Assembly: GCA_009840525.1 (NCBI GenBank)
Contig: VXNP01000143.1
Span: forward strand, 1-53,882
Origin: Gammaproteobacteria bacterium
Lineage (GTDB): Bacteria; Gemmatimonadota; Gemmatimonadetes; Longimicrobiales; Gaopeijiaceae
Direction of reading: 5' to 3'
DNA length: 53,882 nt
Shown: positions 1 to 53,882 of the stretch, piece by piece
Position numbering within the stretch: the stretch's first letter is position 1
How the letters are laid out: every line of letters starts with the position of its first letter
The notes under the pieces: generated by a model
What the model saw: the letters and a program-made list of their open reading frames with translations, nothing else
Databases searched by the model: none
Told to the model about the DNA's origin: nothing
Program-made: the position numbers and the translations under genes

Positions 1-576
1 CCACACCACCAGCCCCATCCCCGCGATCCGGCCGGCGACCGCCCCGCCCGGCACGACGTTCTCGATGAACACGACCGCCGCCAGCACGGCCATCCACAGC
101 AGGTTCATTACACCCAGCGCGAGCGCCAGCGCCATCAGCGCCCAGCAGCACCCCAGGCACCAGAGGCCGTGTCCCCACCCCATGCCCAATGCCCCGCGCG
201 GCCCGTCTCGCCAGCGGGTGAGGAAGTACGTCAGCGGGTTGCGGCAGTGGCGCAGACAGGCCGCCTTCACCGGTGAGAGCTGGTAGAGGCCCGCACTCAC
301 CAGAACGGCGCCCGCGAGCGGACTTCCCCCGGCGAGTGCGATGCGCTCCCCCAGCCAGAACTGCACGGCCGCCGCGGCCAGGCTGAACAGCAGCCACACC
401 GACAGATAGCCCGCGAGAAACAACGCCCCCGACCGGATGTGGGTCCACGGCCCCGGTGCCGGCGCTAGCGGCGTCCCCGACCGGACCCGGCCGCCCCCGT
501 CGCTCAATGAAACCAGCACCCGCACCCAAGGGATGGATACCGGTAGCATCATCGCCGCCATCATTCCGAACCACAT
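1..576 (-). CDS. DUF2182 predicted metal-binding membrane protein (3' end cut by window)
   Basis: The minus-strand translation gives a multi-helix membrane protein with the DUF2182 hallmark run: MAAMMLP in the first visible helix, then a Cys-Leu-Arg-His-Cys-Arg-Asn-Pro-Leu motif and a WCLGCCWALM helix. The family is described as predicted metal-binding integral membrane protein and often sits beside DUF1326, as here. The first in-frame ATG is at 576, but it would skip the usual N-terminal helix and has no Shine-Dalgarno. An ATG at 643 overlaps the DUF1326 stop as ATGA; it reads into this frame only if one base is removed from the CCCC run at 616-619. A single-base error or real frameshift is therefore likely. 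The gene continues past base 1. Family call is firm, start is not. Confidence 0.8.
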   Translation of the reverse strand, partial: MWFGMMAAMMLPVSIPWVRVLVSLSDGGGRVRSGTPLAPAPGPWTHIRSGALFLAGYLSVWLLFSLAAAAVQFWLGERIALAGGSPLAGAVLVSAGLYQLSPVKAACLRHCRNPLTYFLTRWRDGPRGALGMGWGHGLWCLGCCWALMALALALGVMNLLWMAVLAAVVFIENVVPGGAVAGRIAGMGLVVW

Positions 577-639
577 GAGCGTGGCGAGGGCGAGGGACGT
601 ACTCAGAAGCGATGTCCCCTCCGCGTTCCGGCGGAAACG

Positions 640-1374
640 TCATTCATGTCCATTCTCGCCCACCCGCCACTCGAAACGCGAGTGCAGCCCGTGCGTCGCT
701 TCGTTGCGCAGGCGGATGCCGCCGATGTCGCCACGGGTCTGGCCCCGGGCGATGGTCTGGCTGGGGGCGTGGATCTGGTTGAACATGTTCCGGAAGGTGA
801 CGGGCAGATCCCGGTCCCACCCGCGGATATCCTCGACGGACGCGTCCAGCAGCCGTCCCACCCGCACCCGCTTCACCTTGCCCTCATCCTCGATCTCGAT
901 AGGGACGAAGCGCGTGGGCAGCCACTCGGAGACGAAGCGCGCCAGCACCTCCCAGGGGCCCCCCGCCTCGCCGCGCAGGATGGCTTCCACGGCCTCCCGC
1001 TGATCCGGCGACGCTTCCTCGTCGATCAGCAGCACCTCGGTCCAGTCGCCTGCGATCATCAGCTGCGGGCACTCGAAGGCGACCACCGCGCGCACCCCGT
1101 CGAGGCGCGTGCCGCCGTATCGGCCCTCGTCGAAGCGGAGCGCCCAGTAGCCGATGCAGCGCTCGTGGGTGCAGTTCTGGCTGAAGTGGACGTGGCCCGG
1201 ACAGACCACCTGGCAGTTGCAGCTCTCGAACAGGAGGCCGCGAGCCCACCAGCCGCGGGTGTCCGCCGCGTGTGAGCCGACCGTTACAGGCGAGCCGGAC
1301 ATGGTGGGTGAACCGGACGAACCGGGCGGGCCGGACGCGCCTGGTTCAGCGTTTCCGGCCCGCCCGCGAGACAC
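640..1374 (-). CDS. DUF1326 domain protein
   Basis: A 244-residue soluble protein of the DUF1326 family. The diagnostic start of the domain, FESCNCQVVCPGH, lies near residue 50 and is followed by CTHERC and a conserved end (HSRFEW). The cysteines suggest metal or redox chemistry, but the family has no established function. The first 25-40 residues are Gly/Pro/Ser rich and poorly conserved-looking, so an internal Met at residue 25 could be the true start. It lies directly before the DUF2182 gene, a common pairing that implies a shared role. Its stop codon (TGA, 640-642) is in the same frame as the DUF2182 body. Confidence 0.85.
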   Translation of the reverse strand: MSRGRAGNAEPGASGPPGSSGSPTMSGSPVTVGSHAADTRGWWARGLLFESCNCQVVCPGHVHFSQNCTHERCIGYWALRFDEGRYGGTRLDGVRAVVAFECPQLMIAGDWTEVLLIDEEASPDQREAVEAILRGEAGGPWEVLARFVSEWLPTRFVPIEIEDEGKVKRVRVGRLLDASVEDIRGWDRDLPVTFRNMFNQIHAPSQTIARGQTRGDIGGIRLRNEATHGLHSRFEWRVGENGHE

Positions 1375-1396
1375 CGGGTCTCGCCCGTCCCGGACC

Positions 1397-2485
1397 TCAG
1401 CTGGTCGGGTAGAGCTGGGTGCCTTCGAAGGTCCCGAGGCCCGAGGAGTTGCGGTACGTGAGCGTGCCGATGCGGCCGGAGCTTCCCGCCATGCGGGCGC
1501 AGCCGATCTCCCCGTCCCGGTTGATCGCGACGAACTTCTCGCTGGGCACGAAGTCGAGGTCGACCGCCCGATACCTGCCCACGATCATCTCGATCGCGTC
1601 CTCGCAGGCCTCCTGCGGCGAACGCCCCTCGCGCATGCGCCCGACGATGAAGTACGACGCGCACGACTTGATCACGTCCTCGCCGCGTCCGGTGACCGCC
1701 GCCGCGCCCACATCGTTGTCGACGTAGAGCCCGGCGCCGATGATGGGCGAGTCGCCGATGCGGCCCGGAATCTTCCAGGAGAGGCCGCTGGTGGTGGTAA
1801 TGCCCGCCACGTCCCCGTTGGCGTCCACGGCCAGCACGTTGGTGGTGCCGTAGTTGAAGTCGTCCTCGCCGGGGAGCCCGCCGGTCTGCCTGCCGGGCCT
1901 GTCGCGGATGTGGTCGGGCGGACCCCAGTCGTCCCGCCGCTCGCTGTGGGTCTCGCGCCAGCGCACCCACGCCATGCGCGCGTTTTCGGTAAGCAGATTC
2001 TCGGCCTTGAAGCCGAAGGAGAGCGCGAACTCACGCGCGCCCGGTCCCACCAGCATGACGTGGTCGGTGCGTTCCATCACCAGCCGCGCGACCGACGACG
2101 GGGTCTTGATGTCCTCGATCGACGCCACCGCGCCGGCGCTGTAGGTCTTTCCGTCCATGCACGAGGCGTCGAGCTGCACCACGCCGTCCTCGTTGGGAAG
2201 CCCGCCGTAGCCGACCCCCGCATCATCGGGATCCACCTCGATCACGTTGGCGCCGCGCTCCACCGCGTCCAGCGCGCTCCCGCCCTCGGAAAGGATGTCC
2301 CACGCCTGCGCCATGGCGTTGCGCCCGGTCTCGTTGGTGTGGCTGGTGATGATGAGGGGGGCGCCCGCCTGCTGCCGCCTCAACAGCCCTCGGGGCCAGC
2401 GGCCGAGGGCCAGCGCTCCCGCGCCGACGCCGAAGCCCTGCTTGAAGAATCGCCGGCGGGATGAACCGGAAGCTGCTCTGGCCAT
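1397..2485 (-). CDS. N4-(beta-N-acetylglucosaminyl)-L-asparaginase, Tat-exported
   Basis: A 362-residue Ntn-hydrolase of the glycosylasparaginase family, which splits the GlcNAc-Asn bond or related beta-aspartyl substrates after self-cleavage before a catalytic Thr. The N-terminus has a twin-arginine motif (SRRRFFKQGF, residues 9-18), placing it in the periplasm. The body starts with IITSHTNETGRNAM. The nucleophile region reads NYGTTNVLAVD, with Thr214 the likely nucleophile, then TTTSGLSWKIPGRIGDSPII, the substrate-binding stretch. The HDTIG form of the nucleophile motif is replaced by YGTTN. The ATG at 2485 is preceded by GGAAAGGAGC at good spacing, so the longer open frame upstream is ignored. 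Confidence 0.9.
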   Translation of the reverse strand: MARAASGSSRRRFFKQGFGVGAGALALGRWPRGLLRRQQAGAPLIITSHTNETGRNAMAQAWDILSEGGSALDAVERGANVIEVDPDDAGVGYGGLPNEDGVVQLDASCMDGKTYSAGAVASIEDIKTPSSVARLVMERTDHVMLVGPGAREFALSFGFKAENLLTENARMAWVRWRETHSERRDDWGPPDHIRDRPGRQTGGLPGEDDFNYGTTNVLAVDANGDVAGITTTSGLSWKIPGRIGDSPIIGAGLYVDNDVGAAAVTGRGEDVIKSCASYFIVGRMREGRSPQEACEDAIEMIVGRYRAVDLDFVPSEKFVAINRDGEIGCARMAGSSGRIGTLTYRNSSGLGTFEGTQLYPTS

Positions 2486-2673
2486 GACTTGCTCCTTTCC
2501 GTCGATGGAGGGTGGGAATGCTCTATGCGGATTCGCTTCCCCGAGATTCCGTAGGATGATTGCAGGATCGTAGATGCCGCGCGGAAGGCGGGCAAGGCGG
2601 GCAAGCGGCGTCCCGGCGTGGAAGGCGAGCGCGGCGTCCCCGGCCCCCCGGGGGCATCCGACGCTCGACGGGA

Positions 2674-4086
2674 TCACTCCGCGAGCGATGGCCGCTCCGG
2701 GGGAAGCAGGCGCTCGATGGTCGCGGCCAGGGCCAGCACCGCCTCCTCGCCTGCGGGAGGACCCACCACCTGGAGGCCCACCGGGAGCCCGCGGGGGTCG
2801 AGCCCGACGGGCACCGAGGCGACCGGCAGACCGGTGAGCGAGAGCACGAACGTGGGGGCGAACCAGTCCACGTAGGTCTCGAGCCGGCGGCCCGCGATCT
2901 CCGTGGGATGGCTCTGGTCGACGGGGAAAGGAGGGACGGCGGTGGTCGGCGTGAGCAGGTAGTCGAAGTTGCGCCGCAGCCGGGCGAAGCGATGCCAGAT
3001 GTCGCTGCGCACCTGGTCGGCGCGGCCGAGCTGCCCCGCCGTGGCGGCGAGGCCCGCGCGGATGTTGCCGGACAGGTTGGGACCCAGTTCGCCGATGCGG
3101 TGCAGGCGGTCCTGGTGGTGGGCGACCATCCAGCGGCCGCGCAGGTCGAGGAAGGCCCGGCGGGCGTGCGAGAGGTCCAGGTCGATCTCCTCCACCGCGG
3201 CGCCCGCCCGACCCAGTGCGAACGCCGCCTCCCGGCACACGGCCTCCACCCCCGCATCCATCCCCATCCCCGCCAGGTCCGCGCAGTATGCGACGCGGGC
3301 GCCTTGTGCCACCCCTGCCCGGGCGGCGGCCGGGAAGTCCCGCCCCGCGACCGCCTGACGGAGGGGCGACCCCGCCGCCGGCCCCGCGATCGCCGCGAGC
3401 CCGAGCGCCAGGTCCTCCGCCGCGCGCGCCATCAGCCCGGTGACCATGATGGTGTCCCACACCCAGTCGGTGGGCTCGGTGGGGACCAGGCCGGGGGAGG
3501 GGCGTAGTCCGGTCACCCCGCAGAAGGCCGCCGGGATGCGGAGCGATCCCCCCAGGTCGGTCCCCTCCGCCAGCGCGAACATGCCGGTCGCCAGCCCCGC
3601 CGCCCCGCCGCCGGTCGACCCTCCGGCCGATAGCGCCGGGTTCCACGGGTTGCGGGTCGCGCCGAACACGTCGTTGAAGGTGTTGGCTCCCGCGGCGAAC
3701 TCCGGCGTGTTGGTCTTGCCGACCACCACCGCCCCGGCGGCCCGCAGACGGCGCACCACCAGCGCGTCCTCCGTGGGCACGTGGTCCGCGTACAGCGGGG
3801 AGCCGTACGTGGTGCGCAGCCCCGCCACCGCCGTCATGTCCTTGATACCGACCGGCACCCCGGCGAGCGGCCCGGGATCCTCGCCCCGCGCCAGCCGCCG
3901 GTCGATCGCGCGCGCGTCGTCGAGAGCGCGCGGGGAGCGTGTCACCACCGCGTTGACCACCGGGTTGTGCCGACGAACGCGGTCGAGCGCCGCCGACACC
4001 GCTTCCTCCGCCGACACCTCCCGCGCCGCCACCAACCGGGCGAGCTCGACGGCAGGGAGAAAGGCCAGATCGCCGACAGTGCTCAT
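2674..4086 (-). CDS. Amidase signature family hydrolase
   Basis: A 470-residue amidase (GatA/FAAH superfamily). The Ser-cisSer-Lys triad is visible: Lys82 in GIKDM, cis-Ser157 in GGSTGGG and nucleophile Ser181 in GTDLGGSLRIPA. The 24-residue spacing between the two serines is as in FAAH. No signal peptide is seen, so it is probably cytoplasmic, hydrolysing an amide of unknown identity. It is not a convincing GatA, since gatB/gatC are absent. It lies 188 bases before the asparaginase on the same strand, so both may belong to amide-nitrogen scavenging (inference). It is divergent from the deacetylase gene. Confidence 0.9.
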   Translation of the reverse strand: MSTVGDLAFLPAVELARLVAAREVSAEEAVSAALDRVRRHNPVVNAVVTRSPRALDDARAIDRRLARGEDPGPLAGVPVGIKDMTAVAGLRTTYGSPLYADHVPTEDALVVRRLRAAGAVVVGKTNTPEFAAGANTFNDVFGATRNPWNPALSAGGSTGGGAAGLATGMFALAEGTDLGGSLRIPAAFCGVTGLRPSPGLVPTEPTDWVWDTIMVTGLMARAAEDLALGLAAIAGPAAGSPLRQAVAGRDFPAAARAGVAQGARVAYCADLAGMGMDAGVEAVCREAAFALGRAGAAVEEIDLDLSHARRAFLDLRGRWMVAHHQDRLHRIGELGPNLSGNIRAGLAATAGQLGRADQVRSDIWHRFARLRRNFDYLLTPTTAVPPFPVDQSHPTEIAGRRLETYVDWFAPTFVLSLTGLPVASVPVGLDPRGLPVGLQVVGPPAGEEAVLALAATIERLLPPERPSLAE

Positions 4087-4216
4087 GACATCGCTTCCAT
4101 GGCCGACGTCCCTCGCCTCAAGCCCTCGCCCTTCGCTCGCATACTGTTACGCTCCATATCGAATCCCTATTGTTGCGACTGCGCCCCCCGACCGGAACCC
4201 TAACCCGGGAGCATCC

Positions 4217-5194
4217 ATGAACGCGCGCCCGATCCTCCTCGCCACCGCAACATTGGCCATCATCCTCTCCTCGTGCGCGCCCGGCGCCGGGACCGCCGAT
4301 GCCGCCCAGTCGCCGCAGGCCGACGACGAGCCGGGCTGGCGATGGAGCGACGAGCGCGTCTTCGCGACCGTGAACGCGGTAAGGGCCGGACGCGATCTTA
4401 CGCCCGCCAGCTGGCCGGGCGGAGCGCGCGCCGCGGTGCTGCTCTCCTTCGACGTGGACAACGAAACCATCCCCATCCGCAACGGGCAACCCACCATCGG
4501 CGGCCTGTCGCAGGGCCAGTACGGCGCGCGCCGCGCCCTGCCGCGGATACTCGAGATCCTCGACGAGCACGACATCCCGGCATCCTTCTTCATCCCCGCG
4601 ATGAGCCTCCAGTTCAACCCGGAGATGCTGGATGCGATTCAGGCAGCGGGTCACCACGAGATCGGAATTCACGGCTGGATCCACGAAACCAACTCGTTGC
4701 TCGAGGCCGACGAGGAACGGGCCCTGCTGGAACGCGCGGTCGCGTATCTGACCGAGGTCACCGGCGAGCGGCCGGTCGGCTACCGGGCCCCGTCGTGGAA
4801 CTTCAGCCCCAACACCCTGGACATCATCCTCGACATGGATTTCCTCTACGACAGCTCGCTGATGGCCGACGACCGCCCCTACGAGATCGTCGCCAACGGC
4901 GAGCCCACCGGGCTGATCGAGCTGCCCGTGGAATGGATCCTGGACGACGCTCCCCTCCTCAACCCGCGCGGCAATAGCTACAGCGCCCCCCGCGACGTCC
5001 TTCAGGTCTACATCGACGAGTTCGACCGCGCCTGGGAGGAAGGCACCATGCTCGTGCTCACGATGCACCCCCACTACATCGGCCACCGCTCCCGCATCCT
5101 GATCCTGGAAGGGCTCATCGAGCACATCAACGCACGCGGCGACGTGTGGTACGCGACGCACCGCGCGGTGGCGGAGTACGTGCAGGGAGGGTGA
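4217..5194 (+). CDS. Polysaccharide deacetylase family lipoprotein
   Basis: A 325-residue NodB-homology (CE4/PuuE-like) protein. Residues 1-20 form a lipoprotein signal peptide with lipobox LSSC (Cys20). Metal-site motif 1 is SFDVDNE (Asp79, Asp81) and motif 2 is HGWIH (His152, His156). Motif 3 is YRAPSW, and a late histidine lies in LTMHPHY. The family removes N-acetyl or formyl groups from chitin-like polymers, peptidoglycan or small cyclic amides. HGWIHE and TMHPHY are closer to PuuE/allantoinase-type members than to chitin deacetylases. The start at 4217 follows GGGAG and begins a clean signal peptide; the longer open frame upstream runs through the divergent amidase. Confidence 0.88.
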   Translation: MNARPILLATATLAIILSSCAPGAGTADAAQSPQADDEPGWRWSDERVFATVNAVRAGRDLTPASWPGGARAAVLLSFDVDNETIPIRNGQPTIGGLSQGQYGARRALPRILEILDEHDIPASFFIPAMSLQFNPEMLDAIQAAGHHEIGIHGWIHETNSLLEADEERALLERAVAYLTEVTGERPVGYRAPSWNFSPNTLDIILDMDFLYDSSLMADDRPYEIVANGEPTGLIELPVEWILDDAPLLNPRGNSYSAPRDVLQVYIDEFDRAWEEGTMLVLTMHPHYIGHRSRILILEGLIEHINARGDVWYATHRAVAEYVQGG

Positions 5195-6687
5195 CGGAGA
5201 TCCCTGAGGCCGAAGGCTTCTCCGGTGAGATCGGCTTGGCGCCGCCGCCGCTCGTCGTCCGTTTCGTCTTTCCCGGACCTCGTCGGGACGTGCTTCGCCG
5301 AGCCGTAACCAAGGCCGGGGCCGCCGGGCTTCTCCTGTTGGTCCTGGGACCCGCGGCCTGCCGCCCAGGCACGACCGGACCCATCCTCGCCGACCGAAAC
5401 CGGGCACCGGTCGCGGCAGCCTCCATTCCTGCCCTGACGCTGGTCGAGGGACAGGTGGTGCTGGTTGATGCGTCCCCATACTTCGCCGATCCCGACGGCG
5501 ACAGCCTGAGCTACGAGGCGAGGACGGACGCGGCTGCTGCCCGGGTCGCGGTCTCCGGCACCTTGGTCACGGTCACCGCGGTGTCTTCGGGAAGGGCGAT
5601 CCTGACTCTGACGGCCCGCGATCCGGGTGGGCTCGCGGCCACCCAGAGCACCGGTGTCACGGTGCGGCCGAACCGGGCGCCCATGGCGACGGGCTCGATT
5701 CCGGCGGTGAACCTGGCCTCCGGCGAGACGGTCCCCGTAGAGGTGTCCTCGTATTTCGACGATCCGGACGGGGGCGCACTCAGCTATCAGGCCTCGTCTT
5801 CGAACCCGCGCGTGGCCTTGGCTTCGGTGTCCGGCCTGACGATGTCGATCGCCGGCGTGGCGGCGGGCACGACAACGCTGATGTTGACCGCCACGGATCC
5901 CGGCGGCCTCACGGCGGCGCATGAGGTTGCGGTGACGGTGGTGCCGGGTCCGATGCTCGGCTTCCGGGAGGATTTCGACTCGGGCCTGGAGGCGTGGGGC
6001 GTTCAACAGGCGGACACGATGGTGTCCGAAGGGGTCCTGGCGCTCACCAATCTCGAACGTGGCATCGCGGGGCGTGCGAACCGCAACCTCGAAGCCCCCA
6101 TCAACTTCTGGGAGGTGCGCGCCCGTCTGGGACGCACGCAGACCGACAGCGTGGTCGTCTCGGTGATCTTCGCGACCGGACACGAGCGGTACGCGTGGTA
6201 CGCGCTCGACGTCGGATCCGGCGTCTCCGTCAACGGGAGCGACACCAACTACAGATTCTACGCCCTGGATCGGACCAGGTGGCCCCCGGAGAACCGCTGG
6301 GTCGTCATCGAGGGCACCTACGGGGTCTCGGATGCCGTCCGCGACGGTCCCGGCGAGTTTACGGAGATCGCCGCATCGCTGGATGACGGCGAGCTGCGTG
6401 CGTGGGCCGGCGAAACGGAGCTGTTCGCCGTCACGCTGGGCGACGACCATCCGGCTCGCCTGACCGCGATCGGCCTTTGGGTCTTTCCGCTGGACGGGGC
6501 CGAGGCGCGAACCGCCCTCTTCGACTGGGTGGAGGTGGGCGGGACGCACACGGCCGGGGCCGCAACCGCAAGCGCCGCCATGGCCGCACCGGCGGCCGCC
6601 ACCGAAGAGCCCGCGACACCCAGCGCCGCAATGACCGCACCGGCGCGGATGTTGCGGCTGTCCGGATCCAGGCCGGGGGCGCGCTGA
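5191..6687 (+). CDS. Ig-like-repeat lipoprotein with LamG-like C-terminal domain (two repeats)
   Basis: A surface lipoprotein. The export signal is hydrophobic (GAAGLLLLVLGPAAC). Two cadherin/Ig-like repeats follow, each with a YFxDPDG(D/G)xLSY strand-loop and ending TLTARDPGGL or MLTATDPGGL. A C-terminal beta-sandwich of about 190 residues begins FREDFDSGLEAWG and carries DGPGEFTEI and LFDWVEVGG, as in the next gene. The tail is Ala/Pro rich. The GTG at 5191 overlaps the previous stop (GTGA), but a GTG at 5290 sits closer to the signal peptide and may be the true start. Role is probably adhesion or glycan binding, inferred from fold only. Confidence 0.8.
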   Translation: MTEIPEAEGFSGEIGLAPPPLVVRFVFPGPRRDVLRRAVTKAGAAGLLLLVLGPAACRPGTTGPILADRNRAPVAAASIPALTLVEGQVVLVDASPYFADPDGDSLSYEARTDAAAARVAVSGTLVTVTAVSSGRAILTLTARDPGGLAATQSTGVTVRPNRAPMATGSIPAVNLASGETVPVEVSSYFDDPDGGALSYQASSSNPRVALASVSGLTMSIAGVAAGTTTLMLTATDPGGLTAAHEVAVTVVPGPMLGFREDFDSGLEAWGVQQADTMVSEGVLALTNLERGIAGRANRNLEAPINFWEVRARLGRTQTDSVVVSVIFATGHERYAWYALDVGSGVSVNGSDTNYRFYALDRTRWPPENRWVVIEGTYGVSDAVRDGPGEFTEIAASLDDGELRAWAGETELFAVTLGDDHPARLTAIGLWVFPLDGAEARTALFDWVEVGGTHTAGAATASAAMAAPAAATEEPATPSAAMTAPARMLRLSGSRPGAR

Positions 6688-6793
6688 CGCCAAACGACCG
6701 TCGCTTCGCTTTTTCGGGGCGCTGCCTCATGTTTCAGGCGCACCGACCTTGCGGCCGCGGGTCGGAAGCTCCAGCTCCTCCACGCAAACAGGT

Positions 6794-8905
6794 ATGTCTG
6801 TAATGACAGGTTCGGGTCTGCTATCTGATTCGGGTGTCCATCCGTCCGGCGCGCTCCGGAGACGCCTCGTCCGTCCGCTGGCGCTGCTGGCCGTGACCTG
6901 GGCCGCCGCCTGCGGCGGAGAAGGAGGCACCACCGAGCCCGCACCGGCGCCGCAGCCCAACCGGCCGCCGGTGGCGTCGGGGTCGATACCGGCCCAGACC
7001 ATGACGGCAGGCGAGTCGGCTACGGTGAGCGTGGGCGGCCTCTTCAGCGACCCTGACGGCGACGCCCTGACCTTCACCGCGATCTCGTCGAACGCGGGTG
7101 TGGCGAGCGTCGCCCTGTCGGGCACCAACCTCAACATCACGGCCGTGTCGGCCGGGAGCGCCACGGTCACCGTGACCGCCCGCGACCCCGCGGGGCTCTC
7201 CACCGCGGCCAGCGCCAATGTGACGGTGACGGAGCCCAACCGGGCGCCGGTGCCGGCCGTGCCGGTCGCGCCCGCGCAAACGGCCATCGTGGGCGACACC
7301 CTGAACGTCGACATGTCGCCGTTCTTCAGCGACCCGGACGGCGACGCGCTGACCTACACGGCGACCAGCGCCAACGCCTCGGTGGCAACGGTGACGGTGA
7401 CGGGCAGCGTGGTGTCCGCCGCGGCGGTGGGCGCCGGTTCGACAACGCTCACGGTGACGGCGACCGACCCGGACGGCCTGTCCGGCTCCCTCAGCGTACC
7501 CCTGACCGTCGAGCCCAACCGCCCGCCGGAGGCGACGCAGGACTCACTTCGCTCGCTGAGCATCCAGGAGCGCAATACCGAGGCCGTGAACGTCGCCCAG
7601 TACTTCACCGACCCGAACGGACAGGCGCTTACCTACACGGCCGAATCGGACGACCCGGCGGTGGCGACCGTCTCCGTGTCGGGCTCGACGATGACGGTGA
7701 CCGCCGTGGCCATCGGGACCGCGACGGTTACGGTCACGGCGACGGACCCGTACGGTCTGACGGCTTCGCTGAACGGAACCGTGACGGTGATTGAGCGGGT
7801 CAACCAAGCCCCCGAGGCGCAAGGAACGATTAACGATATCTCGCGGTCGGCAGGCTGGTCGGGCACGCTGGAACTGGAGGGAGACGATGTGCTCTTCGTC
7901 GATCCCGATGGCGACGACCTGACCTACTCGGCGGAGTCGTCGGATCCCAGCGTGGCCGCCCTGGAGTTGACGGGCAGCCTGCTGCGCGTCAGCACCCTTG
8001 TCGAGGGAACGGCGACGGGGACCGTGACGGCGACCGATCCGGGAGGCCTGTCGGCGTCGGTGTCCTTCGGGATTACCGTCCTCCCCGCTGCGGGGCTCAT
8101 CTTCCGCGACGACTTCGACGATGAAAGCAGCCTGGAAGACTGGGGATTCGATAACGCGGAGGGCGAGGTCTCGGAGGGCATTCTGAGAGTGACCAATACG
8201 GCGGACAGTGTCTGGGGCATCGTGGGCCGTGAAGTGGATCCGCCGATCACCTCATGGGAGGTCCAGGCTCGCGTGGGCCGTCAGGCCGACACCATCCAGA
8301 CGGCACTTTTCTTCGTGGTGACAGACCCCGGCGAGCGGAGCACCGAGGCCTTCCGAATCCTTATAGGCACAAGGGTGCTCGACTTTGGAGACGGTGATAC
8401 GGAGACGATCAACTACGGGCTTCAGGTGTTCTTCGAGCCGGAGGGCCGAGAGGAAGGCTGGTACTTCATCGGTGGCGACGGAGTCGCTTTCCGCGGAATC
8501 TCCGACGCCATCAATGACGGTCCCGGGGAGTTCACGGACATGACGGTCAGGGTGCAGGACGGGCTATTCCAGGCCCTGGCAGGAGAAGAACTCCTCTTCT
8601 CGGCTCCCACGGCCGCGCTGAGTTTCGGCGACGCGATTGCGGAGATCAGCCAGGTTCACCTGTGGACCTTCGATCCGGCTCTCACCGCCCCGAGCCTCCT
8701 CGACTGGATCGAGGTCAACGGCGTGCCCACCGAAGGCAGCTCCGCCACGGCCGGTGCGAACAGATACCGCACGATCGCCCCGCTGGACGCCATGGACGAT
8801 GCCGGCGCGCTCCGTGAGGTAGCGCCCCGGATTGTTGGTGAAGCGTCCCCGAGAGTTGTAGGCGAAGGACCGTCGCGGCACTCCCTGACCCCGAGTCGCC
8901 GTTAA
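6794..8905 (+). CDS. Ig-like-repeat lipoprotein with LamG-like C-terminal domain (four repeats)
   Basis: A paralogue of the preceding gene, about 703 residues. The signal peptide ends at a lipobox (TWAAAC, followed by Gly-rich linker and PAPAPQP). Four repeats of about 90 residues each start at NRPPVASG, NRAPVPAV, NRPPEAT and NQAPEAQG and each carry an F(S/T/V)DP(D/N)G loop, as in dystroglycan-type cadherin folds. The last about 220 residues form a sandwich domain starting FRDDFDDES and ending SLLDWIEVNGV, homologous to that of the gene before. The DPDGD loops could bind calcium. It is likely an outer-surface protein. The start may instead be the ATG at 6803. Confidence 0.82.
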   Translation: MSVMTGSGLLSDSGVHPSGALRRRLVRPLALLAVTWAAACGGEGGTTEPAPAPQPNRPPVASGSIPAQTMTAGESATVSVGGLFSDPDGDALTFTAISSNAGVASVALSGTNLNITAVSAGSATVTVTARDPAGLSTAASANVTVTEPNRAPVPAVPVAPAQTAIVGDTLNVDMSPFFSDPDGDALTYTATSANASVATVTVTGSVVSAAAVGAGSTTLTVTATDPDGLSGSLSVPLTVEPNRPPEATQDSLRSLSIQERNTEAVNVAQYFTDPNGQALTYTAESDDPAVATVSVSGSTMTVTAVAIGTATVTVTATDPYGLTASLNGTVTVIERVNQAPEAQGTINDISRSAGWSGTLELEGDDVLFVDPDGDDLTYSAESSDPSVAALELTGSLLRVSTLVEGTATGTVTATDPGGLSASVSFGITVLPAAGLIFRDDFDDESSLEDWGFDNAEGEVSEGILRVTNTADSVWGIVGREVDPPITSWEVQARVGRQADTIQTALFFVVTDPGERSTEAFRILIGTRVLDFGDGDTETINYGLQVFFEPEGREEGWYFIGGDGVAFRGISDAINDGPGEFTDMTVRVQDGLFQALAGEELLFSAPTAALSFGDAIAEISQVHLWTFDPALTAPSLLDWIEVNGVPTEGSSATAGANRYRTIAPLDAMDDAGALREVAPRIVGEASPRVVGEGPSRHSLTPSRR

Positions 8906-8947
8906 GGGGTCACCGGCCCCTCCGCAGCGTGTTGCAAAACCGCAAAT

Positions 8948-8967
8948 GCAACAAATTGTTGCTTTTT
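8948..8967 (+). terminator. Palindrome plus T-run between convergent genes
   Basis: GCAACAAATTGTTGC (7-base arms around one A) is followed by TTTTT. It sits in the 193-base gap between two convergent genes, where a terminator is expected. The stem is AT-rich and weak. Further copies of the TGCAAC/GTTGCA word flank it at 8931 and 8974, so a protein-binding site is an alternative. Confidence 0.4.
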
Positions 8968-9098
8968 CGAAAATGCAACACCGTGCAGAGGGGTGCGCAG
9001 AAGGGTAGAACCGCGAGGAAAGGCCAAGCGCTCCTCACCCATCGAACCCTCCCGGCCCCACGCACCGGAGGTGCTCTCAGTCCAGGCCGGAGGTGCTC

Positions 9099-9854
9099 TC
9101 AGTCCAGCAGCGCCGGGAGCACCTCCCCCGCCGCCCCCCGCAGCGCCACCGTGGCGGATCGGGTGAGCGGGGTGTCCTCCAGGTTCACCTCGATGAGGCT
9201 GCCACCGGCTTCCAGAGTGGCCAGCGGGACCGCCGCCGCCGGGTAGACCACCGCGCTGGTGCCCACCACCAGGCAGAGGTCGGCGCGCTCGGCCAGCGAG
9301 TAGGCGCGGGCCAGCACGTCTCCGTCCAGCGACTCGCCGAACAGCACCACGTCCGGGCGGCGCAGGCCACCGCACGAGTCGCACCGCGGCAGCGCTTCGC
9401 CCAGCGGCTCCGCGGGAAAGCGCGCCTCGCAGCGGTTGCAGCGGTCCCGCCCGACCGCCCCGTGCAGCTCAACCGGAAGCGCCGCCTCCGCCGGTTCGTC
9501 TCCCGCCTCCTCCACCGCCGCACGGGTATGCAGGCCGTCCACGTTCTGGGTCACCAGCCCGGCCGCCCCGCGCCCGAGGAAGAAGCGCGCCAGCGCACGG
9601 TGCCCCGGATTGGGAGCGCACCCCGCCAGCACCGACCGCCGCCAGTCGTACCACTCCCACGCGGTGCGCGGATCGCGGGCGAACGCCTGCGGGGTGGCGA
9701 GGTCCTCCGGGCGGTAGTTGCGCCACAGCCCGTCCGCGTCGCGGAAGGTGGGAACACCTGACTCCGCCGAAATGCCCGCGCCCGTGAGCGCGACCACCCG
9801 CCGTGCTTCGCCTACGAGCCGCCGCGCCCGCTCGATGTCCACAGAGGCGCTCAC
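9099..9854 (-). CDS. cobB: NAD-dependent protein deacylase, sirtuin (CobB type)
   Basis: A 251-residue Sir2 enzyme that removes acyl groups from lysines using NAD. Visible motifs are GAGISAESGVPTFRD (NAD loop), TQNVDGLH, the catalytic His in ELHG, a zinc site with two CxxC pairs (CNRC and CDSC), and VVGTSAVVYPA. YDWRR supplies the Tyr-x-x-Arg pair that marks class III enzymes active on succinyl or malonyl lysine. The GTG at 9854 overlaps the stop of the upstream membrane-protein gene (GTGA), so translation is probably coupled. The longer open frame upstream lacks sirtuin features. Confidence 0.93.
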   Translation of the reverse strand: MSASVDIERARRLVGEARRVVALTGAGISAESGVPTFRDADGLWRNYRPEDLATPQAFARDPRTAWEWYDWRRSVLAGCAPNPGHRALARFFLGRGAAGLVTQNVDGLHTRAAVEEAGDEPAEAALPVELHGAVGRDRCNRCEARFPAEPLGEALPRCDSCGGLRRPDVVLFGESLDGDVLARAYSLAERADLCLVVGTSAVVYPAAAVPLATLEAGGSLIEVNLEDTPLTRSATVALRGAAGEVLPALLD

Positions 9855-10312
9855 AGGCCCCCCTGGATGGCCCCGCCTGCGGCGGCCGCCCCGTACGCCA
9901 GGATCGCGAACCGCGCCCAGCGCCCGGCGAAACCCAGCGCCAGGAACGCCGCAAAGTTGGTGCGCACGATGCCCGCTGCCAGCGAGATCACGTAGAAGGG
10001 CGGCAGCCCCACGAACGCGCTGACCAGAATCAGCGTCCATCCGGCCTGCTCGAGTCGCTTGGTCTTTTCGGAAGCGCGCTCGAGGTGGCGCGTCGCCCGG
10101 GCCGGCAGTTTCCGGGGCAGCCAGCGAGCCAGCGCGTAGAGGGCGGCCTTGGCGATCATCTGGCCCAGCGAACACACCGTAACTGCCAGCCACACCTGGG
10201 ATCCGGGCACCGCGACGGCGGCCGCCGCCACCACGACCTCCGCGTTCACGAACGGCACCAGCCCGCTGGCCACGGAGGCTGCAAACGCCGATGACAGGAG
10301 CGCGATTTCCAA
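9851..10312 (-). CDS. Small VTT/DedA-like membrane protein
   Basis: A 153-residue integral membrane protein with about four hydrophobic segments. The N-terminal LVPFVNAEVVV and the later GLPPFYVISLAAG resemble the VTT (SNARE-associated, YqaA/DedA) fold, whose members are linked to lipid scrambling or transport and membrane homeostasis. It is short compared with full DedA proteins. It overlaps the sirtuin start by four bases and is divergent from the cytochrome gene. Family call is moderate; substrate unknown. Confidence 0.7.
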   Translation of the reverse strand: MEIALLSSAFAASVASGLVPFVNAEVVVAAAAVAVPGSQVWLAVTVCSLGQMIAKAALYALARWLPRKLPARATRHLERASEKTKRLEQAGWTLILVSAFVGLPPFYVISLAAGIVRTNFAAFLALGFAGRWARFAILAYGAAAAGGAIQGGL

Positions 10313-10424
10313 GGAGAGAGCCTCTGCGAGTGATGATTGCCTGACTCAACTTGACCGCCATGAGCCGGACGTACGATCTTTTAAAGCTATGGGTTCAAAT
10401 GTAATGGCATCTTTGGAGCGCGGG

Positions 10425-10838
10425 ATGAAACGGACCGGAGCACTCTTTGCGGCCATGGCGCTGCCCTCTCTGGGGGCGGCCCTGCCTGCGGTTGCGCAGA
10501 CCGAGGAGCGTGTGACCACCCTCGACGGCGTCTACACCGAAGCGCAGGCGGCGCGCGGCGCCGAGGTCACCGAAGCCGTCTGCCGCGAGTGCCACGACGA
10601 CGAGGAGTTCGTCGGAGCTTTCATCCGTTCCTGGGCCGGCGCGAGCGTAGCCGCGCTCTTCGACGACATCTACTCGCTCATGCCCGAAGACCAGCCCGGC
10701 TCCCTCCCTGTCCAGCAATATGCCGACGTCATCGCCTACATCCTGCAACTGAACGGCCTTCCCCCCGGCGAAGTCGAGCTCGGCGCCGCCCGCGAGTCCC
10801 TGGAACGGGTGCTGATCGAGGCCAATCCCCGTCGCTAG
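10425..10838 (+). CDS. Small periplasmic c-type cytochrome
   Basis: A 137-residue exported protein with signal peptide (residues 1-25, ending AVAQ). One heme-attachment motif, CRECH (Cys53, Cys56, His57), is present, with a probable axial Met in YSLMPEDQPG. The arrangement matches class I cytochrome c domains often fused to or paired with PQQ dehydrogenases; a PQQ enzyme lies about 9 kb away on the other strand. GGAG lies six bases before the ATG at 10425; upstream ATGs at 10389 and 10404 are less convincing. The CxxCH and the Met-containing loop make the call firm; its electron partner is unknown. Confidence 0.85.
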   Translation: MKRTGALFAAMALPSLGAALPAVAQTEERVTTLDGVYTEAQAARGAEVTEAVCRECHDDEEFVGAFIRSWAGASVAALFDDIYSLMPEDQPGSLPVQQYADVIAYILQLNGLPPGEVELGAARESLERVLIEANPRR

Positions 10839-11021
10839 CCGCGCGTCCCCGGCGGGGTAGTGCCCTTCCTCGCGACGGGCGCTATCTTGGGCTCGGAATA
10901 GCGACGAAACCGCGATTTTTTTGCGACAGTTCTCCGACAGGCCAGGATGCTCCGGGTCAACGGCGAGGATGTCGCTCCGAGGAAAAGGGTTACGTCCGGG
11001 CTGAGAAGGAGGATGACGGCA

Positions 11022-14000
11022 ATGGGTAGATGGCTCTCAGGATCACCGCGTGTATTCTTCCTGCTGGCGCTCTTTGGCGCTCTTCCCGCAGCTCCGGCTG
11101 CGGCACAATCCACGGGATCCATCGAGGGCGCCGTAACCGACATCGCCGACGGCCGGCCGATCGCGGGCGCGCAGGTGTTCATTGAGGCGCTCGGCATCGG
11201 GGCGGTCACGGACGCCGACGGCCGCTATTCGATCCAGGATGTGCCCGCGGGCGCGCACCAGTTGTCCACCAACATCCTCGGCTACCTGGCGGCGACCGAA
11301 GGCGTCACGGTAGCCCCGGGGGAAGCCACCACGGTCGACCTGCAGTTGAGCTTCACGGCGCTCGAGCTCGACGAAGTGGTCGTGACCGGCACCAGCGTGG
11401 AGGCGGCGGCCACGGAGCTGCCCTACTCGGTTGCGGTGGCTGCCCGCCGCAAGCTGGAGGAGCAGGGGTTCCCGCTCGTGACCGAGTTCTTCAAGGCCCT
11501 CGGCGTGAGCCACGGGGTGGTCGGCGAACGGCAGAGCTGGTACAACGCCAACGAAATCGCCGCCGTACCGGAGACCGTGGCCAACGTGAACCTGCGCGGC
11601 CTGGGGGCGTCCCGGACCCTGGTACTCCTCAACGGCCGACGCCAGGTGTATCTCCCGGCCCGCCTGATCGGCGGACGCTACGTCGACATCAACGCGTTTC
11701 CGTCGATCGCGATCGACCGCATCGAAGTGCTGAAGGAAGGCGCGTCCGCCATCTACGGGTCGGACGCCGTGGCCGGGGTCGCCAACTTCCTCACCCGCGG
11801 CGACTTCGAGGGAACGGAGGTTACCGCCTCGCACGAGTATTTCGCCGGAGCCGGAGACAGCAACGTGGCCGGCATCGTGGGACGGCGGCTGGGCGACCGC
11901 GCGCACGCGGTCCTGTCCGCCGAATACCTGACCCGCCAGCAGCTCACTCCGGAGGACCGGGACTGGGCGCTGCGGCGGTACGAGCCGGGCGCCGGCGCCT
12001 GGTCCTGGACCGGCAACCCGGGGGCGTTCCTGACGCCATACACGTCGGGCATGGAAAGCGCCGAAGATCTGGTCGCCACGCTTTCGGGCGCGCACTTCTC
12101 CGACGACGACATCTTTATCGATCCGGCCTGCCTCGACTTCGGCGGCTACCTCGAGAGCTACACCTGTCGGTTCCGCTACCAGCCCTGGGACAACCTGCTC
12201 GAGCAGTCCAACCACTTCCGCGCCTTCGCGGAAATCAACGGCGAGGTGGGTGACAATTCCAGCTACCACATCGAGGGCCTGTGGGCCGAGGCGACGACGC
12301 CCGCCTGGGTGACGACGCCTTCGTTCCCGCCCATCAGCCCCTACGACGGGCTCCAGATCGTCCCTCCGGCGAACCCGGGGCGGCAGGCCTTCTGCCAGCA
12401 GCACGCATCCCGCGTGGGGTTCATGGGCAGTGGCGATTGTCTGGAGAACGACTGGTACTTCTTCGGACGGCTGGTGGGACACTCGGGACCCGGCCGGACT
12501 CTCGAACGGAATTCCCGTACCCAACGGGTGTCCGCGTCCCTGGACACGGGCCTCGACGCCCTCGAAGGCCACGACAACCGGCTGAACCTCGGGCTCAGCT
12601 ACTCTCGTTCCTCCGGGAACGTGAACCAGCCCGCCGAATACGCCTACCGCAAGTTTCTCGCCTTCCGCGGCTACGGCGGACCCGACTGCGGGGTGGACGT
12701 GGTTGCCGATCCCAGCTCGCCATCGGGCATGGCGCTGGGTCCCACGGGCGGAAGCATGGCGGGCCAGGGCAGCTGCCATTTCTACAATCCGTTCAGCAAC
12801 GCGCTCCAGCATTCCCAGCAGCCGGGCGCGCGATTCGTCAGCGAAGCCAACCCCGACTTCTCACCGGGGCTGGCCAACGCCCCCGAGCTGATTGCCTGGA
12901 TCAACGAAGAGGTCGATGTGGTCAGCGCGGCCGACATGGTGGTCTTCGACGCCACCTTCACGGGAAGCAGCGGCGCGGCCGAGAACTACGCCCTGGGATA
13001 TCAGTTCCGCTGGTTCGACGTGTCGGCGGATCCGAACGACGCCGGCAATCTGAACCTGAACCCGTGCTCGGTGCTCGGCAGCAGCGCGTGTCTGGAGCGG
13101 GCCGGCCCGTTCACGTTCACCACCGGGGTCTATCCCTACGACGCCAGCCAGACGGTTCACCGGTTCTTCGGCGAACTCCCCCTGCACGTGGCGGACGATC
13201 GCCTGCACATGCAGCTCGCTGCCAACTACGAGTTCTACGATGTGGCCAGCAGCTTCAACCCGAAGGTGGCGATCCGCTACGACATCACCGACCAGTTCGC
13301 GTTGCGCGGATCGCTTCAGACGACCTTCCGCACGCCATCTGTCGACGACCTGAACGAGGACCGCACCACCGCGCTCGCGTACGTGAACGAGGCGGGCGTC
13401 TACAAGGCGGTCGATACCTACGGGAGCAAGGATCTCGAGCCCGAGCAGGCGCTGACCTACAACGCCGGCTTCGTCCTGTCGGTCACCGACGAATCGGGCT
13501 TCGTCCCGGTCCAGTTCACTGCCGACTACTGGAGCTACGACTTCAGCGATGTGATCGCGGTGGTGCCCTACAACGCCATCACCCGGCTATATCACGAGGG
13601 CGGCGGCGCCAGGGACGCGATCAAGGGGTTCGTGACCTGCTCCGACGGCCGCGGAACCGGCACTTGCGACGTGACCGGCATCGAGCGCATCCACGTCGAC
13701 CTCATCAATTGGCCGGGCGTAAAGACCTCTGGCCTCGACTTTCAGTTGAACGCTCGTGCCCAGGCCGGAGAGGGCATCTTCAACGCCGGCCTGGAGGCGA
13801 CGTACACCAACAAGTACTCGATCGAGGCGGTAAACGTCGGCGGTGTCGACATCGCGGCCGATTCGGAAGGCGCCGGACGCCTGAACAAGTACAACCCCAT
13901 CGCCCCGCCCATCCCGAGCCTGAAGGGGAGGCTGTTCGGAAGCTACGGCTGGTCCGACTACAGCGTCGTCGGCTACGTGAACTACATCTCGTCCTACAAG

Positions 14001-14225
14001 GACCACGACGAAGAGGGCAGCGAGGCCGAGAACATCGACAGCTTCCTGACGCTGGACGCCACCGCGCTCTGGCGTCCCTCCAGGGGCTTTGGAATCTCGC
14101 TCTCGCTGCTGAACCTGTTCGATACCCCGCCGCCCTACGTGAAGTGGGAGCAGTCCTTCGACGGCTTCACCCACAGCGCCAAGGGCCGGCGCATCAAGCT
14201 TTCGGCGACGTATCGGGTGTTCTGA
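11022..14225 (+). CDS. TonB-dependent outer-membrane receptor with carboxypeptidase-regulatory-like N-terminus
   Basis: About 1067 residues. A signal peptide ends near APAAAQ. A carboxypeptidase-regulatory-like beta-sandwich covers residues 32-112 (GSIEGAVTD to VDLQLS). The TonB-box-like ELDEVVVTGT is near residue 115, followed by a plug domain (LRGLGASRTLVLLNGRR, DRIEVLKEGASAIYGSDAVAG) and a 22-strand-type barrel ending in Phe (SATYRVF), the usual BAM signal. Such receptors import siderophores, glycans, peptides or cofactors using the proton motive force. No SusD-like partner follows, so substrate is unknown. The ATG at 11022 has AGAAGGAGG nine bases ahead; the ATG at 11013 lies too close to that site. 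Confidence 0.9.
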   Translation: MGRWLSGSPRVFFLLALFGALPAAPAAAQSTGSIEGAVTDIADGRPIAGAQVFIEALGIGAVTDADGRYSIQDVPAGAHQLSTNILGYLAATEGVTVAPGEATTVDLQLSFTALELDEVVVTGTSVEAAATELPYSVAVAARRKLEEQGFPLVTEFFKALGVSHGVVGERQSWYNANEIAAVPETVANVNLRGLGASRTLVLLNGRRQVYLPARLIGGRYVDINAFPSIAIDRIEVLKEGASAIYGSDAVAGVANFLTRGDFEGTEVTASHEYFAGAGDSNVAGIVGRRLGDRAHAVLSAEYLTRQQLTPEDRDWALRRYEPGAGAWSWTGNPGAFLTPYTSGMESAEDLVATLSGAHFSDDDIFIDPACLDFGGYLESYTCRFRYQPWDNLLEQSNHFRAFAEINGEVGDNSSYHIEGLWAEATTPAWVTTPSFPPISPYDGLQIVPPANPGRQAFCQQHASRVGFMGSGDCLENDWYFFGRLVGHSGPGRTLERNSRTQRVSASLDTGLDALEGHDNRLNLGLSYSRSSGNVNQPAEYAYRKFLAFRGYGGPDCGVDVVADPSSPSGMALGPTGGSMAGQGSCHFYNPFSNALQHSQQPGARFVSEANPDFSPGLANAPELIAWINEEVDVVSAADMVVFDATFTGSSGAAENYALGYQFRWFDVSADPNDAGNLNLNPCSVLGSSACLERAGPFTFTTGVYPYDASQTVHRFFGELPLHVADDRLHMQLAANYEFYDVASSFNPKVAIRYDITDQFALRGSLQTTFRTPSVDDLNEDRTTALAYVNEAGVYKAVDTYGSKDLEPEQALTYNAGFVLSVTDESGFVPVQFTADYWSYDFSDVIAVVPYNAITRLYHEGGGARDAIKGFVTCSDGRGTGTCDVTGIERIHVDLINWPGVKTSGLDFQLNARAQAGEGIFNAGLEATYTNKYSIEAVNVGGVDIAADSEGAGRLNKYNPIAPPIPSLKGRLFGSYGWSDYSVVGYVNYISSYKDHDEEGSEAENIDSFLTLDATALWRPSRGFGISLSLLNLFDTPPPYVKWEQSFDGFTHSAKGRRIKLSATYRVF

Positions 14226-14843
14226 GAGCCTGAGGGACGAAACCTGTCCGGCACCCGGGCGGCAGGGGCGGCGCGGATTCCGTGGTCGGCCGCCCGAATT
14301 CGCATTCGTAGTCGCATGTTGCCCTGGACGGGTGGTCGCTCTGCCCATCGATGGGCAATTCCCTCCGCCACTGACTGGCAATCCCCTCCGCCACTGACAG
14401 GGATTCTCATCCGCCGTTGACCGGGGCATTCTCTTCTGCCGTTGACAGTACGGAGCGGGCGGTCCTGTCAGGTCTGGATCTCCCGCAGCGAGGCTGAATT
14501 CGCATTCGGTAGTCCCATTCTGGCATTGACGCGCGGTCGCTCGCGCTCTTTGGCGGGTAGTTCGCCGAGGGTCGGCCGCCCGCCCGCGCCACGTCCCGAA
14601 TTCACATCCGGGTGTCCCATGCTGCCATTGACGGATTCAGGGCCCGTGATCTGGCGAACTCCGAGATCAGGTCTTCCCCGGCCCGTCAGAGGCGCTGGCG
14701 GGCTCGGTGACGGCATTCGCAGGCAGCTTCCTCCTCCGAGGGTCTCCCAACCCCGTTTCGGCCACTACAGGGCATCCTGAGAGGCCGATTTCAGTGCTGT
14801 TATATTTGTACGTAAGTCATTGGGCAATCTCACGTTGGGAGGA
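14226..14843. repeat. Array of degenerate direct repeats before the DUF222-HNH gene
   Basis: This 618-base gap holds no convincing gene. Four contiguous units lie at 14354-14376, 14377-14399, 14400-14422 (23 bases each) and 14423-14447 (25 bases). They share GG-ATTC-CTCCGCC-TTGAC-like spelling and each ends in TGAC. Three 35-base units lie at 14296-14330, 14496-14530 and 14598-14632. Each starts GAATTC(G/A)CAT; the last two end CATTGAC and the first ends CTGGACG. All copies have the same orientation. A TATATT box at 14801-14806 may be part of a promoter for the next gene. Multiple short repeats at one end are known for IS21-family elements and near DUF222/HNH genes; no transposase is present. 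Confidence 0.7.
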
Positions 14844-16505
14844 ATGATGATCGCATCTGCGAACTCTTTCTACGGCACTCGCGGGAGGCCCTTTCCGGGA
14901 CCCGCGATGGTGCGCGAGCCGGCGGCTGTGCCGCTCGCCGCCAACCTCGCGCCCTCCGGTCCCGAGAACGCCCCGAATCGCGTCGCGGGCGATGGTGACG
15001 ACGACGAACTCCGCAGGCTGGGCGAGCGCATCGCCGAACTGGCGGCCCGCATCAACTCCGCCGAGGCGCGCATGATGACCCTCATCGCCGAGTTCGACCG
15101 CCGGGGCGGGTGGAAGGACGGCGGCTACTCCTCCTGCGCCGAATGGCTGGCCTGGAGGATTGGCACGAAGATCGGTACGGCCCGCGAACGGGTGCGGACC
15201 GCCCGCGCGCTCGAGCGCCTGCCACAGACGGCCGATGCTCTGAAGCACGGGACCATCTCCTACGCCAAGGTGCGGGCGCTCACCCGGGTTGCGACCCCCG
15301 AGCGCGAGGCGGAGTTGCTCGAGTTCGCGCGCGCGGGCTCGGCGGCGAAGCTGGAGCGGACGGTGCGCATGTTGAAGAAGTTGTCGCGCGACGCGGAGCT
15401 GACGGCCGAGCAGGCCCGGCGCCGCAGCCGCACCTTCTCGGTCTTCGTGGACGGCGACGGGATGTACGTGGTGAAGGGGCGGCTCGAGCCGGAGGTCGGG
15501 GCCGTGCTGATGCGGGCGGTGGAGGCGGCGTCGGATGCGCTGTTCCGACGCGAGGGCGATGCCCGGGACGCGGCGGAAAGTGGAAGGGGTGTTAGTCGCG
15601 AGGCCGCCGATGCGCGCCCGGAGCCGAAGCAGCGCCGAGCGGATGCGGTGGGGCTCTTGGCCGAGCGGGCGCTGACCGCGGGGTTCGGGGGTGGCGAGCA
15701 CCGTGAATCGGAAGGCGATGTGGATGACGTGGGTGGCCACCTCGATGAACTGGATGCAGCTCAGACTACCGAATCAGATGCAGCCCCGCGGGGAGCACCC
15801 GTGGGAAAGCCGGGAGCCAAAGCGGAGAATGCGGCGAACACGTCACCCCGCGTCGGGTCCGGCACCCGGGCCGAGCGCTACCAGGTCATGGTCCATTGCG
15901 ATGCCGCGACGCTCGCGGCCGAAGGCGAGCCCGGCCGCTCGGATCTGGATGGGATTCGCGTTTCCGCGGAGACGTCGCGGCGCATGGCGTGCGATGCCGC
16001 GGTGGTCGCGATGGTCCACGCGAAGGACGGCTCGATGCTGAACGTGGGCCGCCGGACGCGCACCATTCCACCGCACATCCGGCGGGCGCTGGAGGAGCGG
16101 GACCGGGGATGTCGGTTCCCCGGGTGCGGCTGCGGGTTCACCGAGGCCCATCACGTGAAGCACTGGGCCGACGGGGGCGAGACCAGTCTCCGGAACACGC
16201 TGCTCCTCTGTCGGCGGCACCATCGAGCTGTTCACGAGGGGCGGGTGAAGGTATCCGTCAACGGCGACGGAACCGTGCTGTTCTTCACGCCGAAGGGAAG
16301 GATGCTGGTGGACGCGCCGAGCAGGCCCAAGGCGGCTCGGGGTGGCGAGACACCGGGCTTGCCGCCGGTCCCATCGGTTCATCCCGGCGCCCCGGCGAAG
16401 GGCAAGGATCCCATCCTGTCGAACGGGGCTGCCCTTTACCGCGACTCAGCTATTCCCTGGGAGATCGAGGCCGCAGCCAGGGAAGCCATGGAGGAATCCT
16501 TGTAG
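14844..16505 (+). CDS. DUF222 / HNH endonuclease domain protein
   Basis: About 553 residues. The N-terminal half is DUF222 (from DDELRRLGERIAELAARINSAEA through the Arg-rich RVRTARALERLP segment). A low-complexity acidic linker of about 110 residues follows. The HNH nuclease module near residues 418-465 has CRFPGCGCGF, EAHHVKHWADGG, an Asn in LRNTLLLC and RRHHRAVHEG, giving the Cys-x4-Cys/Cys zinc ligands and His-His metal site. This architecture is the 13E12-repeat family, common as multicopy mobile-looking genes whose role is unsettled. GGGAGGA directly precedes the tandem ATGs at 14844 and 14847. The repeat array just upstream supports mobility (inference). Confidence 0.88.
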   Translation: MMIASANSFYGTRGRPFPGPAMVREPAAVPLAANLAPSGPENAPNRVAGDGDDDELRRLGERIAELAARINSAEARMMTLIAEFDRRGGWKDGGYSSCAEWLAWRIGTKIGTARERVRTARALERLPQTADALKHGTISYAKVRALTRVATPEREAELLEFARAGSAAKLERTVRMLKKLSRDAELTAEQARRRSRTFSVFVDGDGMYVVKGRLEPEVGAVLMRAVEAASDALFRREGDARDAAESGRGVSREAADARPEPKQRRADAVGLLAERALTAGFGGGEHRESEGDVDDVGGHLDELDAAQTTESDAAPRGAPVGKPGAKAENAANTSPRVGSGTRAERYQVMVHCDAATLAAEGEPGRSDLDGIRVSAETSRRMACDAAVVAMVHAKDGSMLNVGRRTRTIPPHIRRALEERDRGCRFPGCGCGFTEAHHVKHWADGGETSLRNTLLLCRRHHRAVHEGRVKVSVNGDGTVLFFTPKGRMLVDAPSRPKAARGGETPGLPPVPSVHPGAPAKGKDPILSNGAALYRDSAIPWEIEAAAREAMEESL

Positions 16506-16541
16506 GACTTGGCCCTGAGCTTGTGAGGGCCCCCGAAGCCC

Positions 16542-16573
16542 GGCCGCGGCTGCCCCCCGTGACAGCCGCGGCC
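16542..16573. terminator. Strong hairpin between convergent genes
   Basis: GGCCGCGGCTG (16542-16552) pairs perfectly with CAGCCGCGGCC (16563-16573) across a 10-base loop. It lies between the plus-strand HNH gene and the minus-strand VPS10-like gene, which converge. There is no clean T-run, so it may act as a bidirectional Rho-independent-like terminator or an mRNA 3'-end stabiliser. Confidence 0.65.
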
Positions 16574-16599
16574 TTCCCCTTGGCCCGGGATCCTCGGTT

Positions 16600-19500
16600 T
16601 CAGCGCCCTGCGCCGTCGTCCGAAATCGTCACCCGCAGCAACTGCTCCAACCGCGTCACGTGCTCTTCCAGCGCCGTGTGGAGCTGGTCGTAGCGGACGA
16701 TCGCGTCCTGGCCGGGCTCCTGGTCGGCGCGCGTCAGGTTGCTGTACAGGTACTGTAACTGATCGACGAGCATCGGCCGCGAGTAGCGGATCGGCGCCGT
16801 GACCAGCTCGCGCTCGATCGCCTCGATCTCGTCGGCGAGGCTGCCGCCCCCGCGCTCCCGCGCCTCGTTGATGCGGTGCACCGCCAGCCGGCCCTCGCTC
16901 AGCGCGTCACGCGCCTGCAGGGCCAGCTCCACCTGCCGCTCCACCACCTGCACGCCGATCCCCTCGGCCGCGACGCGCGGATCCAGCATCACCTCGAAGC
17001 TGCGGCTCGCGCTCCAGTCGCCGGCCGCAAGGCGCGCCGTGTACATCCCCGGCGGCACCATCGGGCCACCCCGCCCCGACCGCGCCGGATTGGCATCCCA
17101 CGGCCCCGGATATGTCAGGTCCCACGTAAACCGGTGGGTCCCCGCGTCCGACGGCAGCCGCGGCGTGCCGAAGCGTTCCAGCCGCCACTCCCGCATCCCG
17201 GGCTCGGCCGGAACCGTGTATTCGCCGGGGCTCTCGCTCGAGAAGGAGCGCACGACCTCGCCGCTCGCACCCACGATGTCGAGCGTGACCGGACCCTGCG
17301 CGGGCGAGGCCAGCATGTAGTCGATGTTGACGCCCGCCTGCGGGAACTCGGGCTCGTGGGGGAGCCTCCCGCCGAAGCCGGCGCGGTAGCGCAACCGGTA
17401 GGCGTCCCGGATCCCGAACAGGTGTGCGTCGGCGTTGGCAACCCGGTCGCCGAGCTCGTGCAGCGGCGTGAGGTTGTCCATGATCCAGAAGCCGCGACCC
17501 ATTGTCGACAGCACCAGGTCGCTCTGCACCACCTTGATGTCCGTGATGGGCGTTGCCGGAAGGTTCAGTTGGAAGGGCTGCCACGAGCCGCCGTCGTCGA
17601 ACGAGATGAACATTCCGAACTCGGTGCCCAGGTAGAGCAGCCCCTCGCGGTCGGGATCCTCGCGCACGACGCGCACGGGATGGTGGTTCGGCACGCCGTT
17701 GTCGCCCGTCGTGATCCGCGTCCAGGTCGCGCCGTAGTCGTCGGTGCGGTAGGTGTGCGGGGTGAAGTCGCCCAGCATGTAGCGGAGGATCGCCACGTAG
17801 GCCTTGGCGGGGTTGTGATGCGACACCGCGATTGTCTGGACGCGCCCGTAGGGGCCGATGCCGGGGGGCGTCACGTCGTCCCAGGTGCGGCCGTTGTCGC
17901 GGGTGACGTGCACGGGGCCGTCGTTGGCCCCCGCCCAGATGACGCCCGGCTCCAGCACCGATTCCTGGATGTCGTAGAGGACGGAGAAGTGCTCCTCGCC
18001 GGTGACGTCGAGGGTGATCGGCGCTCCCGAGACGACCTGGGTCTCGGGGGTGAAGGCGGTGAGGTCCGGGGAGATGGTCTCCCAGAGCTGGCCGCCGTTG
18101 GTGGAGACGTGAACGAACTGCGAGCCGTGGTAGACCTTGTTGGGGTCGTGAGGCGAGACGTGGACGGGGACGGTCCGCTGGAAGCGGTACTCCAGGTCCC
18201 GCGGGTTGTGCCCGTAGAGGTTGCCGAAACCGACGTAGTATTGCGCCTCCTGTCCCGTGCGCCGGTTATAGAGCCCGAAGCGGCCCTTGCAGTTGGCGTA
18301 GACGATGTCCGGATCACCGGGCTTGGGCACCACCGGACCGGTCTCGCAACCCCCGTGGGCCTCCCAGGTCGACTGTGAGCCGCCGGGCTCCGAGCGTTCG
18401 GGCAGGCCGGGCACCGAGATCGTCGAGTTGTCCTGCTGGCCCGCGTAGAGCCGGTAGGGGAAGTCGTCGGACACGTCCACCTGGTAGAGTTCGGCGGTCG
18501 GCTGGTTGTACTGCGTGGACCACGTCCTGCCGCCGTCGAGCGAGACGTTGGCGCCACCGTCGTTCGACTGGATCAGGATGTCCGGGTTCTCCGGGTTGAT
18601 CCACATGTCGTGGTTGTCCCCGTGGGGAGTCGGCTCCGCCACCCAGCTCTGTCCACCGTCGACGGACTTCCAGTGGCCTTCCGCCATGCCCCAGAGGATG
18701 TCGGGGTCGGTGGGGTGCCCCTCCAGGTTGTTGTAGTAGAAGGGCCGGTTGCGGATCGGCTGGAAGTCGCTGATCTGCCGCCAGGTGGCTCCGCGGTCGT
18801 CGGAGCGGTAGACGCCGCCGGTTTCGGCGGGTGCTTCGATTAGCACGTACACGCGGTCGGGATCGGCCGCGCTGACCGCGAGGTCGGACTTGCCGCGCAG
18901 GCCGGTGGGGAGTCCGTCGGTCGCGCGGTCCCAGCTGTCGCCGCCGTCGCGCGAAATGAAGACGCCGCCCTGCATGCCGCCCGAGATGATCGTCCAGGGC
19001 TTGCGCTCGGTCTGCCACATGCTGGCGTAGATGGTGTTCGGGTCGTCGGGGGCGAACTCCAGGTCCACCGCTCCGGTGCTGTCCGAGACGAAGAGCACGT
19101 TCTCCCAGCTCGCGCCGCCGTCGCTGCTGCGATAGACGCCCCGCTCGTCATTCGGCGTGAAGGGGTTGCCAATGGCCGCGACGTACACGAGGTCGGGGTC
19201 GTCCGGGTGGATGAGGATCGCCCCGGAATTCCCGGTGGCCTCGAGGCCGATGTGCTCCCACGTGGCCCCGGCGTCGGTGGATTTGTAGACCCCGTCGCCG
19301 ATGATGACGTTGCTGCGGAGGCCGTCCGAACCGGTCGACACGTAGACGATGTTCGGGTCGGAGTCGGCGACGCGGATCGCGCCGATTGAGCCGGTGCCGA
19401 TGTAGCCGTCCGAGATGTTGTGCCAACTGTGGCCGTAGTCGGTGGTCTTCCACACGCCACCACCCGTGGCGCCCATGTAGAAGGTGGAGGCCTGGTCGAC

Positions 19501-19689
19501 GTGGCCGGCGACGGCGGTGACGCGGCCGCCGCGGGAGGGGCCGACGTAACGGTAGCGCACGCTTCCGAAGAGGTCGTCGCTGAAGGCCGTGGCACCGCCG
19601 TCCTGGGCGGCGACGGGAGCCGGTGGGAGGAGGGCCGCGCCGGTGGCTGCGGCGGCGATCAGGGTCGTGATGGTCAGGAGCCTTCTCAT
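16600..19689 (-). CDS. VPS10/sortilin-type BNR-repeat exoprotein
   Basis: A 1029-residue secreted protein with a signal peptide (residues 1-28, ending PVAAQ). It has many BNR/Asp-box repeats of the SxDGGxxW type (KSTDAGATWEH, RSSDGGASWEN, ISRDGGDSWDR, SVDGGQSWV, SLDGGRTWS, RDNGRTWDD, SFDDGGSWQP), forming the ten-bladed propeller seen in sortilin/VPS10 and sialidase-like proteins. A C-terminal part of about 330 residues is beta-rich, with a helical end. Such proteins are often annotated as glycosyl hydrolases, but catalytic activity is not shown by sequence. The ATG at 19689 follows GGGAGAG and starts the signal peptide; the longer frame adds a non-signal stretch. Confidence 0.88.
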   Translation of the reverse strand: MRRLLTITTLIAAAATGAALLPPAPVAAQDGGATAFSDDLFGSVRYRYVGPSRGGRVTAVAGHVDQASTFYMGATGGGVWKTTDYGHSWHNISDGYIGTGSIGAIRVADSDPNIVYVSTGSDGLRSNVIIGDGVYKSTDAGATWEHIGLEATGNSGAILIHPDDPDLVYVAAIGNPFTPNDERGVYRSSDGGASWENVLFVSDSTGAVDLEFAPDDPNTIYASMWQTERKPWTIISGGMQGGVFISRDGGDSWDRATDGLPTGLRGKSDLAVSAADPDRVYVLIEAPAETGGVYRSDDRGATWRQISDFQPIRNRPFYYNNLEGHPTDPDILWGMAEGHWKSVDGGQSWVAEPTPHGDNHDMWINPENPDILIQSNDGGANVSLDGGRTWSTQYNQPTAELYQVDVSDDFPYRLYAGQQDNSTISVPGLPERSEPGGSQSTWEAHGGCETGPVVPKPGDPDIVYANCKGRFGLYNRRTGQEAQYYVGFGNLYGHNPRDLEYRFQRTVPVHVSPHDPNKVYHGSQFVHVSTNGGQLWETISPDLTAFTPETQVVSGAPITLDVTGEEHFSVLYDIQESVLEPGVIWAGANDGPVHVTRDNGRTWDDVTPPGIGPYGRVQTIAVSHHNPAKAYVAILRYMLGDFTPHTYRTDDYGATWTRITTGDNGVPNHHPVRVVREDPDREGLLYLGTEFGMFISFDDGGSWQPFQLNLPATPITDIKVVQSDLVLSTMGRGFWIMDNLTPLHELGDRVANADAHLFGIRDAYRLRYRAGFGGRLPHEPEFPQAGVNIDYMLASPAQGPVTLDIVGASGEVVRSFSSESPGEYTVPAEPGMREWRLERFGTPRLPSDAGTHRFTWDLTYPGPWDANPARSGRGGPMVPPGMYTARLAAGDWSASRSFEVMLDPRVAAEGIGVQVVERQVELALQARDALSEGRLAVHRINEARERGGGSLADEIEAIERELVTAPIRYSRPMLVDQLQYLYSNLTRADQEPGQDAIVRYDQLHTALEEHVTRLEQLLRVTISDDGAGR

Positions 19690-19818
19690 CAGGGTCTCTC
19701 CCGGGTTGGGGCGAGGGTCGCAATCTGCCGGTTGTGAAACGGCCGGGCGTGCGGCCCGGACATGCATCAGAATGAGAAACTAACGCGTGCGGGGCGAGCC
19801 CTGCAGGTTCGCCGCGTG

Positions 19819-21978
19819 CTAGCGCGCGTCGCGCAGCTTGAATACGTAGAGGGCGTTTCCGGATGTGGGATGGCGAATCTCCGGGGCCAGCAGGCGCGGG
19901 ACGATGCGCGGGCTGCCGCCGCCGAGGCCGGTGCTGACGGCCAGGTATTGTTCGCCCCTGACGGAGAACGTCACGGGGAAGCCCTGGACCGAGGTCCCCA
20001 GCCGGGTCTCCCAGAGCACGTCGCCGGTCGCGATGTCGTAGGCGCGGAAGTAGCGGTCCACGTCGCCCGCGAAGGCGAGGCCGCCGCCGGTGGTGAGGGC
20101 CGCGGTGAGGAACGATGCGCGCTGTTCGACGCTCCACACCTCTTCGAGGGTGCGCACGTCGTAGGCCGCCAGCTTGCCCAGCTTGCCGTCGGTGCCGGGC
20201 ATCTCGGCCCAGTCGCGGTCGGCTACGGTGCCGCCCGAACCCACCTCCATGACGATCTCGCGGCCGGAGATCTCGAGGCAGCTCTGCGAGAGCGGGGTAA
20301 CGAGCAGGTTCGTCTCCGGGCTGTACGCCATCGCGTGCCAGTTGTGGCCGCCCGCCGTGCTGGGGCAGACCGAGATCCACTCGCCCACTTCGGCCTTCAT
20401 GATGTCGGCGCGGTAGGTCACCTCGCCGGTGTTGGGGTCGATGTGGTCGAAGACGTTCTGGTACACCGTCTCGCGGTGCGCGAGGAACTCGCCCGTCTCG
20501 CGGTCCAGCTTCCAGAAGATGCCGTGCTTGCCGATGGCAAAGAGGAGCCTGCGGCCGTCGACGTCCACGAGCATCTGCTCGAAGGACTCGTCCAGGTCGA
20601 GCGCCTCGGCCGGTACGTGCTGGCGATACCAGGCCAGCGAGCCGTCGGCTGCGTTCATGGCCAGCGTGGAACTGGTGTAGAGCGCCGGGTCGAGGGTGGT
20701 GAGGCCGCGGCTGGCGGGCACCCAGGGCTTGGCCTGTGCCGTTCCCCAGTAGATGAGCCCGAGCGCCGGGTCGTAGCTGCCGGTGGTCCACGCGTCCCCG
20801 CCGCCCCGCAGGTGGAGGGGCAGGTCGCCCCAGGTGTCGCCGCCCGGCTCTCCCGGGCGCGCGATGGTGTAGGTGCGCCACACCTCCTCCCCGGTGTCGG
20901 CGTCGTGCGCGGTGATGAAGCAACTGTCCTCGTAGAAGCGCCCGCACCCGTTGATGCCGTTGACCACCAGCCCCTCCACCACGAGGGGGCCCGCGACGTT
21001 TGTGTAGCCCTTGCGGGGATCGGCCACCTGGGTGTCCCACACGGTCTTGCCGGTGCGCGCGTCGAGGGCGACCACGCTGGCATCCTTCGTGGCCAGGAAC
21101 ACCTTGTCCTGGTAGAGCGCCAGGTTGCGCATCTGGTTGAAGCCGCCCGGCCGGACGTGGTCGGGGAACTGGCGCCGGTACTCCCAGAGGAGGTCGCCGG
21201 TGGCGGCGTCGAGCGCCTGGATGATGTTGCCCGGGTTGGCGAGGAACATGATCCCGTCGAGCACCAGCGGGGTGGGCTGGCTGGTCCCGTCGGCCATGGC
21301 CCACACCCAGGCCAGCTCGAGGTCGGCGACGTTCTCGCGCCGGATCTGGTCGAGCGGGCTGTACCCCCAGGCGTCGTAGGTGCGCCGGTACATGAGCCAG
21401 TCGGCGGGGTCGGGATCGCGCAGCATGGCGTCGGTCACGGGGGTGAGCGGGCCGATGCCGCCCTCCACGGTGGTGAGGCCGGTGGCGCGTACCAGTTCCC
21501 CGGTGGGGACTGCGGGACGGTTGGCGGTGGGGGCGGGTTCAGCGGCGGGAGCGGGCTCAGCGGCGGCAGACATCTCCCCCGCCAGCACATCCCCGATCGC
21601 CTGCCCGGACCCCAGCAAGCCCTGGTCGGCCGCCGCCCCGTTGGCCGAGAGCAGGAAGGCGGTCACAGCCAGGTACTGCGCCTCGGTCAGGGTGCCGGGC
21701 TCCTCCGGCGGCATGTCGCGCACTACCGCCAGCAGCTCGTCGAGCGGTGCCGTCCGCCAGGCGGCGAGGAAGTTCCGGCCCGCCAGCTCGGGCGCCTCGA
21801 AGTCGCCGCTCAGGTCGGCGCGGTGGCACTCCGCGCATGAGCGATCGTACACGCCGCGCCCGGCTTCGACCTGCTCGGGAACCAGTCGCACCGCCTCCTG
21901 CGCGGCGAGTGGAGTGGCCAGGGCGAGCTGGGCAGTCAAGGCGAGAGGGATGGCCCGGGAGCGCGGAAACTGCATCAT
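19819..21978 (-). CDS. PQQ-dependent dehydrogenase with N-terminal cytochrome c domain
   Basis: A 719-residue periplasmic quinoprotein. Signal peptide residues 1-27 are followed by a cytochrome c domain with CAECH (Cys48, Cys51, His52) and a likely Met ligand in [11 protein letters not shown]. An Ala/Pro linker (about 135-160) leads into an eight-bladed PQQ propeller with W-motifs ([43 protein letters not shown]) and the PQQ-site segment [18 protein letters not shown] Cys pair (CGRFYEDSC) replaces the adjacent-Cys disulfide of classic alcohol dehydrogenases. The heme is N-terminal, whereas type II alcohol dehydrogenases carry it C-terminally. Substrate is unknown. The start lies at two ATGs just after a CAGTA repeat block. 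Confidence 0.9.
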
Positions 21979-21983
21979 ATTAT

Positions 21984-22021
21984 CAGTAGATATCAGTAAT
22001 AATCACCAGTAATCATCAGTA
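21984..22021 (-). promoter_or_regulatory. Four phased CAGTA repeats upstream of the PQQ dehydrogenase
   Basis: In the 57-base gap before the PQQ gene, CAGTA occurs at 21984-21988, 21994-21998, 22007-22011 and 22017-22021, in AT-rich context (TATCAGTA twice). Spacing is 10, 13 and 10 bases, close to one helical turn. This fits a transcription-factor binding array or a local promoter for the dehydrogenase; no Shine-Dalgarno is visible between it and the start. Confidence 0.45.
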
Positions 22022-22035
22022 CATCGCCAGGTCGG

Positions 22036-22917
22036 TCAGTGCGTCAGCGCATACAGCACGATGTTGATGCCGAGCGCGTACGACTCCGGGGAGAACCGGA
22101 AGAAGAACGCCTCGTCCTCGCCCTCGCGCTCCCAGCCGTCGGCGATGTCGGTGTTGTGGGTCATGACCACCATCGCCCGCCCTTCCTCGTCGAAGATCGC
22201 GCGGAAGTGCACTTCGGCGCTCTCGAACCCGCGCTCCGAAGTCGCCTGCCGCCCGGTCCGGTACCAGTACTGGATCGAGGGCACCTGCGGTACGTTGCGC
22301 ACCTGGTACAGCCCGTTCAGCAGCAGGTGGTCGCTCGGCACGTCCTGGATGAAGTGATCGGGGAGCACCTCGCGCATGGTCTGTTCCCAGTGCTGCCAGG
22401 CGCGGTCGCCCCAGAAATCGTCCACGTAGAGAAAGCCGCCCTTGAGGAGATAGGTGCGCAGGCGCTCGATCTCCTCGGGGTCGAAGCCGACCGTCCCCAC
22501 ATCCGACATGAAGACGAAGGGGCACTGGAAGATCTGGTCGTCGTCGAGGGTCACGACCGCGTAGAAGGGCTCGCCGTTCTCGGAGCGGCTGACCGCGCTG
22601 GTGGTGAGCTGGGAGAAGCGCAGGGAGAAGTTGGCGTCGGAGTTGGGATAGTCGGTGCGCCATCCCTGGCCGAGCGCCTCGTTGCGCACGCTGCGGTAGG
22701 CGATGCGGCAGAAGGTGAAGCCGAACTCGGCCGCCTCCCCGGGGTTGGCCATGGGCGCCCGCCGGGACCAGCCGCGTCCCCAGCGCTGCGCGCTCGCCGG
22801 GCTGGCAAGGACCGCCGGGGCAACCGTCCAGATCGTGGCCAGGACGAGCGCCCACATGCGCGCCCTGGTCGACGGGACGGCCGCCCTGGCGGCCCGAAGC
22901 GCGTCCCGGCCGCGCAT
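22036..22917 (-). CDS. DUF4159 domain protein
   Basis: A 293-residue exported protein. The signal-like segment at about 21-44 ends in SPASAQ. The DUF4159 domain follows, with FTFCRIAYRSVR, GGFLYVDDFWGD and VPSDHLLLNGLYQV. The domain has a glutamine-amidotransferase-like fold and typically accompanies MoxR/DUF58/VWA clusters; its biochemical role is unknown. The first ATG (22917) is 16 bases after the TPR gene stop; an inner ATG at 22857 would shorten the basic N-terminus and is equally plausible. Gene order suggests co-transcription with the TPR gene. Confidence 0.85.
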   Translation of the reverse strand: MRGRDALRAARAAVPSTRARMWALVLATIWTVAPAVLASPASAQRWGRGWSRRAPMANPGEAAEFGFTFCRIAYRSVRNEALGQGWRTDYPNSDANFSLRFSQLTTSAVSRSENGEPFYAVVTLDDDQIFQCPFVFMSDVGTVGFDPEEIERLRTYLLKGGFLYVDDFWGDRAWQHWEQTMREVLPDHFIQDVPSDHLLLNGLYQVRNVPQVPSIQYWYRTGRQATSERGFESAEVHFRAIFDEEGRAMVVMTHNTDIADGWEREGEDEAFFFRFSPESYALGINIVLYALTH

Positions 22918-22933
22918 CAGAAGGGAGCCCGCA

Positions 22934-24571
22934 TCAGAAGCGTGCCGACATCAGCCAGACATCCGCGTTGGCCCAGTATTCCATGCGCTCGGCCAGCGTC
23001 TCGTCGGCCTCGGCGTCCCGGCCCTGGGCCCGCAGCGCGCGCTCCAGTCCGAAGAGCGACCAGCCGTTGTGCGGATGGTCGTCGAGCGCGGCGCGGAACA
23101 CCTCTTCGGCCTCCGCGTGGCGTCCGGCGTCGTTGAGGATGGCGCCCAGCCAGTGGCGCGCCGCGAAGTTGAGGGGCTCGGGCTCGTCGTAGCGGAGCCC
23201 GTCCTCGACCTCGATGGCCTCCTCCAGCACGCGCACGGCCCCGTCGACATCGCCTTCGGTCGCGAGCATCTCGCCCTCGAGAATCGCGCCAACGATGGTG
23301 ATCAGGTCGACCGCCGAGTGCCCGCGGAAGGGCGCCTCGTCGTCGAGTTCGCCACGCGCCTCCGTCAGCCGCTCCATGTAGAACGCGGCGCTGTCGGGCC
23401 GCTCCATGCGCAGATGGGCATAGCCGCGCCCGAAGTCCCAGAACCCGGCGAAGAGCGGCTGCTCGGGGCGTTCATCGATCGCCAGCACGTCTTCCCAGAA
23501 GCCGAAGCGGACGCCGGTGAGCGACTCGTAGAAGTTGCCGCCCGACACCAGTTTCCCGTAGTTGCGCGAGGCCTGCATGGCGACCGCGCCCTCGCCCGCC
23601 ATGGAGGCCGCGAAGAGCAGCATGTGCAGGTTGTGCGACGGGTAGATGGCGTAACCCAGGTCGTGGTTGGCCTTCTGGTCGGAGTGCCAGGCGAGCGTGT
23701 TGGCGATCACCGCGTCATGCCAGCGCCCGATCCGGTTGTAGGTGTGCGAGGGCATGTGCTGGATGTGGCTCGCACCCGGGATCGACTGGCCGAGGTGATC
23801 CGCGCACGCCTCCGCCTTGCCGGGGCTGGTGGTGGGTTCGGTGGCGTGAACGTAGAGGTGGCAGGCGCCCGGGTGGGCGATGTTCAGCGCGAGGGTCTGC
23901 TCGAGCACCCGGTGGATCTTCTGCACCTCGGGCTTCTCGATGTCCCAGTAGCCGCGCCGGGGCTGGAGCAGCATGAGCGACTCACCGAAGAAGGTGCCGA
24001 CCTCGATGTCGCCGGGATGCGCCTCCCACACCGTCTCCATGGCTGCCGCGTAGGCCTTGTCCAGCTCCAGGCGCTGATCGTCGCCCTCGTGCTCGGGGGC
24101 GTAGCGAACGATCATCGCGTCGATGAGGGCCCGCTCGACGTCGGTGCCGGATTCCGCCGCCAGTTCCTTCGCCTTGTGGATGGCCGCGTAGGCCGTGGGG
24201 GCGTCTTCGGGGAGCATAGCGCCGTTCAGGTAGCGGCCCAGCGACCACGCTTCGCCGAAGTAGCACATGGCGCACCCGGGATCGTGGCGCTGTGCCTCCT
24301 TGAAGGAGCGGTTCGCGTCCGAAGGCGTAAAGGCATACATGAGCTGCATGCCCTGCTTGAAGTACGCCTGCGCTGCTTCGGAGTCGGTGGTGATGGTGCG
24401 CGAGTAGGGCCCGAGGGCCGAGGAAATGAGCAGAACCTCTTCGCCATCGGGAGCCGGACCGGGCCCGTGCTCGTCGTGTTGGGCGGAAAGGGGCGCCGGT
24501 GCCAGGGCGAGCAGAACCGGCGCGGTGCTACAGATGCAGGCGAGAACGAGGCGAAGGTGTTTCCGGGTCAT
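22934..24571 (-). CDS. Exported TPR-repeat protein
   Basis: A 545-residue protein with a signal peptide (residues 1-30, ending PLSAQ) and TPR-like helices throughout. The N-terminal ITTDSEAAQAYFKQGMQLMYAF and CAMCYFGEAWSLG segment is typical of a family of exported TPR proteins in environmental genomes. C-terminal repeats (AARHWLGAILNDAGRHAEAEEVFRAAL) are classic TPRs. It probably acts as a periplasmic scaffold. The conserved CAMC and several histidines (HATEPT, HIQHMPSHTY) could bind metal, which is inference. AGGAGG lies seven bases before the ATG at 24571; the longer open frame upstream is spurious. Confidence 0.85.
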   Translation of the reverse strand: MTRKHLRLVLACICSTAPVLLALAPAPLSAQHDEHGPGPAPDGEEVLLISSALGPYSRTITTDSEAAQAYFKQGMQLMYAFTPSDANRSFKEAQRHDPGCAMCYFGEAWSLGRYLNGAMLPEDAPTAYAAIHKAKELAAESGTDVERALIDAMIVRYAPEHEGDDQRLELDKAYAAAMETVWEAHPGDIEVGTFFGESLMLLQPRRGYWDIEKPEVQKIHRVLEQTLALNIAHPGACHLYVHATEPTTSPGKAEACADHLGQSIPGASHIQHMPSHTYNRIGRWHDAVIANTLAWHSDQKANHDLGYAIYPSHNLHMLLFAASMAGEGAVAMQASRNYGKLVSGGNFYESLTGVRFGFWEDVLAIDERPEQPLFAGFWDFGRGYAHLRMERPDSAAFYMERLTEARGELDDEAPFRGHSAVDLITIVGAILEGEMLATEGDVDGAVRVLEEAIEVEDGLRYDEPEPLNFAARHWLGAILNDAGRHAEAEEVFRAALDDHPHNGWSLFGLERALRAQGRDAEADETLAERMEYWANADVWLMSARF

Positions 24572-24681
24572 GGCGCAGCCTCCTGAGGATGGGTCCGATT
24601 CTCCTCGCAAACTGCCCCGATGAAGGGACGTGCGCCAGAGATGTCGACATGGGACCCGTGCTGGTGCCGTGCCTTGTCGTC

Positions 24682-25206
24682 TCAGCGCCCGCGCGACCTG
24701 AGGTCGCGGTCGAAGTCCTCGAGGTCGCGGTCGTAATCGGTCGTCTGCCGGCCCGGGGCTTCGTGCATGCGCCCCCCGGCCCGGCGCTGGCGCTCGATCA
24801 TGTCGTCGAGCCAGCGCTCGGCGGACTTGCTCTCGCGCCGCGCAAGGTCCTCGACCCGCTCGATGAGGGTGTCGGCGTCGGATCCCAGCATGCGCCGCTC
24901 GCCGATTCCGGCGCCGGTCCCGGGCCGGTCCGGCCAGAGCAGCTCCCCCGTCTCGGCGAACCCCTTCGTGCTGTGCAGCTTGAGCCACCGGTCGAAGCGC
25001 GAGCACAGCCGGATGACCGCGTAGAAGCGCCGGGGACGCCTGCCTCCCCCGGCGATCATGTCGATCACGATCGCGATGACCGACAGGCTCATCAGGACCG
25101 CATCCTTGACCCCGTCCAGCGCGAGCTTGACCTGGAAGACCACGAAGTCGCGGAAGGCGAGGGAGCGGGTGACGACGGGGAGGGAAGGGTTGCCGAGGTG
25201 GTTCAT
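24682..25206 (-). CDS. Hypothetical single-TM protein
   Basis: A 174-residue protein I do not recognise. One hydrophobic segment lies near residues 35-53 (DAVLMSLSVIAIVIDMIAGG), followed by a basic stretch and a charged helical C-terminus rich in Arg, Asp and Glu (RVEDLARRESKSAERWLDDMIERQRR) that ends in a degenerate DRDL repeat (YDRDLEDFDRDL). It is probably an inner-membrane protein with a cytoplasmic coiled tail. It heads the minus-strand run and is divergent from the methyltransferase gene. Confidence 0.6.
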   Translation of the reverse strand: MNHLGNPSLPVVTRSLAFRDFVVFQVKLALDGVKDAVLMSLSVIAIVIDMIAGGGRRPRRFYAVIRLCSRFDRWLKLHSTKGFAETGELLWPDRPGTGAGIGERRMLGSDADTLIERVEDLARRESKSAERWLDDMIERQRRAGGRMHEAPGRQTTDYDRDLEDFDRDLRSRGR

Positions 25207-25330
25207 GGGGCATTCATGTTGGAGTCAGAAGGAGGCGTGCCGAGGACGACCCGTACCAATGTCGTTGGGCCGCGGTCTCTACGCGAGCGATGCCGGCAGG
25301 TGTCGCCGGAAACCCCACCGGAGGCACGGC

Positions 25331-25813
25331 ATGAGTCCGTTGCTGAAGACGGCCCTGTTCACGCTGGTGGTGCCCGGCAGCGTTGCGGTCCTCATCCCGC
25401 TACTCATCGTGGGCGACCGGGTGGCCGCGGGCGGCGTCACTCCCGTGCTCGGCCTCCTTCTCCTGGGGCTCGGCGGGGTCCTCTACCTGCGATCCGCGTG
25501 GGACTTCGCGTCGTTCGGCCGAGGCACGCCCGCGATCACGGACGCGCCGAAGCGGCTCGTGACGCGCGGGTTCTACCGCTACACGCGCAACCCCATGTAC
25601 GTGGCGGTCCTGAGCGCGGTCACGGGGTGGGCCGTTCTCTACGGGATGCCGGTCCTCTGGGCCTACGGGGGCGCGATCTTCGTCTTCTTCTCGCTGTTCA
25701 TCCGGCTCTACGAGGAGCCGCGGCTCACCCGGGAGTTCGGGGACGAGTACGTGGCCTACATGAAGCGGGTCGGGCGCTGGCTGCCGCGTCCTGGTCGCGG
25801 AGGCTCTCGCTGA
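25331..25813 (+). CDS. Isoprenylcysteine carboxyl methyltransferase-family membrane protein
   Basis: A 160-residue membrane protein with about four hydrophobic helices. The SAM-binding C-terminal signature of the ICMT/phospholipid methyltransferase group is clear: LVTRGFYRYTRNPMY followed by EEPRLTREFGDEYVAYMKRVGRWLP. Bacterial members methylate small hydrophobic or lipid substrates; the substrate cannot be deduced. The ATG at 25331 begins directly before the first helix. Confidence 0.88.
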   Translation: MSPLLKTALFTLVVPGSVAVLIPLLIVGDRVAAGGVTPVLGLLLLGLGGVLYLRSAWDFASFGRGTPAITDAPKRLVTRGFYRYTRNPMYVAVLSAVTGWAVLYGMPVLWAYGGAIFVFFSLFIRLYEEPRLTREFGDEYVAYMKRVGRWLPRPGRGGSR

Positions 25814-25869
25814 AGGACCGCGTTTGCGGGATAATGTCGTATAATCATCCGTGATTCGTCGGTATATTA

Positions 25870-25936
25870 GCTTCCCAGATGGGGGGTATTTCGGCAACTT
25901 CCACTTGCCGGAACGCAGCCCCCCGATTTGGGAGGC
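25870..25936. promoter_or_regulatory. Inverted pair of an operator-like element upstream of the AraC-like regulator
   Basis: GCTTCCCAGATGGGGGG (25870-25886) is a near reverse complement of GCCCCCCGATTTGGGAGGC (25918-25936), leaving 31 bases between. Two base changes and one deletion separate the arms. TATAAT at 25839-25844 and TATATT at 25863-25868 lie just upstream. A third copy of the element sits before the ankyrin gene at 27728-27750, which points to a shared binding site rather than a chance hairpin. Confidence 0.5.
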
Positions 25937-26035
25937 GCGACAAAACCGGGATCATGCCATACTGGTATTGTCGAGATCATATTAGAGCAACGAGCTGACC
26001 GGGACGGTTGGTCGAGCGTGTTGCCTCGGGACGGT

Positions 26036-26944
26036 ATGGCACGGACGCAATCGGGACCACTGGTCTACCTGCTGTATTGCGAGGACGGCGAACTGGGCGG
26101 CCGACTGGAGCGAGTGCTCGCCGGCCTGCCGATCGGGCGGGTGACTTCACGGGAGTCGCTCCTGGAGCCGTCCGTGGGCGCCTGCGCAATCGTCTTCGGG
26201 ACCACGACCTGCTCTGACGAGGGTTTCGAGTGGCTGCGATCGACCCTTGGACCTGTGAGCCCCCCCTGCGTCGTGGTGGCGCCGCTTTCGGTGGAATGCC
26301 TGCGGCGACTGTATCCGCTCCGTTCCGGCAGGCTGCAGGTGGTATGGACGGACGAGGCCACGAGCCGCCTGGCCGAAGTGCTCGAGGACTTCAGGAGGGT
26401 AAGCCGGGGTCCGATGTGGCAACTCGGCCTGAACCTGCTCTCGGACTATTCCTTCAGATCCGCCATCAGAGAGACGATCAGCCGGGTCTGCGGCCTGCAC
26501 AGTGATCGCGCCGGCGTCCCGTTCATTCCCGTGCACTCCGTCAGTCACCTGGCCCGTCATGTCGGCCTGGCTGCCTCTACTCTGAGTCGCTACTGGCGCA
26601 GGGAAGTACCTCTTCGGTGCAGCCTGAAGGAATTCCTGAGCTGGGCTGTTCTTCTCTGGGCCGTGCGCGCCCGCTCGGGGGACGCCTGGAACGCCATCGC
26701 CGATCAGGCGGGCCTCCAACGCCGCACCCTGGAGAGGAACTTCATGCGGATGGCCGAATGTACGCTCGCGGCGGCGGCGGACGATCCGGAGCGGGTCGTT
26801 CGGCGATTCAGTGAGTGGGTCGTTTTGGTGTGGCAGCCCCGCCTCGCCCACAGGTCGGGGAGGCACGAGTCCGTTGCCACGTCCGCGTTGCCTCAGCTAC
26901 TTCCTGCGTCCCCCGCTCAACGGCCAAGATCGAGCGGCGTGTAG
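26036..26944 (+). CDS. AraC-like DNA-binding regulator with receiver-like N-terminus
   Basis: About 302 residues. Residues 1-120 look like an alpha/beta receiver-type domain (VYLLYCEDGELGGRLERVL, ACAIVFGTTT, PPCVVVAPLS), but no acceptor Asp is seen at the expected strand end. The C-terminal half has two helix-turn-helix segments, SHLARHVGLAASTLSRYWRR and WNAIADQAGLQRRTLERNF, in the AraC arrangement. It probably binds DNA in response to a non-phosphorylation signal. The ATG at 26036 has only a weak ribosome site; GTG 26018 and TTG 26021 are alternatives. Nearby inverted repeats could be its own operator. Confidence 0.65.
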   Translation: MARTQSGPLVYLLYCEDGELGGRLERVLAGLPIGRVTSRESLLEPSVGACAIVFGTTTCSDEGFEWLRSTLGPVSPPCVVVAPLSVECLRRLYPLRSGRLQVVWTDEATSRLAEVLEDFRRVSRGPMWQLGLNLLSDYSFRSAIRETISRVCGLHSDRAGVPFIPVHSVSHLARHVGLAASTLSRYWRREVPLRCSLKEFLSWAVLLWAVRARSGDAWNAIADQAGLQRRTLERNFMRMAECTLAAAADDPERVVRRFSEWVVLVWQPRLAHRSGRHESVATSALPQLLPASPAQRPRSSGV

Positions 26945-27070
26945 CTAACTTCACCGCCAGTCGCGTTCAGGTCTGCTCCAGCCAGAATCAAGCATTCGGG
27001 TTGGAGTCGCTGCCAATGCAGGCCGTGACCTCCGCGGCGGGCTCCGTTTCACAATGGGGAACTATCGGCT

Positions 27071-27084
27071 GTCGCTAGTGCGAC
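27071..27084. repeat. Small hairpin GTCGC-TAGT-GCGAC
   Basis: A perfect 5-base stem with a 4-base loop, in a 217-base gap between the two regulator genes. An ATTGT/ACAAT inverted pair around CATAAT follows at 27088-27109. No gene is seen in this gap. It could be an operator/promoter of the LuxR-type remnant. Confidence 0.3.
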
Positions 27085-27161
27085 GAAATTGTGCATAATA
27101 GGCGACAATACAGGGCAGACGGCGACCCGGCGTCATCCAGCTTGATTCGCGGGCGAGCATC

Positions 27162-27692
27162 GTGGGCGCGAACGACCGGGCGCGCCGCGTCCTGAGTGAG
27201 AGTGGAGCACTCTCCGACAGGGGTCGTGTCCTGAGCGCGACCGGCTTCGTGGAGAACGACGGGCTGCAGCGGCTGCTGGCCCGTGCGTTGCCTCCGCTCG
27301 GCCTCCCGGCGTCGGCCGGTTCGATGACGATCGCACGGCCCAACGCCCGCACGCGGTTGACCGTTCACGTCACTCCTGTGACCAGGCGCGAATGGGACCT
27401 TCGCGCACAGCGGGTGGCCGCGCTTGTGCTGATCGCCGACCCGGCGAGCCGGCCCCGGATCGATGCAGGGCTCGTGGCGGAGGTACTGAACCTGACTCCG
27501 GCGGAGAGCCGGCTGGCGACCATGTTGGCAGCCGGCCGAACCGTGCGCGAGATCGCCGCCACCGGGCGCACGGAGGGTACGGTCCGCTGGCACCTGAAGC
27601 GGATCTTCCGCAAGCAAGGCATCTCGCGGCAGGCGGACCTGGTGCGGCGGGTGCTGTCGCTGGAGGGCTTTCCCCGGTCTCGCCGTCTCTGA
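27162..27692 (+). CDS. LuxR-type HTH regulator, N-terminally truncated
   Basis: 176 residues. The C-terminal 60 residues are a LuxR HTH (LTPAESRLATMLAAGRTVREIA, then TVRWHLKRIFRKQG). The preceding part is the PAS-like half typical of larger LuxR regulators of about 370 residues (IVGANDRARRVL, AALVLIADP). The same frame continues upstream of the GTG start with family-like sequence (GVIQLDSRASIVGAN) back to a TAG at 27099-27101, but no start codon exists there. The protein therefore looks like a remnant missing the N-terminal half, or a start at a rare codon. It may still bind DNA. Confidence 0.7.
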   Translation: MGANDRARRVLSESGALSDRGRVLSATGFVENDGLQRLLARALPPLGLPASAGSMTIARPNARTRLTVHVTPVTRREWDLRAQRVAALVLIADPASRPRIDAGLVAEVLNLTPAESRLATMLAAGRTVREIAATGRTEGTVRWHLKRIFRKQGISRQADLVRRVLSLEGFPRSRRL

Positions 27693-27727
27693 GGGACACC
27701 CGTCAGCTTCCATGCGCGTCTGACCCG

Positions 27728-27774
27728 CCTCCCCCTATTTGGGAGGCGCGCACAGTACACCCGTCCGGTATTAT
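27728..27774 (+). promoter_or_regulatory. Third copy of the operator-like element with TATTAT box, upstream of the ankyrin gene
   Basis: CCCCCTATTTGGGAGGCGCG (27731-27750) matches the copy at 25921-25939 at all but one base over 19 positions. GGTATTATTCCG follows here and GGTATTGTCG follows the other copy. TATTAT at 27769-27774 is a candidate -10 box, about 80 bases before the ankyrin start. Spacing between element and box differs (18 versus 26 bases), so the element is more likely an operator than a -35 region. Confidence 0.5.
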
Positions 27775-27851
27775 TCCGCAGACGTGTAGACGTCTTTCCC
27801 AAGACGTCAAGCGCTGGCGAAGGCGAAGCGGGTTTATCGAGGAGGTGGTAG

Positions 27852-28913
27852 GTGTGGAAGTTCCCTGACCCGTCCATCAGGGCAGGGCTTGCTTTCGCGG
27901 CGCTGCGATCCACGACGTGCTGCCTCGGAGCCCTGCTGCCCGGACTGATGGCCGGCTGCGGCGGGGGCGACGCGGATACCGTGGCTCCGGACGCGAATCA
28001 GGTTACGTGCCCAGCCGGCTGGAATACAAGCACCTTCTTCCGAACCGTAACTCCGGCGCAGATCGCGGCATGCCTGGACGCAGGGGAGAGCGTAAGGGCA
28101 AAGACCACGGACGGAGAGACGCCACTTCATCTGGCCGCATCCTACACGGATGATCCAGCGGTTATCCGCGCGCTGATCGACGCGGGAGCCAGCTTGGACT
28201 CGCGAAACAGCGAGAACCATACGGTCTTGTGTGTCGCGGTGATTCGAAACGAGAACCCGGCAGTCATCCAGGCTCTGATCGACGGGGGCGCAATTACGAG
28301 CGACAGTTGCGGCCCGGGGTTGCCCACTCAACCAGGACCGACACCGCTGCACTGGGCAGTAGGCGAAAACGCGAATCCCGACGTGGCGGAGGTCCTGATT
28401 CGCGCCGGAGCCGATATCAACTTCCGTCCCCTCAACGGGCGCACACCACTGGAGAATGCGGCCTTGCTGCAAGACAATCCAGCCATGCTGGAATTGCTTA
28501 TCAGTTACGGCGCCGACTTGGGAGGAGTGACACGCTACGCCGCGTTGAACGAGAACCCGGAGATCATCAGGGTCGTGATCGCGGCGGGAGCCAGCCTCTC
28601 CTGGGGTCTGCATAGCTCCATCCGCAACCGGAACACGGCGATAACGCAAATCCTGATCGAGGCAGGCGCCGACCTGAACGAGGGAGTCGTCACTGATACG
28701 CGCGAGGGGATTATCGAAGGAACAACACCCCTGCACTTTGCGGTGAGATTCCCCGATCCGAATCTGGAAGCTGTGGAAGCGCTGCTTGAGGCTGGCGCCG
28801 ACCCGAACATCCAGGATGGCAGCGGCAGGACGCCACTGGACTGGGTACCGCAAGGTGTGCAATCGAGCGTGGCGGAGCTGCTGCGGCGGTATGGGGGACG
28901 AACCAGCGGGTGA
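27852..28913 (+). CDS. Ankyrin-repeat lipoprotein
   Basis: A 353-residue exported protein. The signal peptide ends at a lipobox (LMAGC, Cys36). About seven ankyrin repeats span residues 80-350, recognisable by GETPLHLAASY, VIRALIDAGASLD, GPTPLHWAVGEN, EVLIRAGADINF, TTPLHFAVRF and EALLEAGADPNIQDGSGRTPLDW. Ankyrin stacks bind proteins; an anchored periplasmic copy suggests an envelope partner. The GTG start at 27852 has GAGGAGG six bases ahead. An operator-like element shared with the upstream regulator lies about 100 bases before it. A decayed further repeat follows the stop. Confidence 0.88.
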   Translation: MWKFPDPSIRAGLAFAALRSTTCCLGALLPGLMAGCGGGDADTVAPDANQVTCPAGWNTSTFFRTVTPAQIAACLDAGESVRAKTTDGETPLHLAASYTDDPAVIRALIDAGASLDSRNSENHTVLCVAVIRNENPAVIQALIDGGAITSDSCGPGLPTQPGPTPLHWAVGENANPDVAEVLIRAGADINFRPLNGRTPLENAALLQDNPAMLELLISYGADLGGVTRYAALNENPEIIRVVIAAGASLSWGLHSSIRNRNTAITQILIEAGADLNEGVVTDTREGIIEGTTPLHFAVRFPDPNLEAVEALLEAGADPNIQDGSGRTPLDWVPQGVQSSVAELLRRYGGRTSG

Positions 28914-29032
28914 GCGTCGGATGCGGAAGCCTGATCGCAGCAGGCGCGGATTGAAGGTGCTACGGGCCGGACTCCGCTGGATTGGGCGGAATCGGAAAGG
29001 AAGCCGAGCTTGGCGGAGTTGCTGCTTTCCTG
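28914..29032 (+). pseudogene. Decayed ankyrin-repeat remnant
   Basis: After the ankyrin gene stop, one frame reads LIAAGAD up to a TGA, and an offset frame then reads GATGRTPLDWAESERKPSLAELLLS before a stop at 29032 (quoted in parts: GRTPLDWAESE, SLAELLLS). Together these are one ankyrin repeat and capping helix broken by a frameshift. It resembles the end of the intact gene (GRTPLDWVPQG, SVAELLRRYG), so it is probably a leftover of a duplicated or longer ankyrin gene. Confidence 0.65.
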
Positions 29033-29074
29033 ACGTCGCGCTTGAACCGCGAGGAGCGGACGGGGGTCAGCATG

Positions 29075-29332
29075 TCAGATGTCGAGATCGCGGAACAACT
29101 CCTTGACGCTGTCGAACCGTCGGCCCGTGCCGTCGGCCAGTTCCTTCATGGCTTCGACGGTGGTCCGATTGGGCACCTGGATGGTGAAGGGCAGCCGCTT
29201 TTCGTCTGCTACGCGCAGCATCAGGAGGCGGATCGCGTCGGACACGGTAAGGCCCATGGCCCTGAGTGCCTCGGTGGCGCGTGCCTTGGTGTCGCTGTCG
29301 ATGCGGGCGCGTACAACGGTGTCGGTACTCAT
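29075..29332 (-). CDS. RelB/DinJ-family antitoxin without a toxin partner
   Basis: 85 residues. VVRARIDSDTKARATEALRA and GLTVSDAIRLLMLRVA form the ribbon-helix-helix DNA-binding domain. The C-terminal half (LPFTIQVPN and RFDSVKELFRDLDI) is the DinJ-type toxin-wrapping tail. A GGAG lies seven bases before the ATG at 29332. Its toxin (RelE/YafQ type) would be expected immediately downstream, but that side holds only the ankyrin remnant, and upstream is an outer-membrane protein gene. It is therefore an orphan antitoxin. Confidence 0.85.
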   Translation of the reverse strand: MSTDTVVRARIDSDTKARATEALRAMGLTVSDAIRLLMLRVADEKRLPFTIQVPNRTTVEAMKELADGTGRRFDSVKELFRDLDI

Positions 29333-29400
29333 CCCGGATCTCCTTTCTGGCATGCCTGCGTTGTCGCTACACGGACTATCGCTCGCCATTGGATCTCGGG

Positions 29401-30675
29401 CTAGAAGAACCAGTTGGCCGACACGAAGAGCACTCTGGGGAGGGCCCCGTATTCGGACCTGAGGGTTGGAGTCAGGTCTTGCACCACCGGGTCGCCACCG
29501 AAGCCGAAGAACGCCCCGAGGCGGAGCGCAAGGCTCTCCGTCGTGGAGTAGCTCAGTCCCGGCGACATGAGGAACGAGCCGTCGCGCAGACTTCCCAGCC
29601 ACAGCGCGCTCGCGGATACCAGGGGATGCAGCGCATAGGAGAGCTGCAGCACGCCCGTGTCGCGGCCGAGCACCTGCATCTCGCTTTGGGCGAAGGCGCG
29701 GCTGGTTGCTGTGGCGACGAGTTCGTCCGGGGAGGTCGCGCCCAGGCCGTCGTGCTGGTATTCGATGACGACGTAGAGGTCACGGGCACCTGTGAGGAAG
29801 GTGCGGTCGAGCCCGATCGCCCCGCGCAGGGCCGTCCGGCCGTCCAGGTCACGCGCCGCCGCTTCGGCCCTGAACGCCCACGACCCCACCGCTCCGCTCA
29901 GGAAGGCCGCACCGCCGAAGGTGTCGTGGACGACGCCCGCCCATCCCCCCATATCCCAGCCCGCGGCGTTGGTGCTCGCGCGTCCCAGCAGGGTGAGCGT
30001 CTCGCGCTCGCCGATGCGGGCGGGGCGGGCGACGACCTCGAACTGCGTGAACGCGCCGCGGTAGTAGCGGAGGCGCGCCGCGTCCACCCCGATGCGGTAC
30101 TCGCGGAAGGGATCGGAGGGATCGAACGGGGAGAAGGGGTCGGCGGGAGTGAGGACCAGGGTGGTCGCCCACGACACCGGCTGCCGGCCGACGGTGAGGT
30201 CCGCGTTGGCGCCCAGGTCCACCCGCACGCTCAGCCGGTCGAAGCGGTGCCGCCACTCCGCACGCCCACCGGAGTGAAGTTCGCCGTCCAGTGAGAGCCA
30301 GTCGCCTCCGGCAACCGCGCCCGCCGCGGTGAAGAGCTGAGCGCTGGGAGCGCCGGCCTGACGTAACGTCAGGGTGTGCTCGTAGGCCGCGTCCAAGCGC
30401 AGCGGCCCGGGCGACGTGTTCCACATGAGGCGTACGCGCTGCACGTCCGAAGCGCCCGCCGGCCCAAGCACGCTCTCCGCCACATGCGTGCCAACGTTCA
30501 GGTAGTAGCCGGAGAGCCCGGGCTGCTGGGCGGAGGCGGGATGGGGGAGGAGCAGGAGGGCCACCAGGAGGCAGGGAAGCGCGAGGCGTGGACAAGATCC
30601 GGGCCAAGGCCCGCGCCTCGTCCGTGCCCGACGGGAGGTCGAACACGTGGCATCGATGAGGCCCGGACCCTTCAT
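29401..30675 (-). CDS. Outer-membrane beta-barrel protein
   Basis: A 424-residue exported protein. After a long basic start, the signal peptide (CLLVALLLLPHPASAQQ) is cleaved near residue 50. The rest alternates in beta-barrel style and ends VSANWFF with a terminal Phe, the BAM signal. The segment LTVGRQPVSWATTLVLTPAD, followed by FSPFDPSDPFREYRIGVDA, resembles porin-like barrels of the alginate-export/DUF1302 type. Function is unknown; transport of a small organic substrate is possible. No good ribosome site precedes the ATG at 30675, and no closer start exists. Confidence 0.72.
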   Translation of the reverse strand: MKGPGLIDATCSTSRRARTRRGPWPGSCPRLALPCLLVALLLLPHPASAQQPGLSGYYLNVGTHVAESVLGPAGASDVQRVRLMWNTSPGPLRLDAAYEHTLTLRQAGAPSAQLFTAAGAVAGGDWLSLDGELHSGGRAEWRHRFDRLSVRVDLGANADLTVGRQPVSWATTLVLTPADPFSPFDPSDPFREYRIGVDAARLRYYRGAFTQFEVVARPARIGERETLTLLGRASTNAAGWDMGGWAGVVHDTFGGAAFLSGAVGSWAFRAEAAARDLDGRTALRGAIGLDRTFLTGARDLYVVIEYQHDGLGATSPDELVATATSRAFAQSEMQVLGRDTGVLQLSYALHPLVSASALWLGSLRDGSFLMSPGLSYSTTESLALRLGAFFGFGGDPVVQDLTPTLRSEYGALPRVLFVSANWFF

Positions 30676-30931
30676 GCCACTGCCCGTCCACAGGCCATCT
30701 TCGGCCGCCCTCCACTACCCCCACCCCGCGCCGGATTGCCTGTTATCCTCATCGCGTCCGCCTCGGGAAGCGCGTCGTCGGTCCAAAGCCGGCGTCGCCG
30801 ACCCGGAAACACTATTGGCGCGTGCCGACCCGGTCCAGTTGCGCAGCGCGCCGGCCCCGGTCCCGTCCGAGCCATGAACGATCTTGCCCGATCGACTCGC
30901 CGAGGTCCTGTTCGGTGATCACACGGCATGG

Positions 30932-30973
30932 GCTTGCGTCTCAGTGAAGACCGCTTGCGTCTCGTTGGAGACC
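30932..30973 (+). repeat. Two tandem 21-base units with hairpin potential before the MpaB-type gene
   Basis: GCTTGCGTCTCAGTGAAGACC (30932-30952) is repeated as GCTTGCGTCTCGTTGGAGACC (30953-30973). The second unit folds perfectly as GTCTC-GTTG-GAGAC, the first with one mismatch. They end 20 bases before the MpaB-type start. The remainder of this 317-base gap (30676-30931) shows nothing I can support. Confidence 0.6.
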
Positions 30974-30992
30974 GACATCATGGTACCGAGGG

Positions 30993-32210
30993 GTGGTGTT
31001 TCTGAACCCCGCGCTGATCGGATACCCCATGAAAGCTGATATCAGGGTGCCTGGAGCCTACGCGGCGGGATTTGAAGCGGCCCGGGCTCGCGACCCGGAA
31101 CTGGCCGAGGCCTACATCCGGCACACAACCGTCGGTGATCCGCTGGCCGACGCCGTGATCGGCGATCTGGGCTCTCTGACGCCGGAGGAGATTCACGAGA
31201 CCCTGGCCGAGGCGCTCGAGGGACCTGCCACTCCTCGCGCCGGGATCCCCGAATCCCTTCTGGAATTCATCGCGCAGGCCAGTCAGGTACCGGACTGGTT
31301 CGACAGACGGCGCGCGCGTGTCGCTTCGCAAGCCTTCCTTCGCAATTCGGACATCGTCCTTGCGGGCCTCGTTGGCGGCAGCATCGTGGAGGGCTTCTCC
31401 ACGCTGATCAGCAAGTCCTTCCGGATCCGGGGACGGCTCGTGGTCGCGGCCATACGGCGCCTCAAACACAACGGAATGCAGCTCGTCGAGCAGTACCTCC
31501 CGGGGGGGATGGAGCCCAGGGGGGATGGATGGAGGCTCACGCTCCGGGCCCGCCTGGTGCACGCTCAGTCCAGGTATCTCCTCAACCACTCCGACGAATG
31601 GGACCATGGACGGTACGGCATGCCCATCAGCACCGCGCACGTGCTGCTGGCCGCGAGCGCCTTCTCGGGCCGGCTGATGCAGCATGTCGCCACACTTGGG
31701 GGTGACTTCACGCGGGAGGAACGTGAAGCCTTCGTCCACGTCTGGCGTTACGCCGGTCTCCTCTTCGGCATTCCCGAGGAGCTTCTCTTTCGGGACCAGG
31801 CTTCGGCGGTTCGCACATTCGAGATCGGATCCATGTGCGAGCCCCCCGCCGACCTCGACGCGATCATCATGGCCAACAGCGTGGTGAACAGCGCGCCCAT
31901 CATCGTAGGCGTCAAGGTCCCGGCGGAACGCCGAGTAATGGCCCGCACGGTCACGCAGGCTTCCCGCGAACTGATCGGAGACGAACTCGCGGACTCGTTC
32001 AATTTCCCGCGCCGGAAACGCAAGGTGCTTCCGTGGCTGCGGTTCAGGCACCGCACCCGCCGAATCGTCGCCAGGGTGCTTCCCCGTCTGGGGGCGAAAC
32101 ACGACCAGGACCGGTTCGAATCCTTGATGGAGTTCGCGAGCTTCGACGAGTTCGAGCACTCCTACAAGCTGCCTACCGCCCTCCACGACGAGCAGTCGTC
32201 GGACTGGTAG
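30993..32210 (+). CDS. MpaB/DUF2236-family oxygenase
   Basis: About 405 residues. The family (MpaB-like, related to latex-clearing protein Lcp) comprises heme-dependent oxygenases that cleave or modify hydrophobic substrates. Recognisable stretches are LVGGSIVEGFS, the heme-region LRARLVHAQSRYLL, YGMPISTAHVLLA, VWRYAGLLFGIPEELL and the late ADSFNFPRR. No signal peptide is evident, so it is probably cytoplasmic. GTG 30993 gives the longest form; ATG 31029 (MKADIRVPG) is an equally good start. Tandem hairpin repeats lie just upstream. Substrate unknown. Confidence 0.82.
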   Translation: MVFLNPALIGYPMKADIRVPGAYAAGFEAARARDPELAEAYIRHTTVGDPLADAVIGDLGSLTPEEIHETLAEALEGPATPRAGIPESLLEFIAQASQVPDWFDRRRARVASQAFLRNSDIVLAGLVGGSIVEGFSTLISKSFRIRGRLVVAAIRRLKHNGMQLVEQYLPGGMEPRGDGWRLTLRARLVHAQSRYLLNHSDEWDHGRYGMPISTAHVLLAASAFSGRLMQHVATLGGDFTREEREAFVHVWRYAGLLFGIPEELLFRDQASAVRTFEIGSMCEPPADLDAIIMANSVVNSAPIIVGVKVPAERRVMARTVTQASRELIGDELADSFNFPRRKRKVLPWLRFRHRTRRIVARVLPRLGAKHDQDRFESLMEFASFDEFEHSYKLPTALHDEQSSDW

Positions 32211-32242
32211 CAGCCGGCCCGCGCGCGGTGCGGGCTGGAATC

Positions 32243-33292
32243 CTATCTCCGGATCCGCTGCACCTCCAGCAGCCGGCGGCGCACCTCCTCGGCCGTCCCT
32301 TCCTCCTCCAGGTCGCTCCAAAGCTGGGCGATCGTGGCCGCATCGACATACCCCGGGACCGTCGTGCGCCATCCCTGCTCCGCCCGATAGCGGTCCACGG
32401 CATCCACGGCATCCTGCGTGTAGGCGTTCCAGTCGTCATCCTGGGGCGAGACGTCATCGGCATCGGGACGGTAGTAGCCCAGCTCGTGCAGCATGAGCTT
32501 GAGCTGGTACACGTCGCGTCCGATCTCCTGCTGCAGGATGCGGAAGCCCAGGGTCTCGGAGATGGCGTCGTAGATGCGGCGCATCTCGGCGAGCGGGTCC
32601 TCGTGCTCGCACACGTTGATCTGCACGGTGAGGCCGTCCTCGCGCCGGGCCATGCCGGGGCGCGGATCGGCGACGATGACTGCGGCGGACTGGGCCTCGC
32701 CGTGGCGCGCATCCCCGCCCACCAGGTGTCCGGCCTGCAGGGCCTCGATGAGCCGGTCGGCCAGGTGGCGGGCCGCCCCCTCGGTGGACTCGAAGCTCTC
32801 GCCCACGGCATCGACGACTTCCGGCCCGACCAGGGTATTGCCCTGCGCCACGTAGTTGGGGCCCGCGCGATGACCGGCCCATTGGCTGCGCGTCCCCGTG
32901 TGTTGGGCGGAGCGACCGTCCACGCCGATCACCCCGATCTGGCGGCTCGCGGCGTTGTCGTCGGCCGCCAGGCGCTGGGCGAGCGCGTCCTCCGGGGAGA
33001 CGCCCTGCTCGATAAGGTCGAGGAGTTCGTAGCCGTACTCGGTGCGGGTCGCCGCCTGGGTCGCCACCGCGCCCACGCCCTTGCGCACCCATGGCACCCC
33101 GTTGCCCACGCACGCGTTGCGGGTGGTGACCGCCACCCCCGATTCTCCGGTGGCGGGGTCGATGGCCGCGATCGAGAAGGTGTTGAAGACGAGCTCCTCG
33201 CCCGTGCGCCACGCCGCGGGTTCCTGTGCGCCGGCGTCCGCCGCAAGCGCGAGCGCAGCGAGCGTCAAGGTCATCGTGCGTCGAGCGATCAT
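32243..33292 (-). CDS. DUF1028 Ntn-hydrolase-like protein, exported
   Basis: 349 residues. A short signal peptide ([11 protein letters not shown]) precedes the DUF1028 domain: [35 protein letters not shown], a GVSPEDAL helix and [17 protein letters not shown]1028 has an Ntn-hydrolase-like fold with unknown activity. The last about 100 residues ([14 protein letters not shown] onward) resemble a peptidoglycan-binding-like domain often fused to DUF1028. AGGAGG lies five bases before the ATG at 33292. It is divergent from the molybdenum hydroxylase operon across 262 bases. Confidence 0.88.
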
Positions 33293-33554
33293 CGGTCCTC
33301 CTCGGAGTGGTGTTCCACGGCCTGCCGCCGGCCGGGGGACGGCCCGACGCGCATCGCGCGAAGCGCCCGTCCCCGGGGACAGAGCAGGCTGCCGCCAAGG
33401 TAGGGCGGCGCGGCGCGGCAACAAAGATTGCGTCAGCGGCGATATCCTAGATAAACTCGGCGGGACGGGTGGCGTCGTTACGGCAAGGCGGCGTCCGTGG
33501 ATCTGTGTAATCGATGCTTTGTTGATGCATCCTCATCTTGCGAAAGGAGGATCG

Positions 33555-34028
33555 ATGCCCGCGGTAACGATGACGGTGAACGGGGTCTCGCGCTCGGCGG
33601 ATGTCGAGGGCCGCACCCTCCTGGTCGACTTCCTGCGCGAGCAACTGGCGCTGACCGGGACTCACGTGGGGTGCGACACCAGCCAGTGCGGGGCCTGTGT
33701 CGTTCACATGAACGGCCAGTCCGTGAAGAGCTGTACCTCCCTCGCGGTGGACGCCGACGGGGCGGACGTGACCACGATCGAAGGACTTGCGAACGGGGCG
33801 GACCTGCATCCGATGCAGGCGGCCTTCCGGGAGCACCACGGGCTGCAGTGCGGGTTCTGCACGCCCGGGATGGTGATGAGCGCCATCGACCTGGTGAACC
33901 GGAATCCGAGCCCGAGCGAGGGGGAGGTCCGGCACTGGCTCGACGGCAACTTCTGCCGGTGCACCGGCTACCACAACATCGTGAAGGCCGTGATGGCCGG
34001 CGCGGCCGCGATGGGAGGTCGGTCATGA
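33555..34028 (+). CDS. coxS: Molybdenum hydroxylase 2Fe-2S subunit (CoxS-like)
   Basis: A 157-residue iron-sulfur subunit of the xanthine dehydrogenase/CO dehydrogenase family, which passes electrons from the Mo site to FAD. All eight cluster cysteines are present: Cys40, 45, 48 and 60 (plant-ferredoxin cluster; [10 protein letters not shown]) and Cys99, 102, 134 and 136 (CGFC and FCRCTGYHN). AAAGGAGG lies four bases before the ATG at 33555. The stop overlaps the large-subunit start (ATGA), as expected for a coupled S-L pair. The gene order here is S-L-M-D instead of the classic M-S-L-D-E. Confidence 0.95.
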
Positions 34029-36400
34029 GCGACAACGGCAGCAACGGAACCGGCTTCATCGGCGCGTCGCTGAAGCGCAAGGAGGATGCGCGCTTCCTCA
34101 CCGGACGCGGCCGCTACACCGACGACATCAACCTGCCCGGGCAGTTGTACGCCCATCTGCTGCGCTCGACGGTCGCGCACGCTGATCTGGCGAGCGTCGA
34201 CACCAGCGCGGCGGAGGCGGCGCCGGGGGTGCACGCGGTGTTCACCGGGCCCGACATGGAGGGCGTGGGCGGCATCCCGACCGGGTGGCTGATCCACTCG
34301 AAGGACGGGTCGCCCATGGTGGAGCCCGCACACCCGCCAATGGCCGTCGGCAAGGTGCGCCACGTGGGCGAGATTGTGGCCATCGTGGTCGCCGAGACCC
34401 GCGTCCAGGCGCGCGAGGCGGCCGCCCTGATCGACATCGACTATCAGGAGCTGCCCGCCGTCGCGTCGCTCGCGGCCGCCCGTGCGGACGGCGCGCCGAA
34501 GGTGTGGGATGAGGCCGACGGCAACCTGTGCTACGACTGGGAGGTGGGCGACCGTGCGGCCGCGGAGGACGCCATCGCAGGCGCCGCCCACACGGTCTCC
34601 ATCGACGTAGTGAACCAGCGGCTGGTCCCCAACGCGATCGAGCCGCGCGCCGCGATCGGGAGTTTCGACCCGACCACGGACGTGTACACCCTGTACACCA
34701 CCAGCCAGAACCCGCACCTGATCCGGCTGCTGCTGGGCGCCTTCGTGCTCGGCCTGCCCGAGCACAAGCTGCGCATCGTGGCGCCCGACGTCGGGGGCGG
34801 CTTCGGCTCAAAGATCCCGCACTACGCGGAAGAGGCCATAATCACCTGGACCGCGGGCCGTCTGGGCCGGCCGGTGAAGTGGACGTCCGACCGCTCGGAG
34901 GCCTTCGTCTCCGACACCCAGGGCCGCGACCACATCAGCACGGCCACCCTGGGGCTCGACGAGGACGGCAAGTTTGTGGGGCTGAAGGTCTCTACCCAGG
35001 CCAACCTGGGCGCCTACCTCTCCACCTTCGCGACCTGCGTGCCCACCTACCTGTACGGCATCCTGTTCGCCGGGCCGTACACCACCCCCGCCATCTACTG
35101 CGAGGTCGAGGGGGTGTTCACCAACACGGTCCCCGTGGACGCGCTGCGGGGAGCGGGGCGCCCGGAGGCCACCTACCTGCTCGAGCGACTGGTCGACAAG
35201 GCGGCTGCCGCGACCGGAATCGACCGGGTCGACATCCGGCGCCGCAACTTCATCCGCGAGTTCCCCTACCAGACGCCGGTCGCCCTCCAGTACGACCAGG
35301 GCGACTACGACGCCACCCTCGATCTGGCGCTCGAGGCGTCGGACTGGGACGGCTTCGAGGCGCGCCGGTCCGAGGCGGCCGGCAGGGGCAAGCTGCGCGG
35401 CATCGGCATCTCCACCTTCATCGAGGCGTGCGGCATCGCACCCTCGGCGGTGGTGGGATCGCTGGGCGCGCGCGCGGGACTATATGAGGTAGGCAGCGTG
35501 CGCGTGCATCCCACGGGCTCGGTGTCGGTCTTCACCGGCACGCACAGCCACGGCCAGGGGCACGAGACCACCTTCGCCCAGATCGTCGCCGAGACGCTGG
35601 GCGTGGACTTCGAGGCCGTCGACGTGGTGCACGGCGACACGGGCGCCATCCCCTTCGGCATGGGCACCTACGGGTCGCGCTCGCTGGCGGTGGGGGGCAC
35701 GGCCATCTACAACGCGGTCCAGAAGGTCATCGCCAAGGGCAAGAAGATCGCCGCGCATCTCCTGGAAGCCTCAGAGGAGGACATCGAGTTCGCCAACGGC
35801 AACTTCACCGTGGCGGGGACGGACCGGTCCAAGAGCATCGGCGAGGTCGCGCTGACCGCCTACGTCCCGCACAACTATCCCGAGGGCCTCGAGCCCGGAC
35901 TCGAGGAGACCGCGTTCTACGATCCGCTCAACTTCACCTTCCCGGCGGGCACCCACGTCGCCGAAGTCGAGGTGGACCCGGAAACGGGTGTGGTGGAGCT
36001 GGTGGCGGTGACGGGCGCCGACGACGTGGGACGCATCATCAACCCCATGATCGTGAACGGGCAGTTGCACGGCGGCCTCGCGCACGGCATCGGCCAAGCG
36101 CTGCTGGAGCACTGCGAGTACGACGCGGAAGGCCAACTGGTGACCGGTTCGTACATGAGCTACACCATGCCGCGCGCGGGCGACCTGCCCAACTTCAACA
36201 TCAACCACAACACCACCCATTGCACGCATAACCCGCTGGGGGTGAAGGGAGTCGGCGAGGTAGGCTCCATCGGCGTTCCGCCCGCGGTGATCAACGCGGT
36301 GGTTGACGCGCTGAGCCCGCTGGGGGTGACCCACATCGAGATGCCCGCGACATCGCAGCGGGTCTGGCAAGCGATTCAGGCCGCACAGGCCCAGGACTGA
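34025..36400 (+). CDS. coxL: Molybdenum hydroxylase large subunit, form II CoxL-like
   Basis: A 791-residue Mo-pterin subunit that carries out substrate hydroxylation. It shows the start [19 protein letters not shown], the cofactor-binding [21 protein letters not shown] and the late [11 protein letters not shown] with the catalytic Glu. The active-site loop reads ALRGAGR (residues 373-379). That matches the form II AYRGAGR type and lacks the AYXCSFR loop of true Cu-Mo CO dehydrogenase. Aldehydes, purines or other heterocycles are thus more likely substrates than CO. It is translationally coupled to coxS; coxM follows after 12 bases. Confidence 0.95.
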
Positions 36401-36412
36401 CCGGAGGCGACA

Positions 36413-37207
36413 GTGGACGATTTCCAATATCACGCACCGTCTTCGGTTGACGGTGTCCTGAGCGCCCTCAGGGGCGCGGACGACGGCAAGGTACTGGCGG
36501 GCGGGATGAGCCTCGTGCCCGTTTTGAAGCTGGGCCTGGCGGCGCCGAGCGATCTGGTGTCGCTGCGCAACGTGCCGGGACTGAGCGACATCGAGGATCA
36601 CGGGCACTGCCTCAAGATCGGGGCCTGCTGCACGCACGCGCAGGTGGCGGCGTCGAGCGTGGTGCAGGAGCGCATCCCGGCGCTGGCGGTGATGGCCGGC
36701 CGCATCGGCGATCCCCAGGTGCGCAACTGCGGCACCATTGGGGGCTCGGTGGCGCACAACGACCCGGCGGCGGACTATCCGGCGGCGTGCGTCGGGCTCG
36801 GAGCGACCATCATCACCGACCGGCGCAAGATCTCGTCGGACGACTTCTTCGGGTCGATGTTCGAGACCGCGCTCGAGGAGGACGAGCTGATCAGAGCCGT
36901 GTGCTTCCCCATCGTGGCGCGGGCCGCGTACGCCAAGTTCGAGAACCCGGCGTCGAAGTATGCCGTCGCGGGGGTCATGGTGGCCGAGGGTGACGACGGC
37001 GTGCGGGTCGCGGTGACCGGCGCGGGCGCGGGCGTCTTCCGGGTGGCGGAGATGGAGGCCGCGCTGGCGGACGACTTCTCGGCCGATGCGGTGGCCGGGA
37101 TTGGCGTGTCGGCGGACGGGCTTCTGTCCGACAACGTGGCGGGCGCCGAGTACCGGGCCCATCTGGTCACGGTGATGGCGAAACGGGCCGTGGAAGCCTG
37201 CGGCTAG
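36413..37207 (+). CDS. coxM: Molybdenum hydroxylase FAD-binding subunit (CoxM-like)
   Basis: A 264-residue flavoprotein subunit that takes electrons from the 2Fe-2S clusters. FAD pyrophosphate-binding motifs are VLAGGMSLVPVLKLGL near residue 30 and TIGGSVAHNDPAADYPA near residue 107. It ends with the CO-dehydrogenase flavoprotein C-terminal domain. The start is GTG at 36413 with GGAGG ahead. It is somewhat short compared with typical subunits (about 280-290). Confidence 0.93.
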   Translation: MDDFQYHAPSSVDGVLSALRGADDGKVLAGGMSLVPVLKLGLAAPSDLVSLRNVPGLSDIEDHGHCLKIGACCTHAQVAASSVVQERIPALAVMAGRIGDPQVRNCGTIGGSVAHNDPAADYPAACVGLGATIITDRRKISSDDFFGSMFETALEEDELIRAVCFPIVARAAYAKFENPASKYAVAGVMVAEGDDGVRVAVTGAGAGVFRVAEMEAALADDFSADAVAGIGVSADGLLSDNVAGAEYRAHLVTVMAKRAVEACG

Positions 37208-37227
37208 CGGAGTCCGGCGAAGCTCGG

Positions 37228-38208
37228 ATGGACGAAAAAGAGAGGGCGCGGGGCCGCGCTGAAGCGAGCGGTCCTGCGCCCTCGCCGCGTTCGGTCGACG
37301 AGAGGAGTGGCTCCGCGCCCCTGCCCCGGTCCGTCGACGACGCCGTGGCGCTCCTCGGCAGCCAGGGCTACGTCGCGGACGCGAGTCTGGGGACCGCGCT
37401 CTTTCTGGCGCTCGAGCTTGGCCGTCCCCTGTTCCTGGAGGGCGAGGCGGGGGTAGGCAAGACCGAGCTGGCCCGGGCCGTGGCGGGCGCGCTGGGCAAG
37501 CCCCTGGTGCGGCTTCAGTGCTACGAGGGGCTGGACATGGCCGCGGCCGCCTACGAGTGGAACTTCGCGAAGCAGATGATCCACATCCGGGCCGCGGAGC
37601 ATCGCTCTCTACCCTCGGCCGAGCGCGATGTCTTCGGGGAGGAGTTTATCATCCGGCGGCCCCTTCTACGAGCGCTTGATCCTCCCGGCGGCATCGCGCC
37701 CGTGCTGCTGATCGACGAGCTCGACCGCAGCGACGAACCCTTCGAGGCGTATCTCCTCGAAGTACTCGCGGATTTCCAGATCACCATCCCCGAACTGGGG
37801 ACGATCAGGGCGGAGACTCCGCCGGTGGTGGTCATCACTTCCAACCGCACCCGCGAGATCCACGACGCCCTTAAGCGCCGCTGCATCTACCACTGGATCG
37901 ACTATCCCACGGCGGATCGGGAGATGGCTATTCTTGCCTCGCGGGTTCCGGAGGCTCCGGCGCAACTCAGCGGCCAGGTGGTGGGCTTCGTGCGCAGGGT
38001 GCGCGAGATGGAGCTCTTCAAGCGGCCCGGCGTCGCCGAGACCCTGGATTGGGCGCGCGCGCTGATGGCGCTGGACCGCCGGGTCCTCGACCGCGAGACC
38101 GTGAACCGTACGCTGGGCGTGCTGCTCAAGTACCAGGACGACCTGGAGCAGCTGCGGCGCGACGGGGGTGTGGAGGAGGCGATGGCGGGGGCGGAGGGTC
38201 AGTCATGA
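37228..38208 (+). CDS. coxD: MoxR-type AAA+ ATPase (CoxD-like)
   Basis: A 326-residue AAA+ ATPase. Walker A is GEAGVGKT (72-79), Walker B VLLIDELDRSDE, sensor TSNRTRE. CoxD-type MoxR proteins act with the VWA protein CoxE to mature the Mo centre (sulfur and, in CO dehydrogenase, copper insertion). The N-terminal about 35 residues are low-complexity. It follows coxM by 20 bases and overlaps the next gene by four (ATGA). coxE, normally adjacent, lies 3.8 kb downstream here. Confidence 0.93.
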   Translation: MDEKERARGRAEASGPAPSPRSVDERSGSAPLPRSVDDAVALLGSQGYVADASLGTALFLALELGRPLFLEGEAGVGKTELARAVAGALGKPLVRLQCYEGLDMAAAAYEWNFAKQMIHIRAAEHRSLPSAERDVFGEEFIIRRPLLRALDPPGGIAPVLLIDELDRSDEPFEAYLLEVLADFQITIPELGTIRAETPPVVVITSNRTREIHDALKRRCIYHWIDYPTADREMAILASRVPEAPAQLSGQVVGFVRRVREMELFKRPGVAETLDWARALMALDRRVLDRETVNRTLGVLLKYQDDLEQLRRDGGVEEAMAGAEGQS

Positions 38209-38642
38209 AACGTCTGATGATTGCATGCCTGCTGCTGGCTGCGCCGATACAGGCCCAGGATGCGCCGGGATTGCTGATGCTTGAGGCAGGCATCGACGGC
38301 GGCAACAGCATCGCCTGTCCCGGGCACTACGTCGGCGTCCAGGCCCGCGTCGCCGACCCGGTGTCGGTGTACGCCAACGTCGACAACTGGCGCTGCATCG
38401 ATGCCGCGGGCACGACCAGCCGGGGAGGCCTGTCCGTCCGGCTCGGACGCGCCGATTGGCTCGTGCGGCCAGCGGCGCGCGCGGGGCTTGCCTACGACGG
38501 AGACGATATCCTCGGTACTCTCGGCGCCAGCCTGACGCTCGGCCGGAGGTACGGCGGACGCGTGATCCTGGACCGGCAGTCGCTGGCAGCCAGCGACGAT
38601 CCGCTCGTCCTGTTCCAGATCGGGGGCTACATCTCGTTCTGA
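38205..38642 (+). CDS. Small exported beta-rich protein
   Basis: 145 residues with a signal peptide (MKRLMIACLLLAAPIQAQ). The remainder alternates hydrophobic and polar residues and ends GGYISF with a terminal Phe, so a small outer-membrane barrel is likely. It contains two cysteines (SIACPGHY, NWRCID). The start overlaps coxD (ATGA), so it is probably co-translated with the cox genes. I do not recognise the family. Confidence 0.7.
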   Translation: MKRLMIACLLLAAPIQAQDAPGLLMLEAGIDGGNSIACPGHYVGVQARVADPVSVYANVDNWRCIDAAGTTSRGGLSVRLGRADWLVRPAARAGLAYDGDDILGTLGASLTLGRRYGGRVILDRQSLAASDDPLVLFQIGGYISF

Positions 38643-38758
38643 GTTGGGCGGCGTGCCGTCAGATTGTTTGATGCTCGCCAGGTTGGCCCTTCAGCGCTCG
38701 GGCAGTGTATTCGGACAGGGTATGCCGGATTCCACGTAATCGATTGGACGGAGGACAT

Positions 38759-39655
38759 ATGGGCAGCTTGCGCCGAGTTCCATCTGTTTCCCCGGTGCCG
38801 GTGCTTGTCATCGCCGCTTCCGCTCTCGCGGGCGCATTCCTGTCCCCCGCCCTGGCCCACGCCCAAACACCGCCCGACATCCCCGCTCCGAGCGACATCA
38901 TCTACGAGGTTCGGCTCGGCGACGGCTCCGTGATCTTTGCGCAGGTCGTGGAGCTGGATGAGGCACGTGTGGTCTTCGAAACCGTGGGCGGTGCCCGACT
39001 CGATGTGGAACGTTCCGGGATCGAAGCTGTCCGTCCCGCCACCGGGCAGGTGGTGGAGGGCGAGTTCTGGGCCGAGGATCCCGGCGGTACGCGGCTCTTC
39101 TTCACATCGACCGGGCGCTCGCTCAGGCGCGGGGAGTCGTACATCGGCACGTACGTGGTCGTCCTGCCGTTCGCCGCGGTCGGGATCACCGACCGTTTCA
39201 CCATCGTTGGCGGGGCGCCCATTCTCTTCGGGGAGCTCGAGCCCTTCTATCTGGGTCCGAAGCTCCAGATTATCCGGCAGCCCGAGGTCCAGGCATCCGT
39301 CGGAACGCTCGCTTTCTTTTTCGATGACGAGGTGGTTGGGGTCGCGTACGGGGTTGCGACGTTCGGTGACACGGAAAGGGCCCTGTCCGCGGGAATCGGC
39401 TATTTCTATTCGGGAGACGAGGTCCTGAACGAGCCGGCGTTCATGCTGGGCGGCGAAACCCGGATCAGCCGCAGGATCAAGCTCATCACCGAGAACTATG
39501 TCCTTCCCGACGCAGTGGGTGTCGTCCTGTCCGGAGGATTCCGGATCATCGGCGACCGCTTCAACACCGAAGTCGGAGCCATGGGCGCCATCGCCGACGG
39601 CGACGGCGGTTGCTGCGTGCCGCTGATCAACTTCTCGTACTCGTTCGGGAGATAG
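38759..39655 (+). CDS. Exported hypothetical envelope protein
   Basis: 298 residues. Signal peptide ends SPALAHAQ. A small N-terminal beta domain (YEVRLGDGSVIFAQVVELDE, RLDVERSGIEAVRP) is followed by a stretch with strand-like periodicity (FYLGPKLQIIRQPEVQASVGT, AGIGYFYSGDE) ending INFSYSFGR. An outer-membrane barrel with an N-terminal sensor-like domain is a reasonable guess. GGAGG lies eight bases before the ATG at 38759, which excludes the longer frame. Family not recognised. Confidence 0.7.
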   Translation: MGSLRRVPSVSPVPVLVIAASALAGAFLSPALAHAQTPPDIPAPSDIIYEVRLGDGSVIFAQVVELDEARVVFETVGGARLDVERSGIEAVRPATGQVVEGEFWAEDPGGTRLFFTSTGRSLRRGESYIGTYVVVLPFAAVGITDRFTIVGGAPILFGELEPFYLGPKLQIIRQPEVQASVGTLAFFFDDEVVGVAYGVATFGDTERALSAGIGYFYSGDEVLNEPAFMLGGETRISRRIKLITENYVLPDAVGVVLSGGFRIIGDRFNTEVGAMGAIADGDGGCCVPLINFSYSFGR

Positions 39656-39697
39656 ACGGCGCGCATCGCTCTTGCCCCACATCTCTCCGGAATTACC

Positions 39698-39709
39698 TTG
39701 TAATTACAA
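39698..39709. promoter_or_regulatory. Palindrome TTGTAATTACAA upstream of mazEF
   Basis: A perfect 12-base palindrome in locally AT-rich DNA, 28 bases before the mazE-like start. Type II antitoxins autoregulate by binding such palindromes, so this is the likely operator. Confidence 0.6.
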
Positions 39710-39737
39710 ATCCGCCCCAAAGACCCGAGGGACCGCG

Positions 39738-39989
39738 ATGCGAACCCGACTCATCAGGATTGGCAATTCACGCGGCATCCGCATACCCAAGGCGTTGGTT
39801 GAGGCGGCCGGTCTCGACGTCCCCCTGCGGATGCGGGTTGTGGATGCGGGGCTGCTGCTGGAGCGGGTTGAGCATCCCAGGGCCGGATGGGCCGAGGCGG
39901 CCCGGAAGCTGGAGAACCGGGGTGAGGGGGGGCTGTTGGACGATCCGGTCCCGACCGTCTTTGACGAGTCGGAGTGGGAGTGGAAGTAG
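39738..39989 (+). CDS. mazE: AbrB/MazE-family antitoxin
   Basis: 83 residues. The N-terminal SpoVT-AbrB swapped-hairpin domain is clear (TRLIRIGNSRGIRIPKALVE), and a toxin-binding acidic tail ends DESEWEWK. It binds its own promoter and neutralises the MazF-like toxin encoded by the overlapping next gene. The ATG at 39738 has GAGGGA ahead. Located inside the interrupted cox cluster. Confidence 0.88.
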   Translation: MRTRLIRIGNSRGIRIPKALVEAAGLDVPLRMRVVDAGLLLERVEHPRAGWAEAARKLENRGEGGLLDDPVPTVFDESEWEWK

Positions 39990-40312
39990 TCCAGCCCCGG
40001 CGAGGTGAGGTATACCTGATCTCGCTGGACCCCGCTCGCGGTTCCGAGATCAGGAAGACGCGGCCATGCGTCGTCGTGTCGCCCGATGAACTCAACGATC
40101 ACATGGGTACCTTTCTGGTGGCTCCAATGACCACCGGGAGTCACCCATATCCGTTCCGAATCGCTTGCCACTTCGGGGGTAAGGTCGGCCACGTGGTCGC
40201 GGATCAGCTGCGGACCGTGGACCATGTCAGGATGGTGCGTCGTCTCGGTGTACTGCCGGGCAGCACCATGAAGGAGGTGCTGGGGGTGCTCCAACGCATG
40301 TTCGCGGACTGA
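39974..40312 (+). CDS. mazF: MazF/PemK-family mRNA interferase toxin
   Basis: About 112 residues. PemK/MazF fold: RRGEVYLISLDPARGSEIRKTRPCVVVSPDELN, then APMTTGSHPYPFRI, a conserved Arg/Thr catalytic set, and VADQLRTVDHVRM. MazF enzymes cut mRNA at short sequences when the antitoxin decays. The GTG start at 39974 overlaps mazE by 16 bases (GTG 39980 is an alternative), which couples the pair. (In the motif above, key residues are RGE, the Arg in KTRP and the Thr in MTT.). Confidence 0.9.
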   Translation: MGVEVVQPRRGEVYLISLDPARGSEIRKTRPCVVVSPDELNDHMGTFLVAPMTTGSHPYPFRIACHFGGKVGHVVADQLRTVDHVRMVRRLGVLPGSTMKEVLGVLQRMFAD

Positions 40313-40376
40313 GGTGGGAGGAGGGTTGTCCTTGCCGCGGATCCGCGCCATCCGCACCGCGCGCACGGCGCTCTCC

Positions 40377-41951
40377 ATGGCGGGCGGAGGGGCCCGAACA
40401 GCCCGCTGGGTAGCCTCGTTGCTCCTCGCGCTGGGTGCGGCCTGCGTCGGGCCGCGGCCAGACGTCACCCCCGTCGCGTTCGACCGGGTTCAGCCGGAAC
40501 TGTTCGAGACGCCCGGCGCTCAGACCAACTCCTGGGTCGACTACGACGGCGACGGCGATCTGGACCTGTTCGTGGGGATGCGCTACACGCCGAATCGCCT
40601 CTACCGTAACGACGGTGGGCACCTCGTGAACGTGGCGGCGGAGGTGGGGCTCGCAGACCTCGAGGACACGCGCGCCGGAGCGTGGGGTGACTACGACGGC
40701 GACGGCGATCCTGATCTCTACGTCGGGTATCCGGTCGCGGAGGGCACGCCGAACCGGCTCTATCGCAACGACGGGGGTCGTTTCACAGACGTAGCGCCCG
40801 GTCTGGGGGTGGATCTGGTGGGCACCAGCCGGCAGCCGAGCTGGATCGACTACGACGGGGACGGCGACCTCGACCTCTTCGTCGCGCTGCGCGATCAGCC
40901 CAACCGGATGTTCCGGAACGACGGGGCACAGGGCGAGAGCGGGGCTCCGGAGGACAGCGGCGGTGCCTCAGCGGCCGGAGACGCTCTCGCGTGGACCTTC
41001 ACCGACGTGACCGCCGAGTCGGGCCTGGGCGACCCCCGCCGCACCGTGGGCGTCGCCTGGTTCGACTACGATCGGGACGGCGATCTGGATGTGCACGTGT
41101 CCAACCAGAACGGTGACGAGGACGCCTTCTACCGCAACGAGGGCGACGGCACCTTCGTGGATGTCGCCCCGGCGCTGGGCATGAACCACCCCGGCAGGGG
41201 AGCGGAATACGGCAGCGTGGCCGCGACGGTGACCGACTTCGACAACGACGGCGACCTGGATCTGTTCGTCGCCACCTACGGGCCGGACATCCTCTGGAGC
41301 AACAACGGCGACGGCACGTTCACGGACGTCACCGATCCGGCCACGCTGGGGGTCGACTACCATTCCACCTCGGCGGTCTGGGGAGACGTGGACCACAACG
41401 GCCTGCCCGACCTGGTCGTGACGTCCTACCTGTCCGGCATCGCGGCGGTCGAGGACCACCTGTTCATGAACGCCGGGGGCGGCCGCTTCCACAACGCGCT
41501 CCCGGCGAACCTCCTCGAGCACGGCCCCAGCCACGGCGTGGCCTGGGCGGACTTCGACGGCGACGGCGACCTGGACCTGTCGATCGCCAACAACGACGAG
41601 ATCGGCGGCACCCACCACCTCTACCGCAACCTGCTCGCTCCCGACGCGGCCGCCCGCTCACTGCAGGTTGCGGCCGTCGACGCCACGGGACGGTCGGTGG
41701 TTCCCGGCGCGGAAGTCCAGCTCCTCGACCACGACACCGGGGCGCTGTTGGGCACCCGCCTGATCGACACGGGAGGCGGCTACTGCTCGCAGGGCGCCGC
41801 GCCGGCCCACTTCGGTCTTCCGCCGGGCGTCGAGCGCGTTGATGTCCGTGTGACCTTCATCGCCGGGGGGGAGCGGTCGATCGTGGTACGGGAGGGCGTC
41901 CCTCCGGCGGACTACGACGGTCGCTGGCTGATCGTCTCCCGAGGCGGCTGA
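40377..41951 (+). CDS. FG-GAP/VCBS repeat lipoprotein with ASPIC/UnbV end
   Basis: About 524 residues. Lipoprotein signal (SLLLALGAAC). Seven or so FG-GAP repeats with calcium loops of the DYDGDGDLDLFVG type, alternating with NRLYRNDGG, form an integrin-like seven-bladed propeller. The C-terminus carries an ASPIC/UnbV-like module (HFGLPPGVERVDVRVTF). CRTAC1-type proteins of this kind are surface exposed and calcium dependent; the ligand is unknown. ATG 40377 begins the signal peptide; GTG 40314 or TTG 40326 with GGAGGAGG nearby would add a basic leader. Confidence 0.85.
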   Translation: MAGGGARTARWVASLLLALGAACVGPRPDVTPVAFDRVQPELFETPGAQTNSWVDYDGDGDLDLFVGMRYTPNRLYRNDGGHLVNVAAEVGLADLEDTRAGAWGDYDGDGDPDLYVGYPVAEGTPNRLYRNDGGRFTDVAPGLGVDLVGTSRQPSWIDYDGDGDLDLFVALRDQPNRMFRNDGAQGESGAPEDSGGASAAGDALAWTFTDVTAESGLGDPRRTVGVAWFDYDRDGDLDVHVSNQNGDEDAFYRNEGDGTFVDVAPALGMNHPGRGAEYGSVAATVTDFDNDGDLDLFVATYGPDILWSNNGDGTFTDVTDPATLGVDYHSTSAVWGDVDHNGLPDLVVTSYLSGIAAVEDHLFMNAGGGRFHNALPANLLEHGPSHGVAWADFDGDGDLDLSIANNDEIGGTHHLYRNLLAPDAAARSLQVAAVDATGRSVVPGAEVQLLDHDTGALLGTRLIDTGGGYCSQGAAPAHFGLPPGVERVDVRVTFIAGGERSIVVREGVPPADYDGRWLIVSRGG

Positions 41952-42014
41952 ACTACCGCCATCGCGCGGATGGGTCTCGCTCAAGATGAGGTACATCCTC
42001 TAGATTCGCCCGGC

Positions 42015-43211
42015 ATGGCCCCCAAGCCCATCACTCCGCCCGGCAAGCTTGCCGACAACGTTGCCCATTTCGTGCGCATGCTGCGCGCGGCCGGCATGCC
42101 GGTGGGTCCGGGTCACACGCTCTCCGCGGCGCGTGCACTGGGAGCCGTTGACACCACCCAGCGGAGCCAGTTCTACTGGGCGCTGCACGGTACTCTGGTA
42201 TCGGCCCCCGAACAGCGCACCATCTTCGACAGCGCGTTCCGCCTCTTCTGGCGTGATCCGCTGGGGCGGGACGAGGCCCTGCAGGCGCTCCTCTCAACGT
42301 CGCGCATGGGTGAGGCCGAGCCGGGCGAGAAGGCTCCGGTCCGCCTTTCAACCGGCACGGCCCCGGGGTACACCGAGTCGACGCAGGCGCGGGAAGGCGA
42401 GGAGATATCCATGCGCATGGCCTTCTCACCCTCGGAGGTGCTGCGCACCAAGGATTTCGAGCAGATGACCGCGGAGGAGGTCCGGCAGGCCAGGGAGGCG
42501 CTCCGCCACCTGAAGCTGGATCTGCGGCCGATCCTGACACGCCGCTTCCGCCCCGATCCTCATGGGCCGGGGATCGACGCGCGCCGCACCCTGCGGGCCA
42601 GCCTTCGTACCGGCGGATATCCCATGTCTCTGCGGCGCCGCTCACACGCCACGCGCCGCCCGACGCTTGTGGCCATCTGCGACATCTCGGGGTCGATGGA
42701 GACCTATTCGCGCATCCTGCTGCACTTCTTCCACACCCTGACCAACGCCGGCGAGCGCATCCACACCTTCCTGTTCGGCACCCGGCTCACCAACGTCACG
42801 CGCCTTCTGCGCGACCAGGATGTGGACCGGGCGATGGAGCGCGTGGGGCAGACGGTGCTCGACTGGTATGGCGGCACGCGCATCGGCGCTGCGCTGCGGG
42901 CCTTCAACCTGCACTGGTCCCGGCGCCTGTTGGCGGAGGGGGCGGTGGTGCTGCTGGTGACCGACGGGCTCGACCGGGAGGGTGCCGGCGGGATCGCCTT
43001 CGAGGCGCGCAGGCTGCGCAAGTCGTGCCGGCGGCTGATCTGGCTGAACCCGCTGCTGCGCTACGAGAAGTTCGCGCCCCGGGCGGCGGGCATCCGGGCG
43101 CTCCTGCCGGAGGTGGACGAGCACCGGCCCGTCCACAATCTCGCGAGCGTGGAGGCGCTGGCGAGGGCGTTGGGGCGAACGGAGCCGGGCATACCGGCGC
43201 GGGCATCCTGA
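42015..43211 (+). CDS. coxE: VWA-domain protein (CoxE-like)
   Basis: 398 residues. The N-terminal half matches the CoxE region (FVRMLRAAGMPVGPGHTLSA onward). The VWA domain starts near residue 215 with the MIDAS motif DISGSME (223-229) and has VLLVTDGLDREG. CoxE partners the AAA+ protein CoxD in maturing the molybdenum centre. It is separated from coxD by five unrelated genes. A start at ATG 41970 would add 15 residues; neither start has a strong ribosome site. Confidence 0.92.
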   Translation: MAPKPITPPGKLADNVAHFVRMLRAAGMPVGPGHTLSAARALGAVDTTQRSQFYWALHGTLVSAPEQRTIFDSAFRLFWRDPLGRDEALQALLSTSRMGEAEPGEKAPVRLSTGTAPGYTESTQAREGEEISMRMAFSPSEVLRTKDFEQMTAEEVRQAREALRHLKLDLRPILTRRFRPDPHGPGIDARRTLRASLRTGGYPMSLRRRSHATRRPTLVAICDISGSMETYSRILLHFFHTLTNAGERIHTFLFGTRLTNVTRLLRDQDVDRAMERVGQTVLDWYGGTRIGAALRAFNLHWSRRLLAEGAVVLLVTDGLDREGAGGIAFEARRLRKSCRRLIWLNPLLRYEKFAPRAAGIRALLPEVDEHRPVHNLASVEALARALGRTEPGIPARAS

Positions 43212-43214
43212 AGA

Positions 43215-46148
43215 GTGGAGCGGCCGCCTCCTGACACGTCGAGGCGCGGTGTCGTGACCAAGCGTTCCCTCCCGGGCGAGCGGATCTCGCGACTGCTGCT
43301 CCTGTCCGTCCTCGCCGGTGCCCTGGCCGTGCCGGGGCGGGCGGCGGCGCAGAACGCGGGGAGCATTCTGGGCCGCGTCGTCGATGCATCTAGCGGCGTG
43401 GTGCTCCAGGATGCCCTCCTGGCTGTGGAGGGCACTGAGCTTCGGACCTCTTCCGCGCCCGATGGCCGCTTCATCCTGGTGGCGGTGCCTTTCGGGGATC
43501 GGGCGGTGACGGTCTCCCTGCTCGCCTACACAACCACGACGGTCGAGGGCGTTCGCGTGCGTCCCGGTCAGCCTGCCCGCATTCTCGTCGAGCTGGAGCC
43601 GGAGGCGCTGGAACTCGACGAGATCCGCGTCGAGGTGGAACGCGTCCGCCTGGTGGAGCCCGAGGTAAGCGCGACCCACGAGCTGATCCAGGCCCGGGAG
43701 CTGCGTGAGCTGCCGATCGACGAGGTCTCGCAGGCCATCGAGCTGGCGCCCGGGGTCAGCGACGGCCACTTCCGCGGGGGGCGCATCGGACAGGAGGCCT
43801 ACGTGGTCGACGGTCTGGAGTTCAAGAACCAGTTCGAAGCGTCGTCCCAGGGTCCCGCGCTGGAGCACCCCTCCGACGCACTGGAGGAGATCGAAGTGGT
43901 GACCGGCGGGCTTGGAGCGCGCTTCGGATCGGCGCTTTCGGGGGTGGTGCACTACACGACCAGGCGCGGCGATCCGGAGCGATGGCGCGGAGCGGCGGCC
44001 GTGCGCACCGACCACTGGGCGCCGGAACCAACGTTTCGGGGCTTCACGGCGCTTACGGCATCCGCAGGGGGGCCGGCGCCCGTGCTCGGGCGGGGCTCGG
44101 TGGCGTTCGCGAGCGTGCTCGCCCAGGGCATGCTGGATGCGGAGCCGCGCGCCCGCGGCCTGACCTGCCTCCGGCCCGGCGACGGCGATGCCGAGATGGA
44201 TGCGCTCATCGAGAGGGTGACCGGGGATCCGGCCACCGCGGGGCTGACCTGCCCCTACACTGCGGCCGCCTTCCCCCACCAGGCCGGCGACAAGCTGCTG
44301 GCCTTCGCGCGCGTCGACCGGCCGATCGCGGACGGGCTGGCCCTGACGACCACGCTCCTGCACAACCGGGTGCAATCCGGGCTGTACACCTCCGAGTTCA
44401 AGTACAACCCCGAGTACCAGCTGGGTCAGCGGGCCGACGGCACGCTCGCCACCGCATCGCTGGACTGGTCGCGGCAGGGGCTGGGCGGGGGCGCCCACGT
44501 GACGCTGCGGGGATCCGCCATGCGGCTGGACCGCTACCTGGGCGTGATCGATCCGGACTCCCGGGCCCGCCGCCGCACCGTCGCGGGGTTCGGACCGGCC
44601 CGGCTGGCCTTCCTGGGCGAGGAGTTCGTGCGCAGCCCGGTGCAGGACCAGTTGAGGTCCGCGGCTCCGGTGCCCGGGTACCTTCCTCCCGGCGGCTCCG
44701 TCGGATCTCCTTTCGGGCCTGCCGCCGAGGGCATCTTCCACACCGAAGGGACCCCCGGCATCGCCAACTGGACGCGCACCGGGTTCGTCGGCGCCGACCT
44801 CTTTGCCGAGCTGCTGTCGTCCGCGGGTCACGTCCTCAGCGCCGGAGGCGGGACCAAGCTCTATCGCGTCGAGTCCTACGAGCGGGCGAGGAGCTTTCTG
44901 GCCGGATCGTCACCCAACTACGCCCTCTTCTATCCGGGGTCGATGAGCGCTTTCGTCGATGCGCGACTCGCGGCGGAGGACGAAATCGCGGTCACGCTCG
45001 GAGCGCGAATCGATGCCTTCCGTGCCGGTCTCGACTATCGGCACGACCGGGTGAATTTCCTCGCCCCGGGGACGCGCGCGGGATGGAAGTTCGGCGTCAC
45101 GCCGCGCATAGGCGTCTCGGGCCCCGTGCCCGGCACGGACGGACAGCTCGCCTTCCGCTTCAACTACAGCCAGGTCGCGCAGCCTCCGGACTTCCGTTTC
45201 TTCCTCGACACCACGCTCGGCGACTCGCTCAGAACAGATATCCGCCGGCAGGGAAACCCGGATCTGGCCTTCGAGAAGGGGACGAATCTCGAGTTCGGGC
45301 TCACGCGACAGATCGGCGAGAGCGCGGGCGTGGCCCTGGTCGGGTTTCGCAAGGAGTTGAACAATCTCGTGACCGGCAGCCTGCGTTTCGCCGGATTCGG
45401 GAAAGGCCAGTTCACGGGAGGAGATTTCGGAACGGTGCGCGGCGCGGAGATGTCGGTACGGGCCCGGTGGCCTTTTCTGCGGCTTCGTCTTGGCTACGCG
45501 CTGCAGAAGGCGGTGGGCGTGGTTTCGACGGCGCTCGACCCGGAGTTGGAGGATCCCGACGCGACCCGCGAGGAGTTCCCTCTGGCGTTCGACCGGCGCC
45601 ACTCCGCGAACCTGGCCGTTTTCGCGGGCCGCGCCGCGGGGGAAGCCGATCGGCGCTGGGGCGTCGCCGTCGCCACGGCGGCGAAGAGCGGATATCCCCT
45701 GGACCGCCAGCTGCTCGCTGCGGAGCGCGAATCGGTCGCCGGACGCCCGGATCCCGCCCGCTTTCTGCCCTGGATCGTGCAACTCGACCTGCGGGCCACC
45801 CTGGAAGTCGGCAACCTGCCGGGTTGTTCGGACTGCCGCTGGCGCATCGTGTTCGACGGCCGCAACCTCCTCGACCGCGCAAACGTGCTGGCGCTCCGCC
45901 GCGATACGGGCACGATTGCGCCCCCTGCGGCACAGGTCCTCGATCTGGCGCGCGGCGGGGCGGGCGGCGCCATCCCGCGGGAATCACCGCGCTACAGCGC
46001 GCTCGCGGACCTGGACGGCAACGGGCGCATCACCGATCTGGAATACCGAACCGTACGGTTGGCGGCCGCTCTCGACCGTATGGATCCGTCGCTGTTCTTC
46101 GACGAGCCGCTGCAACTGAGGCTGGGCGTCGAGGTCGGGTTCCGATGA
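43215..46148 (+). CDS. TonB-dependent receptor with carboxypeptidase-regulatory-like domain and C-terminal EF-hand-like loop
   Basis: 977 residues. Signal peptide ends GRAAAQ. A carboxypeptidase-regulatory-like domain (SILGRVVDASSGVVLQDALL) is followed by a plug with ELPIDEVSQAIELAPGV, GQEAYVVDGLEFK and IEVVTGGLGARFGSALSGVV, then the barrel. Near the end, DLDGNGRITDLE (residues 932-943) fits a canonical EF-hand loop, unusual in a receptor barrel. GTG 43215 is three bases after the coxE stop; GTG 43254, with GAGG ahead, may be the true start. The stop overlaps the following propeller gene (ATGA). Confidence 0.88.
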   Translation: MERPPPDTSRRGVVTKRSLPGERISRLLLLSVLAGALAVPGRAAAQNAGSILGRVVDASSGVVLQDALLAVEGTELRTSSAPDGRFILVAVPFGDRAVTVSLLAYTTTTVEGVRVRPGQPARILVELEPEALELDEIRVEVERVRLVEPEVSATHELIQARELRELPIDEVSQAIELAPGVSDGHFRGGRIGQEAYVVDGLEFKNQFEASSQGPALEHPSDALEEIEVVTGGLGARFGSALSGVVHYTTRRGDPERWRGAAAVRTDHWAPEPTFRGFTALTASAGGPAPVLGRGSVAFASVLAQGMLDAEPRARGLTCLRPGDGDAEMDALIERVTGDPATAGLTCPYTAAAFPHQAGDKLLAFARVDRPIADGLALTTTLLHNRVQSGLYTSEFKYNPEYQLGQRADGTLATASLDWSRQGLGGGAHVTLRGSAMRLDRYLGVIDPDSRARRRTVAGFGPARLAFLGEEFVRSPVQDQLRSAAPVPGYLPPGGSVGSPFGPAAEGIFHTEGTPGIANWTRTGFVGADLFAELLSSAGHVLSAGGGTKLYRVESYERARSFLAGSSPNYALFYPGSMSAFVDARLAAEDEIAVTLGARIDAFRAGLDYRHDRVNFLAPGTRAGWKFGVTPRIGVSGPVPGTDGQLAFRFNYSQVAQPPDFRFFLDTTLGDSLRTDIRRQGNPDLAFEKGTNLEFGLTRQIGESAGVALVGFRKELNNLVTGSLRFAGFGKGQFTGGDFGTVRGAEMSVRARWPFLRLRLGYALQKAVGVVSTALDPELEDPDATREEFPLAFDRRHSANLAVFAGRAAGEADRRWGVAVATAAKSGYPLDRQLLAAERESVAGRPDPARFLPWIVQLDLRATLEVGNLPGCSDCRWRIVFDGRNLLDRANVLALRRDTGTIAPPAAQVLDLARGGAGGAIPRESPRYSALADLDGNGRITDLEYRTVRLAAALDRMDPSLFFDEPLQLRLGVEVGFR

Positions 46149-47383
46149 TGCGCCGGGTCTGGATGGTGCGCCGGCGCTCGGTTTCGACGATGCGTCGAGC
46201 CTCGGTTTCGATGATGCGCGCGGGCGCCTGGATGGCACTCGGGGCGCTCTGGACTCTCGGCTGCCGGGAAGCCACGTCGCCGTTCGTGTCGGTGGATCGT
46301 CCGTCCATTGAAGTGACGGGGCCACTCCAGCTCACCTTCTCGGCGCTCGACGAGCGGACGCCGGTCTGGCTGGGGTCCGACTCGCTCGCCTACGCGGCCG
46401 AGGGCGTTGCGCCATTTGCGCAGAGCCCGGGCGTTCTGATGAAGATTGCCGCCACCGGGGGGGCCGCTGAGCCGCTGCTCCCGGCGTTCCAGTTTCCCGG
46501 CGGTGCATCCCACTGGCTCGCCAGCCCGGCACCCTCACCCGATGGAGTCCGGGCGGCCTACGTGGAGATGTGGGCAGTGGCCGACGAAGATCTCTGTCCG
46601 GCGGCCGTCGTCGTTTGCGATCCGTCCGGCGCGCCGCGGGTCGCCGCCCGCCTGGCCGAGATCCGGCTTCATCTCATGGACCTGGAAGGAGGAGGTTCGC
46701 CGGCCCCCGGACGCTCGCTCGTCGTATCGCTCGAGGGGCGGGAGTTCGTACCACTGCAGGGCGACCCTTTCCTGCCCGGCTACTTCCGCATCCGCTACTA
46801 CCCCTTCCAACGCCTCTTCCACGAGGAGAATCCGCCCCTCTTCCGCCCCAGTTGGGATCCGGGCGGGACTCGTGTCGCGTTCAGCGACGGGCTCCAGGTG
46901 CTGCTTTGGGACCTCGCATCTTCCCACGCGGAAGCGGTGTCCGGCACGGACGGCGGCGTGACTCCCGCCTGGTCGCCGAATGGCGAGTGGATCGCGTTCA
47001 CAAGGCTGGTACGGGGAGACTCGGCTGCCGCGAGCTGCACCCATTCCGGGTTTCTGGGGCCGGTCTGCCGGCAGGAGCGGGTGGACTACGAGGTGGCGGA
47101 CCGGAGGATCGCGCTGGTGCGGCCGGATGGTTCGGAAACCCGCGAACTGGGCCGGGGGGAGGAGCCCGCCTGGACGCCCGACGCGGGCCGACTCGTCTTC
47201 CGGCGGGACGGACGCCTGTGGACCGTGCCGGTGGAAGGGGCGGCGGCGACTCCGATTCCCGACACCGAACGAGGCCGCGAGCCCGCGGTTTCGCCCGATG
47301 GAAGCCGGCTGGCGTATGTCCGGTTGCTGAGCGGCGGAAAGCACGATCTCTGGGTCGTCCCGTTCGAGGAAGGAGGATCGTGA
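46145..47383 (+). CDS. TolB-like WD40/beta-propeller lipoprotein
   Basis: 412 residues. An unusual leader of degenerate octapeptide repeats (MRRVWMVR, RRSVSTMR, RASVSMMR) precedes a lipoprotein signal (MALGALWTLGC, Cys40). The mature part has PD40/TolB propeller blades: PAWSPNGEWIAFTR, PAWTPDAGRLVFRR and PAVSPDGSRLAYVR. It starts inside the receptor gene's stop and ends overlapping the next gene (GTGA), so the three are surely co-translated. The true start may be the inner ATG just before the signal peptide. Likely a periplasm-facing partner of the receptor (inference). Confidence 0.82.
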   Translation: MMRRVWMVRRRSVSTMRRASVSMMRAGAWMALGALWTLGCREATSPFVSVDRPSIEVTGPLQLTFSALDERTPVWLGSDSLAYAAEGVAPFAQSPGVLMKIAATGGAAEPLLPAFQFPGGASHWLASPAPSPDGVRAAYVEMWAVADEDLCPAAVVVCDPSGAPRVAARLAEIRLHLMDLEGGGSPAPGRSLVVSLEGREFVPLQGDPFLPGYFRIRYYPFQRLFHEENPPLFRPSWDPGGTRVAFSDGLQVLLWDLASSHAEAVSGTDGGVTPAWSPNGEWIAFTRLVRGDSAAASCTHSGFLGPVCRQERVDYEVADRRIALVRPDGSETRELGRGEEPAWTPDAGRLVFRRDGRLWTVPVEGAAATPIPDTERGREPAVSPDGSRLAYVRLLSGGKHDLWVVPFEEGGS

Positions 47384-48576
47384 ACGCCGGCTGGAGAGGG
47401 AGGATGGTGAACGCCGGTTGGCGGGGGATCGTGATCGGCGGACTGTGCGCGGACGGCGGGGGGATCGTGGGGCTCGGGCTCGGAGCCGCGACGGGTGGCG
47501 GACTCGCGCTGATGCTGGTGATCGCCCTCGCAGGCTGCGGCGACCCGGTCGTGATTCTCGGAGACGCGCCAGGCGTCATGCGGGTCGTGGCCGGGAAGCC
47601 GGAGGACCTCGAGCCCGCGGAACGGGTGCCTGCCACCGACTTCGAGCTGTCTTCGCCGCGCGGACTGGCGCTGGGACCGGACGGGACGCTCTATATCGCC
47701 GACCGCCGGGCGGCCCGCATCCTCGCCGTGCGTGCCAACGGCGATGTCGCCGTGGTGGCGGATCAGAGCGGGTGCTCGGGTCCCGCCTGCATGCGCCGTC
47801 CCGAAGGCCTCGCGCTCGCCCGGGACGGCACGCTGCTGGTGGCGGACGGCCGGGCCGGAAGGGTCTTCCGGGTGACCCCGGGGCAGGCTGGCGATGAGGC
47901 GGTTGCCGTTCTGGCCGGCGACCCGGAAGGCGTGCCTCCGGCAAGCGGCCTTCAGGCCACCAAGGCCCGCTTCGGCGAGCCCGCGGGCGTGGCCGTATCC
48001 GGGACGGGCGACGTGTTCGTGAGCGACTGGCCCGAGCACCGCGTGTGGCGCATCGCCCGGGACGGCACTCTTTCCCCGGCCGCGGGCAGCGGACGAGCGG
48101 GCAGCTCCGGTGACGTCGGACCGGCGACCGAGGCTCGCATGCGCGCGCCCCGCGGGCTGGCGGTCGCGGATGGGCGGCTCTACATCGCCGACGCCGCAGA
48201 CCAGCGCGTCCGCGTGGTCGACCTGGGAACGGGCATCATCCACCCGGTAGCTGGCTCCGGGACACAGGGGTTCGCGGGCGATGGCGGACCGGCCCTCCGG
48301 GCGAGGCTTGCCTTCCCCGAGGCCGTCGTGGCGGTCGATGGCGGTGCGACGGTCTTCATCGCCGACCGCGGGAACCGCCGGGTGCGTGCCGTCGAAACCG
48401 CCACCGGAGTCATCCGCACGTTCGCCGGCAACGGCGCGTCCGACTACAATGGCTCCGGCCTGGAGGCGGGCGAGACCGCCCTGCCTGCTCCGGCGGGCCT
48501 TGCCTCCGACCTGGGCTTCCTCTTCATTGCCGACGACCAGCTCGACCTGGTGTGGCGAACCCCGATCCGGTTCTGA
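47380..48576 (+). CDS. NHL-repeat beta-propeller lipoprotein
   Basis: 398 residues. The leader holds a 27-base direct repeat (GTGAACGCCGG at 47380 and 47407), then a hydrophobic signal ending LVIALAGC. NHL blades follow: PRGLALGPDGTLYIADRRAARI, PEGLALARDGTLLVADGRAGRV, PAGVAVSGTGDVFVSDWPEHRV, PRGLAVADGRLYIADAADQRV and others. NHL propellers bind proteins or ligands or act as peptidyl lyases or lactonases. AGGAGG lies four bases before the GTG at 47380; GTG 47407 is an alternative. Confidence 0.85.
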   Translation: MNAGWRGRMVNAGWRGIVIGGLCADGGGIVGLGLGAATGGGLALMLVIALAGCGDPVVILGDAPGVMRVVAGKPEDLEPAERVPATDFELSSPRGLALGPDGTLYIADRRAARILAVRANGDVAVVADQSGCSGPACMRRPEGLALARDGTLLVADGRAGRVFRVTPGQAGDEAVAVLAGDPEGVPPASGLQATKARFGEPAGVAVSGTGDVFVSDWPEHRVWRIARDGTLSPAAGSGRAGSSGDVGPATEARMRAPRGLAVADGRLYIADAADQRVRVVDLGTGIIHPVAGSGTQGFAGDGGPALRARLAFPEAVVAVDGGATVFIADRGNRRVRAVETATGVIRTFAGNGASDYNGSGLEAGETALPAPAGLASDLGFLFIADDQLDLVWRTPIRF

Positions 48577-48622
48577 GCCTCGCCGCGGCTCGCCGGGAAG
48601 GAATCATCCTCGACATGCGCCG

Positions 48623-49870
48623 ATGGGTCGATACGTGAACCTTCCACCATCGCACACGCGCTCATCTGCCGCGGGATGCATCGTCCTCGCCTCCTTGTTC
48701 GTGGGACTCGCGACGGGATGCGCCCCGGGAGACGTCGTCCCCGCGCCCATCGTCCAGGACAGCGCCGGCGTGCAACTCGTGCGCCATGGACCCCTGGCCG
48801 ACTACGGCCGGCCTGTCTATCCGGCAGAGTACATCCTGACCATCGGGGACATGGAAGGGCCTCCCGAGATGCTCTTCGCGGAGGTGGCCGGGGTCGAGTT
48901 GCTGGACGACGGGACGGTCGCCGTCCTCGACCGGGATGCGGCCGAGATACGGCAGTTCTCGCCGGAAGGCTCCTTCCTTCGCCGCATCAGCCGCAGGGGC
49001 TCCGGACCGGGCGAGATCAGCGGCGATTTCACGGTCGGGCTGGTCGGCATCGGCGCAGGGCGCCTCCTGGTGCCCGACGCCATCAACCAGACCGTCACCA
49101 TCTTCGACCGCGAAGGCGGCCTTCTCGAATCGCACCCGTGGGACATCCTGCAGTCGTACATGCCCGAATGGAGGGCCGCGAGCGACACGACGCTGGCCGT
49201 GCACCTCTGGTCGGCAACCGCCCCCTGGCACGTCCTGGCGCACAGGTCCGTTACCGGCGCACTGCTCGACACCCTGGCTGTGTTCGCAGTCCGTCCGTCC
49301 TTCAACCCCGTGGACCAGCGCTTTCCGGTCTGGGCGGACATGCTCGTCTGGTCCGCGCGCGAGCCGGACCAGGCCGTAGCCGGCTGGATGTCCGAGCCCT
49401 GGGTCATCCTCTTCCGGGGGGGCACGCCCGTGCGCCGGATCTCATGGGAGCGCGACGAGGAACTGCTGACTGAGGAACAGCACGATATCCTCCTCGGCAT
49501 CATCGCCCGGAACATGGGTCCGGACGAGATCCCTCCGGACCTGCGCACCCAGGTGCGCCTGCCGGAACGGCTGCCGGCGATGGCGGACATTGAAGCGAGC
49601 GCGGAACTCGTCCTTGTCCAGCGCGTCCGGTCGGTGGAGAGGCTGGACCAGCGCATCACCTACGTCAACCGGGGACCGTCGGGCTTCGGTGGGCCGCTGT
49701 GGGACGTGTTCAGCTCTGCGGGCGACTACCTGGGCGTGCTGGACCTGGGCGCCCCGGCCGATGTCTTCGACATCCGGGGCGACACCATTCTGGGCGTGCG
49801 CGAGGACAGCCTCGGGGTTCAGCAGCCGTTCCTGGCCCGGATACCGGCCGAACTGCGGGAAGGGCGCTGA
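48623..49870 (+). CDS. Six-bladed beta-propeller lipoprotein
   Basis: 415 residues. Signal peptide with lipobox LATGC (Cys33). The body matches the 6-bladed-propeller group: VELLDDGTVAVLDRDAAEIRQF, then SFLRRISRRGSGPGE, a typical blade ending, and RLLVPDAINQTVTIFDREG. The last part (DVFSSAGDYLGVLDLGAP, then FDIRGDTILGV) forms further blades. It is 46 bases after the NHL gene and ends the plus-strand run. Role unknown; probably part of the same envelope assembly. Confidence 0.82.
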   Translation: MGRYVNLPPSHTRSSAAGCIVLASLFVGLATGCAPGDVVPAPIVQDSAGVQLVRHGPLADYGRPVYPAEYILTIGDMEGPPEMLFAEVAGVELLDDGTVAVLDRDAAEIRQFSPEGSFLRRISRRGSGPGEISGDFTVGLVGIGAGRLLVPDAINQTVTIFDREGGLLESHPWDILQSYMPEWRAASDTTLAVHLWSATAPWHVLAHRSVTGALLDTLAVFAVRPSFNPVDQRFPVWADMLVWSAREPDQAVAGWMSEPWVILFRGGTPVRRISWERDEELLTEEQHDILLGIIARNMGPDEIPPDLRTQVRLPERLPAMADIEASAELVLVQRVRSVERLDQRITYVNRGPSGFGGPLWDVFSSAGDYLGVLDLGAPADVFDIRGDTILGVREDSLGVQQPFLARIPAELREGR

Positions 49871-50257
49871 TCAGAGCAGCCGAATCGGTCCCGGATAACG
49901 CCCGATGACCGGATCGAGCGTTAGCAGCGTCAGCCCTTCGATCTGAGCCTGTGCCACCAGCATCCGGTCGAAGGGATCGCTGTTGATCGGGGGCAGGAGG
50001 TCCGCCGCCACGGCGTGGGAGCCGGAGACAGGCAGCTCCGTGTACCCGTTCTCGAGCAGACCCCGTCGCAGCAGGCGCGGCTCGACGCGGTAGTCCTCGC
50101 GTCCCAGCCCGTTCTTGATCGTGACCTCCCAGAGGGATGCGGCGCTGAACGCGAGTTCCGCATCGGGATCCTCCAGAATCGTGCGCGCGACGCTCGGAAG
50201 CCGCTCCGGCATGCCCGCGGCATAGAGCAGAAGGTGGGTGTCGAGAAGAAACGTCAT
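49871..50257 (-). CDS. vapC: PIN-domain toxin (VapC family)
   Basis: 128 residues. PIN nuclease fold with acidic active-site residues Asp6 (LLDTH), Glu44 (SLWEVTIKNGLG), Asp94/Asp97 (SDPFDRMLVAQA) and Asp115 (LTLDPVI). VapC toxins cut tRNA or rRNA. The ATG overlaps the antitoxin stop (ATGA). It abuts the propeller gene on the opposite strand with no gap. Confidence 0.93.
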   Translation of the reverse strand: MTFLLDTHLLLYAAGMPERLPSVARTILEDPDAELAFSAASLWEVTIKNGLGREDYRVEPRLLRRGLLENGYTELPVSGSHAVAADLLPPINSDPFDRMLVAQAQIEGLTLLTLDPVIGRYPGPIRLL

Positions 50258-50499
50258 GATCTGTCCTCGAACGATGCCTCGATCTGCTTCCGGCCCATGC
50301 GGTCGAAATCGGGTGGAAGCGTGACGTGTCCCGCGAGAAAGCCCAGACGCCGTGTCGCGCCGTCCTCGTCGTCCTCCACCGCGGTGACCTTGACCAGCGG
50401 CTTGCCCGCGCGGGCGATGATGAACGGCTCTCCCTCGACGGCCTCCCGTACCAGGCGCGAGAGGTGCGTCTTGGCCTCGTGCATGTTGTAGGTGCGCAT
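50254..50499 (-). CDS. Phd/YefM-family antitoxin of the VapC pair
   Basis: 81 residues. The Phd/YefM DNA-binding start is clear (MRTYNMHEAKTHLSRLVREA, then GEPFIIARAGKPLVKVTAV), and a toxin-binding tail follows (DFDRMGRKQIEASFED). GGAG lies eight bases before the ATG at 50499. A palindromic operator lies just upstream at 50525-50545. Confidence 0.93.
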   Translation of the reverse strand: MRTYNMHEAKTHLSRLVREAVEGEPFIIARAGKPLVKVTAVEDDEDGATRRLGFLAGHVTLPPDFDRMGRKQIEASFEDRS

Positions 50500-50524
50500 G
50501 ACGATGGCTCCCTGAAGGGGATGA

Positions 50525-50545
50525 ACTTAGGTCACTAAACTAAGT
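50525..50545. promoter_or_regulatory. Inverted repeat ACTTAG-N9-CTAAGT upstream of the vap antitoxin
   Basis: Perfect 6-base arms with a 9-base spacer, 26 bases ahead of the antitoxin start, in an AT-richer patch. This is where an autoregulatory operator for a Phd-type antitoxin is expected. Confidence 0.6.
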
Positions 50546-50554
50546 CCGATCCCT

Positions 50555-51274
50555 CTATCGCGCCAGCGGCGATGCCCCCGGATTGCGGATGACGTCGATG
50601 ATCTGCGCCAGAATGGACAAGGCGATTTCCGCGGGGGTGCGGGCGCCGATTGAGAGCCCGACGGGGCTGTGGATTCGGTCTACCGCCTCTGCGCTGAACC
50701 CGGCCTCGATGAGGCGTTGCCGGCGAGTCCGGCGGGTCTTGCGCCCCCCGAGCGCGCCGATGTAGAACGCGTCGCTTCCGAGGGCCGCGGTGAGGGCCGG
50801 GTCGTCGATCTTCGGGTCGTGGGCGAGCACCACCAGCGCGCTGCGCGCATCCAATCCGATCCGCTCGAGCGCCTGGTCCGGCCACGCCCGCACGAGCTCC
50901 GCGCCCGGGAAGCGTTCGGGGGTGGCGAACCCCTCGCGCGGGTCGATGATGGTGGCTGGAAGGCCGACCTCGGAGGAGGTGCGCGCCAGCACCTGGGCGA
51001 TGTGCACGGCGCCCACCACCAGCAGCCTGCGTGGCACCGTGTAGGGCCGGAGGAGGACCGGGCCGTCGGCGGTCTCGGCCACCTGGGCTTCCTCGGCGCG
51101 CAGGGCCGCGTAGACCTGATCGGCCGAGACCCCCGCGATGGTTCGCGGTTCGCGCGCTCCGGCAGGCCCGATTTCCACCAGCTCCTGGGCGCCGTCGCTC
51201 AGCCGGGTCGCGAGGACGACGCTTCGCCCCGACCGCTGTGCTTCGAGAAGAGTGTCGAGGAGGGCGGGTCGCAC
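50555..51274 (-). CDS. XdhC C-terminal (Rossmann) protein
   Basis: 239 residues. After a short N-terminal segment (LLDTLLEAQRSGRSVVLATRL), the XdhC Rossmann domain has RRLLVVGAVHIAQVLA, TIIDPREGFATPERFPGA, ALVVLAHDPKIDDPAL and YIGALGGRKTRRTRRQRL, ending with GLSIGARTPAEIALSILAQI. XdhC proteins bind the molybdenum cofactor and assist its sulfuration before insertion into xanthine-dehydrogenase-type enzymes. The partner CoxI domain is the preceding gene in the same frame, split by one TGA. It is the expected maturation factor for the form II hydroxylase upstream. Confidence 0.92.
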   Translation of the reverse strand: MRPALLDTLLEAQRSGRSVVLATRLSDGAQELVEIGPAGAREPRTIAGVSADQVYAALRAEEAQVAETADGPVLLRPYTVPRRLLVVGAVHIAQVLARTSSEVGLPATIIDPREGFATPERFPGAELVRAWPDQALERIGLDARSALVVLAHDPKIDDPALTAALGSDAFYIGALGGRKTRRTRRQRLIEAGFSAEAVDRIHSPVGLSIGARTPAEIALSILAQIIDVIRNPGASPLAR

Positions 51275-51277
51275 GGA

Positions 51278-51619
51278 TCAGCGCACCGCTTCGACGTATA
51301 TCTCCACCTCTCCCCCGCAGGCGAGCCCGACTTCCCACGCCATCTCGTTGGTGACGCCGAACTTGAGCCGCTGCGGATCGCCCGACTCCATGACTTCCAT
51401 GGCGGCATGAATGACCGCCGATTCCACGCATCCGCCGGAGACGGACCCGGTGAAGTCCCCGCCCTCGGCCACCGCCATGTGGCTGCCCGCGCGCCGCGGG
51501 GCCGAACCCCAGGTGCGCGTGACCGTCGCCAGCGCCACGCGGCGCCCCTCGCCAAGCCAGTTGGCGGCCTGCTCGAGGACCGGATCCGCGCTCGTGTGCC
51601 CTGCTGCAGTTGGTGTCAT
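51278..51619 (-). CDS. XdhC/CoxI N-terminal domain protein
   Basis: 113 residues. The CoxI domain is clear: ANWLGEGRRVALATVTRTWGSAPRRAGSHMAV is its core (key residues GSAPR), then GSVSGGCVESAVIHAA and LACGGEVEIYVE. In full-length XdhC this domain is fused to the Rossmann part. Here the ORF ends in TGA and the C-terminal protein restarts at GTG one codon later in the same frame. Such splits exist as separate genes in other bacteria. ATG 51619 fits the domain; ATG 51679 adds an unlikely basic leader. Confidence 0.88.
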   Translation of the reverse strand: MTPTAAGHTSADPVLEQAANWLGEGRRVALATVTRTWGSAPRRAGSHMAVAEGGDFTGSVSGGCVESAVIHAAMEVMESGDPQRLKFGVTNEMAWEVGLACGGEVEIYVEAVR

Positions 51620-51724
51620 GACCCCAAGTTGCCCCGACCGCCTGCCCGCGCGCAACGTTTTCCTGCTCTGTGCTATCATATTTTCGGGCTACCTCGATTT
51701 CACATCCACAAGACCGAAAAACAC

Positions 51725-52726
51725 ATGACCACCTCGACCAGACACGACATCGCCGCCATCCAGGAAAAGATCCGGGAGGAGAGCGCCTTCGTGGATCGCC
51801 TGCTGGACGAAGTCGGGCGCGTGATCGTCGGCCAGCGCTACATGGTGGAGCGCCTGCTGATCGGCCTGCTCTCCGACGGGCACGTGCTGCTGGAGGGTGT
51901 CCCCGGGCTCGCCAAGACGCTGACCGTGCGCACGCTCGCGGCAGCCATCCGAACCTCCTTCCAGCGCATCCAGTTCACGCCCGACCTGCTGCCCGCGGAT
52001 CTCATCGGGACCCTCGTCTTCGACCCGAAGGAGTCGGACTTCAAGACCCGCAAGGGCCCCATCTTCGCCAACGTCATCCTCGCCGACGAAATCAACCGCT
52101 CCCCGGCCAAGGTCCAGGCCGCGCTGCTCGAGGCGATGCAGGAGCACACCGTCACCATAGGGCAAAACACCTTCCCGCTCGAAGATCCCTTCCTGGTGCT
52201 CGCGACCCAGAATCCGATCGAGCAGGAGGGCACCTATCCTCTTCCCGAGGCCCAGGTGGACCGCTTCATGCTGAAGCTGGCCGTGGGCTATCCCGACAAG
52301 GATGAAGAGCTCGAGATCATGCGGCGCATGGCGACGGGGCCCACGCGCGACGTGACGCCGGTGGTGAGCCCGGACGAGATCCTGCGGGCGCGCGACGCGG
52401 TGGAGATGGTGTACATGGACCCCCAGATCGAGCGCTACATCGTCGACCTGGTGTTCGCGACCCGCGATCCTGCCGCGTACGGATTGGACGACCTGGTTCA
52501 ACTCATCGCCTACGGGGGTTCGCCCCGCGCAAGCATCTGCCTGGCGAAGACGGCGCGGGCGCACGCGTTCCTGCGCCGGCGCGGCTACGTGACCCCAGAG
52601 GACGTGCGTTCGGTGGGGATGGACGTGCTCCGCCACCGGGTGCTGGTCACCTACGAGGCGGAGGCCGAGGAGGTCACCCCGGAGGACGTGGTGACCCGCG
52701 TTCTGGACAACATCGAGGTGCCGTGA
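51725..52726 (+). CDS. MoxR family AAA+ ATPase
   Basis: 333 residues. MoxR proper: GRVIVGQRYMVERLLIGLL, Walker A GVPGLAKT (58-65), Walker B ANVILADEINRSPAKVQAAL with the Glu of the DE pair, sensor ATQNPIEQEGTYPLPEAQ and a lid domain. MoxR ATPases act as chaperones with VWA/DUF58 proteins in envelope-stress or enzyme-activation clusters. It is distinct from the CoxD-type protein upstream. DUF58 follows after four bases. Confidence 0.95.
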   Translation: MTTSTRHDIAAIQEKIREESAFVDRLLDEVGRVIVGQRYMVERLLIGLLSDGHVLLEGVPGLAKTLTVRTLAAAIRTSFQRIQFTPDLLPADLIGTLVFDPKESDFKTRKGPIFANVILADEINRSPAKVQAALLEAMQEHTVTIGQNTFPLEDPFLVLATQNPIEQEGTYPLPEAQVDRFMLKLAVGYPDKDEELEIMRRMATGPTRDVTPVVSPDEILRARDAVEMVYMDPQIERYIVDLVFATRDPAAYGLDDLVQLIAYGGSPRASICLAKTARAHAFLRRRGYVTPEDVRSVGMDVLRHRVLVTYEAEAEEVTPEDVVTRVLDNIEVP

Positions 52727-52730
52727 CGGA

Positions 52731-53606
52731 ATGATCGCGAGCGAAATCCTCCGCAAGGTCCGGCGCATCGAGATCACCACGCGGGGTCTCGTGAACGAGG
52801 TCTTCTCGGGTGAATACCACTCCGTCTTTCAGGGACGGGGGATGAATTTCGCGGAGGTGCGCGAGTATCAGTACGGGGACGACATTCGCAGCATCGACTG
52901 GAATGTGACGGCGCGCACCGGCACCCCGTTCGTGAAGGTGTTCGAGGAGGAGCGCGAACTCACCGTCATGCTGGTGGTGGACGTGAGCGCGTCCGGCAAC
53001 TTCGGGACGCGGATGCGCATGAAGGGCGATGTGGCGGTGGAGATCTGCGCCCTGCTGGCCTTCAGCGCGATCAAGAACAACGACAAGGTCGGGCTGATTC
53101 TCTTCAGCGACCGGATCGAGAAGTTCGTGCCCCCGCGCAAGGGGCGCCGGCATGTGCTGCGGGTCCTGCGCGAGCTTCTGTACCACCGGCCGGACCGGAG
53201 CGGAACCGACATCCGCATGGCACTCGAGTACCTCACGCGCGTGACCCGGCGGCGGGCGGTGGTGTTCCTGGTGTCGGACTTTCTGGCGGGCGGGTTCGGG
53301 CGCGCGCTCAACATTGCCGGCCGGCGCCACGACACCATCGCGGTGCGGGTGCGCGACCGGCGCGAAACGGAACTGCCTCCGATCGGCCTGGTGGAGTTCG
53401 AGGACGCCGAGACGGGCGAGCGATTCGTGGTGAACACCTCCGACCGGAGCTTCCGGGAGGCCTTCGGGCGCGACCGGGCCGCGGTCGAGGAGGAGCTCGA
53501 GCGGACGCTTCGCCACGGCAAGGTGGATCTGATCGACATCCGCGCGGACCGGCCCTACGTGCGCCCGCTGATGCGCTTCTTCAAGGAGCGGGAGCGGCGG
53601 CGATGA
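52731..53606 (+). CDS. DUF58 domain protein
   Basis: 291 residues. DUF58/VWA-like protein: EYHSVFQGRGMNFAEVREYQ, DDIRSIDWNVTARTG (residues 50-64), LVVDVSASGNFGT with a MIDAS-like DVSAS, and the late VVFLVSDFLAGGFG. It is the usual partner of MoxR, forming a MoxR-DUF58 pair upstream of VWA/BatA-type genes. The ATG at 52731 follows the MoxR stop closely. Confidence 0.95.
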   Translation: MIASEILRKVRRIEITTRGLVNEVFSGEYHSVFQGRGMNFAEVREYQYGDDIRSIDWNVTARTGTPFVKVFEEERELTVMLVVDVSASGNFGTRMRMKGDVAVEICALLAFSAIKNNDKVGLILFSDRIEKFVPPRKGRRHVLRVLRELLYHRPDRSGTDIRMALEYLTRVTRRRAVVFLVSDFLAGGFGRALNIAGRRHDTIAVRVRDRRETELPPIGLVEFEDAETGERFVVNTSDRSFREAFGRDRAAVEEELERTLRHGKVDLIDIRADRPYVRPLMRFFKERERRR

Positions 53607-53640
53607 GGAGGGGATGGGCGAGGCCGGGCGCGGCGAGAAG

Positions 53641-53656
53641 CGTTTCAGCTGAAACG
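53641..53656. repeat. 16-base perfect palindrome after DUF58
   Basis: CGTTTCAGCTGAAACG is a perfect palindrome 35 bases after the DUF58 stop, in a gap before the next start. It could be an operator or weak hairpin; its role is unknown. Confidence 0.5.
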
Positions 53657-53673
53657 TGGACTCGGGCTCGGTG

Positions 53674-53814
53674 ATGTCGATTCGGGCGAGGCGGGGCGCC
53701 GCGATGACGCCTTGGGACCGATGGGCCGGTGGGGCGCGGATTGCCTGTCGTGCCGCGCTGATGGCGCTCCTTGCCGCCGGCGCGCCCCCCCCCGCCGCCG
53801 CCCGGGGGGTTTAA
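53674..53814 (+). pseudogene. Start of an exported protein, broken at the sequence end
   Basis: ATG 53674 opens a signal-peptide-like frame (RIACRAALMALLAAGAPPP, then AAARG) that stops at TAA 53812-53814, at the point where GC-rich sequence gives way to an AT-rich tail. In MoxR-DUF58 clusters an exported protein often comes next, so this is probably the 5' end of such a gene whose continuation is lost or corrupted. The frame crosses a run of nine C and one of six G. Confidence 0.45.
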
Positions 53815-53882
53815 AACAAAAACAAATGACACGTCCCACCAAATTTAGAGTATATATCTACGAGGGCGGCTGATAAATAAAA

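Follow-up and report, generated by a model that had tools for sequence, protein, structure and literature searches.

Upstream of a DUF222-HNH gene in the 53.9-kb window (the whole stretch of DNA that was analysed), long repeats form a conserved, fixed-distance DNA array of a kind that accompanies nearly every DUF222-HNH copy in the genome of origin, that of Candidatus Palauibacter (Gemmatimonadota), a sponge-associated bacterium. The repeats of the window are genuine and fall into two unrelated kinds: next to the long units stand four short units which, judging from their sequence, are probably the relict end of an IS21 element and a separate passenger. For the long units we favour, at a probability of roughly 0.6, a role as the cis-acting array of a multi-copy DUF222-HNH family that spreads, or spread in the past, in the form of a compact element. 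Homologous repeats serve as the ends of a dispersed single-gene element in related Longimicrobiales, which suggests a previously undescribed kind of mobile element.

Two kinds of repeats in front of the gene

The repeat region is flanked by a TonB-type receptor gene and the DUF222-HNH gene. It holds three long units (14293-14330, 14493-14530 and 14595-14632) and four contiguous short units (14353-14446), all on the forward strand, and both sets had been recognized in the preliminary description. The core of the long unit, GAATTCRCATYCG, has exactly three exact occurrences in the window, at 14296, 14496 and 14598, and none on the opposite strand. These are the starts originally reported, but the full unit, CCCGAATTCACATNCGCGNGTCCCATTCTGCCATTGAC, measures ~38 bp rather than the 35 bases first assigned to it. 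In a sequence-model search, long unit 1 scored as a degenerate copy (R1 E = 0.18), with an orthologous unit in two other genomes of the genus (G003 and G006), while units 2 and 3 were strong (R1 E = 1.2e-9 and 3.1e-12, respectively); a position weight matrix of the long unit gave zero matches in shuffled loci. Unit 3, the last of the array, starts 252 bp before the start codon. It is followed by a leader common to the paralogous copies (14633-14846, forward strand; 75–88% identity to paralogues), which contains a conserved GTTATATTT box at 14799-14807 and a ribosome-binding site, and then by the gene itself (14847-16505, forward strand; 552 amino acids), at whose 3′ end, about 16502, homology with the paralogues ends.

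The individual short units are 22–25 bp long (14353-14375, 14377-14398, 14400-14421 and 14424-14446, forward strand) and, together with their flanks (14342-14447, forward strand), resemble IS21 ends found in the genus (L305/L306 and L369), so that the whole stretch is a probable relict IS21-family end. Ends of the IS21 family are built of direct repeats (PMC10122671). Like the short units, these are tandem repeats of ~24 bp starting TGTCAA; the real IS21 elements of sister genomes terminate in a pair of tandem 24-bp repeats that begin with TGTCAATGGC, and the outer terminus of the short-unit array, read leftwards from 14447, is TGTCA. Ungapped alignment of the short unit with the IS21 end of genus mates matched 18 of 25 positions, with a period of 23–25 bp, and 0 of 5,000 shuffles were as good. 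The short units had initially been taken for shortened versions of the long ones, which could not be established: alignment of the two kinds reaches a score equal to that of the IS21-end match, but does so over a common 13-nt half, TTCTGCCRTTGAC. Because period and terminus favour IS21, we read the short units as an IS21 end rather than as relatives of the long units, and treating both as one family is unsupported. No further short unit, and hence no second, inverted IS21-type end, was found elsewhere in the same genome or in 10 genus mates, and no genuine IstB was found in the former. Separately, at a contig end in another genus genome (G008:C22, L369, about 3738-3791), an IS21-type end interrupts the leader of a DUF222-HNH gene.

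The array across the genome and the genus

DUF222-HNH genes are multi-copy in this genome, with about ten loci. A genome-wide search for the long unit returned 25 matches with E < 1e-3 at 10 loci, and all 25 sit upstream of DUF222-HNH genes in a single orientation, which bears out the early suggestion of a repeat tied to the HNH gene. Weaker matches (E of 0.007 and up) were either degenerate units within these arrays or scattered and probably due to chance. When positions 14226-14860 were used as a query, paralogous units and leaders were recovered at the same 75–88% identity, co-located with DUF222 matches. Two of the loci (C66 and C83) are on contigs that break off not far into the gene downstream of the units, and at a third (C123) the gene has decayed. 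Only two DUF222 loci are without units: C36, where an integrase-bearing element has cut off the 5′ half of the gene, and C44, which is divergent. The link recurs across the genus, where the long unit was found in 10 of 11 genomes, the one genome without a match being 67% complete. Most of the 19 further genus loci with units show a DUF222-HNH gene or end before it; a truncated unit with no gene was seen at G001:C58.

The geometry of these arrays is tightly kept. All units face the gene in 46 of 46 arrays, most unit spacings are 77–83 or 99–104 bp (typically about 81 or 102 bp), and the start of the last unit lies 251–253 bp from the start codon in all 27 arrays with a measurable start, although these counts are not independent events because the copies are related. 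Between the two most diverged groups the long unit retains 75% identity, whereas 38-bp windows across the leader have a median of 44%, and the unit ranks among the most conserved of these windows. A palindromic, parS-like core in the unit did not rise above column-shuffled controls.

The window copy is an insertion, with the TonB-type receptor gene on one side of the site and the downstream gene on the other. It is present in the source genome (G000) and, as an orthologous copy, in G003 and G006, whereas G002, G004, G008, G009 and G010 have no insertion at this site. Three insertion-free genomes with full intergenic alignment have a conserved ~40-bp stretch in common at the site; a target duplication is unreadable here because the intergenic DNA has diverged. 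Downstream of the Palauibacter genes, no 3′ inverted unit above chance was found in six copies, and these copies may therefore be decayed or domesticated; together with their divergence of 10–25%, this means that they may not be mobile.

Several copies show rearrangements of other kinds. Two copies in G000 (C86 and C121; L039 and L036) have upstream and downstream flanks that are swapped relative to other genus genomes, reflecting either recombination between copies or misassembly. A ~3.8-kb tyrosine-integrase (Phage_integrase) element interrupts the HNH gene of the C133 copy (L042) at the equivalent of window positions 16059-16076, where the break shows an 18-bp repeat. A further DUF222 gene has been split in two at the equivalent of 15365-15380 (C141a, L038, and C36, L046), with an McrBC pair by its 5′ half and a tyrosine integrase by its 3′ half. 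In G008:C22 (L369, about 912-3360) a long unit is interrupted, at GCCATTGA, by a tyrosine-integrase element.

Inverted ends in Longimicrobiales and a predicted ParB-like fold in DUF222

In Longimicrobiales we identified an element of ~1.8 kb that is dispersed and carries DUF222-HNH as its sole gene. Its ~44-bp inverted ends start GTCCCAT both in a complete chromosome (OX638356) and in a second complete species (OX639991), and are homologous to the long unit; ends of the same GTCCCAT type occur at other Gemmatimonadota loci too. The Palauibacter unit aligns without gaps to the Longimicrobiales subterminal unit B, with 0 of 5,000 shuffles as good, and to the 3′ inverted end, with 2 of 5,000. At up to three mismatches, the end-type unit is found 24 times in OX638356 (control matches, 0), in + orientation upstream and inverted downstream of DUF222-HNH genes, with few solo exceptions, and extra same-orientation units are present at the 5′ end of the element. 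Nine copies at unrelated loci in this chromosome are 93.4–97.0% identical, and two internally deleted derivatives (about 0.8 kb) retain both ends and remnants of the gene. Given inverted repeats, extra 5′ units and a sole gene, the repeats look like ends on which the protein would act to move the element.

Flanks outside the ends differ, with no target-site duplication visible at any inverted-repeat element in Longimicrobiales and no precise empty site found for them; the intergenic DNA is too diverged. De novo searches around other DUF222 genes of this family turned up, for the most part, no inverted ends above shuffles. Beyond the inverted end, three OX638356 copies (L281, L286 and L291) have extra homology in common in their upstream flanks, where a palindrome-like stretch, CCCTGACGTAACGTTAGGGT, is seen. 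One element (L292, 4428-6074) carries a 410-aa open reading frame between its end unit and unit B, which we read by eye as an IS110-type transposase.

The window protein matches PF02720 (DUF222, 100.1 bits) and PF01844 (HNH, 24.4 bits) above the Pfam cut-offs, and 30 of 30 relatives match both. The HNH nuclease motif (residues 427–464; 16125-16238, forward strand) has histidines, asparagine and cysteines that are invariant in the 30 relatives (H435/H436, N450, H458/H459 and cysteines 422, 427 and 455), and the region is structurally like the TagI, McrA and Cap5 nucleases. Searches gave no PADLOC defence match, no RuvC domain match and no Cas1.

Inside DUF222, residues 68–182 (15048-15392, forward strand) form a predicted ParB/Noc/KorB-type DNA-binding domain. 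Compared with Noc (7ol9), the predicted fold reaches Z 9.9 over 103 aligned residues at 2.6 Å, bearing in mind that helical folds can reach a Z near 9 without kinship, and the top 14 structure-match rows for these residues are all ParB, Noc or KorB. The full-length model is poor outside residues 50–180 (mean pLDDT 54.8); in a domain-only model (mean pLDDT 88.7) the match recurs at Z 9.6. HTH_ParB matches weakly at seven DUF222 copies in the source genome, and scores of 13.7–17.0 bits do not reach the Pfam cut-off of 22.6. In an hhalign comparison, the domain and the ParB of the same genome are collinear over 80 columns, with 29% of positions identical, but the match is weak (E = 0.033, probability 1.5%). 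Overall, the models predict that the DUF222 N-terminus folds like the DNA-binding domain of ParB, Noc and KorB, proteins whose sites are parS, NBS and OB. The likeness covers only residues 68–182, and DUF222 differs from these proteins in having an HNH nuclease as partner domain and a long unit without a significant palindrome.

A dispersing element or a set of operators

We infer that the protein binds the units through DUF222 and that the HNH domain cuts DNA. In the mechanism we propose, the DUF222 N-terminus would most likely recognise the units and the HNH domain would act as a nuclease cutting at them, with movement of the element to follow. In Palauibacter the 3′ inverted copy is missing, and the 5′ array, which remains under constraint at a set distance from the gene, probably serves regulation as a binding array and may also support residual mobility.

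The main rival is a pure operator role: the units would be binding sites through which the gene is regulated, by DUF222-HNH or by some other protein, and the copies would have spread by ordinary duplication, gene conversion and horizontal transfer rather than through any activity at the repeats. Such a role fits the fixed 252-bp distance to the start codon, the near-fixed spacing, the constraint on the long unit and on the TATATTT box, and the lack of a 3′ inverted unit in Palauibacter, and the exchanged flanks of two copies in the source genome are what recombination between copies or misassembly would produce. However, it does not account for what is seen in Longimicrobiales, where the 3′ copy is inverted, deletion derivatives run from end to end and near-identical copies sit at loci that are unrelated; we consider it possible but unlikely.

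The preliminary description had also raised the idea of a landing zone, with the units as attachment or target sites for other mobile elements. One supporting case was found in the genus, the integrase element at GCCATTGA within a unit of G008:C22, and in OX638356 a transposase-like open reading frame (by eye IS110-type) follows an end unit. Such insertions are nonetheless few, and a landing zone, which we judge improbable, would require neither fixed spacing nor a constant distance to a single gene nor conservation between species. Still less probable is a structured guide RNA, encoded by array and leader and serving the HNH nuclease as in IscB: a conserved non-coding leader does precede the HNH gene, but it yielded no more than 12 consensus pairs over 265 columns, the covariation term being small, and Rfam gave zero matches in the window, on which grounds the idea was dropped. 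A relict IS21-family end, the other origin first considered, is plausible for the short units, and extending it to the whole repeat region is hardly credible even though IS21 ends carry direct repeats (PMC10122671) and the short units match those of genus mates better than any of 5,000 shuffles, as the long units lie at 10 loci with no IS21 in a genome without genuine IstB, are followed by a DUF222-HNH gene rather than accompanied by IstA and IstB, and turn their TG-type terminus towards that gene, opposite to an IstA-side end, which largely refutes an IS21 end for them.

Returning to a DUF222-HNH element, one of the closest known counterparts is the multi-copy REP13E12 (13E12) family of Mycobacterium tuberculosis, known here from descriptions, which likewise consists of DUF222-HNH repeats and whose biological function is stated as undefined in the portion of the source covered (PMC13061034). 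The portions covered also describe REP13E12 copies as prone to gene conversion with one another and the family as an attachment site for prophages, hosting phiRv1 (PMC13061034, PMC9317374, PMC10589994); in Palauibacter, integrase elements lie inside copies of the DUF222-HNH gene. Within the literature covered, in part and with subscription journals mostly outside it, neither a same-orientation upstream unit array nor inverted terminal repeats are described for REP13E12, nor are inverted ends or a ParB-like domain for DUF222 or REP13E12. IscB/TnpB elements and casposons are alike in being compact elements around a non-DDE nuclease, and IscB has the same HNH fold; unlike them, the DUF222-HNH element comes without a RuvC match, guide-RNA evidence or Cas1.

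More tentatively, DUF222-HNH might be the sole gene of an undescribed class of transposable elements, in which the ParB-like domain would read the terminal and subterminal repeat arrays, the HNH domain would drive dispersal and REP13E12 copies would be members or relics. The enzyme of such a class would be an HNH nuclease in place of a DDE, HUH, tyrosine or serine enzyme; to our knowledge, HNH is not an established DNA transposase. Repeated DUF222-HNH genes occur in several of the genomes examined as well as in M. tuberculosis, and the predicted ParB-like domain, the fixed-distance repeats and the inverted ends together provide a testable hypothesis on what DUF222 may bind and whether these genes move themselves.
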